DNA of 39,077 bases from a virus. Both the position numbers and the translations under genes were made by a program. The notes below the pieces were generated by a model. The model was not told the DNA's origin, searched no databases, and worked only from the letters and a program-made list of their open reading frames with translations. This document shows, in pieces, positions 1 to 39,077 of this stretch. The first letter of the stretch is position 1; the number at the start of each line of letters is the position of its first letter. The stretch lies in IMG/VR virus record IMGVR_UViG_3300035698_010051, positions 1 through 39,077 of that record; one strand, written 5' to 3'.

Positions 1-2
1 CC

Positions 3-227
3 TCATGGCACGATGAGGCGGTGAACGTGAAGACTGCGATTGCGGGGATGGTTGCGGCCTACGGCTACACCGATGCCAACATACTGATTCGAGGATCCAA
101 CCAGACCGACCGTAGCGTCAAAATCGCAATGGTAGATCACCCCGACGAAGCGGCTCCCGAGTTGGTGATTGATTACACTGCTGGTGGCGGAGCAACTTCA
201 CGACGCAGGATCGTCATTACGGGATGA
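3..227 (+). CDS. C-terminal end of a DNRLRE-type phage tail/adhesin protein (partial)
   Basis: The frame is open from the left edge of the window and stops at 225-227, so only the last 74 residues are visible. The segment ends with the pattern P-E-L-V-I-D-Y-T, preceded by an N-I-L-I-R-G-S-N stretch. This closely matches how DNRLRE domains (beta-sandwich domains of secreted and virion-surface proteins) finish. A short Gly/Arg tail follows. Its position just upstream of lysis-type genes fits a receptor-binding or tail-fibre-like protein encoded at the end of the virion module. Which receptor it binds cannot be told. An internal ATG/GTG start near position 21 exists, but the upstream codons read as the same protein, so I treat it as truncated by the window. 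Confidence 0.6.
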   Translation, partial: SWHDEAVNVKTAIAGMVAAYGYTDANILIRGSNQTDRSVKIAMVDHPDEAAPELVIDYTAGGGATSRRRIVITG

Positions 228-277
228 CTCCATGATCGAGGCGACCAAAGGCAAGCTGATCTACAAAGAGACAGGCA

Positions 278-394
278 ATGGCAAAGGGCAAGAAACAAGG
301 TGCGTGTGGCGGGACTCCAAGGCGAGACGGCAGCGGCGGTGGTCGCGGTAATCGCGGCACGCCACGGCAACCGGCCCGACGAAAAGCGAAATGA
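278..394 (+). CDS. Small basic Gly/Arg-rich phage protein (38 aa)
   Basis: ATG at 278 opens a 38-codon frame ending TGA at 392-394. The product is Lys/Arg/Gly-rich, with a core P-R-R-D-G-S-G-G-G-R-G-N-R-G-T, a pattern I recall from tiny conserved proteins in tail/lysis neighbourhoods of other phages. No catalytic motif is visible. The ribosome binding site is weak (an AAAGAGACAG stretch before the ATG). A competing frame, 232-351, overlaps it but degenerates into Arg/Trp-rich sequence. The function is unknown. Low complexity means the coding call rests mainly on pattern familiarity. Confidence 0.4.
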   Translation: MAKGKKQGACGGTPRRDGSGGGRGNRGTPRQPARRKAK

Positions 395-425
395 TCCAGC
401 CGCGAACGATAACAGGAGGTGCAGC

Positions 426-1028
426 ATGAGAACAAGAATCGGACAAGCCTGGAGTGATCATTGTGGCGGCAACCTTGGGGCGATACTCCTGCTTTTGTGC
501 GTGATGATCTGCTGCCTGCTGGCGGCGGGCTGCAGGACGAAGACACCAACGGTGGCCATCGAGAATCTGGGCGGGTACATCGTCCATAACCATCCAGGAT
601 CGGATCCCGTGACTACATGCGGATCCACCGACACGAATGTCGTGGACGTGCCGAAAATCAAGATCGAGCCGGTTGAAACATCCCCAGGCGAGTGGGGCGT
701 GAAGCTGACCGCGAAGGACGACGAGGAGGATTCCATAATCGTCGCCGGCGGGGGCGGTATCATCAACAAATTCGGAACCACGGCCACAGCCAGCCGGGAA
801 ATGGACATGAGCAGTGTTATGACCATGCTCCAACGGACCCTGGGTGCCGCCGGTGTTACCGTGCCGACGGGCCAGCGCGAAGGCACGGCCCAGGGGGAAA
901 CAACCGTGGACATGCAACAACTCCGCAAGCTGCTGCTCGCTGCCCAGAAGGAGGGGATGCTCGAGGTCCAGCCCGACGCGGCCAAGGGGGCACCTGTCAT
1001 GCCGCCAAAGGATCCAGTCACCCCATGA
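426..1028 (+). CDS. Predicted lipoprotein (200 aa), lysis-side accessory protein of unknown function
   Basis: The start ATG at 426 follows a strong AGGAGGT ribosome binding site at 414-420. The N-terminus has a short charged region, then a hydrophobic stretch ending in L-A-A-G-C, a textbook lipobox, so the mature protein should begin at that Cys and be membrane-anchored. The rest is hydrophilic, with a Gly-rich patch (A-G-G-G-G) and a helical C-terminal half rich in Gln/Leu. No enzyme motif is visible. The stop overlaps the start of the next gene, which codes a papain-fold hydrolase. A lipoprotein in a lysis neighbourhood could be an outer-membrane spanin subunit (o-spanin/Rz1 analogue) or a superinfection-exclusion protein. 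At 200 residues it is longer than classical Rz1, so the role is open. Confidence 0.65.
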   Translation: MRTRIGQAWSDHCGGNLGAILLLLCVMICCLLAAGCRTKTPTVAIENLGGYIVHNHPGSDPVTTCGSTDTNVVDVPKIKIEPVETSPGEWGVKLTAKDDEEDSIIVAGGGGIINKFGTTATASREMDMSSVMTMLQRTLGAAGVTVPTGQREGTAQGETTVDMQQLRKLLLAAQKEGMLEVQPDAAKGAPVMPPKDPVTP

Positions 1029-1525
1029 TGCCCGAGTCAGAACTTCCGCGAGAGGCAGTGGTCGGCTTCTGGCGAGGCCGGTCATTGCTCTCGCGTGTTA
1101 TTCGCTGGCAGACGCGCTCGCCATATTCTCACGTCGGCTGGCGTTGCCCCGATGGCACGGTGATTGAGGCATGGGCGGGTATGGGTGTGCGCCATGTGGC
1201 AAATGCGTCTATCGCGCATACGCCCGGAACCGAGATAGACTGGTTTGATCTTGACGGCTTAACCGAGAGCGCCAGGGATCGCCTTGAGGGGTTCCTAGTG
1301 GGGCAGTTGGGATTGCGGTACGACTATCGCAGCGTATTTCGGTTCCTGACTCGGGGCAATCGTCAGGACAATCGGAAGGCTTGGTTCTGCTCTGAACTAA
1401 TTGCTGCAGCGATGTGTGCTGCTGGCCTTCCGCCGTTGTCGCCGCGAGTGGAGAACTGGCAGATTTCGCCGGCATTACTCTCAATGAGTCCACGCCTGTT
1501 CTTGATCGGAAGGATACAAGGATGA
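1025..1525 (+). CDS. YiiX-like permuted NlpC/P60 (papain-fold) hydrolase
   Basis: The sequence resembles YiiX/YebB-type permuted NlpC/P60 proteins. It has S-H-V-G with His36, a following acidic residue in V-I-E-A (Glu48), and the nucleophile in F-C-S-E-L-I-A (Cys122). In the permuted fold the His motif precedes the Cys motif, as here. Family members act as cysteine hydrolases or transferases on peptidoglycan peptides, lipids or related amide/ester bonds. The start is ATG 1025 (ATG ATG), overlapping the preceding stop as ATGA, and the stop overlaps the next gene. No other cell-wall hydrolase is visible nearby, so this may be the phage endolysin or a lysis accessory, but a tail-associated role is equally possible. 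No signal peptide is evident. Confidence 0.7.
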   Translation: MMPESELPREAVVGFWRGRSLLSRVIRWQTRSPYSHVGWRCPDGTVIEAWAGMGVRHVANASIAHTPGTEIDWFDLDGLTESARDRLEGFLVGQLGLRYDYRSVFRFLTRGNRQDNRKAWFCSELIAAAMCAAGLPPLSPRVENWQISPALLSMSPRLFLIGRIQG

Positions 1526-1788
1526 CGCTCCCGCTTAAACAGCCATGCAGCTATGCGAAGGCGCTTATGTGGATCGTGGGTCTTGCGTCCAGCGTTGGGT
1601 TAATCGCCCTCGGCACGATCCACTGGAGTGTAGACAAGCTGGATACCGAAGTTGAAACTCTGGCGGTAGAAGTGCAAGCGCAAGCCGTTGTCGATGCCGA
1701 CCGCGGGCGCGACGTGATCTGGATTAAAGAATCTCTGACCCGAGTCGAGCTTAAACTGGACCGCATCCCGACTACTCCCGCGCCATAG
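1522..1788 (+). CDS. Small one-TM protein with coiled coil, holin/spanin-like (88 aa)
   Basis: Starts at ATG 1522, overlapping the preceding stop codon, with an AAGGATACAAGG purine stretch upstream. The product has a short polar N-terminus, one hydrophobic segment at about residues 13-30 (A-L-M-W-I-V-G-L-A-S-S-V-G-L), then an acidic amphipathic helix rich in heptad-like Val/Leu (about 35-82) and a short Pro-rich tail. This layout of one TM plus a periplasmic or cytoplasmic coiled coil is common for phage holins, i-spanins and XhlA-like lysis proteins. Translational coupling to the YiiX-like hydrolase supports a lysis role. The exact class cannot be assigned. It is the last + strand gene before the convergent integrase. 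Confidence 0.55.
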   Translation: MTLPLKQPCSYAKALMWIVGLASSVGLIALGTIHWSVDKLDTEVETLAVEVQAQAVVDADRGRDVIWIKESLTRVELKLDRIPTTPAP

Positions 1789-1812
1789 CTTCTTCGCGTT
1801 CCCTTGACCCGC

Positions 1813-3327
1813 CTATGCCACTCGCAAAATCGCGCCACCTGCAGCCGAAACAGTTAGCATAAGCACCCTTGGGCTTGCCATCCTTGACGTCTGTGCTAAC
1901 CGGTCCCCGGTTGTCAGCTCAATATCCCACTTCCCGCCGTCGATCCACTGGACCCGTGCAACATGCGCCGCGACCAGCCGACGGCGTACGGCTGCATCGT
2001 CGGCCGTCTCCAATAGCCGTCCCAGGTGCGGCAGTTCTTTTGCCGCGGCCTCGGCTATGGCGAAATGGCTCAATGGCCCGTCAGCGGCGTCTACGAGCGC
2101 CTGAGAGTGCGTCTGTGTCTCCGCCAGCAGACGGCGTGTGTCCGACAGACGGGTATTCCAGTGCGGTGCGTTGTCGGTGGTCACCAGGCCGTCAAGGAAT
2201 GCGCGCTCGATGCGTTCGATCTCTCGTGTGTGTGTCCGCTGCTGTTCCCCGAGGGCTCGGAGTTCCGGGTCCGTGCGGATGCGTTCAGCATCGCGCACCT
2301 TGCGGATAGCGGCAACTATCCGTGCAATGTCGTCGTCACGATATCGGCAGCCGGCCAGGGCTTCGAGGACCATGGCATCGAGAGCCGGGGCCGATGTACG
2401 CGTGGAACATACCGGGGCACTACTGCACTGATAGTAATAGTATTTCTTCCCGCCGCGGCCGTGTGTGCTGTAGGCGGTCATTACCTTGCCGCAGTGACAG
2501 CGGACGAGCCCGGCAAGCATGTACGGATAGCTCTGAGCATTCGGTCGCGCCTTGCCTTGCCGGCGTTTGGGAACGCTGGGTTGCACCGAATCCCAGAGAA
2601 CTCGGGGGATGATTGGCGGATGCTTGCCATCGTAGTCGGTATCGCCGTAACGGATGGTACCGATGTAGATGGGGTTACGCAGGATGTTCCAGAGCTGCTG
2701 GCGGGCAAGTCCCATGTCGCGACACAGTGCCGCGGGCGACTCACCGGCGGCGTAGCGCTCGTAGAGGGCGCGTACGGTCTTCGCTTTATCCGGATCGGGC
2801 TCGAGGATGTTCTGCCGCTTGCCTGGGCGCCGATAGCCGAATGGGGGAATGCCCCAGGGGATGCCCCCGGCTTCGCAGATCGAGATCATCTTCGCTTTCG
2901 TACGCTCTGAGTTGATTTCCCTTTCCCACTGCGCGAACACGAGAATGATATGCAGCATGGCGCGGCCGGTGGGCGATGCCATGTCCAGGTTCTGTGTAAC
3001 AGAAACAAGACCGCGGCCGGCGTCGCGCAACGAGCGCAAGAGCGGGATTGCATCGGTCAGGGACCGAGACAGCCGGTCAAGGTGGCGCACGATCAGCACA
3101 TCCCACGGAGCGACGCCTGCAGCCAGATCGGCGAGGATGCGTTGATAGCCCGGGCGCTTCGTGGATCCGCCGGAGTGAAACTCGTCCTCGATGACATCGA
3201 ACACGGCGTCGGGATCGCGAGCGAGTGCGTAGCTCCTGCAGGCCTGCACCTGGTCGGGTATGGACGTCTCGCCACCAGTCCAGGACGAGCCACGCGGTGA
3301 CACGCGTGCATAGATCAGGTAGCGCAT
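1813..3327 (-). CDS. int: Serine recombinase (phage integrase)
   Basis: A 504-residue serine recombinase. The N-terminal resolvase domain starts Y-A-R-V-S with the probable nucleophile Ser10, followed by the conserved S-I-P-D-Q region and the arginine cluster R-H-L-D-R-L-S-R-S. A Recombinase domain follows (G-I-P-P-F-G-Y-R-R near the middle), then a zinc-ribbon pattern (C-H-C-G-K-V-M ... Y-Y-Q-C ... C) and an Arg-rich helical C-terminus. Such enzymes integrate and excise phage genomes at attP/attB through a phosphoserine link. The gene is the last of the leftward early operon and converges on the lysis genes with only 24 bp between stops. No clear ribosome binding site precedes ATG 3327. The length fits the family. 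It could also act as a resolvase, but phage context favours integration. Confidence 0.9.
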   Translation of the reverse strand: MRYLIYARVSPRGSSWTGGETSIPDQVQACRSYALARDPDAVFDVIEDEFHSGGSTKRPGYQRILADLAAGVAPWDVLIVRHLDRLSRSLTDAIPLLRSLRDAGRGLVSVTQNLDMASPTGRAMLHIILVFAQWEREINSERTKAKMISICEAGGIPWGIPPFGYRRPGKRQNILEPDPDKAKTVRALYERYAAGESPAALCRDMGLARQQLWNILRNPIYIGTIRYGDTDYDGKHPPIIPRVLWDSVQPSVPKRRQGKARPNAQSYPYMLAGLVRCHCGKVMTAYSTHGRGGKKYYYYQCSSAPVCSTRTSAPALDAMVLEALAGCRYRDDDIARIVAAIRKVRDAERIRTDPELRALGEQQRTHTREIERIERAFLDGLVTTDNAPHWNTRLSDTRRLLAETQTHSQALVDAADGPLSHFAIAEAAAKELPHLGRLLETADDAAVRRRLVAAHVARVQWIDGGKWDIELTTGDRLAQTSRMASPRVLMLTVSAAGGAILRVA

Positions 3328-3338
3328 AGTGGACGGGC

Positions 3339-3800
3339 TCAGCGAGGTTTACTGATAAGGTTGACGATCTTGTTGACAACCCCATCGCCAATCTCCGGCA
3401 CCGCTTCACCACGTACTTCGATCGCGTATTCTTCGGCCGCCTGGGTCAGCTCGAGCAGCGCCCCGGCTTCCAGCAGGATCGTCCCACGCACCTCAGTCTT
3501 ACTGTCCACCTGAACAGCCTGCGGCACCTTCCCCTCGGTGCGGTCAGCAATGAATTGCACGGCCCAGGCCTCGCCGTCTTCCGCCGCAGAATATACCTGA
3601 CGCAGAACTTCCTCGAATCGCGTCTTCCTCTTGCCGTTCTTGCCGTCAACCTTCTCCCGCCCGATCTTGGCAAGCAGCTCCTTGACCCCTTTGGCATTGC
3701 GCGGCCGTCCTTTCGGATTACCGGACTGGCCCGGCTGGAACCGGTGCGGGTGCGACTTCGGTTTATCTGCCACCGTTTGCCTGTTATTACTCCTGCTCAT
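3339..3800 (-). CDS. DUF5681-type protein (153 aa)
   Basis: The N-terminus carries the hallmark F-Q-P-G-Q-S-G-N-P-K-G-R-P-R-N (about residues 21-35), the signature of DUF5681 proteins often found near phage packaging genes. The remainder is a Lys/Glu-rich helical region, then an acidic C-terminus. No catalytic motif is visible. The function of the family is unknown. The basic N-terminus and helical body would suit a DNA-binding packaging or regulatory protein, and a small-terminase role is a conjecture, because no TerS is obvious next to TerL. It lies 11 bp upstream of the integrase on the same strand. Confidence 0.6.
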   Translation of the reverse strand: MSRSNNRQTVADKPKSHPHRFQPGQSGNPKGRPRNAKGVKELLAKIGREKVDGKNGKRKTRFEEVLRQVYSAAEDGEAWAVQFIADRTEGKVPQAVQVDSKTEVRGTILLEAGALLELTQAAEEYAIEVRGEAVPEIGDGVVNKIVNLISKPR

Positions 3801-3819
3801 CAGTAATAGCCCGCGTGTT

Positions 3820-4107
3820 TCATGCCGCCGGCCACGGCCCTGTAACGCGCCGTTTGGTCTTCAGCGCTGCCAGCAGCTCGCGATGATGCTGTATACTTTT
3901 GTGGAAACGTCTCCACTCAGTGACATACGATTTCCCGCGCGCAGCTGCAATCTCCCGCCAGCTTTCGCCGTGGATGCGCCGGACCACAACGCCCACCAGC
4001 TCCGGCTCATTCAATTCCACATCGTACAGGATAGCCATTACCTCGCCGATAGCAGCGACGATCTCCCGCCGGCACTCGTCAGGCTCGTTGGGCACACACT
4101 CGCTCAT
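3820..4107 (-). CDS. Small helix-turn-helix protein (95 aa)
   Basis: Contains a clear helix-turn-helix-like segment, V-V-R-R-I-H-G-E-S-W-R-E-I-A-A followed by V-T-E-W-R-R-F-H, similar in layout to sigma-70 region 4 or small-terminase HTH regions. The N-terminal 35 residues are acidic and helical. The start ATG at 4107 overlaps the stop of the upstream gene as ATGA, so translation is coupled. It may regulate late or integrase genes, or be a packaging DNA-binding protein together with the adjacent DUF5681 gene. No family was recognised with certainty. Confidence 0.55.
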   Translation of the reverse strand: MSECVPNEPDECRREIVAAIGEVMAILYDVELNEPELVGVVVRRIHGESWREIAAARGKSYVTEWRRFHKSIQHHRELLAALKTKRRVTGPWPAA

Positions 4108-4271
4108 TTCCCTTCGGCCCCTTCTGCTGTCTTCTTGATGCGTTTCGGCACCTTCAGCATGTACGCCTGGGCGGCTTTCCGGCTCTTACTGCGCCGCTGG
4201 TAGCCGACGATCATGTCACCCTTGATGATCGGCTCGAGCCTGCCCTTGGCTATGAGCTTCGCGAGATTCAT
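4104..4271 (-). CDS. Small basic protein (55 aa)
   Basis: Start ATG at 4271-4269 overlaps the preceding stop (ATGA), and stop TGA at 4106-4104 overlaps the next start (ATGA), so the gene fits exactly into a chain of coupled genes. The protein is Lys/Arg-rich and helical (begins M-N-L-A-K-L-I-A-K-G-R-L) with a central G-Y-Q-R-R segment. No known family is recognised. The charge suggests nucleic-acid binding, but this is only an inference. The coding call rests on coupling on both sides and on sensible composition. Confidence 0.6.
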   Translation of the reverse strand: MNLAKLIAKGRLEPIIKGDMIVGYQRRSKSRKAAQAYMLKVPKRIKKTAEGAEGK

Positions 4272-4486
4272 CGGTCAGCCCTCTCTCTCGCCACGTCGCG
4301 GCATATTTCCATCACCTCTGGCGGCAGTTGCCCAGGTAGTAACGGTTTGTCCTTAATAGCTCTCTGTACCGCTTCGTAAGCGCGGTTGTAGATGTCCGTC
4401 GCTCCGCGCGATTGCCATTCGAGGTGCCGTGAGATTGCTGCCGCTACTGGCTGCATGTACTTATCGACTTCCGGTAATCCCTGCAT
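4268..4486 (-). CDS. Hypothetical protein (72 aa)
   Basis: ATG at 4486 with a GGAAGGGC purine run upstream; the stop overlaps the next start as ATGA. The sequence is mostly helical with an acidic/basic mix and a Pro-rich turn (P-L-L-P-G-Q-L-P-P). No motif or family is recognised. Its place in the coupled early operon, directly after a DUF4326 gene, supports expression but says nothing precise about its job. Confidence 0.55.
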   Translation of the reverse strand: MQGLPEVDKYMQPVAAAISRHLEWQSRGATDIYNRAYEAVQRAIKDKPLLPGQLPPEVMEICRDVARERADR

Positions 4487-4491
4487 CTCTA

Positions 4492-4812
4492 TCAGCCCTT
4501 CCCGTTTGCTACGTCTAACAGCACGTCACCGTGACACGGCTGGTCGAGCGGACACCAGCAGGCTAGGCTATGGCCGTGCAGTTCGTCCAGGCTCCTTGCC
4601 ATCTTCCGGAACCGCAGATCCACAGCCCGTTGCGCGAGACGCAGCCTCATCATCTCTTCCCGCAACGCCATCTCAAAGGCGCGTGTTGCCAGTTTCCGGC
4701 ACCCGGAGCCGCGCCAGTACGGGTTGCCCCACATCGTGCCGTGCCCCACATAGATGACGTCGGCCGGCATCCGCCACCCCTTGGAGCGTTTCCGTTGGAT
4801 TCGCTTCGGCAT
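4492..4812 (-). CDS. DUF4326 protein (106 aa)
   Basis: Highly characteristic of DUF4326: N-terminal R-I-Q-R-K-R-S-K-G-W-R-M-P, then V-Y/I-Y-V-G-H-G-T-M-W-G-N-P-Y, and C-terminal L-A-C-W-C-P-L-D-Q-P-C-H-G-D-V-L-L. The conserved Cys/His residues (C-W-C, C-H) could bind metal. These proteins are common in phages and mobile elements, and their biochemical function is unknown. ATG 4812 has a strong AAGGAG site upstream. Length matches the family. Confidence 0.85.
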   Translation of the reverse strand: MPKRIQRKRSKGWRMPADVIYVGHGTMWGNPYWRGSGCRKLATRAFEMALREEMMRLRLAQRAVDLRFRKMARSLDELHGHSLACWCPLDQPCHGDVLLDVANGKG

Positions 4813-4841
4813 AGATCACTCCTTATCGTTCATCTTCTCAA

Positions 4842-5045
4842 CTACGACTTTCGCACCACTGCCACATCACTGCCGACCGTCAGCAGCTCGCATCGCACGC
4901 CCCGGCGCCTCATACGCTGTGTCTCGGCAATGCAGAACTCGCGATACGTGCGGTTGCCGGCAACGCCCGTTACTACCTCATTTGCGGGACCTGGTTCGGT
5001 GAGTAACAGCTTCTTGAGCTTCACGGTCCAGTTCTTTGCTGTCAT
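4842..5045 (-). CDS. Hypothetical small protein (67 aa)
   Basis: ATG 5045 lies 3 bp after the RusA stop codon with a GGAGGG site inside the end of rusA. The sequence is basic and of mixed alpha/beta character, starting M-T-A-K-N-W-T-V-K-L and ending with a hydrophobic strand-like V-G-S-D-V-A-V-V. No family is recognised. Coupling to rusA suggests an early DNA-metabolism accessory protein. Confidence 0.5.
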   Translation of the reverse strand: MTAKNWTVKLKKLLLTEPGPANEVVTGVAGNRTYREFCIAETQRMRRRGVRCELLTVGSDVAVVRKS

Positions 5046-5048
5046 GTC

Positions 5049-5660
5049 TCAGCCCTCCACGATGATCGTTGTCTTCTCGTCCGCACGCTTGCACTTCACC
5101 TGCTCGACCGTCACAGCCAGCCCGGGGATCGGACCGATGAACTTCGCTGTCCGCAGGTCGACCACCTGGGCGTCGTCTAACCAAAAACCAGCTTTGGTCA
5201 TCGCATCGAGTGCGAGCTTCGCAAGGTTGTCGAGATCCGGCCGTGTGGTCTTTGGTGTTGTCTTGCTGTTCTTCCCCGGCCATGTCCAGAACAGTGATAC
5301 TGTTAGCGCCCCGGTGAATGGTAAGGATGGTGCATACCGTTCGCAGACGGCCAGGAGTAGGGCTGCAGCTTTCTTCGCTGCCGGCGGCAGGAAGGTACCG
5401 CGCTTGGTGTGCCGTCGGGTCTGGGCTGTAGCCCGTGGTGGAATGAACTCGTGGAAAAACCGAACATGTGCCTTTGCCGAATCGCTTGCAGCTATCGCCT
5501 GTTCTGTGTAATAGGTGGGGGCGAGACCTCGACGCCCCCCCTTTACACGAACGATAGGTTTCCCCCGTAGGGGGGAGGGGCCTCTTGTTTTCGTGTTTGA
5601 AACACGAGGCACTAGTACTTCGTTCGTTCGTTCGTGTTTGTCTTCAGATGTCTTCTTCAT
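5049..5660 (-). CDS. rusA: RusA-family Holliday junction resolvase with long N-terminal extension
   Basis: The C-terminal ~125 residues match RusA: a basic start ([10 protein letters not shown]), a hydrophobic strand ([10 protein letters not shown]), then the catalytic pattern R-P-D-L-D-N-L-A-K and W-L-D-D-A-Q-V-V with the conserved Asp residues. RusA cuts Holliday junctions so that recombined or replicated phage DNA can be resolved before packaging. ATG 5660 gives 203 residues, well above the usual 120-140, because about 78 Lys/Arg-rich residues precede the RusA core. The DNA encoding this extension is unusually palindromic and repetitive, so the true start may be further downstream, although no good internal start with an RBS is visible. 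It overlaps the primase-helicase stop by 17 bp. Confidence 0.8.
5545..5637. repeat. Cluster of palindromes and inverted repeats within the rusA 5' region
   Basis: Seen directly: an exact 10-bp inverted pair ACACGAACGA at 5545-5554 and its complement at 5628-5637; CCCCC-GTA-GGGGG at 5562-5574; a 15-bp palindrome CGTGTTT-G-AAACACG at 5592-5606; and four tandem TTCG units at 5619-5634. All lie where the atypical RusA extension would be encoded. Such density of symmetric elements beside a primase-helicase gene is compatible with a replication origin or operator, but no function is shown by sequence alone. Confidence 0.5.
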
Positions 5661-7950
5661 CGTCTGCCCCCTGCTCTTTTGCGGCCACAATCCCGCGGTC
5701 ATAGCGGAGGCTCAGCCCGCGTTCAGCACCGGATTTGATGCGGTTCCGAACGGTTTCGTCGGTGCAGTTCATTTCTTTGGCCATCATCGAAACGGTCACC
5801 TCGTCGTTTTCCGCAGCAAGGACTGTATGGGCCAGTGAACACGCGGCGTCGTTAGTGTTCTGAAGCGCCTCGATGGCGTGTGCGCGCTTTTTCGTGTCGA
5901 TCTCCCCGGTAGCTATTGCATCATTGAGAAGGTCTTCACTGTCAACATGTATCGGCCATTGGAACCACATACGTTTTGCGGGGAACAGCGGGAACTCGCG
6001 GAGGATGCCCTCTACGCGCCAGGCGGTAGCCATGTCGGCCGCGGCTACTGCTGCCGGGCGTACCTTGCGGATCGCATCGCCCAGGCCGTTCTGATTAGCC
6101 CAATGCGCGAGCTTCAGGCCGACAATCGCATCGTCCTGTGGACATTCGTCACGCCAGTTCGCGCTTACCTCATCCAGGGCGCCGGCCATTGCATCGCATT
6201 CCCAGCGGTTGTGCAGTTGCTTGCGAACGTGTTCGTCTACCTCCAGTTCAATGAGGTCCAGCAGCGCGTCGGGATCTCTGGCGAACACGCCGGAGCCGCT
6301 GCTTCGATCATGTGCACGCTTCTGGCCCTGGTCGCCCTTCGAATGATGATGGCAATAGATGACCGCCGCGCCAAGCTCGGAGCACACGCGATCAAACTGG
6401 TTACAGAACTTGGCCATCTCGTGTGCAGCGTTTTCGTCACCTGTTATCACCTTGTAAATGGGATCGATGATGATTGCAGCATACTCGCGTTTCAGCGCCC
6501 GTCGGATCAGCCTGGGCGCCAGTTCGTTCATTGGCAGCGCCTTGCCGCGCAGGTTCCAAATATCTACGTCTGCGGCGTGTGTCGGCTTGTAGTCCATACG
6601 GTGGTACAGGTCCACGAGCCGGTGTTTGGCGCTGGCGCCGTCAAGTTCGAGGTTGACATACAGAACGCGTCCTTGCTGACAGGGCCAGCCCAGCCATTGC
6701 TTGCCCTCTGCAATGGCAATGGCCAGCTGAAGCAGGAGGAAGCTCTTGCCGGCCTTGCTCGGGCCGGCCAAGAGCATCTTGTGACCTCTGCGCAGGATGC
6801 CGTTGATGATCGGTTCGGCCAACGGCGGTGGAGAGTCGAAGAAATCGGCGAGCGTTTCGACGTCCGGCAGATCGTCGTTGACAGCGGCAATCCAGTCAGC
6901 CCATTCGGCCCATGACGGCTGTCCGATGTTGGTCGCGACAAGCCACTGTTTCTTTCCGTTCCGGGTTGCGCCCGGCAGTCGTGACAACCTGGATGGATTA
7001 CGATTCTGCCGATCAATCACCAGGCCGTTCTTCTTGCATACGTCATAGAGGAAATCAACGCGCTTCCGGTATTCCTTGAAGTCCGGCGCCTCGACACGGA
7101 CGATCGCATGCAGGCTCTTGCCGCCTGAATGCACCAGGGCGGCTACAGGTAGCTCAAGCTGTCGATAGATTGCATACTGCCGTTCGATGCTGATGTCATC
7201 GGATTCGACCAGGGCGAAACGACATGCTGTCACGTGTTCATCACTGCAGCCGGCGCCGGATAGCGGATTGAACCGGATCCACGCGCCCGCCATACTGTTC
7301 CAGTCACCAACTACCTCGCCGAGATCCTTGGCGCATGCCAGGAGTTCCAGCAGCTCGCCGGCCGTGCGATCCCATACACCGCGTTTCGGCAGCCAGCGTT
7401 TGCCGCCGTCTTTGGTGTCCTGTTCCCAACTATCAGTATTGACCCCGACACGTTCATCACTGTTGAAGAGGGTCCGCAGGTACGTGGCAAGATCAGCACG
7501 GCCGTCCCAGGCCTCTCCCGGTTCCGGCGGCAGCGGCTGGTCTTGCAGCCACTCTTGACGTACAACCTGGAGCGCCGGCGTCACCGGCTCACTGTGCGGG
7601 CCGATAGTAGCGTCCCACGGCAGCGCCGCTCCGGCTACCCCGGGTGCCGGTGTGCTAACGTGCCCGCCCTGATCACGGCACAGCTTGACCAGTGTGCCCA
7701 CCCTGACCAGTGTGCCCACCCCTACGGCATGGCCGTTGCCGCCCTTGAACGACTTCCACTTGGCAGCCATCTCGCGTGGCTTATAGCGCTTGATGTCCTG
7801 CGCGCTCCACGTGTCCCAGTCACTGAGCTGTACACCGGCGTCCTTCAGTGCCATGCCGACAGCCAACCATTCCTCGTAATCGAGCGCCGCCGGCTTGATC
7901 TGTGCCAAGCACTCGCGGGCTGTAGTGGAGTCGTTTATATGGTCATTCAT
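5644..7950 (-). CDS. Primase-helicase fusion (PriCT/AEP-like primase plus RepA/DnaB-like RecA-fold helicase)
   Basis: A 768-residue replication protein. Residues ~15-75 resemble the PriCT_2 module ([12 protein letters not shown] ... W-D-T-W-S). Around 240-340 lies a primase-like segment with [12 protein letters not shown] and [13 protein letters not shown], as in archaeo-eukaryotic-type primases of phages and plasmids. From ~390 an AAA_25/RepA-type ATPase begins: Walker [11 protein letters not shown], Walker B I-I-I-D-P, then C-H-H-H-S-K-G. The C-terminus contains an HTH-like region ([16 protein letters not shown]). It should unwind DNA and lay primers at the replication fork. ATG 7950 overlaps the stop of the PP-loop gene (TGATG). 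No phage DNA polymerase is present, so host polymerase is presumably recruited. Confidence 0.85.
7686..7721. repeat. Perfect 18-bp tandem duplication inside the primase-helicase gene
   Basis: TGACCAGTGTGCCCACCC occurs twice back to back (7686-7703 and 7704-7721). It adds six residues, so the protein reads [11 protein letters not shown] between the PriCT-like and primase segments. The frame is preserved. This probably reflects replication slippage in a flexible linker. Confidence 0.85.
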
Positions 7951-8822
7951 CAATAAAGCCCCATCATGCAACCGTCATCGTCTTCGGGTAGCGCATTGCC
8001 GCTCTGCCACCACGCGAACAGTTCATCCGCAGTGGTGATCCGCGGCATTCCCGGCCAGCTTCGGCCCTTGTATGCGCCTCGCTTCATCAAGTCGCCGCGC
8101 CGCCGCCCCCAAAGCCGGTGAAACGCCCGTCGCCATGCCTGCTCGTACTTCGGCCAGCGGGCGAAGTCCCGAGCTACGCCTTTCGCGCCACCCATCGGGC
8201 AGCCGATGCACCCCAGGCGCTTGAAGCCCTCGTCATACAGGGAGCAGTACGGAATGTGCTCGGTGCGGATAAACGCCCACACATTCTCGGCGGTCCAGTC
8301 GATGATCGGGCTAAGGGCCCAGGACGGCTCTTTCCGTTTTCCATGGTTCTGCTCATTCGACCAACGCGTCAGCAGTTTCCATGTCTTACGGCGGCGATCC
8401 GACTCGGCCCAGCGAATGCCCAGCACCTTCACTTTGCCCGCGCCGCCACCCTCCTTAAGCTCCTGACAGCACCATCGTTGGTGCCGCAGCGGGTAGCCGC
8501 GCTCGTCTGCCATGACCGTAAAGAAGCATTTGGGCGGGTGATGCATTTCTACCTCGGCGTGCTCGCGTTTGATGAACCGCACCAGTTCCGGTGGGTCAAT
8601 GGTGGTCACTGAGTAGTGCCACTTGATCTCCACACCGGCCATCTCAGCCAACCGCTTGATGCACACACTGTCCTTGCCACCGCTAAAGCAGCCGTAGTAG
8701 CCGTCTTCCGCGTCCATTCCCAGCGCCAGCCCCCGGAACTCCCGCAGCCGCTGGCCGGCTACAGCGACCTTCTCGTCAATGCTTATGCCCCAGTCGTCGG
8801 CAAGTAGTGGTTGCTTTACCAT
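7950..8822 (-). CDS. PAPS reductase-like PP-loop protein (phage adenine-nucleotide alpha-hydrolase family)
   Basis: 290 residues from ATG 8822, which has an AGGAGAT site inside the end of the helicase gene. The PP-loop S-G-G-K-D-S is at residues 47-52. Downstream are the W-C-C-Q-E-L-K region and a cysteine motif R-L-G-C-I-G-C-P-M, followed by R-W-P-K-Y-E-Q-A-W-R-R-A-F. This matches the phosphoadenosine phosphosulfate reductase family proteins common in phages. PP-loop enzymes adenylate substrates for sulfur or nitrogen chemistry. Relatives include CysH and the DNA phosphorothioation protein DndC. The phage versions have no firmly known role. DNA or RNA thio-modification or interference with host sulfur metabolism are inferences. 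It sits in the replication operon between helicase and primase-helicase. Confidence 0.8.
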   Translation of the reverse strand: MVKQPLLADDWGISIDEKVAVAGQRLREFRGLALGMDAEDGYYGCFSGGKDSVCIKRLAEMAGVEIKWHYSVTTIDPPELVRFIKREHAEVEMHHPPKCFFTVMADERGYPLRHQRWCCQELKEGGGAGKVKVLGIRWAESDRRRKTWKLLTRWSNEQNHGKRKEPSWALSPIIDWTAENVWAFIRTEHIPYCSLYDEGFKRLGCIGCPMGGAKGVARDFARWPKYEQAWRRAFHRLWGRRRGDLMKRGAYKGRSWPGMPRITTADELFAWWQSGNALPEDDDGCMMGLY

Positions 8823-10429
8823 TGTGCCATCTCCTGCGGCACGGCCGGCCGGTACTCTTTCGGGCTGATTCCGGGCGGTACACGCCACATGTTGCCGGCA
8901 ATGCGGTCGATCAGCTTGCGGGCGCCGTCGAACCCCCAAGTGCCTACCGCCTGGAATCCGCGGCCTTCGAGGAACCGAATCTGTTTCGGTGTGGTCAGGT
9001 TCTCGGTCCGCCGTTTGGCCAATGTGTCCAGCAGCTTGGCAGCGTGTCCCTGACAGGTAACTTCGTCGGGAGAAATTCCGGACTTCTCAAGCCGCTTGAG
9101 CTGCGCCATTGCCGGCGGCCCCATTGCTCGCAGGTCGCCGGTATCCGGTATGTACTCGCGATCGGCGCCGATACTCATTTCGTACTGCAGCGGGTCGACC
9201 AGCGAGCGCTTACGCTGCTTCTGCTCTTCGAGCAACTTGCGTAGCGATTCCTCGCGTTCCTCGGTTGCCGTGCCTTCCGCGTCGGCTTCGGCTTCCAGCA
9301 GGTCCACCGAGCCATCCAGGCTGGCTGCGGCCATCAGCTCAGCCACGCGCCTACTGATCTCCGGATTCTCGCAGATAAGATGCGCCGGCCGGCAGAGTTC
9401 GTGGCGCTCAGAATGCCAAAGGAAATCGAGCAGAAGCAGATCCGGCTTGCCCGGGTGGATGCGTGTGCCGCGACCGCACATCTGTGCATAGAGACTGCGC
9501 ACCTTCGTCGGTCGCAGCACGCAGATACAGTCAACGTCCGGCTGATCCCAGCCTTCGGTCAACAGCATGGCGTTGCAGAGCACAGAGCCGGGCCCGGCCG
9601 CGTCAAACCACTTGAGCGTTTCCGCGCGATCCCGGCTTTCGCCGTTTACCTCGCGCACCGGGATACCGCGCGCAGCCAGCATGGCTTGGAACTTCTGCGA
9701 AGTCTGAATCAGCGGCAGGAATACCACCGTTTTGCGTGCCTGGCACTCCGTGGCAATGTGGTCGGCGATCTGCTCAAGGTACGGATCGAGCGCGGTGCCG
9801 ACAGCCTTCGCCTGGAAATCGCCGGCAGTGACCTTGACTGCATCCAGGTCGATCGTCAGTGGAATGGTTAGTGCGCGTATCGGGCAGAGCCACCCATCGC
9901 GGACAGCCGCAGGCAGTGAGTATTCGAATGCCAGCGTTTCGAAAACTTCCCCCAGGTCGCGCTTATCGCCCCTGTCGGCAGTTGCGGTGACACCCAGCAC
10001 CTTCGCGTCCGGGTAGTGATCGACCACCGCGCGGTAGCTGGCGCTTATGGCGTGGTGCGCTTCGTCAACGATCACGTGGGTGAAGTCATGACCATTGCGT
10101 CTGTGCTCGCGCTGCATGGTTTGCACACTGCCGACCACAACGTTGAACCAAGTATCGACCGCGGTGTTTTCAGCCTTCTCAACGCCGCAGCCGAGTCCTG
10201 TAACCTTTTCCAGCTTGTCAGCCGCCTGCTGTAGCAATTCGTGCCGATGCGCCAGCACCAGGCACCGGCCGCCGTGACGTACGGCATGCTCAATAATCGA
10301 GGAGAATACGATCGTCTTGCCGGTCCCTGTCGGCAACACCATCAGCGTTGCCCGCACTCCCTGTTCCCATTGTTCCAATACTGCTCTCGCGGCTGCCGTC
10401 TGGTATGGTCGAAGCGTCATGCTGCCCAC
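8816..10429 (-). CDS. SF2 DEAD/DEAH-family helicase
   Basis: A 537-residue superfamily 2 helicase. It opens with the Q-motif-like L-R-P-Y-Q, Walker A L-P-T-G-T-G-K-T (about residues 32-39), motif II V-D-E-A-H-H, motif III V-T-A-T, and in the second RecA fold C-G-R-G-T-R-I-H-P-G-K (motif VI). A highly charged Glu/Arg-rich region follows and the C-terminal ~100 residues are unassigned. It should translocate on or remodel DNA during replication or recombination (compare phage UvsW/RecQ-like or type III restriction-like helicases). GTG 10429 is preceded by GGGAGG at good spacing, and ATG 10420 is an alternative. The stop overlaps the PP-loop gene. Confidence 0.88.
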   Translation of the reverse strand: MGSMTLRPYQTAAARAVLEQWEQGVRATLMVLPTGTGKTIVFSSIIEHAVRHGGRCLVLAHRHELLQQAADKLEKVTGLGCGVEKAENTAVDTWFNVVVGSVQTMQREHRRNGHDFTHVIVDEAHHAISASYRAVVDHYPDAKVLGVTATADRGDKRDLGEVFETLAFEYSLPAAVRDGWLCPIRALTIPLTIDLDAVKVTAGDFQAKAVGTALDPYLEQIADHIATECQARKTVVFLPLIQTSQKFQAMLAARGIPVREVNGESRDRAETLKWFDAAGPGSVLCNAMLLTEGWDQPDVDCICVLRPTKVRSLYAQMCGRGTRIHPGKPDLLLLDFLWHSERHELCRPAHLICENPEISRRVAELMAAASLDGSVDLLEAEADAEGTATEEREESLRKLLEEQKQRKRSLVDPLQYEMSIGADREYIPDTGDLRAMGPPAMAQLKRLEKSGISPDEVTCQGHAAKLLDTLAKRRTENLTTPKQIRFLEGRGFQAVGTWGFDGARKLIDRIAGNMWRVPPGISPKEYRPAVPQEMAQW

Positions 10430-10606
10430 TGCTTGTCAACCTCCCGTATCTATAGAGTCACACTCGGCAGTGCCTCCTTGAAACCGTGCGTTCATGACCA
10501 CCCGTTGCCGGATATTCCTTACGCTGCCGCGGTGATGCACCGCACTGCCGGCAGGATCCCGGGCCACCCTTCGGCGTCCACCCGGGATCTCCATACAACG
10601 GTGTGC

Positions 10607-11065
10607 TCAAAACGGCGCCTCACCGGGGGCCAGTTGTTCTTCATCCTCGGGGGGATCCAGGAACTTCGTGATGTCATTTGACTTGCGTATCTCGCCGTCC
10701 TTCCCTGTCCACTCGCGCACGTCGAGCTTGCACCGGCCCTCGCCACCGACCACGCCGTTCCAGTCCATGACAATGCGTTCGCCGTGTTTGCGTGCGCCAA
10801 GTGCACGGAAGAAGCCACACAGCAGTCCCTCGGTCTTGGTGTGCAGAAACAGGCTATGATGCAGCGTCGTGTACATCGATTCGTCGCCGACCTCAATAGT
10901 CAACACGGCCTGGTTGCAGGGCGGCAGCTTCACACTGCCGGCAAAGCGTTTGCGCTCGAACTTCGTTACACGAAACGGGTACTCACCCGCATCGAGCAAC
11001 ACGAAGTCGCTACCGTCGTTTTCAATCTGATCATCCCATCCCAGTTCTCGTCCTTCGGCTGTCAT
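10607..11065 (-). CDS. DUF669-like probable single-stranded DNA-binding protein (152 aa)
   Basis: ATG 11065 with an AGAGGA site. The sequence shows the layout of DUF669 phage proteins: an early strand D-A-G-E-Y-P-F-R-V-T-K-F-E-R-K, a central region ending F-F-R-A-L-G, then W-N-G-V-V-G-G-E-G-R-C-K-L-D-V and an acidic, Pro-rich tail (P-P-E-D-E-E-Q-L-A-P-G). DUF669 proteins replace or complement SSB in many phage recombination operons, and acidic C-tails are typical of SSBs. It directly follows the Sak4-like ATPase gene, the usual partner neighbourhood. Family assignment is by pattern and not certain. Confidence 0.6.
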   Translation of the reverse strand: MTAEGRELGWDDQIENDGSDFVLLDAGEYPFRVTKFERKRFAGSVKLPPCNQAVLTIEVGDESMYTTLHHSLFLHTKTEGLLCGFFRALGARKHGERIVMDWNGVVGGEGRCKLDVREWTGKDGEIRKSNDITKFLDPPEDEEQLAPGEAPF

Positions 11066-11119
11066 GTGTCTGTCCTCTCCGCGTGATTACGGATGCGCGG
11101 CCCCCATTAGGTCTGGTGG

Positions 11120-12160
11120 CTACGCTGCTGCTGTTACCTGGCTGGCAATCAGTTGGATGTTATTCACCACGGCCGCCCACTTGCCGACTACACGCGCCAG
11201 TGTGGCCTCGTTGTAGTCACGCGGGTTCATGTCTGCGGGTACCACCTTCTTGCGCGCCAGCTCCGCGCCGAGCTGTTCCTTGGTGATGCTGCTTGTGGTC
11301 ATCAGTTGGGCAAGCTGAGTGAGGAGGTTCTGTTTCTCCGGACTCGGCCTGTCCTGGATAGGCACAGGCTTGAGATCGGCCGGCACATCGTCAGTGGTGG
11401 CGGTTTGAACCGGCTCCGGCCGGAGAGGCTTTTCCGGGATACTGGTTGGTGCGACTTTGGGGAAGATCCCGGCAATGGCATCGAAGGTGAGTGGCAGTTC
11501 GGCCGGGAGGTTGAACCGGTTTTTGGCGTCCCAGCAGGGATGATGCTCAGCGAACATCACGCGCTTGCCGCCCTGGGCCTTTGCCTTTCCGTCCGTCTCA
11601 ACCACAATGGTCTTGTAGTTGAGAAACAGAATCAGATCAGCCCATTCTTTCGTAGCCGGCCCGACTTGCTTGGACAGCTTCGTTTCCCACCGGTCATAAG
11701 CGCCTGCTTCGTCTGGTTGCTCGAACTTGCGCATCCATGCGTGCCCCAGGAACAGTACGTGCATCCCGGTCTTCGCTTGCAGAACCGCAACCTGGTCCAA
11801 GAACCGTTTCCACTCTTCGGCGGTATAGGTGTAGCCCTTGCCATAGCCGAAGGCCTCGATACTGTCCTGCTGATACTTTGCCAGTACGGCTTGCATCGCC
11901 AGCTTCTCAAGCCAGTCTGCGGTGTCGAACACCAGCGTCTTGTAACCGTTGCAGTCGGTTGCCAACTCGTCTACGGTCTGAAGCACGGCTGCCCAGCTCA
12001 ACGGCTGGATGCGGTCAACGTCCAACCGCAGCGTCCCTGCTTCCGCGTCCACAAACAGCGGTTTTGGCCATGCTGCTGCGAACGTGCTCTTGCCGATGCC
12101 CTCAGGCCCGTAGGCCAGTGCCCTGATCGGCGCGTTCTGTCTGCCCTTCACAATGTTCAT
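11120..12160 (-). CDS. Sak4-like RecA-fold ATPase (AAA_24 family), single-strand annealing/recombination
   Basis: 346 residues from ATG 12160, overlapping the upstream stop as ATGA. Walker A Y-G-P-E-G-I-G-K-S-T at about 17-26, then F-V-D-A-E-A-G-T and a Walker B-like strand T-L-V-F-D-T-A-D-W; a later strand H-V-L-F-L-G-H-A-W resembles sensor regions of RecA-fold enzymes. This is the pattern of AAA_24/Sak4 phage proteins, which anneal or exchange single strands with an SSB partner. The C-terminal ~120 residues after a Pro-rich linker are helical and not conserved by eye. The next gene encodes the DUF669-like SSB candidate, supporting the assignment. Confidence 0.75.
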   Translation of the reverse strand: MNIVKGRQNAPIRALAYGPEGIGKSTFAAAWPKPLFVDAEAGTLRLDVDRIQPLSWAAVLQTVDELATDCNGYKTLVFDTADWLEKLAMQAVLAKYQQDSIEAFGYGKGYTYTAEEWKRFLDQVAVLQAKTGMHVLFLGHAWMRKFEQPDEAGAYDRWETKLSKQVGPATKEWADLILFLNYKTIVVETDGKAKAQGGKRVMFAEHHPCWDAKNRFNLPAELPLTFDAIAGIFPKVAPTSIPEKPLRPEPVQTATTDDVPADLKPVPIQDRPSPEKQNLLTQLAQLMTTSSITKEQLGAELARKKVVPADMNPRDYNEATLARVVGKWAAVVNNIQLIASQVTAAA

Positions 12161-12666
12161 GCGTCCTGTCCTTCCGTGTCCTGCCCGTTCTCTTCTTCTA
12201 TCGGCAGCTCCGGCTGCCGTTCGGAATGCTTCAGCTGGCGTACCGAAACGACGTTCATTGTGTCGGTGCGGTAGATCGTCATTGTATCCTTCTCGTAGTC
12301 TGGAGTCATGCCGCATTCAACCGGCCGCTCTTCCTGCTTGTGCTTGACCGCTTCCGCGAGCTTGTCGATCTTGGCCTGGCACTTCTTGATCAAATCACCC
12401 GTCGCGCGGCGGTCCTCGGTATACTCTGCCAAATCTTTTTCGGCGTCTGCAAGGTCAACGCCGCGCACTCGCTGCTCGTCGTCCGTCATCCGGCACATGA
12501 GTTGCTGAATCTGGTGACCTATGCACTTACGCGATGAGTCGTGTAGATCAATGGCAAGCATTACTTGCTTCGCCCTCTCGTCGTTCAGCTGGTCAAGTGC
12601 CTGCATTGCCGTATCTAGCGGCACTTCTGGGCCTCCGTTAACGCTAATGGTTGTGTCCTTTGGCAT
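12157..12666 (-). CDS. Hypothetical coiled-coil protein (169 aa)
   Basis: ATG 12666 with a strong AGGAG site. The central region is strongly helical and charged (D-A-E-K-D-L-A-E-Y-T-E-D-R-R ... K-C-Q-A-K-I-D-K-L-A-E-A-V), suggesting a coiled coil, followed by a C-terminal acidic tail. No family is recognised. It lies between the RecF/Rad50-like ATPase and the Sak4-like ATPase genes and is coupled to the latter, so a role in early DNA metabolism is likely but unproven. Confidence 0.6.
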   Translation of the reverse strand: MPKDTTISVNGGPEVPLDTAMQALDQLNDERAKQVMLAIDLHDSSRKCIGHQIQQLMCRMTDDEQRVRGVDLADAEKDLAEYTEDRRATGDLIKKCQAKIDKLAEAVKHKQEERPVECGMTPDYEKDTMTIYRTDTMNVVSVRQLKHSERQPELPIEEENGQDTEGQDA

Positions 12667-12691
12667 CGTCGTCTCCTATCTAGTAAGTGGT

Positions 12692-12723
12692 AAAAAATCC
12701 GCGTTTGGTCACCCGATGCGCGG
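12692..12723 (-). terminator. Weak Rho-independent terminator-like hairpin
   Basis: Read on the - strand, CCGCG (12723-12719) can pair with CGCGG (12703-12699) across a 15-nt loop, followed at once by a run of six T (12697-12692). It lies between the stop of the RecF/Rad50-like ATPase and the start of the coiled-coil gene. The stem is only 5 bp, so it would attenuate rather than fully stop transcription. Confidence 0.3.
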
Positions 12724-12744
12724 CCCCGGGGGGCAGGACCGCCC

Positions 12745-14094
12745 TTACCAGTCCTGCTCGCCGGCAGGCGCCGCCGCGGCCGGTGCTGCCGGTGCCTCGG
12801 GTTCCTGTCCACCGAGAACAAGTCCGTCCTCAATGATGATGCTGCATTCATCGCCGTGGCTGACTCGCGTGGCAATGGCCTGCAGGCCTTCGCCGGTCAA
12901 CCAAGTATTTAATTCGGTGAGCTGTTCCCGGTCCATGCGCTCAAGTCCGTCGAGTAGCACGAACCCACATTCAGGCTTAAGTGCGCGAACAATGGCCACG
13001 CCAGAGCGGATTTGTTCGGCACTGCTCATGCAGTCCCAGGCTTTGGCGTGGTAAGTGAGTGAGCTGTTTTCGACCGAGAGCCCGGCCAGCGGCATGTCGG
13101 CACTATCCAGCAGTGCGGATCGCCGTGCGCGCACTTCCTCCACGCGTCCCGAAAGCATTTTGTACATGTCGCGGGCCTGCTCGGCGTCTTCCAGTGCCTT
13201 GCGCTTGTCCAGGTTCTGCCGGATTTTCGCGTTGACCGTTTCCATGTCGGCTATGCGCGTTTCGATCTCGGCGGTCGATTCGTCCTCGCCTATCGGCCGC
13301 TCAGTTGCGCCCTTGACGATTGCGGCGGCGTGAATCGCTCCTGCGGAAAGCTCTTCGAGCCGTTTCTTCGCTTCGTCCAGTTGCGCCTCGAGCCGGTGTA
13401 CCTCTTCAAGCTGGCCCTTCATCGAAAGGCGGGCACGTTCAGCTTCATTTTTGCACTGGCCAATGCGCTGGCGGCTTGCCATCTTCGCTGCGTTGCGCTG
13501 CATGACGGCTTGTGATGCCTGGACCAGACCGGCCGCGGACAGCAGCTCGTCCGGTACGTCGTGGTATTCGGGCATTTCGGCTGCGTACTTCTCCTTCTGA
13601 TCGGCGACACGCCCCTGCGTGGTACGCTCATCGTAGACCAAGCGTTCTTCGTTGTCGAGAGCGGTAAGCTGGTCACCGATGCCCAGGATACGCAACAGCA
13701 CTTCGGCCTTGCTCTTTCCGTTCATCGCCAGGAACTTCGGCAGGTTCAGCGCCAGTTCCTCGACAAACGAGTCGAGCAGCCGCTGGCCGGCTTTCTCACC
13801 GGCCGGATCGGTGACGTGCAGGGCCGCGTTCTTCCCGCGGCGCTCGACCTTCAGCCCATTGGAGAGCATGACCTCCAGGCGTGCGTCAGCGGCACCGTCG
13901 TCGCGTTGGAGATTGGTGGGTCGGTACTTCTCACCGCCCAGGGCGTAGCAGATGCCGTCGAGGATGGATGTCTTCCCCTGGCAGTTGCCGCCGCCAATCA
14001 CCGTCAGCCCGGTGGACACCGGGTCCAGGTGCACAGCGCGCACCCGCTTCACGTTTTCTAATTCAAGTGATACGATCTTGATTCCGTTGTTCAC
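12745..14094 (-). CDS. RecF/Rad50 (SMC)-like ATPase
   Basis: 449 residues from GTG 14094, preceded by AGAGGCAGG. The N-terminal motif I-V-S-L-E-L-E-N-V-K-R-V is typical of RecF/SbcC proteins, and Walker A G-G-G-N-C-Q-G-K-T-S lies at 34-43. A long charged central region (roughly 180-330) is predicted coiled coil. The C-terminal half has a signature-like S-S-A-E-Q-I-R-S-G and Walker B F-V-L-L-D-G-L-E-R-M-D, where Gly replaces the usual Glu directly after Asp. An Ala/Pro-rich tail ends the protein. Such ATPases organise DNA ends or gaps. Rad50 normally works with a nuclease, yet no SbcD-like gene is visible. A longer upstream start is possible but would overlap the preceding TM gene. Confidence 0.8.
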   Translation of the reverse strand: MNNGIKIVSLELENVKRVRAVHLDPVSTGLTVIGGGNCQGKTSILDGICYALGGEKYRPTNLQRDDGAADARLEVMLSNGLKVERRGKNAALHVTDPAGEKAGQRLLDSFVEELALNLPKFLAMNGKSKAEVLLRILGIGDQLTALDNEERLVYDERTTQGRVADQKEKYAAEMPEYHDVPDELLSAAGLVQASQAVMQRNAAKMASRQRIGQCKNEAERARLSMKGQLEEVHRLEAQLDEAKKRLEELSAGAIHAAAIVKGATERPIGEDESTAEIETRIADMETVNAKIRQNLDKRKALEDAEQARDMYKMLSGRVEEVRARRSALLDSADMPLAGLSVENSSLTYHAKAWDCMSSAEQIRSGVAIVRALKPECGFVLLDGLERMDREQLTELNTWLTGEGLQAIATRVSHGDECSIIIEDGLVLGGQEPEAPAAPAAAAPAGEQDW

Positions 14095-14126
14095 AATCCT
14101 GCCTCTCTTTCCTGCCTCTTCTGTCT

Positions 14127-14327
14127 CTACCGACTCGCGAGCCACATCAGCGGCCCGCTGAACAGTGCGACGGCTGCCAGTACAGCCGTGACAACTACAA
14201 AGAGCGCCAAGCCCATCTCCAACTGCCGGATGCCGCGACGGCGCTCGATCTTCCACATCGCGCGTAAATGCTCTTGATGTCGGGCTTCGATGTCAATTCG
14301 CGTGCTGTAACTGCTCGTGCTGGTCAT
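14127..14327 (-). CDS. Small single-pass membrane protein (66 aa)
   Basis: ATG 14327 overlaps the preceding stop as ATGA. The first ~40 residues are polar with an Arg/His-rich helix (A-R-H-Q-E-H-L-R-A-M-W-K-I-E-R-R-R), followed by one TM segment of about 20 residues (A-L-F-V-V-V-T-A-V-L-A-A-V-A-L-F) near the C-terminus. It resembles tiny phage membrane proteins of unknown function. Early expression suggests host takeover or membrane tethering of a replication factor, but this is only inference. Confidence 0.55.
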   Translation of the reverse strand: MTSTSSYSTRIDIEARHQEHLRAMWKIERRRGIRQLEMGLALFVVVTAVLAAVALFSGPLMWLASR

Positions 14328-14602
14328 GGTGTCAGCCCCTGCTCTGCCAGTATCCGGCAATACCGTTCGTGTCGTTGTCTCCGCGCATTTCCCATAAACG
14401 AGGCCGCTATCCGGTCAACAAGTGCATCCGACAGCGGCGACAACGTGATAAGGGCCTGCCCGGGCGGGGAAGAAGGAAAGGGGGAGACGCCCGGACAGGC
14501 CGCAAAAGTAGCAGCGGCAGGATTTGAACCTGCGACCTCCAGGTTATGGGCCTGGCGAGATGACCTGACTTCTCCACGCTGCTGTGTCGTTGTGTCGCTC
14601 AT
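14324..14602 (-). CDS. Small ORF overlapping a tRNA gene; only the 3' part looks protein-like
   Basis: An open frame of 92 codons begins at ATG 14602, overlapping the previous stop (ATGA), and ends overlapping the next start (ATGA). However, its codons 7-32 are a same-strand tRNA gene (14509-14583) and read as the familiar spurious peptide H-N-L-E-V-A-G-S-N-P. The last ~40 codons (S-P-L-S-D-A-L-V-D-R-I-A-A-S-F ... R-I-L-A-E-Q-G-L-T-P) look like real protein. A TTG at 14443 would give a 39-residue product. The shorter form is more plausible. No function is recognised. Confidence 0.4.
   Translation of the reverse strand: MSDTTTQQRGEVRSSRQAHNLEVAGSNPAAATFAACPGVSPFPSSPPGQALITLSPLSDALVDRIAASFMGNARRQRHERYCRILAEQGLTP
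14453..14501. repeat. Large hairpin with 14-bp arms next to the tRNA 3' end
   Basis: Arms 14453-14466 (GGCCTGCCCGGGCG) and 14488-14501 (CGCCCGGACAGGCC) pair with one mismatch around a 21-nt loop that is all purine on the + strand. The nearer arm begins 7 nt beyond the tRNA 3' end in the tRNA's own direction of transcription. It could serve as a processing or stability element. A T-run typical of an intrinsic terminator is absent. Confidence 0.6.
14509..14583 (-). tRNA. tRNA-Met (anticodon CAU), initiator-like but atypical
   Basis: Reading the - strand from 14583 to 14509: acceptor AGCAGCG/CGCTGCT (7 bp), TG, D stem GAGA/TCTC with a loop containing GG, anticodon stem CCAGG/CCTGG around loop CCCATAA, a 5-nt variable region AGGTC, T stem GCAGG/CCTGC around TTCAAAT, and discriminator A. 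All four stems pair. The D-arm and T-arm sequences recall bacterial initiator tRNA-fMet. Odd points: position 33 is C instead of the near-universal U, the first pair is A1:U72 rather than the bacterial initiator C1/A72 mismatch, and the anticodon stem has A29:U41 instead of three G:C pairs. CCA is not encoded. tRNA-Ile with modified CAU cannot be excluded. Confidence 0.85.
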
Positions 14603-14943
14603 GAATCATCTCGGGATATCGCTGCCACTTGATCGGAAACCTGCGTCCTGCTACGTTTCTGTTCCGCAAGGGCGGCAAAATCAACGCCGCCACACATTTC
14701 GGAAGCCGTAAGAACAGGGGAGAAGGAAGATGCAAGACGCGAGAAAGTTCTTTGCAGAGAACCTGCGCATTCTCGGGCTGACAACACCAGCAGCGGTTCA
14801 GCAGAATCCAGAGAAGTACAACCTGTCTTTGGGGCTGGTTGCGCTGGCGGAGCAAACCGCAGAGACACATCGCCTGTTACCTGCTGTCCACAGACAATTG
14901 CAGATGCTCGGACGCTGACTTCACTGATCACTGTGTCGTTCAT
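14599..14943 (-). CDS. Hypothetical early protein (114 aa), uncertain
   Basis: ATG 14943 has a strong AAAAGGAG site at ideal spacing and overlaps the upstream HTH gene stop (ATGA). The stop at 14599 likewise overlaps an ATG. The product is Ser/Ala-rich with several Cys, and its C-terminal part (V-D-F-A-A-L-A-E-Q-K-R-S-R-T-Q-V) looks protein-like, while the middle does not. A + strand frame (14730-14918) with its own RBS lies opposite. Translation signals favour this strand, but composition is not decisive. No family is recognised. Confidence 0.45.
   Translation of the reverse strand: MNDTVISEVSVRASAIVCGQQVTGDVSLRFAPPAQPAPKTGCTSLDSAEPLLVLSARECAGSLQRTFSRLASSFSPVLTASEMCGGVDFAALAEQKRSRTQVSDQVAAISRDDS
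14730..14918 (+). CDS. Alternative small + strand ORF (62 aa), uncertain
   Basis: ATG 14730 follows GAGAAGGAAG. The 62-residue product is amphipathic and helical (F-F-A-E-N-L-R-I-L-G-L-T-T-P ... L-G-L-V-A-L-A-E-Q-T-A-E-T-H) and reads more like a natural protein than the frame opposite to it. It would be a lone + strand gene inside the leftward operon, which argues against it. Either strand may be real. No family is recognised. Confidence 0.35.
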   Translation: MQDARKFFAENLRILGLTTPAAVQQNPEKYNLSLGLVALAEQTAETHRLLPAVHRQLQMLGR

Positions 14944-15164
14944 GAATCACTCCTTTTGCCAGCGCCCGCCGTAGACGGGGGGGTGACAGACACTTGATGA
15001 AGAACCAAGTCCTGAGTTAAAAAAGGGGCCAAATCCGCGACATAGTACCATGCCCCCGGCCTCTTGGTTCTTGCTCGTTCTATCCGCCCTTGTTTTTCCC
15101 ATCGAATGAACGTTTGGCGATGTACCCCGCAGCGCCCTGCGGCTTCTGTTTGGTTGACTATCAC
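14940..15164 (-). CDS. Small HTH DNA-binding protein, excisionase/Cro-like (74 aa)
   Basis: GTG 15164 is preceded by AAGGAGAT at good spacing. The N-terminal half has an excisionase/MerR-type helix-turn-helix (N-Q-T-E-A-A-G-R-C-G-V-H-R-Q-T-F-I-R-W-E-K-Q-G-R-I), followed by a wing-like Y-Y-V-A-D-L. It is the first gene of the leftward early operon and is transcribed divergently from the CI-like repressor, the usual place for a Cro-type switch protein or an Xis acting with the integrase. The C-terminal ~20 residues are polar and probably disordered. Confidence 0.65.
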   Translation of the reverse strand: MIVNQTEAAGRCGVHRQTFIRWEKQGRIERARTKRPGAWYYVADLAPFLTQDLVLHQVSVTPPSTAGAGKRSDS

Positions 15165-15240
15165 TTCAAAATCTCCTTGAGGTTTCGTTGCTTTTTACCG
15201 TAATTGCGGCGTGATCGAGATACAAGTCCTCATGTCGTGA

Positions 15241-15270
15241 TTTGTAACATTTTTTACAAAGCTGTATATT
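15241..15270 (+). promoter_or_regulatory. Repressor promoter with overlapping palindromic operator
   Basis: A -35-like TTGTAA (15242-15247) and a -10-like TATATT (15265-15270) are spaced by exactly 17 bp, upstream of AAAGGAGG and ATG 15300. The perfect palindrome TTTGTAA-N6-TTACAAA (15241-15260) covers the -35 region, and a further TTACAAA half-site lies at 15280-15286. This is what an autoregulated lysogeny promoter would look like. The likely operator also sits upstream of the divergent HTH gene, so one protein could control both directions. Confidence 0.6.
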
Positions 15271-15299
15271 CGCAACACCTTACAAAGGAGGGGCTCACT

Positions 15300-15953
15300 A
15301 TGAGACTCGTGATAACAGAGAGCCTGGCCTGCTTTCTTGACCAACATCCACTGACAATGGAAGAAGTCGCAAATCGCGGTGGCGGTGCTCTCGATGCTCT
15401 CTATCGGATCCGACGCGAACGAAACGGATGGCTTTCTGATAAAACCACGGAAAAACTAGCGCGCGGACTTGGGGTGAGTGAGCTAGCCCTGATGCAGATT
15501 GCGATTGGCCAGCCACCGATGAACGCAGGAGGCGGCATCGTGGAAGTCCCGCTGCATCATACCGTACGCGTGTACGGGCTGGCCAATGCGCTCGCGCTCA
15601 ACGCGGATGTCATTTACGGCGATGAGATCCCCGAGAATGAAGCGGACCTCGACACGGTTACTGTCACCGACCGGCGCGTCTGCGCGGCCTTCCGGATCAG
15701 CGGCCAGAGCATGGAACCGGGGATCATCGACGGCGACGTGGTCCATTGTATCAAGCCGGATTCACTTGACGACATCGCTCAGGGCAAGACGGTCCTCTGC
15801 AAGTGGAACGACACGGTCGCGTGCAAGCGTTACCGCCGTTACGGTGATACCGTTGTCCTCGAATCGACCAACTCGGCCGGTGAGAACTACGAGATCACGG
15901 CAGCCGAAATCGAGTGGCTGCTTGTCGTCGTCAAGATCGAGAGGGACGCATAG
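15300..15953 (+). CDS. cI: CI/LexA-like phage repressor (S24 peptidase family)
   Basis: 217 residues from ATG 15300 behind AAAGGAGG. The N-terminal ~70 residues form a small HTH region (L-T-M-E-E-V-A-N-R-G-G-G-A-L-D-A-L-Y-R-I). The C-terminal domain is S24-type: R-I-S-G-Q-S-M-E-P-G-I-I-D-G-D with probable catalytic Ser137, and C-K-R-Y-R-R with Lys176, a spacing close to LexA. An Ala76-Gly77 pair could be the self-cleavage site but lies farther from the Ser than in LexA or lambda CI, so cleavage is uncertain. It should hold the divergent early operon off in the lysogen and respond to DNA damage. A palindromic operator overlaps its promoter. Confidence 0.88.
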   Translation: MRLVITESLACFLDQHPLTMEEVANRGGGALDALYRIRRERNGWLSDKTTEKLARGLGVSELALMQIAIGQPPMNAGGGIVEVPLHHTVRVYGLANALALNADVIYGDEIPENEADLDTVTVTDRRVCAAFRISGQSMEPGIIDGDVVHCIKPDSLDDIAQGKTVLCKWNDTVACKRYRRYGDTVVLESTNSAGENYEITAAEIEWLLVVVKIERDA

Positions 15954-15967
15954 GAGGGGGTAGCTCC

Positions 15968-16495
15968 ATGGACAAACGACTCCACAAACGAAAGAGCCCG
16001 ATACTGGCGGCAGTACTTGGCGGCATTCATCCATTCGGCTTCCTATATTTTGGCTGGCGAGTCGCCCTTTGTGTGTGGCTTTCATGGGGAATAGCAGCTG
16101 CATGTATCCTGCTGCTAAGAATTGAGAAAGTGCCCCCTTTCTCTGGATTGGCTCAATCAGGCGTCCTCGCACTGTTTGCTTACGCCGTTGCACAAATGAA
16201 GAACAAACGAGCAGGGTCAGCGGCAACAGCTTTACTCATCGGAGGGGCGTTGTTTCCATGGATCTGTACCGTAACGGTGGCTATTGCATCCTTTAAGCTG
16301 CTTGGGGATAGTATTGCCGCCCATTCATTACGCCTGGCAGGTGCAGCTGCTATCGGCTGCCTGTTTATGACGCCCATGACGTTCCTTCTAACTGGCACGT
16401 TTACATTTTGGAGCACAAGACCATTGACACTGATGATCCTCGCTACGAACCACGCGGCTGATGAGGAGTTCGCGACTGAGGTCAGCGGGGAGTAG
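15968..16495 (+). CDS. Multi-pass membrane protein in the repressor operon (175 aa)
   Basis: ATG 15968 follows AGGAGGGGG directly after cI. After a Lys/Arg-rich start there are about five hydrophobic stretches (around residues 11-32, 33-50, 60-77, 86-106 and 118-146). The first (S-P-I-L-A-A-V-L-G-G-I-H-P-F-G-F-L-Y-F-G) resembles the opening of small TM2-like membrane proteins. The C-terminus is acidic. Co-transcription with cI implies expression in the lysogen. Membrane proteins in this slot are often superinfection-exclusion or defence factors, but no known family is recognised. Base composition looks more AT-rich than neighbours, consistent with acquired cargo. Confidence 0.65.
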   Translation: MDKRLHKRKSPILAAVLGGIHPFGFLYFGWRVALCVWLSWGIAAACILLLRIEKVPPFSGLAQSGVLALFAYAVAQMKNKRAGSAATALLIGGALFPWICTVTVAIASFKLLGDSIAAHSLRLAGAAAIGCLFMTPMTFLLTGTFTFWSTRPLTLMILATNHAADEEFATEVSGE

Positions 16496-16560
16496 CGCAG
16501 AACGGGTGGAAGGAGAAAGAACCGCAAGTGGAAGAAATAGTATGAGGAGATGGCCAGAGC

Positions 16561-16920
16561 ATGAAAGCAACACCGAAACCGAAATCAGTCAGACAGCTTC
16601 GCGCGAAGTTCCTTTTCCCAGACGACTACAACCCTGTTTATGCGAACGGGGCGTGGGGCGGTGTGACACCGCACGGTGAGATCGTCGCCCACTTCTTCCA
16701 GGAGCGCCAGGGGCTTCCGCTTGAACAGCAGCTCGACGTGGATTCGAACGGCATACTGTTGAACACATCGATCAAGGAACCCGAAGGGCATGGTGACATT
16801 CTTGTCCGTTTTGTTCATGCGGGAGTAACCATGGATCTTGCGACCGCAAAGGCCGTTCACAACTGGCTCGGCGAGAAGATCGGCGATCTCGAACAACGGA
16901 TAAAGAAGGGTAAGGTATGA
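16561..16920 (+). CDS. DUF3467-like protein (119 aa)
   Basis: ATG 16561 with GAGGAGA about 10 nt upstream. The pattern Y-A-N-G-A-W-G-G-V-T-P-H-G-E-I-V-A-H-F, a central mixed region and a C-terminal helix M-D-L-A-T-A-K-A-V-H-N-W-L-G-E-K-I match the layout of DUF3467-like proteins, whose function is not established. The stop overlaps the next start as ATGA, coupling it to the antitoxin gene. It may be an accessory of the toxin-antitoxin locus or an independent lysogeny gene. Confidence 0.5.
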   Translation: MKATPKPKSVRQLRAKFLFPDDYNPVYANGAWGGVTPHGEIVAHFFQERQGLPLEQQLDVDSNGILLNTSIKEPEGHGDILVRFVHAGVTMDLATAKAVHNWLGEKIGDLEQRIKKGKV

Positions 16921-17255
16921 GCAGTACACACACAGTTGTTCTCTCGCAGTTGGTGCAGTACTTTGTGTCAGGATCGACAACAGGTTTTCCCTGCCTGGAG
17001 GCGCACCCGGTGAAACAGACCAGTCCCCATGCGTCCGCATCCGACACCAACCAGCCGCGCCGTCTTTACCGTCAAACGCCGGCCTATTCCCCTGGAACCG
17101 TCACCATGCCCGGAACCATGGCCGTTTCGCACATTGTTGCTCATCGTTCCGACGACATGGCAATCAGCCTCGATGACGCCTTCATGCTCTCAGCCGACGC
17201 GTTACGTGCGATCTGGGACACGCCGGAGGAGGACGAAGCATGGAAGGACTTGTGA
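16917..17255 (+). CDS. Putative antitoxin of a MazF/PemK-type pair (112 aa)
   Basis: Starts at ATG 16917 (ATGA overlap with the preceding gene) and overlaps the toxin gene by 16 bp. The C-terminal ~32 residues, M-A-I-S-L-D-D-A-F ... W-D-T-P-E-E-D-E-A-W-K-D-L, have the acidic Trp-containing ending typical of antitoxins partnered with MazF/PemK-like toxins, which bind and block the toxin. The N-terminal ~75 residues are Pro/Thr/Ser-rich and match nothing I know. A shorter product from ATG 17107, 17119 or 17158 is possible. Gene order (antitoxin first, overlapping) is canonical. Confidence 0.6.
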   Translation: MSSTHTVVLSQLVQYFVSGSTTGFPCLEAHPVKQTSPHASASDTNQPRRLYRQTPAYSPGTVTMPGTMAVSHIVAHRSDDMAISLDDAFMLSADALRAIWDTPEEDEAWKDL

Positions 17256-17545
17256 GGGGGGATGTTGTCGTTGTTGATGTTGAGTTCAGCAATGCATCAG
17301 ACTCAAAGCGCAGGCCTGCTATGGTTGCCGCGGTCACAGAGATGAACGATCTCATCGTCTGTGCCATAACAAGCAAAGCACGCAAAGGCCCCTATCGCGT
17401 TCCCGTGGAAGCCTGCGACTTCGCCACTGGCTCTTTACCGCAACCATCTTCTGTGCGAGCGGATTTCCTTATGACCATTAGCCGTGGACGGGTCCATCAC
17501 CGTACCGGCCATCTTTCCAGCGGGCCGGTAGAAACTGAGGGTTGA
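17240..17545 (+). CDS. MazF/PemK-family toxin (endoribonuclease)
   Basis: 101 residues from ATG 17240 with a GGAGGAGG site. MazF-type hallmarks are present: R-G-D-V-V-V-V-D-V near the N-terminus, K-R-R-P-A-M-V (Arg24/25, likely catalytic) and I-V-C-A-I-T-S with Thr44, then V-R-A-D-F-L-M-T-I-S-R-G-R-V ... T-G-H-L-S. MazF-type toxins cut mRNA at specific short sequences and stop translation until the antitoxin returns. Placed between the repressor block and terminase, it may stabilise the lysogen or abort infection by rivals. All expected core motifs appear intact. Confidence 0.8.
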   Translation: MEGLVRGDVVVVDVEFSNASDSKRRPAMVAAVTEMNDLIVCAITSKARKGPYRVPVEACDFATGSLPQPSSVRADFLMTISRGRVHHRTGHLSSGPVETEG

Positions 17546-17548
17546 CGT

Positions 17549-19060
17549 TTGTCAACGGTGCATAGCCTGACGCTGTCCGAGGCAGTCGAGTTCTACCGCC
17601 GCATTCTCGCCGCGGGCAAGGCGCCTGTAATCCGCGCGCTCGCACTTGATGACCTGTACTTCCTCCTTGCCTACCTCTGCCGCCGGCGCGACATGCTGCA
17701 CCCCTGGGTATACGCCCGGGTCCGGGAGTTCGAGGCGAGTCCCGACGGGCACTTGGACCTGTGGGCACGCGGTCACTACAAGTCCACCGTCATCACATTC
17801 GGCGGCACGCTGCAAGAGATTCTGCGCGATCCCGAGATTACTGTCGGCATCTTCTCCCACACTCGGCCTGCGGCCAAGGCGTTCCTGCGCCAGCTGCAGC
17901 GGGAGTTGGAGGCTAACCGGGAGCTCCAGGCGCTGTTTCCAGATGTGCTGTTTACGGAGCCTGCCCGGGAAGCGCCGATGTGGAGCCTTGACAGCGGTCT
18001 GATCGTGCGGCGTAAGGGCAACCCTAAGGAGGGGACCGTCGAGGCGTCAGGGCTTGTGGACGGTCAGCCGACCGGTAAACACTACGCCCTGGTTGTCTAC
18101 GATGATGTAGTGACTCTGGAGTCGGTGACCACTCCGGAGCAGATCGAGAAGACAACTTCATCGTGGGAACTGAGCCTTAACCTGATTGCTGCGGGCGGGA
18201 AACGCCGATACGTCGGCACAACCTACCATTTCAACGATACCTACAAGACGATCCGGTCGCGCGGTGCAGCATCTGCTCGCGTGCATCCTGCCACTGCTGA
18301 TGGCACGATGGAAGGGGTTCCGGTCCTGCTGACCAGGGTGGAACTGGCGGAGAAACGGCGCGACATGGGACCGTACACGTTTGCGTGCCAACTCCTGCTC
18401 AATCCGGTTGCCGACCGGGTGCAGGGGTTTCAGCAGGATTGGTTACGGTTTTATGACATTCCGCCGAAAACGGCCGGCTGGAATATCTACCTGCTCGTGG
18501 ATCCGGCCAGCGAGAAAAAGGTGCGCAGCGATTACACGGTTATGGCGGTGATAGGGCTCGCACCGGACAACAACTATTACCTGCTCGACATGGTGCGTGA
18601 CCGGCTCAACCTCACCGAGCGCGCAAATGCGTTGTTTGACCTCGTCAACCGCTGGCACCCGATACGCACCGGCTACGAGCATTACGGGCTGCAGGCGGAC
18701 GTGGAGTTCGTCACACTGGAGATGGAGCGGCGGAACTGGCGGTTCCCGATCATTAAGCTCGGCGGGCAGATGCCTAAGAACGATCGGATACGTCGGACCA
18801 TCCCGCTGTTTGAGCAGGGGCGGTTCTGGTTGCCGCGGCGGTTGCTGTACGTCGACCGGGAACGGCGGTCCCGCGACCTGATCAACGAGTTCGTGCATGA
18901 CGAATACCTGGCGTTCCCCGTGGCCGAACACGATGACATGCTCGACTGTTTGGCGCGGATCATGGAGGTGGATCTTAAAGCACGGTTTCCGGCGCCGCAA
19001 CCGCCCGAAAATGAAACACGCGCCGTATCTATGACAACCTCTCGTTACAAAGTGGTGTGA
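17549..19060 (+). CDS. terL: Terminase large subunit
   Basis: 503 residues. The ATPase domain contains R-G-H-Y-K-S-T (residues 74-80), the Walker A variant of podoviral terminases, and Walker B A-L-V-V-Y-D-D. The nuclease domain shows L-L-V-D-P-A-S-E-K ... S-D-Y-T-V-M-A-V and E-H-D-D-M-L-D-C-L, with the expected acidic residues. TerL pumps DNA into proheads and cuts concatemers. The start TTG 17549 has GAGGG 7 nt upstream; GTG 17558 is an alternative. No small subunit gene is evident immediately upstream, where the toxin gene lies. Confidence 0.9.
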   Translation: MSTVHSLTLSEAVEFYRRILAAGKAPVIRALALDDLYFLLAYLCRRRDMLHPWVYARVREFEASPDGHLDLWARGHYKSTVITFGGTLQEILRDPEITVGIFSHTRPAAKAFLRQLQRELEANRELQALFPDVLFTEPAREAPMWSLDSGLIVRRKGNPKEGTVEASGLVDGQPTGKHYALVVYDDVVTLESVTTPEQIEKTTSSWELSLNLIAAGGKRRYVGTTYHFNDTYKTIRSRGAASARVHPATADGTMEGVPVLLTRVELAEKRRDMGPYTFACQLLLNPVADRVQGFQQDWLRFYDIPPKTAGWNIYLLVDPASEKKVRSDYTVMAVIGLAPDNNYYLLDMVRDRLNLTERANALFDLVNRWHPIRTGYEHYGLQADVEFVTLEMERRNWRFPIIKLGGQMPKNDRIRRTIPLFEQGRFWLPRRLLYVDRERRSRDLINEFVHDEYLAFPVAEHDDMLDCLARIMEVDLKARFPAPQPPENETRAVSMTTSRYKVV

Positions 19061-19064
19061 GCAT

Positions 19065-19268
19065 ATGTGCTTCTCAAGTAAGCCGAGTATTCCGAAACCG
19101 CCGCCGCCGCCGGAGCCGCTGAAGGACGCGGACACAACCGTGTCGAACGCACGTTCCCGGCAAAAGCGTCTGGCTGCCGCGGCTGGTGGGCTCGGGAACA
19201 CGGTTAAGACCTCGCCGCTCGGCACGGTTCCGCCGCCGCCTGGTGGTAAAACGCTGCTCGGAGAATAG
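19065..19268 (+). CDS. Small Pro-rich conserved podovirus protein (67 aa)
   Basis: Begins M-C-F-S-S-K-P-S-I-P-K-P-P-P-P-P and ends T-V-P-P-P-P-G-G-K-T-L-L-G. Tiny Cys-start, Pro-rich proteins with an Arg/Ala helix (S-R-Q-K-R-L-A-A-A-A) and a K-T-S-P-L-G segment recur between terminase and portal genes of podoviruses. Function is unknown; it could be a minor head-completion or lipidated protein. It fits exactly between terL and the portal gene, whose ATG follows its stop immediately. Confidence 0.65.
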   Translation: MCFSSKPSIPKPPPPPEPLKDADTTVSNARSRQKRLAAAAGGLGNTVKTSPLGTVPPPPGGKTLLGE

Positions 19269-20939
19269 ATGGACGCGGACACCAAAACCATTTCCATCCT
19301 GACCCAGCGGCTCGCACAGCTCAAGAAGCAACGCTCGTCCTGGGTTGATACCTGGACGGACCTGCGTGACAACCTGCTGCCGTACCACGGGCGTCCGCTC
19401 GGCAGCGGGGGTGCATCGACGTACAACGACGGCCAACGCCATGACACGTCTATTTATGATGGCTTGCCGTTGCGTGCGATGGGGATTGCAGGTGCTGGAT
19501 TGATGTCGGGCCTGACCTCCCCAAGCAGACCTTGGTTCGCATTGACCGTCGAAGACCCGGACCTCGCCGATGACTATGAGGTACGTGAGTGGCTGTCAGC
19601 AGTGCAGGCGCGGATGATGGCGACCTACGCCCGGAGTAACATTTACAACTGCCTGCATCACTTGTACCTGGAATTGATCGCGTTTGGCGGTGGCGCAGTA
19701 GCGGTGTATGAGGAATTCGACAAGGTTCTGCGCGGCCGTGCCTACACCGTCGGCGAGTACTGGCTCGGGCTCGGTGCTGACGGACTTGTGGATACGATCT
19801 ACCGGCAGTACACCATGACTACACGGCAGTTGATGACCGTTTTCGGTGAGGATAAATGCAGCGATGTGGTACGCCAGGCGATGCGCGACAATCAGCCGGA
19901 CACGCCTATCAGCGTACTCAACGCTATTGAGCCTAATGATGACCGGATCGATCTGGGCATCGAATTCGAGTGGCGCAGCGTGTATTGGGAGGCGGATAGG
20001 ACCGACGGCATTCTCGGCACGGGCGGGTTCGAAATGTGCCCGGTTCTTGCGCCGCGCTGGCATGTCAGTAGCGCCGATACCTACGGGCATGGTCCTGGGC
20101 ATGACGTGCTTGGTGATGCCAAGTGTCTGCAAAAGATATCCGAGCAGGTGCTCGTTGCCTTGGACAAGACGATTGAACCGCCGATGGTTGCACCGGGGAC
20201 TATGAAGGCGGCGATGCTCAACACCATCCCGGGTGGTATTACCTACTCCGACGATCTTAAGGACGCGTTGCGCCCGCTGTATCAAGTCAATTTCAACCTT
20301 GCAGATGCTCAAGCTAAGATTGTGGACTTGCGCAGTGCTGTGCGCCAGGGGCTGTATAACGATCTGTTCCTAATGCTCATCGACGTGGACGCCGGAAAGA
20401 TGACTGCAACCGAAGTAGCGGCACGTCAGCAGGAAAAACTGATCATGCTCGGGCCGGTCCTGGAGCGGCTGCACAATGAGCTGCTGGAACCGCTGATCGA
20501 CCGAACGTTCAGCATCCTGCTGCGCGCCGGGTTGCTGCCGGAGGCGCCGGACGTCATTCAGGGCACTGATCTCAAGGTCGATTTCATTTCTCCTCTGGCG
20601 CTCGCGCAGCGTGCGGCCGGGCTGCAATCCATATCGACGCTTGTGCAGTTTGCCGGGCAGGTTGCTCAGGCAAAGCCGGACGTACTTGACAAGATCAATT
20701 TTGATGAGGCCATCGACGTGATGGCCGAGTCTTTGGGCACTCCCCCGCGGTTGCTGAATGATGACAGACAGGTGCAGGCATTGCGGCAGGCGCGCACACA
20801 GCAGGAACAAGCGATGCAGATGGGGCAGGCTGCTCAGGTTGCTGCGGAGACCGCGAAGGACGCGTCCGGCGTAGACCTGGAGTCCGATAACATCGTAAGC
20901 CGTATGGTCGGGCAGGGCGGGGCGGCACAGAATGGCTGA
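19269..20939 (+). CDS. Portal (head-tail connector) protein, T7-type
   Basis: 556 residues typical of T7-type head-tail connector proteins. An N-terminal helical region (L-T-Q-R-L-A-Q-L-K-K-Q-R-S-S-W) leads to L-R-D-N-L-L-P-Y and a motif G-I-A-G-A-G-L-M-S-G-L-T-S-P-S-R-P-W-F. Further on come Y-G-H-G-P-G (typically preceding the stem), M-T-A-T-E-V-A-A-R-Q-Q-E-K, and a Gln/Ala-rich C-terminal tail. The dodecameric portal is the channel for DNA packaging and ejection and docks the tail adaptor. Length and gene position after terL fit. The stop overlaps the next gene. Confidence 0.92.
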   Translation: MDADTKTISILTQRLAQLKKQRSSWVDTWTDLRDNLLPYHGRPLGSGGASTYNDGQRHDTSIYDGLPLRAMGIAGAGLMSGLTSPSRPWFALTVEDPDLADDYEVREWLSAVQARMMATYARSNIYNCLHHLYLELIAFGGGAVAVYEEFDKVLRGRAYTVGEYWLGLGADGLVDTIYRQYTMTTRQLMTVFGEDKCSDVVRQAMRDNQPDTPISVLNAIEPNDDRIDLGIEFEWRSVYWEADRTDGILGTGGFEMCPVLAPRWHVSSADTYGHGPGHDVLGDAKCLQKISEQVLVALDKTIEPPMVAPGTMKAAMLNTIPGGITYSDDLKDALRPLYQVNFNLADAQAKIVDLRSAVRQGLYNDLFLMLIDVDAGKMTATEVAARQQEKLIMLGPVLERLHNELLEPLIDRTFSILLRAGLLPEAPDVIQGTDLKVDFISPLALAQRAAGLQSISTLVQFAGQVAQAKPDVLDKINFDEAIDVMAESLGTPPRLLNDDRQVQALRQARTQQEQAMQMGQAAQVAAETAKDASGVDLESDNIVSRMVGQGGAAQNG

Positions 20940-21228
20940 CCGGCGGAAACCTATTGCCAACGAAGCCGAGAAAGAGCGGGAGATAGGGCTTGCCGACTTA
21001 CGAACGGTTATGGGTACGGCGGCCGGGCGCCGGGTTGTGTGGCGCTGGCTGGCGCACGCACGGGTGTTTGCGCCCTGTTTCACCGGCAGCAGTGAGACGT
21101 TTTACCGCGAGGGCCGCCGCGAGTTCGGCTTGCGCATGTTCCACGAAGTTCTTGAGGCGTGCCCGGATCTCTACTCGCAGGCGGTGAGAGAGCTGAAGGC
21201 GCGGGAATCAGCAACAGGAGATGGTTGA
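20932..21228 (+). CDS. Bbp19-like podovirus protein (98 aa)
   Basis: Overlaps the portal gene end by 8 bp. Contains G-R-R-V-V-W-R-W-L and F-Y-R-E-G-R-R-E-F-G-L-R-M-F-H-E-V and ends P-D-L-Y-S-Q-A-V-R-E-L, the layout of the Bbp19-like proteins first named in the Bordetella phage BPP-1 family. They sit between portal and scaffold genes. Function is unestablished, probably in head assembly. Confidence 0.75.
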   Translation: MADRRKPIANEAEKEREIGLADLRTVMGTAAGRRVVWRWLAHARVFAPCFTGSSETFYREGRREFGLRMFHEVLEACPDLYSQAVRELKARESATGDG

Positions 21229-21229
21229 A

Positions 21230-21907
21230 ATGGCAGAAGCAGTAGTAACATCGGTAGTCGAAGCGGAACCTGGGACCGTGCTGGCTGCCGGTGCCAGTGA
21301 CAAGGACGCTTCCGTCCTCGCGGACGGTGTTCCCGCGGTCGATCCGAATGCTGATCCGAATGCAGTTGTCGATCCGAATGCGGATCCCGATGCTGCCGCT
21401 GCCGTCGCTGCCGCCGCTGCCGCCGCCGCCGATAAGGATAAGACCGATGCCGGCGCCCCGGAGAAATACGAGTTCGCCGCTCCCGAAGGCGTCACACTCG
21501 ACGCTGCGTTGGTCGAGAAGTTTGAGCCCATCGCTCGCGAACTCGATCTGTCGCAGGAACAGGCGCAGAAGTTCGTCGGCATGTATTCCGAGCATATTGC
21601 CGCGCTCAACGGCCAGGCGCAGACCGAGTTGGTTACCAAACGCGCCGAATGGGCAGCTGAATTCCGGAAGGCCGGCGACTGGAAAGAACAGGCTGGATTG
21701 GCGCGTCGCGCCATCAACAATCTGGCAGACGAAGACACGCAACGGTTGTTCCTGGGCTCCTGGCTCGGGGATCACCCTGGGATCCTAAAGCTCCTGGCAA
21801 GTGCCGGGAAGCTGATCAGCGAAGATCGCGGTAAGCCGGGCGGCTCCACCTCACCGGCAGCGAAGAGTGCGGCGGACATTATGTATCCGTCGCTGGCAAA
21901 GAAGTAA
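21230..21907 (+). CDS. Capsid scaffolding/assembly protein
   Basis: 225 residues from ATG 21230, chosen because AGGAG (21216-21220) is 9 nt away, whereas the in-frame ATG 21221 is too close. The N-terminal third is low complexity (repeated D-P-N-A units, then a poly-Ala run). Next comes a helical, charged core (E-K-F-E-P-I-A-R-E-L-D-L-S-Q-E-Q-A-Q-K-F), and the protein ends with A-D-I-M-Y-P-S-L, an ending I associate with podoviral scaffolds. Its place directly before the capsid gene supports a scaffold that directs prohead assembly and is removed later. Confidence 0.75.
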   Translation: MAEAVVTSVVEAEPGTVLAAGASDKDASVLADGVPAVDPNADPNAVVDPNADPDAAAAVAAAAAAAADKDKTDAGAPEKYEFAAPEGVTLDAALVEKFEPIARELDLSQEQAQKFVGMYSEHIAALNGQAQTELVTKRAEWAAEFRKAGDWKEQAGLARRAINNLADEDTQRLFLGSWLGDHPGILKLLASAGKLISEDRGKPGGSTSPAAKSAADIMYPSLAKK

Positions 21908-21929
21908 CAACGAGTAGGAGTACAACGAC

Positions 21930-22943
21930 ATGAGTACCATTGGAACCAGTTCCGTCACACTCCTGGACTTCCAGCGTCGGCTCGATCCGGATGACCGGAT
22001 TGCTCCGGTGATCGAAGTCCTCGCGGAGAGCAACGAAGTCCTCCAGGACATGCTCTGGCTGGAAGGCAACCTGCCCACGGGCCACAAGACAACCGTGCGT
22101 ACCGGCCTGCCATCCGGAACCTGGCGTCTGCTGAACTATGGTGTCCAGCCCACCAAGTCGCAGACCGCGCAGATCACCGACAACTGCGGGATGCTGGAAG
22201 CATACGCGGAGGTGGATAAGTCCCTGGCGATGCTGAACGGGAATACCGCGGCTTGGCGGTTGAGCGAAGACAAAGCGTTCCTCGAAGGCATGAACCAAGA
22301 CCTCCTGGATGCGCTGATGTACGGTGACACGACCAGTGATCCGGAGAAGTTCACCGGATTCGGGCCGCGTTACGCCACTCCGTCAGCGACCGTGACTGAC
22401 TCCGGTTACAACATGCTCGCCGGCGGCAGTTCCGATACGGACAATACGAGCATTTGGCTCGTCGCGTGGGGAGACAATACCGTTCACGGTATCTATCCCA
22501 AGGGCAGTAAGGCCGGTCTCATGCAGGAAGACCTCGGTGAGGTGACCCTGCTTGACACGAACTCCGGTCGCTACCAGGGCTATCGGACGCACTACAAGTG
22601 GGACTGCGGTCTCACCGTGCGCGATTGGCGTTACGTCGTTCGCATCTGCAATATCGACGTGAGCGCGTTGGTTGCCGAGTCCTCGGCGGCCGACCTTGTC
22701 AAGCTCATGGTCAAAGCCATCGAGCGTCTGCCCAACCTCAATGTCGGGCGGCCGTCCTTCCTCGTCAACCGCACGGTGCATACGATGCTCCGCATCCAGG
22801 CACTGTCCAAGGCGCAGTACAGCCTCGGTTTCGATGAGATCGGTGGTCACAAGGTGCTGACGTTCTCCGGTATCCCGGTGCGTCGGTGCGATGCGATCAC
22901 CGATGCGGAGGCACTCGTCTCCGGTACGTTCGGCACTCCGTGA
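21930..22943 (+). CDS. Major capsid protein
   Basis: 337 residues after a GTAGGAG site. Features of podoviral HK97-fold capsids: an N-terminal L-L-D-F-Q-R-R-L-D-P-D-D-R-I-A-P-V-I-E-V-L segment, W-L-E-G-N-L-P-T-G-H-K-T-T-V-R-T-G-L-P, a G-F-G-P-R-Y region, and a C-terminal P-V-R-R-C-D-A-I-T-D-A-E. It should form the icosahedral shell. Position after the scaffold and before the cement-protein gene is canonical. A structured RNA region begins 15 nt after its stop. Confidence 0.88.
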   Translation: MSTIGTSSVTLLDFQRRLDPDDRIAPVIEVLAESNEVLQDMLWLEGNLPTGHKTTVRTGLPSGTWRLLNYGVQPTKSQTAQITDNCGMLEAYAEVDKSLAMLNGNTAAWRLSEDKAFLEGMNQDLLDALMYGDTTSDPEKFTGFGPRYATPSATVTDSGYNMLAGGSSDTDNTSIWLVAWGDNTVHGIYPKGSKAGLMQEDLGEVTLLDTNSGRYQGYRTHYKWDCGLTVRDWRYVVRICNIDVSALVAESSAADLVKLMVKAIERLPNLNVGRPSFLVNRTVHTMLRIQALSKAQYSLGFDEIGGHKVLTFSGIPVRRCDAITDAEALVSGTFGTP

Positions 22944-22957
22944 TCGAGGTGATGACG

Positions 22958-22992
22958 GTCCCCTGACGGGCAACCTGACGGGGACTTGCCCC
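22958..22992 (+). other. Stem-loop(s) downstream of the capsid gene
   Basis: GTCCCC (22958-22963) pairs with GGGGAC (22980-22985), and GGGCAA (22968-22973) can alternatively pair with TTGCCC (22986-22991). The two stems interlock and are probably mutually exclusive. CCTGACGGG is repeated within it. There is no T-run, so this looks like an mRNA stability or attenuation element rather than a strong terminator. Confidence 0.45.
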
Positions 22993-23031
22993 AAGAGAGT
23001 AGAGAAACCGTAAATAGAGAGAGGACAGATC

Positions 23032-23442
23032 ATGTACTTGGACAAGCAACTTCAGATGGGGGAAGAGCAGAGTGTGATCGCGAGTGCGGATGCTCTGATT
23101 CCCACGACCTACAGCATCGACACGACTGTGGCGGGGAACGGGATCCCGAATCTCCAGTTGGAGATTCTGCTCACCACGACCTTCCTGGCATCCGCTGGCG
23201 CGGCGAACGTGACGTTCTTCCTGGAGACGCACACTGCCGATGACTTCACCGCGCACCGGACAGTGCTGTGGAAGAGTGCGGCAATCGCCAAGGCGACTCT
23301 TGTTGCCGGCTACGTCATCAAGGTTCCGGTCCCGATTGGTATGCTGCGCTACGTCAGCGTGGTTGCCGTTCCGGATACACATGACCTGACGGCTGGCGCG
23401 ATGTCCTGCTACCTCGTCAAAGAGAGCGATCACGCGATCTAA
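23032..23442 (+). CDS. Bbp16-like capsid cement/decoration protein
   Basis: 136 residues starting M-Y-L-D-K-Q-L-Q-M-G-E-E-Q-S-V. The sequence continues with S-A-D-A, a Gly-Asn-Gly-I-P-N-L turn, strand-rich core, P-I-G-M-L-R-Y-V-S-V and a terminal strand, which match the Bbp16 family of capsid cement proteins in BPP-1-like podoviruses. Cement proteins stabilise the shell at capsomer interfaces. AGAGAGGAC serves as ribosome site. The gene is bracketed by RNA hairpins on both sides. Confidence 0.75.
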   Translation: MYLDKQLQMGEEQSVIASADALIPTTYSIDTTVAGNGIPNLQLEILLTTTFLASAGAANVTFFLETHTADDFTAHRTVLWKSAAIAKATLVAGYVIKVPVPIGMLRYVSVVAVPDTHDLTAGAMSCYLVKESDHAI

Positions 23443-23467
23443 GTCGGGGCAACCGGACTGATTGACA

Positions 23468-23503
23468 ACTCCTGACCTCGTCAGTAATGGCGGGGTCGGG
23501 AGT
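23468..23503 (+). other. 13-bp stem-loop after the cement-protein gene
   Basis: 23468-23480 pairs with 23491-23503 over 13 positions, two of them G-U in RNA, around a 10-nt loop. No T-run follows, so it may act as an RNA end-protecting hairpin or weak terminator between capsid and tail genes. Confidence 0.5.
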
Positions 23504-23535
23504 CATCCACAACCGGCAATTTGGAGGCATTCTCA

Positions 23536-24480
23536 ATGCTGTACCGCTACCTCTGCACCAAAGACTTCTATTCGGACATTGAGTACCTCGGTGGGACTGC
23601 GACACTCACATCCACAGGCGTTGCCGCCGATGGCACGACTTACACGACCCTGCCTGCTGTCGCGCACGGGTTCTCTGCAGGTGATCTGATCCTGATTTCC
23701 GGAACCACTGCTTACGACAAGGTGTGGACACTCGATTCAAATACCGCTGCCGACCTCCTCGGACTCGCAACGACCTACATCGCTGAGACGATTGCCACTG
23801 CTTACGCTCGCACGATCCAAAAGGCCGCGCGTTCTCGGTTCTACAAGAAGGGACTGTTCTACGACTTTCCCAACATCCAGTACTTCGCTGAGTTCACGCT
23901 TCAGAGTGGTACGCCACTACTGGAACCGTTGAACGAACCACTCCTGCTCGATCTGCAAGGCACGGTCAAGATGCCGCGATCCGTGTTCGCCACTCTGTGG
24001 GTGCCGGCCCAGGCCATTGCTCTGGCCGCGGCAGGCGACGATCCTGCGCGGCAAGCAGTGTACGGCTATCTGACGTTCGTCAAGGATTCGACGGACTTTA
24101 TCTACCTTTCGGTGCGCCTGCCGCGCGGGACCAAGTCGGGGCCGCGAGTCCGTTTCAAGGTCATGTACATCCCTGTTGCCAATACCGGCGGCACGGCGCG
24201 TCTGACCCTGTCTTACGGACGTGTGCGTGATTCTCTGGCGATTCCAAGCTTGACTGCGATTGCGTTGACCGAGACCGTTGCCGAAAATCTCTACGCGCAT
24301 GAAGCGGATCTGGGTGAGGTGCATCTGTCTACCTGTGCTGCCGATGACGTGCTCTTGCTCAAGTTTCAGCGCACGACGAACGGTGGAACGTACACGTTCG
24401 ACAACTCCATCAACCTCGTCGGCATCGAGGTCGCGGTCGAACAGGATGCACTCGGTAGTGGACTGAGTGACGGTCGCTGA
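23536..24480 (+). CDS. Virion structural protein of unknown class with inserted beta-module (314 aa)
   Basis: ATG 23536 with GGAGG 8 nt upstream. The protein lies between the cement and tail-tubular genes and is strand-rich with many Thr/Asp/Tyr, as expected of a head fibre, head-tail joining or decoration protein. Residues ~20-93 form a module (L-P-A-V-A-H-G-F-S-A-G-D-L ... G-T-T-A-Y-D ... L-D-S-N-T-A-A) that reappears in the next gene. The C-terminal half has L-R-G-like surface strands ending L-V-G-I-E-V-A-V-E. No family assignment can be made. Confidence 0.65.
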   Translation: MLYRYLCTKDFYSDIEYLGGTATLTSTGVAADGTTYTTLPAVAHGFSAGDLILISGTTAYDKVWTLDSNTAADLLGLATTYIAETIATAYARTIQKAARSRFYKKGLFYDFPNIQYFAEFTLQSGTPLLEPLNEPLLLDLQGTVKMPRSVFATLWVPAQAIALAAAGDDPARQAVYGYLTFVKDSTDFIYLSVRLPRGTKSGPRVRFKVMYIPVANTGGTARLTLSYGRVRDSLAIPSLTAIALTETVAENLYAHEADLGEVHLSTCAADDVLLLKFQRTTNGGTYTFDNSINLVGIEVAVEQDALGSGLSDGR

Positions 24481-24504
24481 CGTTTCGCGTAAGGAGGTCT
24501 ACCT

Positions 24505-25296
24505 GTGTCACTGGCAGCTATCGACATTGCCAACGAAGCGCTTCTCCGGCTCGGGGAAGCCACGATTTCCGCGGGCACCGCAGTGACCCCGAATGCTGCT
24601 GCAGTCGTTGACAACAGCGACGGTACCGTCACACTCCCGGCAACGGCTCACGGAATCTCCGCGGGAAGGCTGGTGGGCATTACGGGTACCACCAACTACG
24701 ATGGCGAGTACATCCTCGATTCGGCTACGGCGGCTAACACGATTGTGGTCACAGCTACCTACACGGCTGAAGACCTGACATCCGCGGCGCGCGTGACACC
24801 GTTGTTTGATACGACTCCAAACGGGGTGGTCTGCGAGCGCATGTACCGAAACCTGCGCCGTCGGATGCTCTCGGCGTTTCCGTGGGGTTTCGCGGTCGGT
24901 GAAGAGGACTTGACCGAGGATACAGACCAAGAAGATGCACGCTGGACCTATGCGTTCGATCTGCCCGCCGACTACCTGCGCGCTATCGACATCAACGGTG
25001 ATGAGACTGCCGAGTTCGAAGTACTGCGCGCACATCTGTTCTGCGATGCCGATGAGGTGGCGTTGCGCTACCTGGCGAGTGCCGATGATCCTGCCGACTG
25101 GCCGGCATGGTTCCGGCACGCCCTGGTTCTCCAGTTTGCCGCGGACCTGGCTATGCCGGTTACCGGGAGCGCAGATATTCTGACTGCTATGATCACGCTC
25201 GCGGGGGAAGCGCTGCGCGAGGCAAAGACCGCCGATGCGTCCGAAAACCGGGGGGCGGTGGCCGTAACGCGGACAATAGCCGATTCGAGGTGGTAA
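24505..25296 (+). CDS. Tail tubular protein A (gp11-like adaptor) with an inserted module
   Basis: GTG 24505 follows a perfect AAGGAGGT site. N-terminal A-I-D-I-A-N-E-A-L-L-R-L-G-E and, after an insertion, C-E-R-M-Y-R-N-L-R-R-R-M-L-S-A-F-P-W-G-F-A, then W-T-Y-A-F-D-L-P-A-D-Y-L-R and a helical C-terminus are the classic gp11/TTPA pattern. The adaptor ring joins portal to tail nozzle. Between about residues 24 and 98 a strand-rich module is inserted that is absent from standard gp11-like proteins and is similar to that in the upstream gene, which makes the protein longer than usual. Confidence 0.85.
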   Translation: MSLAAIDIANEALLRLGEATISAGTAVTPNAAAVVDNSDGTVTLPATAHGISAGRLVGITGTTNYDGEYILDSATAANTIVVTATYTAEDLTSAARVTPLFDTTPNGVVCERMYRNLRRRMLSAFPWGFAVGEEDLTEDTDQEDARWTYAFDLPADYLRAIDINGDETAEFEVLRAHLFCDADEVALRYLASADDPADWPAWFRHALVLQFAADLAMPVTGSADILTAMITLAGEALREAKTADASENRGAVAVTRTIADSRW

Positions 25297-25299
25297 CCG

Positions 25300-28071
25300 A
25301 TGCCCGCAGCCATTACCCGCCCGAGCTTTGCCGCCGGCGAAGTATCACCGGCCTTCTACGGCAGAGTTGACGTTGCCAAGTATGCGTCGGGTCTCCGGTC
25401 CTGCCGAAACATGGTTGTTCAACCGCAGGGGGGCGTATCCCGTCGCAGAGGCACCTATTATCTCGGGGCGGTCCAGGGCCCGGGAAGGTTGATTCGCTTT
25501 CGGTTCTCGGCCAGCATCGAGTATATGCTGGTCTTCACTGACTACCGTATGGAGATTATCACAACCGAAGGTGCATTCGTCGGCAACTATGTCGATTTGG
25601 TCAATGCCGATCGCTGGACATGGGCTTCCACCACTTATGGCGGCAATCCCGCTTACTACCTGACCACACAAGGCGGCACGGATCCGGAGTTGACCGAGCC
25701 GACCACTGTTAAGTATGCCAGCACCTCGATCACGAAGATATTCGGCGACTATGACACGCTCGGCTTCGACACGATCTATGTCATGGAATCCGAGGTCGGC
25801 AGTGTCGATCCGGACACGCTGAGCATCGGGGCAATTACAGGTTACTGGGCATCTCCGGCAACCTTGCAGGTTACTACACCGTATGCCGTAGCTGACCTTC
25901 CGTTGCTCAAGTACTGCCAGAGTGCGGACACGATGTTCCTGACGCATCCGGACTATCCACCGTACAAGCTCGAACGTTATTCCCCTTACACCTGGCTCTT
26001 CACGCAGTTGACGTTTGTGTCTCCTGCTGCACCGCCCGTCGGGCTCACGGCGACACTGCAGGGCACAGCCGGTGCGACTACAAGGACAATGGCCTATGCG
26101 GTCACTTCGGTCAATGCCGAAGGTGATGAGAGCCTGCTCGGCGAACAGGTCAACTGCGTTGTCAACCAACCGTGGGACTCGGGCGAGTGGGTTGACCTGG
26201 CCTGGAACGCGGTAACGGCTGCCGAAGAGTATCGCGTATACAAGAACTCCCGCGGTGTCTGGGGGCAGATCGCCGCCATTGTTTCGGGGCTTAGCAACGC
26301 ACCTGCAAACGGTGGGACGCCGGTCAGCGGTGGCGACTACAGCACGTATGTGAAGGCCAAAGCTTTCGATGCGGATATCGACTCGCAGTGGATCGCAAGT
26401 CAGTCAGGTGTCGGAGCGAGCGGTGTAGCCTATATCGGTCTGGATTACGGCGCCGGCGTCACTGAAACGGTCACAGGCTTCCGCATCCGGCAGCATCGTT
26501 ATTACGGGACCGGCAGCGTCAAACTGGAGCATAGTCCCGACGGAACGACATGGACAACTCTGGAAACGTTTTCCCTCCTGGCTACGGACGACTGGCAGGA
26601 ATTCACGATCACGGTGGCTTCGGCCGTAAGGCGGTATTGGCGGCTGCTGTGCAACGCTACGCCGGACTTCAGTTGTTGGCAGGTTGCGGAACTGCGGTTC
26701 TGTGTGTCCGGGACATCGACTGCGTTCGAAGATGACAACATCAGCCCGAATACGTCCGTGGGGCCACCGCAACAGGTCGAACTGTTCGAAGCCGCCTCCG
26801 ATTACCCGGGCACGTGCAGCATCCACCAGCAACGTCTCTGGCTGGCGCGTACCGACAATCAGCCGGCGACTGTTTGGGCCAGTCGTACCGGGAGCTTCCA
26901 GAACTTCGGGTTGTCCCTGCCGTTGCGTGCCGACGACAGCATTGAGGCAACCATTGCGGCGCTCCAGGTCGATGAGATTCGGGCCATAGTTCCCTTGCGC
27001 GAGCTGATCGTGTTCACGGCCGGTTCGGTCTGGAGCGTGACGGCGGGCGGGGAGCTGGCCGCATTGACGCCGACTTCAATCAGCATGATTCCACAGACCT
27101 ACGTCGGCGCGAATCACATGCCGCCGCTGACCATCGGGAATTCTGTTCTGTACGTGGTCCGTAATGCCGATGAGGTGCGGGATCTTCATTACGATATTGC
27201 TGCCGACGCTCAGACGGGCGCGAACATGAGCATCCTCGCCGGACATCTGTTCACATCCGACCTGACCGGCTGGACGCACACGGCCACACCGGATGGCATT
27301 GTCTGGTGCGTTCGAGACGATGGTGTGCTCCTGGGCTTCACATTCCTCGCCGAGCATGACGTGTACGCATGGCATCGGCACGATCTGGGCGCCGGCACCT
27401 CGGGCGCAACCGGGGCGGCTATGACTGCGTCGGTCGAAGCGGTCGGCTCGATGGACCCTAACGGGCATCGGGAGGATTACTTCCTGGCCAAGCGCACGCT
27501 CCCGGATGCGAGCACGGTTTATTATGTTGAGTTCGTGTCATGGGTCTGGGCCTATCAGGATTCGGTATTCCTGGATTCGTTCGTGCTGGCCGCGAACGCT
27601 GTCGGTGGACAGACGCTCGCCGGCCTCGATCACCTCGAAGGCATGGTCGTAACGGCGGTGCTGACCAGTGACGGCAGCGTCGAAACGCATACGGTCACAG
27701 GCGGGGAAATCACCATCACCGGAACGCATGGTGGCGCCTATGTCCATGTCGGCTTGCCGTTCACGTCTTATGTGGAAACGCTCGACCTGGAACTTGACCC
27801 GACCGTTCAGGGCAAGCGCAAGAAGATCCACGCGGTTAACCTGAAGCTCAAAGAGACCCGTGCCGTGGAACTCGGGCAGGCAGTCGATGCGATGTCGAGC
27901 ATTTACCTTGGCACCGGTGAAGTCGGCGCGGTCGGCAGTTACAAGGACGGTGACCAAAGGTTGCCGGTGCCGCCTGCTTGGAATACACACGGCCGCCTCT
28001 GCATCGGTACGACTACGCCGCATGCGCTGACCATTCTGGCTATTACTCCGGAGGTGAGTGTTGGGAAGTAA
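25300..28071 (+). CDS. Tail tubular protein B (gp12-like nozzle) with FN3-like and discoidin-like insertions
   Basis: 923 residues. The start, T-R-P-S-F-A-A-G-E-V-S-P ... R-V-D-V-A-K-Y-A-S-G-L-R-S-C-R-N-M-V-V-Q-P-Q-G-G-V, is diagnostic for T7 gp12-like nozzle proteins. Around residues 247-335 there is an FN3-like segment (T-M-A-Y-A-V-T-S-V-N-A-E-G-D-E-S). Residues ~344-470 resemble an F5/8 type C (discoidin) domain: A-F-D-A-D-I-D-S-Q-W-I-A, G-F-R-I-R-Q, W-T-T-L-E-T-F, R-R-Y-W-R-L-L. The gp12 body resumes afterwards (Q-R-L-W-L-A-R-T-D-N-Q-P). The nozzle forms the end of the short tail, and the inserted sugar-binding-type domain may contribute to receptor contact. Confidence 0.88.
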   Translation: MPAAITRPSFAAGEVSPAFYGRVDVAKYASGLRSCRNMVVQPQGGVSRRRGTYYLGAVQGPGRLIRFRFSASIEYMLVFTDYRMEIITTEGAFVGNYVDLVNADRWTWASTTYGGNPAYYLTTQGGTDPELTEPTTVKYASTSITKIFGDYDTLGFDTIYVMESEVGSVDPDTLSIGAITGYWASPATLQVTTPYAVADLPLLKYCQSADTMFLTHPDYPPYKLERYSPYTWLFTQLTFVSPAAPPVGLTATLQGTAGATTRTMAYAVTSVNAEGDESLLGEQVNCVVNQPWDSGEWVDLAWNAVTAAEEYRVYKNSRGVWGQIAAIVSGLSNAPANGGTPVSGGDYSTYVKAKAFDADIDSQWIASQSGVGASGVAYIGLDYGAGVTETVTGFRIRQHRYYGTGSVKLEHSPDGTTWTTLETFSLLATDDWQEFTITVASAVRRYWRLLCNATPDFSCWQVAELRFCVSGTSTAFEDDNISPNTSVGPPQQVELFEAASDYPGTCSIHQQRLWLARTDNQPATVWASRTGSFQNFGLSLPLRADDSIEATIAALQVDEIRAIVPLRELIVFTAGSVWSVTAGGELAALTPTSISMIPQTYVGANHMPPLTIGNSVLYVVRNADEVRDLHYDIAADAQTGANMSILAGHLFTSDLTGWTHTATPDGIVWCVRDDGVLLGFTFLAEHDVYAWHRHDLGAGTSGATGAAMTASVEAVGSMDPNGHREDYFLAKRTLPDASTVYYVEFVSWVWAYQDSVFLDSFVLAANAVGGQTLAGLDHLEGMVVTAVLTSDGSVETHTVTGGEITITGTHGGAYVHVGLPFTSYVETLDLELDPTVQGKRKKIHAVNLKLKETRAVELGQAVDAMSSIYLGTGEVGAVGSYKDGDQRLPVPPAWNTHGRLCIGTTTPHALTILAITPEVSVGK

Positions 28072-28549
28072 CGCACACGTTGTTCTGGTTCCTGTGATGC
28101 GTAATGACATTCGGCGTGTTGCTTCACGCTTGCGCGATGCCGACCGGAATGAACTGGTTGCGGCAAGCGGCTTGGCGCCGGTCCTGGCACTGGCGCGGAG
28201 CGTGCGGCTTCGCGGCGAAGCATGGACGATCATGGTGGACGGCCGTGCTGAAGGTGCGTGCGGTGTTGCCAGGGCAGGCTCACAGTTGGCCTCTGTCGGT
28301 GTGCCCTGGTTCGTGGCAACCGACGTGTTGATTCGCAAGTGCCGGCGCCAGTTGCTGCGGAAACCGCGATTGATCCTGAAAAGCTGGCTGCGCGAGTACA
28401 ATGAGCTGGTCAATTACGTCGATGTGCGGCACACAGCCGCCGTGCACTGGCTTGAGCATATCGGGGCGACCCTCGATGAGCCGGAGCCCTACGGACCGTT
28501 CAAGATGCCGTTCCGGCGTTTTGTATTCGACGGAGACAGTCATGTGTGA
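28058..28549 (+). CDS. gp13-like internal virion protein (GNAT/DUF2833-like)
   Basis: GGAGGTGA ends at 28057. GTG 28058 is close to it, and TTG 28061 gives better spacing, so the start is uncertain by one codon. The sequence matches T7 gp13-type proteins: R-L-R-D-A-D-R-N-E-L, G-V-P-W-F-V-A-T-D-V-L, L-K-S-W-L-R-E-Y-N-E-L-V-N-Y-V-D-V-R-H, and H-W-L-E-H-I-G-A-T-L. This family has an acetyltransferase-like (GNAT) fold and is needed for virion morphogenesis. It overlaps the nozzle gene end and the next gene start. Confidence 0.8.
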   Translation: MLGSNAHVVLVPVMRNDIRRVASRLRDADRNELVAASGLAPVLALARSVRLRGEAWTIMVDGRAEGACGVARAGSQLASVGVPWFVATDVLIRKCRRQLLRKPRLILKSWLREYNELVNYVDVRHTAAVHWLEHIGATLDEPEPYGPFKMPFRRFVFDGDSHV

Positions 28550-29258
28550 ACCGATTACGATGACGGCGATTACCACTGCGATTGCGAGTGCAGCCTCGGC
28601 AACGGCCGGTGCTGTCGGCACAGTCGTCGGGACTGGCGCTGTCGGCGCTGGCATGGGGCTTAACGCTGTCGGAATGACGACGCTCGGGGGTGCGCTTACG
28701 GCCGGTGGCGGTGCAATTGGCGGGATAGGCGGCGGCACGGCCGTGGCAGGTGGCGCGGCCAGTGCGTTCTCGTTGGGCGGATTGTTCGGCGAACTCGGGA
28801 CATTGGGATCATTGGCCGGTGGCGTAGGCGGTGCGGTGCAGGCGAAGCAGGCGGCTGACTTTCAAGCTGACATGGCCGGGAACAACGCGTTGATCGCAGA
28901 GTACCAGGCGGCAAACGCCGCGCACCGCGGCGAGATTGAACGAAACCTGATCCGGCGTCAGTTGGCGCAGGCCATAGGCGCAGGGCGCACAACCTACGCT
29001 GCGGGCAATGTGCAGCTCGGCAGCGGCTCACCTGCCGCGTGGGAATCGAACTCCGCGGGGCTCGCAGCCGAAGATATCGCGATGAGCGAGTACAACCAGG
29101 CCGTGGAACAGTGGGGCTATGGCGTCCAGGGCTCGAATGCGCGCACAACGTCGAAGCTCTACAAACGTCAGGGGCGTAATGTGCTTGGCGCGGGGCTGGT
29201 CAATACCGGAAGCTCGCTGCTGGCCGGGTTCGGTGAACTGAAGATGGCGAAAGGGTAG
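28542..29258 (+). CDS. gp14-like internal virion protein B (238 aa)
   Basis: ATG 28542 overlaps the gp13-like gene, with a CGGAGA site. It begins M-C-E-P-I-T, then a long Ala/Gly/Val hydrophobic segment (about residues 10-95), followed by a helical region (A-A-N-A-A-H-R-G-E-I-E-R-N-L-I-R-R-Q) and S-G-S-P-A-A-W. This is the layout of gp14-like ejection proteins, which insert into the outer membrane of the host at infection to form part of the DNA conduit. The hydrophobic stretch supports membrane insertion. Confidence 0.75.
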   Translation: MCEPITMTAITTAIASAASATAGAVGTVVGTGAVGAGMGLNAVGMTTLGGALTAGGGAIGGIGGGTAVAGGAASAFSLGGLFGELGTLGSLAGGVGGAVQAKQAADFQADMAGNNALIAEYQAANAAHRGEIERNLIRRQLAQAIGAGRTTYAAGNVQLGSGSPAAWESNSAGLAAEDIAMSEYNQAVEQWGYGVQGSNARTTSKLYKRQGRNVLGAGLVNTGSSLLAGFGELKMAKG

Positions 29259-29265
29259 GACAGCG

Positions 29266-30984
29266 ATGCCGACAGTACCGACCTATCAGCGGCAGATCGG
29301 CCCGGCGGCGGTTCCCGGTGTGACGCAGAACATACAGATGCCCGCAAACCCGCTTCCCGGTGCGCTCGCGCAGGCAGGCGCCACGGCAACTGGTGTCGGC
29401 ACTGCGCTGATGCGTCAGGTTCGCGTTAAACAGGCCGAAGATGATACCTATGCTGCGCAGACGGCGTATGCCGGTGCACAGGAAGCGTTGACGCGCTGGC
29501 AGGCCGGCGAGCTGCCGAAGCTGCGCGGCCTCGATGCGTCAACCCAGGCCGTTCAGGCGGCAGAGGGCACGCTTGCGGCGACGTATGACGGCGCTGTGCG
29601 AAGCCTGTCTCCGGATGCAAAGAAGCGGTTCGACGTGCATTGGGGCGGACTGCGAACGCGCGTGATCGGCGCGGCGGCCGGGCACGCGGCACGCGAACAT
29701 GACGCAGCAGCGGAAAACGCGTACAAGGCACTGCGCGTTACGGCAGTTGAAGCAGCAGCCGGCGCCGAAACGGAGGAGGAGATTCAGAGCGCGCTTGCGC
29801 CGTTCCTCGCGTCTATGGGCGACCGCTTGCGTGGGCAGGCTCCGGAAGTCGTGGAATCTGAAATGGACACGCTTCAGTCGGACATCGGCACGGCCCGGTT
29901 GAACCGTGTGCTTACCGACATGGCCGCCGATCAGGATGAGGCAACGGTCGCAAAGCGCCGGGTGCATGCTCTCGAAGTGCTCGGGGAATACGGCAGTGTG
30001 CTCGGCTCTGACGCGGTGGACGCGTGGACACAGCGCATCGAGGGGCGCGCATCGTCGAAGACGGCCGCCATCGAACAAGCGCGTAACGAGTATTGGGATG
30101 ACCAGATCAACCGCGGCCTGCTGAAGATGCAGCAGATCGGGGACGGCATGAGCCCGCGAGAGCGCGAGTTCAATACCGACATGATCATCGGGCAACTTGA
30201 AGCGACTCCGGACATGCCGCCGGAATATCAGCTCAAGGTCCAGCGGATTCGTTCTCTGTGGCTCAAAGAAACTGAACAGATGGTAAGCGAAGAGGGCCGG
30301 CGCCGGCAGGATGCGCGCACACACCTGGGTGATACACGGCTGCTCGATCTACGGCTGCGCTTTGCTGCCGGCCATGAGACTTCCGACAGCTACCGGCGTA
30401 AGCTCACGGAGCTGGCTGAAGACGAAACGGTCGGCACGCTGGGGGTACGCGGAAAGGTCGCGGGAGAAATCGAGCAGATCGTCGGTGGCAAGGTGTCGGA
30501 ACTCGACCGGGCAACCGCAACCGCGATGAACGGCCTCGCTGACATGAACTACTTCCTGAATCGCCACCTGGAGCGGGGCTCCGGCAACAACATGATTGAC
30601 CGCACTGAAGACGTGTGGCAAGCGCAGATCGATGCAGTCAGCAAGAATCTCGCGAAGGGCGGCAAGGAGGCGGAACAGGCCATTGCCGACATGGACGCAT
30701 TGGTCGAGCAGCGGCGTGAGGCCGACGTGCTGTTCGTCGAGGCTGAGCGGTTCCGCCAAGACTGGCTGCGGAAGAACGCAAAGCGCACCGATGTGTCGCC
30801 GAAAGAGTTCGAGGCGGCGTTGCGCCTGCACCTGGCAAGTGATAAGGCCGCCGCGCTGAAGGTCCGGTCTGCGACGGCGATGAGAGGTGTAGCGGACGGC
30901 ATGGGGTTGCCGTTCACCCGTACCGTTTTAGCGCTCCCCCGCGCGGTTTATCGTGCCGTAGAGCGAGTGAGGACGCAACAGTGA
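29266..30984 (+). CDS. gp15-position internal virion (ejection) protein (572 aa)
   Basis: ATG 29266 with GTAGGAC upstream. It begins V-P-T-Y-Q-R-Q-I-G-P, then is almost entirely helical and Ala/Glu/Arg-rich, with coiled-coil character throughout and no enzymatic motif. Position between a gp14-like gene and the giant gene, plus the start pattern, point to a gp15-like internal core protein that is ejected into the periplasm and forms a tube with the gp14 and gp16 equivalents. Its stop overlaps the giant gene start (GTGA). Confidence 0.7.
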   Translation: MPTVPTYQRQIGPAAVPGVTQNIQMPANPLPGALAQAGATATGVGTALMRQVRVKQAEDDTYAAQTAYAGAQEALTRWQAGELPKLRGLDASTQAVQAAEGTLAATYDGAVRSLSPDAKKRFDVHWGGLRTRVIGAAAGHAAREHDAAAENAYKALRVTAVEAAAGAETEEEIQSALAPFLASMGDRLRGQAPEVVESEMDTLQSDIGTARLNRVLTDMAADQDEATVAKRRVHALEVLGEYGSVLGSDAVDAWTQRIEGRASSKTAAIEQARNEYWDDQINRGLLKMQQIGDGMSPREREFNTDMIIGQLEATPDMPPEYQLKVQRIRSLWLKETEQMVSEEGRRRQDARTHLGDTRLLDLRLRFAAGHETSDSYRRKLTELAEDETVGTLGVRGKVAGEIEQIVGGKVSELDRATATAMNGLADMNYFLNRHLERGSGNNMIDRTEDVWQAQIDAVSKNLAKGGKEAEQAIADMDALVEQRREADVLFVEAERFRQDWLRKNAKRTDVSPKEFEAALRLHLASDKAAALKVRSATAMRGVADGMGLPFTRTVLALPRAVYRAVERVRTQQ

Positions 30985-33900
30985 GCGTGTTCGATCAAGA
31001 GAGTGTTGCTTCGGGGTTGCTTGGGACCGGCAGCGGGTTTGTGAACCCGAATGTCCTGCCGCCGCCGGAAGGCTTCGACGCACTGGCCGTCCAGCCAGGA
31101 AGCGGGAGCCTGGCGTTTCCGTCCGGCACCATGCCGTCCGGCCCGATTGATCACGGCAAGGCGCTGAATCTGATCCTCGGTGATTTCTTCGGACCCGATC
31201 CCTATGGCGTGCTTGAAGACGAAGCCAACGCGTCCGACGATCCCGTGCAGTTCAAGCGTCACCGGGCGATGGAGCACTTCCTTGCCTCGCGGTTTGCCGA
31301 GCCTATTGAAGCGGTGCAGGGCGATTTCGACCTGTACCTGCGCGAGTGGTTCGGCCCGGATCGCTCCGAAGCGGACGCCTATCGCAGCATGCTCTCGCTG
31401 ACGGGGCATGAGGAAGACCCGTTTGTTCCGCGCGTGCCGAAGGAGCCGGAAGGCCCGTCGTTCGGCGCACGGTTGCCCGGCATACTCGCCGGTAACGTCC
31501 GCAAGGCCGGCGACGTCGTGCGCACGGTTGCCGGCGCTGTCGTCGGCGAGGACGCGACCCAGGAGATTCCCGCGCTTGCTGTGCAGACGGTCGCCGGTGC
31601 CGTCAAGGACATCTACAAGATGGGCGGCGGGTTGAGCCCGGAAGAGGTCGAGCGGCGCAACGAATGGGACCGGCAGGGCAAGCCGGTCTCCTACCGCGGC
31701 CACAAGAACTTTCTTCGTGGCGCGATGGGCACGGTGGCAAGCGCGTTGATCAGTCAACCTCAGTACGCGCTGTACGCGCTCGGGTTCAACCAGGCGGCGG
31801 CACGGCTTACGGAACTGGCCGGAGAAGCAAACAGACAATTTGGGCCGTTGCCGGTGACCGCACGGGGGGTCCGCGAAAAGAGCGGGACATGGGAATACTA
31901 CGTGAGCCAAGAGTTCTGGACCAGCACCATGCCACAGACGGGAACAAGTATGGCCGTGTTCCTGGGGGAACTGTGGGCGTTCGCCGGTATAGCCCAAGCG
32001 TTCGGAGTCGCATCGCCGATGCTTCAGTACACGATGGGCGCAGTGGCCAGCTCTACGCTTGAAAGCGCGTGGAACGCGGGCCAGACCATGACGGACATAA
32101 CCGGGGGCGGTGGCGTGCGTCTGACAGACGCACAGGATGAAGCGCTGTGCGCGGTCGAGGCGCTGCCGGAAGACATGCAGGGGTTCATTCTGAACGCAGC
32201 CGGGATGAGTGCGGCTATCGGCTACCGTAAGGCGCTCAGTGCGACGCATGACGAACGGCTGGCGCGCGATGGGGCCGACAAAGTGTTCTGGACCACGCTG
32301 CCGATGAATATTGCGTTTGACCTTCTGAGCGCTGGCGCGGGCGTGGCGGGCGTGAGGGGTTGGAAGGCCGGGTTCCGCGCGTCGGGCGTGCTGAGTGCAT
32401 CGGCTGCAGGCTACTTCCAGGCTGAACAGGAGCTTAAACAGGATACCATCCAGAACGACGCGCTTCCGGCTGTGGTTGCCGGACGTGCTATTTCCCTCGG
32501 CTTATTGCCTACCGACACGGTGCGCGCGTTGCTTCCCGGGGGCGATCCGGAAGCGCGTGACACGGCCGTCGCTACACTGCTGCTGGGCGGGAAAAGCGCG
32601 ATAGTAGGCTCGGCGTTCGACGCGGCGAACGCCAAACATCTTGCCGACCTCGAATCGCACCAAAAACGGTACATGGGCACACTGAAGCAGGCCGCCGACG
32701 CGGGCTCGGTAGTGGCGCGGGCTCAGTACGAAGCTCTGTCGCGGCCGGTGCCCGGCAACGACAAGAGCACAGCCCGCAGTCTGGGCGTGTACTTCAATCG
32801 CCTGCGCGACATGGCCGCACGCCGGTTCGTCGGCATCACGGCGGACGTGGCCGCAGCGGACACAGCGGACGATGTGGGCGCCATTGATCCGGACGGTGTA
32901 ACGGCCGATGAAATCGCCGCGATGGCCGATGAGATCGAAACGCAAATGGAGGAGGATCGGCAGTGGTTCGACGAACACCCGGCGGTTGAGGAGGACGCGG
33001 CAGGCGTCGAGACGGCAGAACCGCCGGTTGTCGATGATGCTGCAGTCGCGCCGGTTTCCGCCGAACCGGATACCGCGGAATCGGCAGCCGATACCGCAGC
33101 TGAGCCCGGCCCTGTCGAGCAGGTGCGCAGCGTCCTTGCTGTCCTTGAGTCGCTGAACCCGGCGGCCCGGAAGATGCGCGTTATCTCGGAAGCCGAGATT
33201 CCTGCCGCCTACAAGGCCCGGCTCCAGGAGGGGCAGCACATCCGCGGTTATCTCGACACGGCAACCGGCGAACAGGTGATTGTCGGGGACGCCATTCAGG
33301 GCGACGTGGTCCGGTACGTTGTGGGCAAGTGGGCGCACGAGCAGAGCCACGCAGGCCTCAGCGGACTCTTCGGCGCCGACACGGCCGGGCGCGATGCGTT
33401 CCTCGACTGGGTGCAGCGGTCCATTGACCCGGAAGCGTTGGCGGGGTTGATCGACAAGACCGGTATGACTGCAGACGAGACTCGCGCGGATCCGCAAAAG
33501 GCAATGCGCGTATCGGCTGAAGAATACCTGGCGCGCCTGGCTGAGAAGGTAGCGACCGACGGGCCGCAGGCGCTGAACGCGAAGCAGTCCGGCATATGGG
33601 GTGCCGTGAAAGGCGCGATCGGGAAGCTGCTGCGCACCCTCGCGCAGAAGGCCGGTGTGCCGCTGACGCTGACCGACGCGGACCTTGAGGAAATCGCGGT
33701 ATCCATGCTACGCGCGGCCGGTGTCGAACGCACACCACAACTGGCAGAACCGCAGACGGGCGCGGAACCGCCGCCTATTCCGGCATCGGCGCCCGCCCAA
33801 CATGCGGCATTCACCCCGTCTAACCAGCTTCAACTTGCCCGCGATGCGGTGCGCAAGCTCTATCTCACCCCGTCCGATCGACGTGAACTGAAGGACGCCG

Positions 33901-36900
33901 GTATCAACCTTTCTCCGCGCTACGTCACCGGCAACTCCGCACACGGCATGAATTGGGATCAGGCCGGACAGCTTATCGCCCGCGAGTATCCGGGGCTCGG
34001 GCTGAGTGAGGACAATACCGACATTGCCGAAGTTGCACGGCTGTTCGTCGGCAAGGCCGCGGACTTCGAGGTGCCGGACACGTCGGGGCAGCCGGGCGTG
34101 GTCGAAGCACGCGAGCTTGCCGTAGGTGACGCATTCACGGGGCCGGACGGCGAGGAAGAGATTGTTGTCGAGAAGCGCGCCGACGGGAGCATTGTCACCG
34201 CCGACGGCATTGTGCGGCAGCATGACGGCAGTGCCATTGTCGCAGCGGAAGAGGAAGTTGGCCGGGCTACGGCCGACGAAATGGACGATGCCGAAGAGAT
34301 GGTCGCACGACACGAAGCGGATGCGGGGGGAGTTACCCGCTTCGACATCGGGGACGATCGGACCTTTTCCGAAGCCGAGATTGCCGCAGTCTTCAAAAGC
34401 GCCGTCAAAAACATGGGGCTGACCAAAGATATTCGCGAAGCCGGCTATGTCCTGCCGGACGGCCGAATGCTGGACTTCAGCGGAAAACGTGACGGCGGGG
34501 ATAGCGGCGTGCGCTACATGGATCACCGCGAGATCGACTATGACGGCGCGGAGGGCTACAACGAGCCGATGGTCAAGTTTCTGCGTATGGGTGCTCTTCG
34601 TATTGATGCCAACCTGGGCATGGTCAGCGCCGAAGCGCCATTGTCCAGCAAGCAACGCCAGGCCGCGGAGCTTGTGCTCGCAGACGGCGGTTGGGTGGAC
34701 GGCGAGCGGAAGGACATGAAGCGCTACTACGTTGAGGTCGTAGACGGCAGTAAGGCCAGGCGCGCGCTTGGTGAGCTTCAGCGGTTCCTCAAGGGGGAAG
34801 ATGTAGAGTCGCATACACTGTTCAGCATCGACGCCGACGCGCAAGGCACCTTTGCCGGGCTCCTGGGTGACGTAGGGCTGAAGCGCCTTGAACAGTACGC
34901 CGCGGGTGTGCTCGACATGCCGAAGCTCCCGGACTGGGCCAAGGCGAAAGCGCGCAACACCATTGCCAAGGCGCGGTCCGGTGCGATCACGGATCCGCAG
35001 GCGGCCTATGACGACCTGACGCGCACGCTGAACGCGGCGGCGAAGATGGCCGACCGCACGCCAAGCCGCGGCGTTCAGCAGCAAGGCGACCTGTTCGGGG
35101 GCACGGGACCGGGGCAGGGGACGCTGTTCAGCATCGAGGACGATGCACGCCGCCTGGTTGGTTCCATGCGATACGCGCGCGGCTCGACCATGGCGCGCAG
35201 TGCGGCAGCAGAGTTCCTGAACAAGCCGCTGCACAATCGGGAGACGGGCATCGTGGCAACAGTGTCGGGGAGTTCCCTGGGCAAGATGCTGAGTCGGAGC
35301 GCTGTCGATCAGTCCATATCTCCGCAGGCGCACATGCAGGCCGTGGCCAATCTGGACCGACTGTTTCCGGTGGCGATTCCGCGTTTAACACGTTCTGATC
35401 GCAATAATGACCCGACAGTGAAGGCGTTGCACCATTTCAGTGTGCCGATGCCCTTCGACAGCGACGTACTGCACGTCAAGATTATGGCCAAGGAGTTCAG
35501 GCAGTCAGGGCAAGGGACCAGGCTGTACCTGGTGCAGGCGGTAGAAATAGTGAAGCCCGCTTCATGGTTAAAGGTGCAGCCGACCTCGTCAGAGACCACG
35601 CCGGGCTACGATCCGCTAGCGGGCTTCAATGGGAAGATACAGCAATTCACGGACGCTGTCAAGGCGGCAATGGAAACGCAGGCTGGTGACGACATCCGGT
35701 TCGACATCGGAGACGCTGAAGCCAGCGCCCCGCCGTCTGTCGGCGCACGTGAGCGCGTGGTAGCGCTGGTACTCGCCGAACGCGACTTGCACGCACGGCC
35801 GCTCGGTGTGCGCGCTGTCGGCAACCGTCTGGAAGCGCTTGGGCTCCCGCGCACCTCAGCCGCCGCGGTCATGGACGAAGCGAAGGCGATAGCCGACGGG
35901 TTCCGCGCCGAGCGTGCCGACGTGGCGCGGGACGAAGACATTCTCGATGCACTGCTCACGAAGGAACTGCGGACAGCCTTTACCAGCGGGATGGACACGG
36001 CCGCCGACACGGGCGCGGCACAGCAACGGCAGATAGAAAACGCGTATCGGCAAATTGAGATGTGGAAGCGCAAGCGCGTGCAAGCACTGGCCGCCTCACG
36101 CCCGGGGTTGTCGGATGCCGAACTCGCAGCGGCCGGACAGAGCAACCTGTCTCAGCGCATGGCCGACGTGGTCGATACCTGGGTACCGCCGGGAAAGAAG
36201 GCGCATGCACCGCAAGCCGAAGAGGCACAACCGGAGAAAAACGCGAAGCACGACGCGGCCGATGCAGACGAGTTCGACGCGGCCACGCTCGATGCCGCGG
36301 AGCACGCCGAAGAGGACGTAGCGCTGGCACCGTTGCCCGCGGAACTGCCGAGCGACCCGGTGGACCTGGCGGCGCTGAAGCAGACGATTGCGGAACGTGC
36401 AGCGGCGAAGCTTACCGCCGAAGGCTACAAGGTCCGCGGCAACGGCAACACGGATCCGGTATTGCGCAAGGAGATCGCGGTCACCTGGGCGCGGTTGCTG
36501 CGCGGTGCTGCCTGGGAACACGTGCCACACGGAGCACAGCGGGAATGGATCGTCGATGCTCTGCGAAGACTCGAACTTCAGCCGCCGACGGTCGCCGGCG
36601 CCGGCCGGCGCGTGTCGCAACTCGCCTATTGGCTGAGTCGTGCCGCAATAAAGGCGGACGCCGACGTCATTGTCAAACGCATTGACAAACTCTTGAAGCT
36701 GAAGCGCGTGAAGAGCAAGGGCAGCACACGCACTGAACTGATCAAGCGCGAGATCGAGCCCGCGGCCAAGGCATGGTTGCGGCTGGTCAAGTCCGTGTAC
36801 AAGGTGGGCGAAGTCAAGAGCAAGGAACTGCTCGACACCCTGCGCGCGCTCGATGAACAATGGGATCTCGGGCAGATCGACGCCGACACACTGCGCGAAC

Positions 36901-39077
36901 GGCTCGGACTGATTTCCGGCGGGCTCGCGACCGATCCGGTGTATCTCGCGATGGACCCGGCGGACGCGATAGACGAGGCCATGCGCGCACTTGCGAAGTA
37001 CGGCGCCATCCGGCACCGGTCTCCGGCGGACATCCGGCAGGCACTCGATGAGCTGCAGCGTGACTATGACGAGGGTGTCGCGGCGATTGCCGAAGCACGT
37101 CAGCGCCGACGCGACCGAATGGGACCGATCCGCGAAACGATTGCGGCGGCCGTACGCACAGCACCCCTGGTCGGTCGCCAGGACGGTTTGAAAGCGGGGC
37201 TGAAAAAGCTGGCACGCGGCAACTATGACTTCTATCAAGGGATGCGTGATCTTGTACGTTTCGCCAAGGGCGACCTGCACGAAGATGCAGTTGACGCGAT
37301 CATGAACCTGTCGATGCAGATTCAGGAGTCACACGATGCCTACCACGCCTATGTAGGGCGAACGCGTGAGGCCATTGCCGCCGCTGTTAAAGAGATATAC
37401 GGGCACTGGGACGTTGAGAAAGTGCTGAAGGATCTGGAAAAGCCGCTGGCAACGTTACAGCAGTTCTCGCGCAATCCCGAAGGCCGCGTGCAACTGTCGC
37501 ACTCGAACCTGCTGGCGATAATCGCGATGCTCGATCAGGAGCACTTTGCGCGCAACGCAGAGAAGTTCGACCGCGCCGGAACATACCTGGCCGACCTGAA
37601 GGCGGCGGTTTCCGAGCAAGATCTGAAGTTCCTGGACTGGCTGCGTGAGTCCTATCACGACAACCGCCCGGAGATTTCCGCCAAGAGCGTGGACGTAAAC
37701 GGTGTCCCCGTCGTCTCCCCGGACGCGCTCTATCATCCGGGCAAGGTAGCACGCGAAGCGGCGGGGCTCGCCGAGTTCCATTACACCCTGCAACTCGCGC
37801 CGGAAACCTTCGAACAACGGCGCCGGCACAACTGGGATCTTGACGAAACCGCCAGTGTTGTCGGACTGTACCATCTGTATGCCGACCGGAACGCGCGGTT
37901 CCTCAGTCACGTCGATCTTGCGCAGGATATGCGCTATGTGTTCGGGCATCCGGACACGCGTCGCGCGATCGAATCGCGCATCGGCAAAAAGGGCGCAGCA
38001 CAGTTGCTGGAATACATCACAAAAGTCGTGCGCGGCCGCAACTTCGACAAGGGCACCGCAGGCCATGAAGTGCATTCAAGGGTGCGCGGCATCAGCACGC
38101 TTACAGTAATGAGTGGCAATGTCGGCTCCGGCATCCGCCAACTCTGCGCAGTCGGCGGTGTGCCTATGGCGGCCGGCGCAATGAACAGCGCGAAAGCGGT
38201 TGCATGGCAGATTGCGCACCCCAAGCGCTGGCGGCAGATCGTCAACGAGATGAAAAAGAACCCATCATTCCGCCAGTGGGCAACGCGCGGCTACCTCGAA
38301 GCTGTGGACAACGCTATGCACGGAACAGATCCGCTGACGCGGTTCCTGCAGCTCGGCATGGTCGTGCAGTCGGCAGGCATCCAGGGCGCGACGTTTCTTG
38401 TTGTGCCGGGCCTGTACGAGGCGCGCAAGAAAGACCTCATCGGGCAGGGGCTCACGCCTGAGCATGCCGCCGAAAGAGCGATGACCTGGGCGAACTGGCT
38501 GGTGCATCATACGCAGGGCAGTGCACAGACAGCAACAACCGCGATTGAGATGCTGAGCAGGGAAGAGGCGGGGAAGTGGATCATGATGTACACCGGTCCG
38601 CTGACGCAGTTGTACGGTTGGGAGCAGCGTGCGTTCCGTGAGGTAGCGGCGGGCACACCTGGAGCTAAACGGCAGATCGGCAATGTACTGCTCGCCAATC
38701 ACGTTGTTATCCCGAGCTTGTATATGCTTGGCATGGCATTGCAGTCGACGGTAGTTGGCAAGTTCCGCGACCGCCCCGACAAAGAAGTAGAACGGCTGCT
38801 AAAGCGGTGGGCGGCCATGATGGTACTCGGTCCCGTGGGAGGCGTGTTCCTGCTCGGGCCTGTTATCGAAACCTTCGTAGACATAGGGTTCGGCCAATCA
38901 TTCGGCGGCGGTGGCATGCCGGTAGTCGAGCAGCTTACGCGCCTCGGCGCTTCCGGTTACAGCCTGATGGAACATACGCTTATCGACTGGGATCCGGTGG
39001 AGATGGCGAAGGACTGGAACCGGATTATGAGTCAGGTTTCCGCGCCCTGGCGCGACACGAGCCGGGCAATTGAAAAC
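30981..39077 (+). CDS. Giant multidomain virion (ejection) protein resembling phage polyvalent proteins (partial, >2699 aa)
   Basis: GTG 30981 overlaps the preceding stop and the frame runs uninterrupted to the window end. Residues ~1-640 are helical with long hydrophobic patches (candidate membrane/conduit region). An acidic Ala/Pro/Glu linker follows (~640-720). A zincin-like segment has H-E-Q-S-H at 786-790 followed by A-G-L-S-G-L-F-G. A module around 1121-1275 carries A-G-Y-V-L-P-D-G-R-M-L-D-F-S-G (from 1154) and M-D-H-R-E-I (1180), which I recognise from phage polyvalent proteins. Another at ~1390-1570 resembles LPD3/BECR-fold modules. The rest is mainly helical, and hydrophobic again near the end, resembling LPD38-type C-termini. 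It occupies the T7 gp16 slot, so ejection into the host is expected. No lytic transglycosylase motif was seen. Confidence 0.75.
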   Translation, partial: MSVFDQESVASGLLGTGSGFVNPNVLPPPEGFDALAVQPGSGSLAFPSGTMPSGPIDHGKALNLILGDFFGPDPYGVLEDEANASDDPVQFKRHRAMEHFLASRFAEPIEAVQGDFDLYLREWFGPDRSEADAYRSMLSLTGHEEDPFVPRVPKEPEGPSFGARLPGILAGNVRKAGDVVRTVAGAVVGEDATQEIPALAVQTVAGAVKDIYKMGGGLSPEEVERRNEWDRQGKPVSYRGHKNFLRGAMGTVASALISQPQYALYALGFNQAAARLTELAGEANRQFGPLPVTARGVREKSGTWEYYVSQEFWTSTMPQTGTSMAVFLGELWAFAGIAQAFGVASPMLQYTMGAVASSTLESAWNAGQTMTDITGGGGVRLTDAQDEALCAVEALPEDMQGFILNAAGMSAAIGYRKALSATHDERLARDGADKVFWTTLPMNIAFDLLSAGAGVAGVRGWKAGFRASGVLSASAAGYFQAEQELKQDTIQNDALPAVVAGRAISLGLLPTDTVRALLPGGDPEARDTAVATLLLGGKSAIVGSAFDAANAKHLADLESHQKRYMGTLKQAADAGSVVARAQYEALSRPVPGNDKSTARSLGVYFNRLRDMAARRFVGITADVAAADTADDVGAIDPDGVTADEIAAMADEIETQMEEDRQWFDEHPAVEEDAAGVETAEPPVVDDAAVAPVSAEPDTAESAADTAAEPGPVEQVRSVLAVLESLNPAARKMRVISEAEIPAAYKARLQEGQHIRGYLDTATGEQVIVGDAIQGDVVRYVVGKWAHEQSHAGLSGLFGADTAGRDAFLDWVQRSIDPEALAGLIDKTGMTADETRADPQKAMRVSAEEYLARLAEKVATDGPQALNAKQSGIWGAVKGAIGKLLRTLAQKAGVPLTLTDADLEEIAVSMLRAAGVERTPQLAEPQTGAEPPPIPASAPAQHAAFTPSNQLQLARDAVRKLYLTPSDRRELKDAGINLSPRYVTGNSAHGMNWDQAGQLIAREYPGLGLSEDNTDIAEVARLFVGKAADFEVPDTSGQPGVVEARELAVGDAFTGPDGEEEIVVEKRADGSIVTADGIVRQHDGSAIVAAEEEVGRATADEMDDAEEMVARHEADAGGVTRFDIGDDRTFSEAEIAAVFKSAVKNMGLTKDIREAGYVLPDGRMLDFSGKRDGGDSGVRYMDHREIDYDGAEGYNEPMVKFLRMGALRIDANLGMVSAEAPLSSKQRQAAELVLADGGWVDGERKDMKRYYVEVVDGSKARRALGELQRFLKGEDVESHTLFSIDADAQGTFAGLLGDVGLKRLEQYAAGVLDMPKLPDWAKAKARNTIAKARSGAITDPQAAYDDLTRTLNAAAKMADRTPSRGVQQQGDLFGGTGPGQGTLFSIEDDARRLVGSMRYARGSTMARSAAAEFLNKPLHNRETGIVATVSGSSLGKMLSRSAVDQSISPQAHMQAVANLDRLFPVAIPRLTRSDRNNDPTVKALHHFSVPMPFDSDVLHVKIMAKEFRQSGQGTRLYLVQAVEIVKPASWLKVQPTSSETTPGYDPLAGFNGKIQQFTDAVKAAMETQAGDDIRFDIGDAEASAPPSVGARERVVALVLAERDLHARPLGVRAVGNRLEALGLPRTSAAAVMDEAKAIADGFRAERADVARDEDILDALLTKELRTAFTSGMDTAADTGAAQQRQIENAYRQIEMWKRKRVQALAASRPGLSDAELAAAGQSNLSQRMADVVDTWVPPGKKAHAPQAEEAQPEKNAKHDAADADEFDAATLDAAEHAEEDVALAPLPAELPSDPVDLAALKQTIAERAAAKLTAEGYKVRGNGNTDPVLRKEIAVTWARLLRGAAWEHVPHGAQREWIVDALRRLELQPPTVAGAGRRVSQLAYWLSRAAIKADADVIVKRIDKLLKLKRVKSKGSTRTELIKREIEPAAKAWLRLVKSVYKVGEVKSKELLDTLRALDEQWDLGQIDADTLRERLGLISGGLATDPVYLAMDPADAIDEAMRALAKYGAIRHRSPADIRQALDELQRDYDEGVAAIAEARQRRRDRMGPIRETIAAAVRTAPLVGRQDGLKAGLKKLARGNYDFYQGMRDLVRFAKGDLHEDAVDAIMNLSMQIQESHDAYHAYVGRTREAIAAAVKEIYGHWDVEKVLKDLEKPLATLQQFSRNPEGRVQLSHSNLLAIIAMLDQEHFARNAEKFDRAGTYLADLKAAVSEQDLKFLDWLRESYHDNRPEISAKSVDVNGVPVVSPDALYHPGKVAREAAGLAEFHYTLQLAPETFEQRRRHNWDLDETASVVGLYHLYADRNARFLSHVDLAQDMRYVFGHPDTRRAIESRIGKKGAAQLLEYITKVVRGRNFDKGTAGHEVHSRVRGISTLTVMSGNVGSGIRQLCAVGGVPMAAGAMNSAKAVAWQIAHPKRWRQIVNEMKKNPSFRQWATRGYLEAVDNAMHGTDPLTRFLQLGMVVQSAGIQGATFLVVPGLYEARKKDLIGQGLTPEHAAERAMTWANWLVHHTQGSAQTATTAIEMLSREEAGKWIMMYTGPLTQLYGWEQRAFREVAAGTPGAKRQIGNVLLANHVVIPSLYMLGMALQSTVVGKFRDRPDKEVERLLKRWAAMMVLGPVGGVFLLGPVIETFVDIGFGQSFGGGGMPVVEQLTRLGASGYSLMEHTLIDWDPVEMAKDWNRIMSQVSAPWRDTSRAIEN

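What the first reader, a model, noticed from the sequence alone, without database searches (positions are those of the whole stretch)
14509..14583. Phage tRNA-Met with C33, A1:U72 and initiator-like arms
Seen: a fully paired cloverleaf with loop CCCATAA (C at position 33 where U is nearly universal), A1:U72 and discriminator A, while D and T arms resemble bacterial initiator tRNA. C33 and A1:U72 are known from eukaryotic-type initiators, not bacterial ones. It may be a tRNA with altered decoding, a decoy for a host tRNA-targeting defence, or a decaying copy.
Basis: partly seen in the sequence, partly recalled or inferred. Interest (0 to 1): 0.7.

Follow-up and report, generated by a model that had tools for sequence, protein, structure and literature searches.

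The report
Phage-encoded initiator tRNA with C33
This temperate phage carries an intact copy of the tRNA that starts every bacterial protein, with one unusual letter beside the anticodon; the same change turns up repeatedly in unrelated phages, which fits phages carrying their own altered starter tRNA, perhaps one that host tRNA-cutting defences cannot destroy.

Summary
On the minus strand, 14583..14509, lies a fully paired 75-nt tRNA with loop CCCATAA (C33), A1:U72, A73 and no encoded CCA. Covariance models classify it as an initiator (87.4 bits against 65.4 for a Met/Ile-CAU elongator model), and it is not decayed. The premise that C33 is unknown in bacterial initiators is wrong: C33 initiators occur in Weissella, Leuconostoc, Endomicrobia, DPANN archaea and at least 40 viral contigs, and in P. 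aeruginosa phage D3. Even so, C33 is enriched in viruses: 9 of 65 viral initiators from two unbiased scans, against 1 of 273 genomes from three phyla. It is scattered over the tRNA tree as a random label would be, although that tree is poorly resolved. In a viral subset with the loop left open, position 33 was only U or C (36 and 5 of 41). Best explanation: a functional phage-supplied initiator tRNA whose anticodon loop is altered within what the ribosome tolerates. The reason for the alteration, possibly evasion of anticodon nucleases such as VapC, is inferred and untested. A1:U72 is rare but not unique. Novelty is modest: a recurrent, apparently undescribed variant of phage-encoded initiator tRNA.

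The parts
14509..14583 (-). Initiator-type tRNA (CAU anticodon), C33, A1:U72, A73, no encoded CCA
   Evidence: ARAGORN, Rfam, initiator CM 87.4 bits vs elongator/Ile2 CM 65.4 bits
14453..14501 (-). 14-bp hairpin 7 nt downstream of the tRNA 3' end (arms 14488-14501 and 14453-14466, one G-U pair); possible processing or termination element, function unknown
   Evidence: MFE fold; sequence
12745..14256 (-). SbcC/SMC-like ATPase gene downstream of the tRNA on the same strand
   Evidence: phrog_1499, phrog_77; Pfam AAA_23
15204..15953 (+). CI/LexA-type repressor (Peptidase_S24), divergent from the tRNA side
1813..3327 (-). Large serine recombinase (integrase), about 11 kb from the tRNA
   Evidence: phrog_95; Pfam Resolvase, Recombinase, Zn_ribbon

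Best explanation
A temperate, podovirus-type phage encodes one complete initiator tRNA (tRNAfMet type). It most likely serves as a functional supplement or replacement for the host initiator. Its anticodon loop carries U33C, a change within the pyrimidine tolerance seen at this position. SHOWN: identity as initiator, intact structure, and recurrence and enrichment of the same loop change in other viral initiators. INFERRED: that it is transcribed, end-processed with CCA added by the host, charged with Met and formylated (G2:C71, C3:G70 and A11:U24 kept; only a weak A:U pair at 1:72). INFERRED with less confidence: that the loop change is kept because it keeps initiation going when host initiator tRNA is cleaved in its anticodon loop by VapC-like or other tRNA-targeting defences. 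About 0.75 for a functional initiator; about 0.35 for nuclease evasion as the reason for C33. The confidence given below is for the functional-initiator reading.
For: Isotype: 87.4 bits (initiator CM) vs 65.4 (Met/Ile-CAU elongator CM); an E. coli tRNA-fMet-type gene scores 93.4 vs 65.1. In E. coli genomes it matches a median of 4 places, the listed hits annotated tRNA-Met; I read these as the initiator gene copies. C33 recurs: 40 viral contigs, 37 of them 500 bp or more from a contig end, and Pseudomonas phage D3, three D3-like phages and Janthinobacterium phage Donnerlittchen. Enrichment: 5/30 and 4/35 viral vs 1/109, 0/106 and 0/58 in Verrucomicrobiota, Actinomycetota and Bacillota with the centre genomes left out; Fisher p = 2e-6. 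Scatter: 32 C33 rows need 29 changes, shuffled mean 29.7. Open-loop viral subset: position 33 U 36, C 5, no purine; loop different from CTCATAA in 16/41 vs only the centre genome in 62 Verrucomicrobiota genomes. Functional C33 initiators are plausible because C33 is the only pattern-matching copy in Leuconostoc, Convivina, Fructobacillus and others. Phage tRNAs rescuing phages from tRNA-degrading defence has been shown experimentally for Tyr and Lys (PMC11555353).
Against: No expression data and no minus-strand promoter match upstream. The host is unknown, so the phage tRNA cannot be compared with its host's own initiator. Two initiator hallmarks are imperfect: 1:72 is paired, and 29:41 is A:U. 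Viral and cellular samples differ in host phyla and Pseudomonadota was not sampled; some C33 phages may infect C33 hosts. The two viral scans used narrower D-arm/stem patterns than the genome samples. U33 remains the majority in viral initiators. PMC10264068 reports that phages of Shigella generally avoid encoding tRNA-fMet, the VapC target.
Confidence: 0.72

Rival explanations
1. Host-derived neutral passenger: an initiator tRNA picked up from a host whose own initiator has C33 (as in Leuconostocaceae, Endomicrobia, DPANN) and tolerated without a specific benefit.
For: C33 initiators exist as the only pattern-matching copy in several cellular lineages. tRNA genes are often carried by phages.
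Against: C33 is scattered over the tRNA tree.
Confidence: 0.2
2. tRNA-dependent lysogeny: the phage integrates into and disrupts a host initiator gene and its own tRNA makes good the loss (as in PMC10865867).
For: The phage is temperate (repressor and integrase) and carries exactly one tRNA.
Against: The published cases use tyrosine integrases; this phage has a large serine recombinase about 11 kb from the tRNA. Many bacteria have several initiator genes.
Confidence: 0.06
3. Decoy or sponge for a tRNA-targeting host defence, not used in translation.
For: A single solitary tRNA with an altered loop; phage tRNAs are linked to tRNA-targeting defences (PMC10264068, PMC11555353).
Against: Features needed for formylation and P-site selection (G2:C71, C3:G70, A11:U24, G30:C40, G31:C39) are kept. 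A decoy for anticodon nucleases would be expected to keep the cleaved loop unchanged.
Confidence: 0.07
4. Decaying pseudo-tRNA or sequencing error at position 33.
For: No encoded CCA; unusual acceptor stem.
Against: 21 of 21 pairs intact; 63.5 bits Rfam and 87.4 bits initiator CM; identical in a second assembled contig; the same substitution in some 40 viral contigs.
Confidence: 0.03

Closest known systems
Bacterial initiator tRNA (tRNAfMet), e.g. E. coli metZWV/metY
   Same: CAU anticodon, A11:U24, G2:C71, C3:G70, G30:C40, G31:C39, A37, A38, near-identical arms
   Different: C33 not U33; A1:U72 not C1xA72; A29:U41 not G29:C41 (A29:U41 is common in other initiators); A13:U22 not C13:G22; no encoded CCA
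tRNA-Met of Pseudomonas phage D3 and D3-like phages FBPa47, Haboob, phPA-G
   Same: CCCATAA loop, A13:U22, initiator type by CM, phage-borne
   Different: C1-U72 mismatch, encoded CCA, next to tRNA-Gly/Asn/Thr, shorter D loop
Phage tRNAs with anticodon-loop changes (van den Berg et al. 2023, PMC10264068)
   Same: Phage tRNA with a loop substitution relative to the cellular norm
   Different: That study centres on tRNA-rich mycobacteriophages and reports that Shigella phages generally avoid encoding the VapC target fMet; nuclease sensitivity not tested here
Eukaryotic initiator tRNA
   Same: C33 (stated for eukaryotic tRNA-Met-i in PMC9023262) and A1:U72 (general knowledge)
   Different: Bacterial-type TTCAAAT T loop where eukaryotic Met-i has A54; best explained as convergence

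Membership tests
Bacterial-type initiator tRNA | Overall sequence and structure profile (isotype) | tested here: met
   Initiator CM 87.4 bits vs elongator/Ile2 CM 65.4 bits
Bacterial-type initiator tRNA | CAU anticodon | tested here: met
Bacterial-type initiator tRNA | A11:U24, G2:C71, C3:G70 (formylation determinants, PMC7949028) | tested here: met
   Read from sequence; determinants
Bacterial-type initiator tRNA | Three G:C pairs 29:41, 30:40, 31:39 | tested here: inconclusive
   Two of three; 29:41 is A:U, as in 56 of 98 viral U33 initiators and in the TCAGG..CCT form of the Verrucomicrobiota sample
Bacterial-type initiator tRNA | Unpaired 1:72 (C1xA72 in E. coli) | tested here: not met
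   A1:U72 pair. 1:72 pairs, mostly U:A, also occur in 18 of 98 viral U33 and 6 of 25 cellular C33 initiators, so this is not strictly defining
Bacterial-type initiator tRNA | Charged with Met, formylated, used at the P site | not testable with these tools
   Needs biochemistry
Phage tRNA evading anticodon nucleases | Resistant to a nuclease that cuts the host tRNA | not testable with these tools
   Needs a cleavage assay
Phage tRNA evading anticodon nucleases | Anticodon-loop substitution relative to the host tRNA | tested here: inconclusive
   C33 differs from the usual bacterial U33, but the host is unknown
tRNA-dependent lysogeny | Tyrosine integrase with attB in a host tRNA gene of the same isotype | tested here: not met
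   Large serine recombinase; attachment site not known
Pseudo-tRNA | Broken stems or low covariance score | tested here: not met
   21 of 21 pairs; 63.5 bits against a cut-off of 29

The most novel reading that the evidence does not exclude
Phages repeatedly evolve their own initiator tRNAs with altered anticodon loops (above all U33C, also changes at 32, 37 and 38) that stay competent for initiation but escape host nucleases that cut initiator tRNA, so an initiation-level defence and counter-defence conflict is common and has gone unnoticed.
Probability: 0.25. Interest if true: 0.75.

Novelty: new variant of a known kind. Interest (0 to 1): 0.42.

Why it matters
U33 makes the U-turn of the anticodon loop and is nearly universal. 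A recurrent, pyrimidine-only substitution in phage-borne initiator tRNAs, enriched over three sampled cellular phyla and scattered across phage lineages, points to selection on this position in phages. That gives a direct test of whether phages escape initiator-cutting toxins such as VapC. It also corrects the idea that C33 is a eukaryote-only trait of initiators.

Tried and rejected
Decay and sequencing error: rejected. Elongator Met or Ile2-CAU: rejected by CM. tRNA-dependent lysogeny: disfavoured. Host assignment: tblastn of primase, terminase and integrase against cultured phages gave only matches under 60% identity, to phages of many hosts; SbcC-like relatives at 48% identity (L003, L004) have no tRNA, nor had any of the examined terminase relatives a tRNA-Met (one had tRNA-Tyr). 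Single clade of C33 phage tRNAs: no sign of clustering, but the tree has few columns and only 7 starred branches. C33 associated with 1:72 pairing: no clear difference, 7/29 vs 18/98 paired. Consensus promoter: none found on the minus strand. A Pseudomonadota baseline could not be drawn: the E. coli locus was not held as a genome. Literature: no paper found that names C33 in phage or bacterial initiators, in a library that lacks most subscription journals.

Full report
OBSERVATION. The tRNA is present on the minus strand at 14583..14509. It is the only tRNA in the 39-kb record and scores 63.5 bits against Rfam RF00005 (cut-off 29). Numbered: A1 G2 C3 A4 G5 C6 G7, T8 G9, D stem GAGA/TCTC (A11:U24, A13:U22), anticodon stem CCAGG/CCTGG (A29:U41, G30:C40, G31:C39), loop C32 C33 C34 A35 U36 A37 A38, T stem GCAGG/CCTGC, loop TTCAAAT, 3' strand CGCTGCT (A1:U72), A73, then CTT. 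All 21 pairs are Watson-Crick. The stems appear in the minimum-free-energy fold with natural flanks. A second contig record, 99.98% identical over 10,540 bases, has the same tRNA, which argues against an assembly error, although it may be from the same sample.

CONTEXT. The record is a temperate phage with podovirus-type structural genes: a large serine recombinase (1813-3327 -), primase, helicase, Sak4-like and SbcC-like genes on the minus strand, an S24/CI-type repressor (15204-15953 +), a MazF/PemK-like gene (17240-17545 +), and terminase, head-tail adaptor, major head and tail genes on the plus strand. The tRNA sits near the head of the leftward gene block. Seven nt downstream lies a 14-bp hairpin (14501-14453). 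An ORF called across the tRNA (14324-14602 -) is read through the tRNA itself and has no Pfam match.

IDENTITY. I built one covariance model from 25 U33 initiators of viral contigs and one from 22 Met/Ile-CAU elongator-type tRNAs. The window tRNA scores 87.4 and 65.4 bits. An E. coli initiator-type gene, U33 and C1/A72, scores 93.4 and 65.1. Phage D3's tRNA-Met scores 80.2 and 59.3. The window tRNA is therefore of the initiator type. In E. coli genomes it finds a median of four places per genome, the listed hits annotated tRNA-Met; I take these to be the initiator gene copies.

IS C33 REALLY FOREIGN TO BACTERIA? No. In 30 of these genomes checked whole, C33 is the only pattern-matching copy in most, while G011, G013, G014, G028 and G029 have one C33 and one U33 copy. 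A1:U72 together with C33 was seen only in this phage, viral contig L124 and two DPANN/archaeal MAG loci, L337 and L344.

IS C33 SPECIAL TO PHAGES? Partly. The C33 pattern hits 40 viral contigs, one of them the near-identical copy of this window, 37 of them 500 bp or more from a contig end, so most are not host genes at prophage borders. Two scans that allow either base give C33 in 5 of 30 and 4 of 35 loci (C33 membership read from the complete scan). With an either-base pattern, evenly drawn genomes give 1 of 109 in Verrucomicrobiota, 0 of 106 in Actinomycetota and 0 of 58 in Bacillota, leaving out the centre genome that had been chosen for having C33. Fisher's exact p is 2e-6. Related sequences make this p-value optimistic, the viral scans used narrower patterns, one of the five includes the near-identical copy of the window itself, and host phyla are not matched. 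On a tree built without position 33, 32 C33 rows need 29 changes, as many as random labels (mean 29.7); with 73 columns the tree is poorly resolved, so this supports many origins without proving them.

LOOP CONSTRAINT. With loop positions 32, 33, 37 and 38 left open, a viral subset of 41 initiators has CTCATAA 25, CCCATAA 5, CTCATAT 4, TTCATAA 2, TTCATGT 2, GTCATAG 1, TTCATAC 1, TTCATGC 1: position 33 is always a pyrimidine. An open-loop search in Verrucomicrobiota gives CTCATAA in every matching genome except the C33 centre (62 genomes with a match). Phage initiator loops are thus more diverse than these cellular ones, yet not random at 33. That speaks against decay and for use on the ribosome.

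CULTURED EXAMPLES. Phage D3 and three D3-like phages recorded on Pseudomonas carry C33 with a C1-U72 mismatch and encoded CCA. Janthinobacterium phage Donnerlittchen has C33. Many other cultured phages carry U33. I found no paper that remarks on this, but the library lacks most subscription journals.

MECHANISM. Most likely the phage supplies an extra initiator tRNA. The elements that PMC7949028 lists for formylation (G2:C71, C3:G70, A11:U24) are kept, the 1:72 pair is only A:U, and two of three G:C pairs of the anticodon stem are kept, with A29:U41 a common variant. Why C33? Toxins of the VapC family cut initiator tRNA in the anticodon stem-loop (PMC7180214), and van den Berg et al. (PMC10264068) propose that phage tRNAs evade anticodon nucleases through loop mutations. 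Phage tRNAs do rescue phages from tRNA-degrading defences in experiments with Tyr and Lys (PMC11555353). The C33 initiator fits that scheme, but PMC10264068 also reports that Shigella phages generally avoid encoding fMet. No nuclease, host or cleavage data bear on this phage, so I put the evasion reading at about 0.35.

RIVALS. A passenger acquired from a C33 host cannot be excluded because the host is unknown. tRNA-dependent lysogeny (PMC10865867) is disfavoured by the serine recombinase. A decoy role would not call for keeping the formylation and P-site elements. Pseudogene and error are rejected.

NOVELTY. A phage-encoded initiator tRNA is a known kind. The recurrent C33 form, its enrichment and the pyrimidine-only pattern seem undescribed. 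I rate it a new variant of a known kind, interest 0.42, higher if host-matched surveys and cleavage tests confirm selection.

Noticed in passing
14453-14501, strand -: Strong 14-bp hairpin starting 7 nt after the tRNA 3' end, without a T run after it; may be a processing or termination element.
   Followed up: partly
14591-14608 and 14932-14949: 18-nt direct repeat (94% identical) at the start codons of two minus-strand ORFs that overlap by ATGA (114-aa ORF 14599-14943 and the ORF read through the tRNA); the tRNA begins just after the second start codon, so it may have been inserted into or replaced a small gene.
   Followed up: no
17240-17545 +: MazF/PemK-like toxin gene (Pfam PF02452) next to the terminase gene; the short ORF just upstream could encode an antitoxin.
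   Followed up: no
7950-8939 -: PAPS-reductase-family gene in the replication block, a known phage auxiliary or takeover gene type.
   Followed up: no
L454, L459, L460, L461, L455, L458, L463: Phage initiator-type tRNAs with other loop changes (CTCATAT, TTCATGT, TTCATGC).
   Followed up: partly
G011, G013, G014, G028, G029: Clostridia, Lentilactobacillus and an actinomycete MAG carry one U33 and one C33 initiator-type gene; in some they lie on the same contig about 0.6-1.3 kb apart.
   Followed up: no
L350 (Flavobacteriaceae MAG): C33 initiator-type tRNA whose pattern-matched stretch is identical to that of viral contig L093; the stretch may be a phage contig binned with the MAG.
   Followed up: no
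L412 (Pseudanabaena phage Pan5), 1501-1574: An initiator-type tRNA lies under a CDS annotated as omega transcriptional repressor and is not annotated as tRNA.
   Followed up: no
L409 (phage CBW1004C-Prop1), about 3000-3076: Unannotated initiator-like tRNA with loop TTCATAC and a TGCAAAT T loop (position 55 changed).
   Followed up: no
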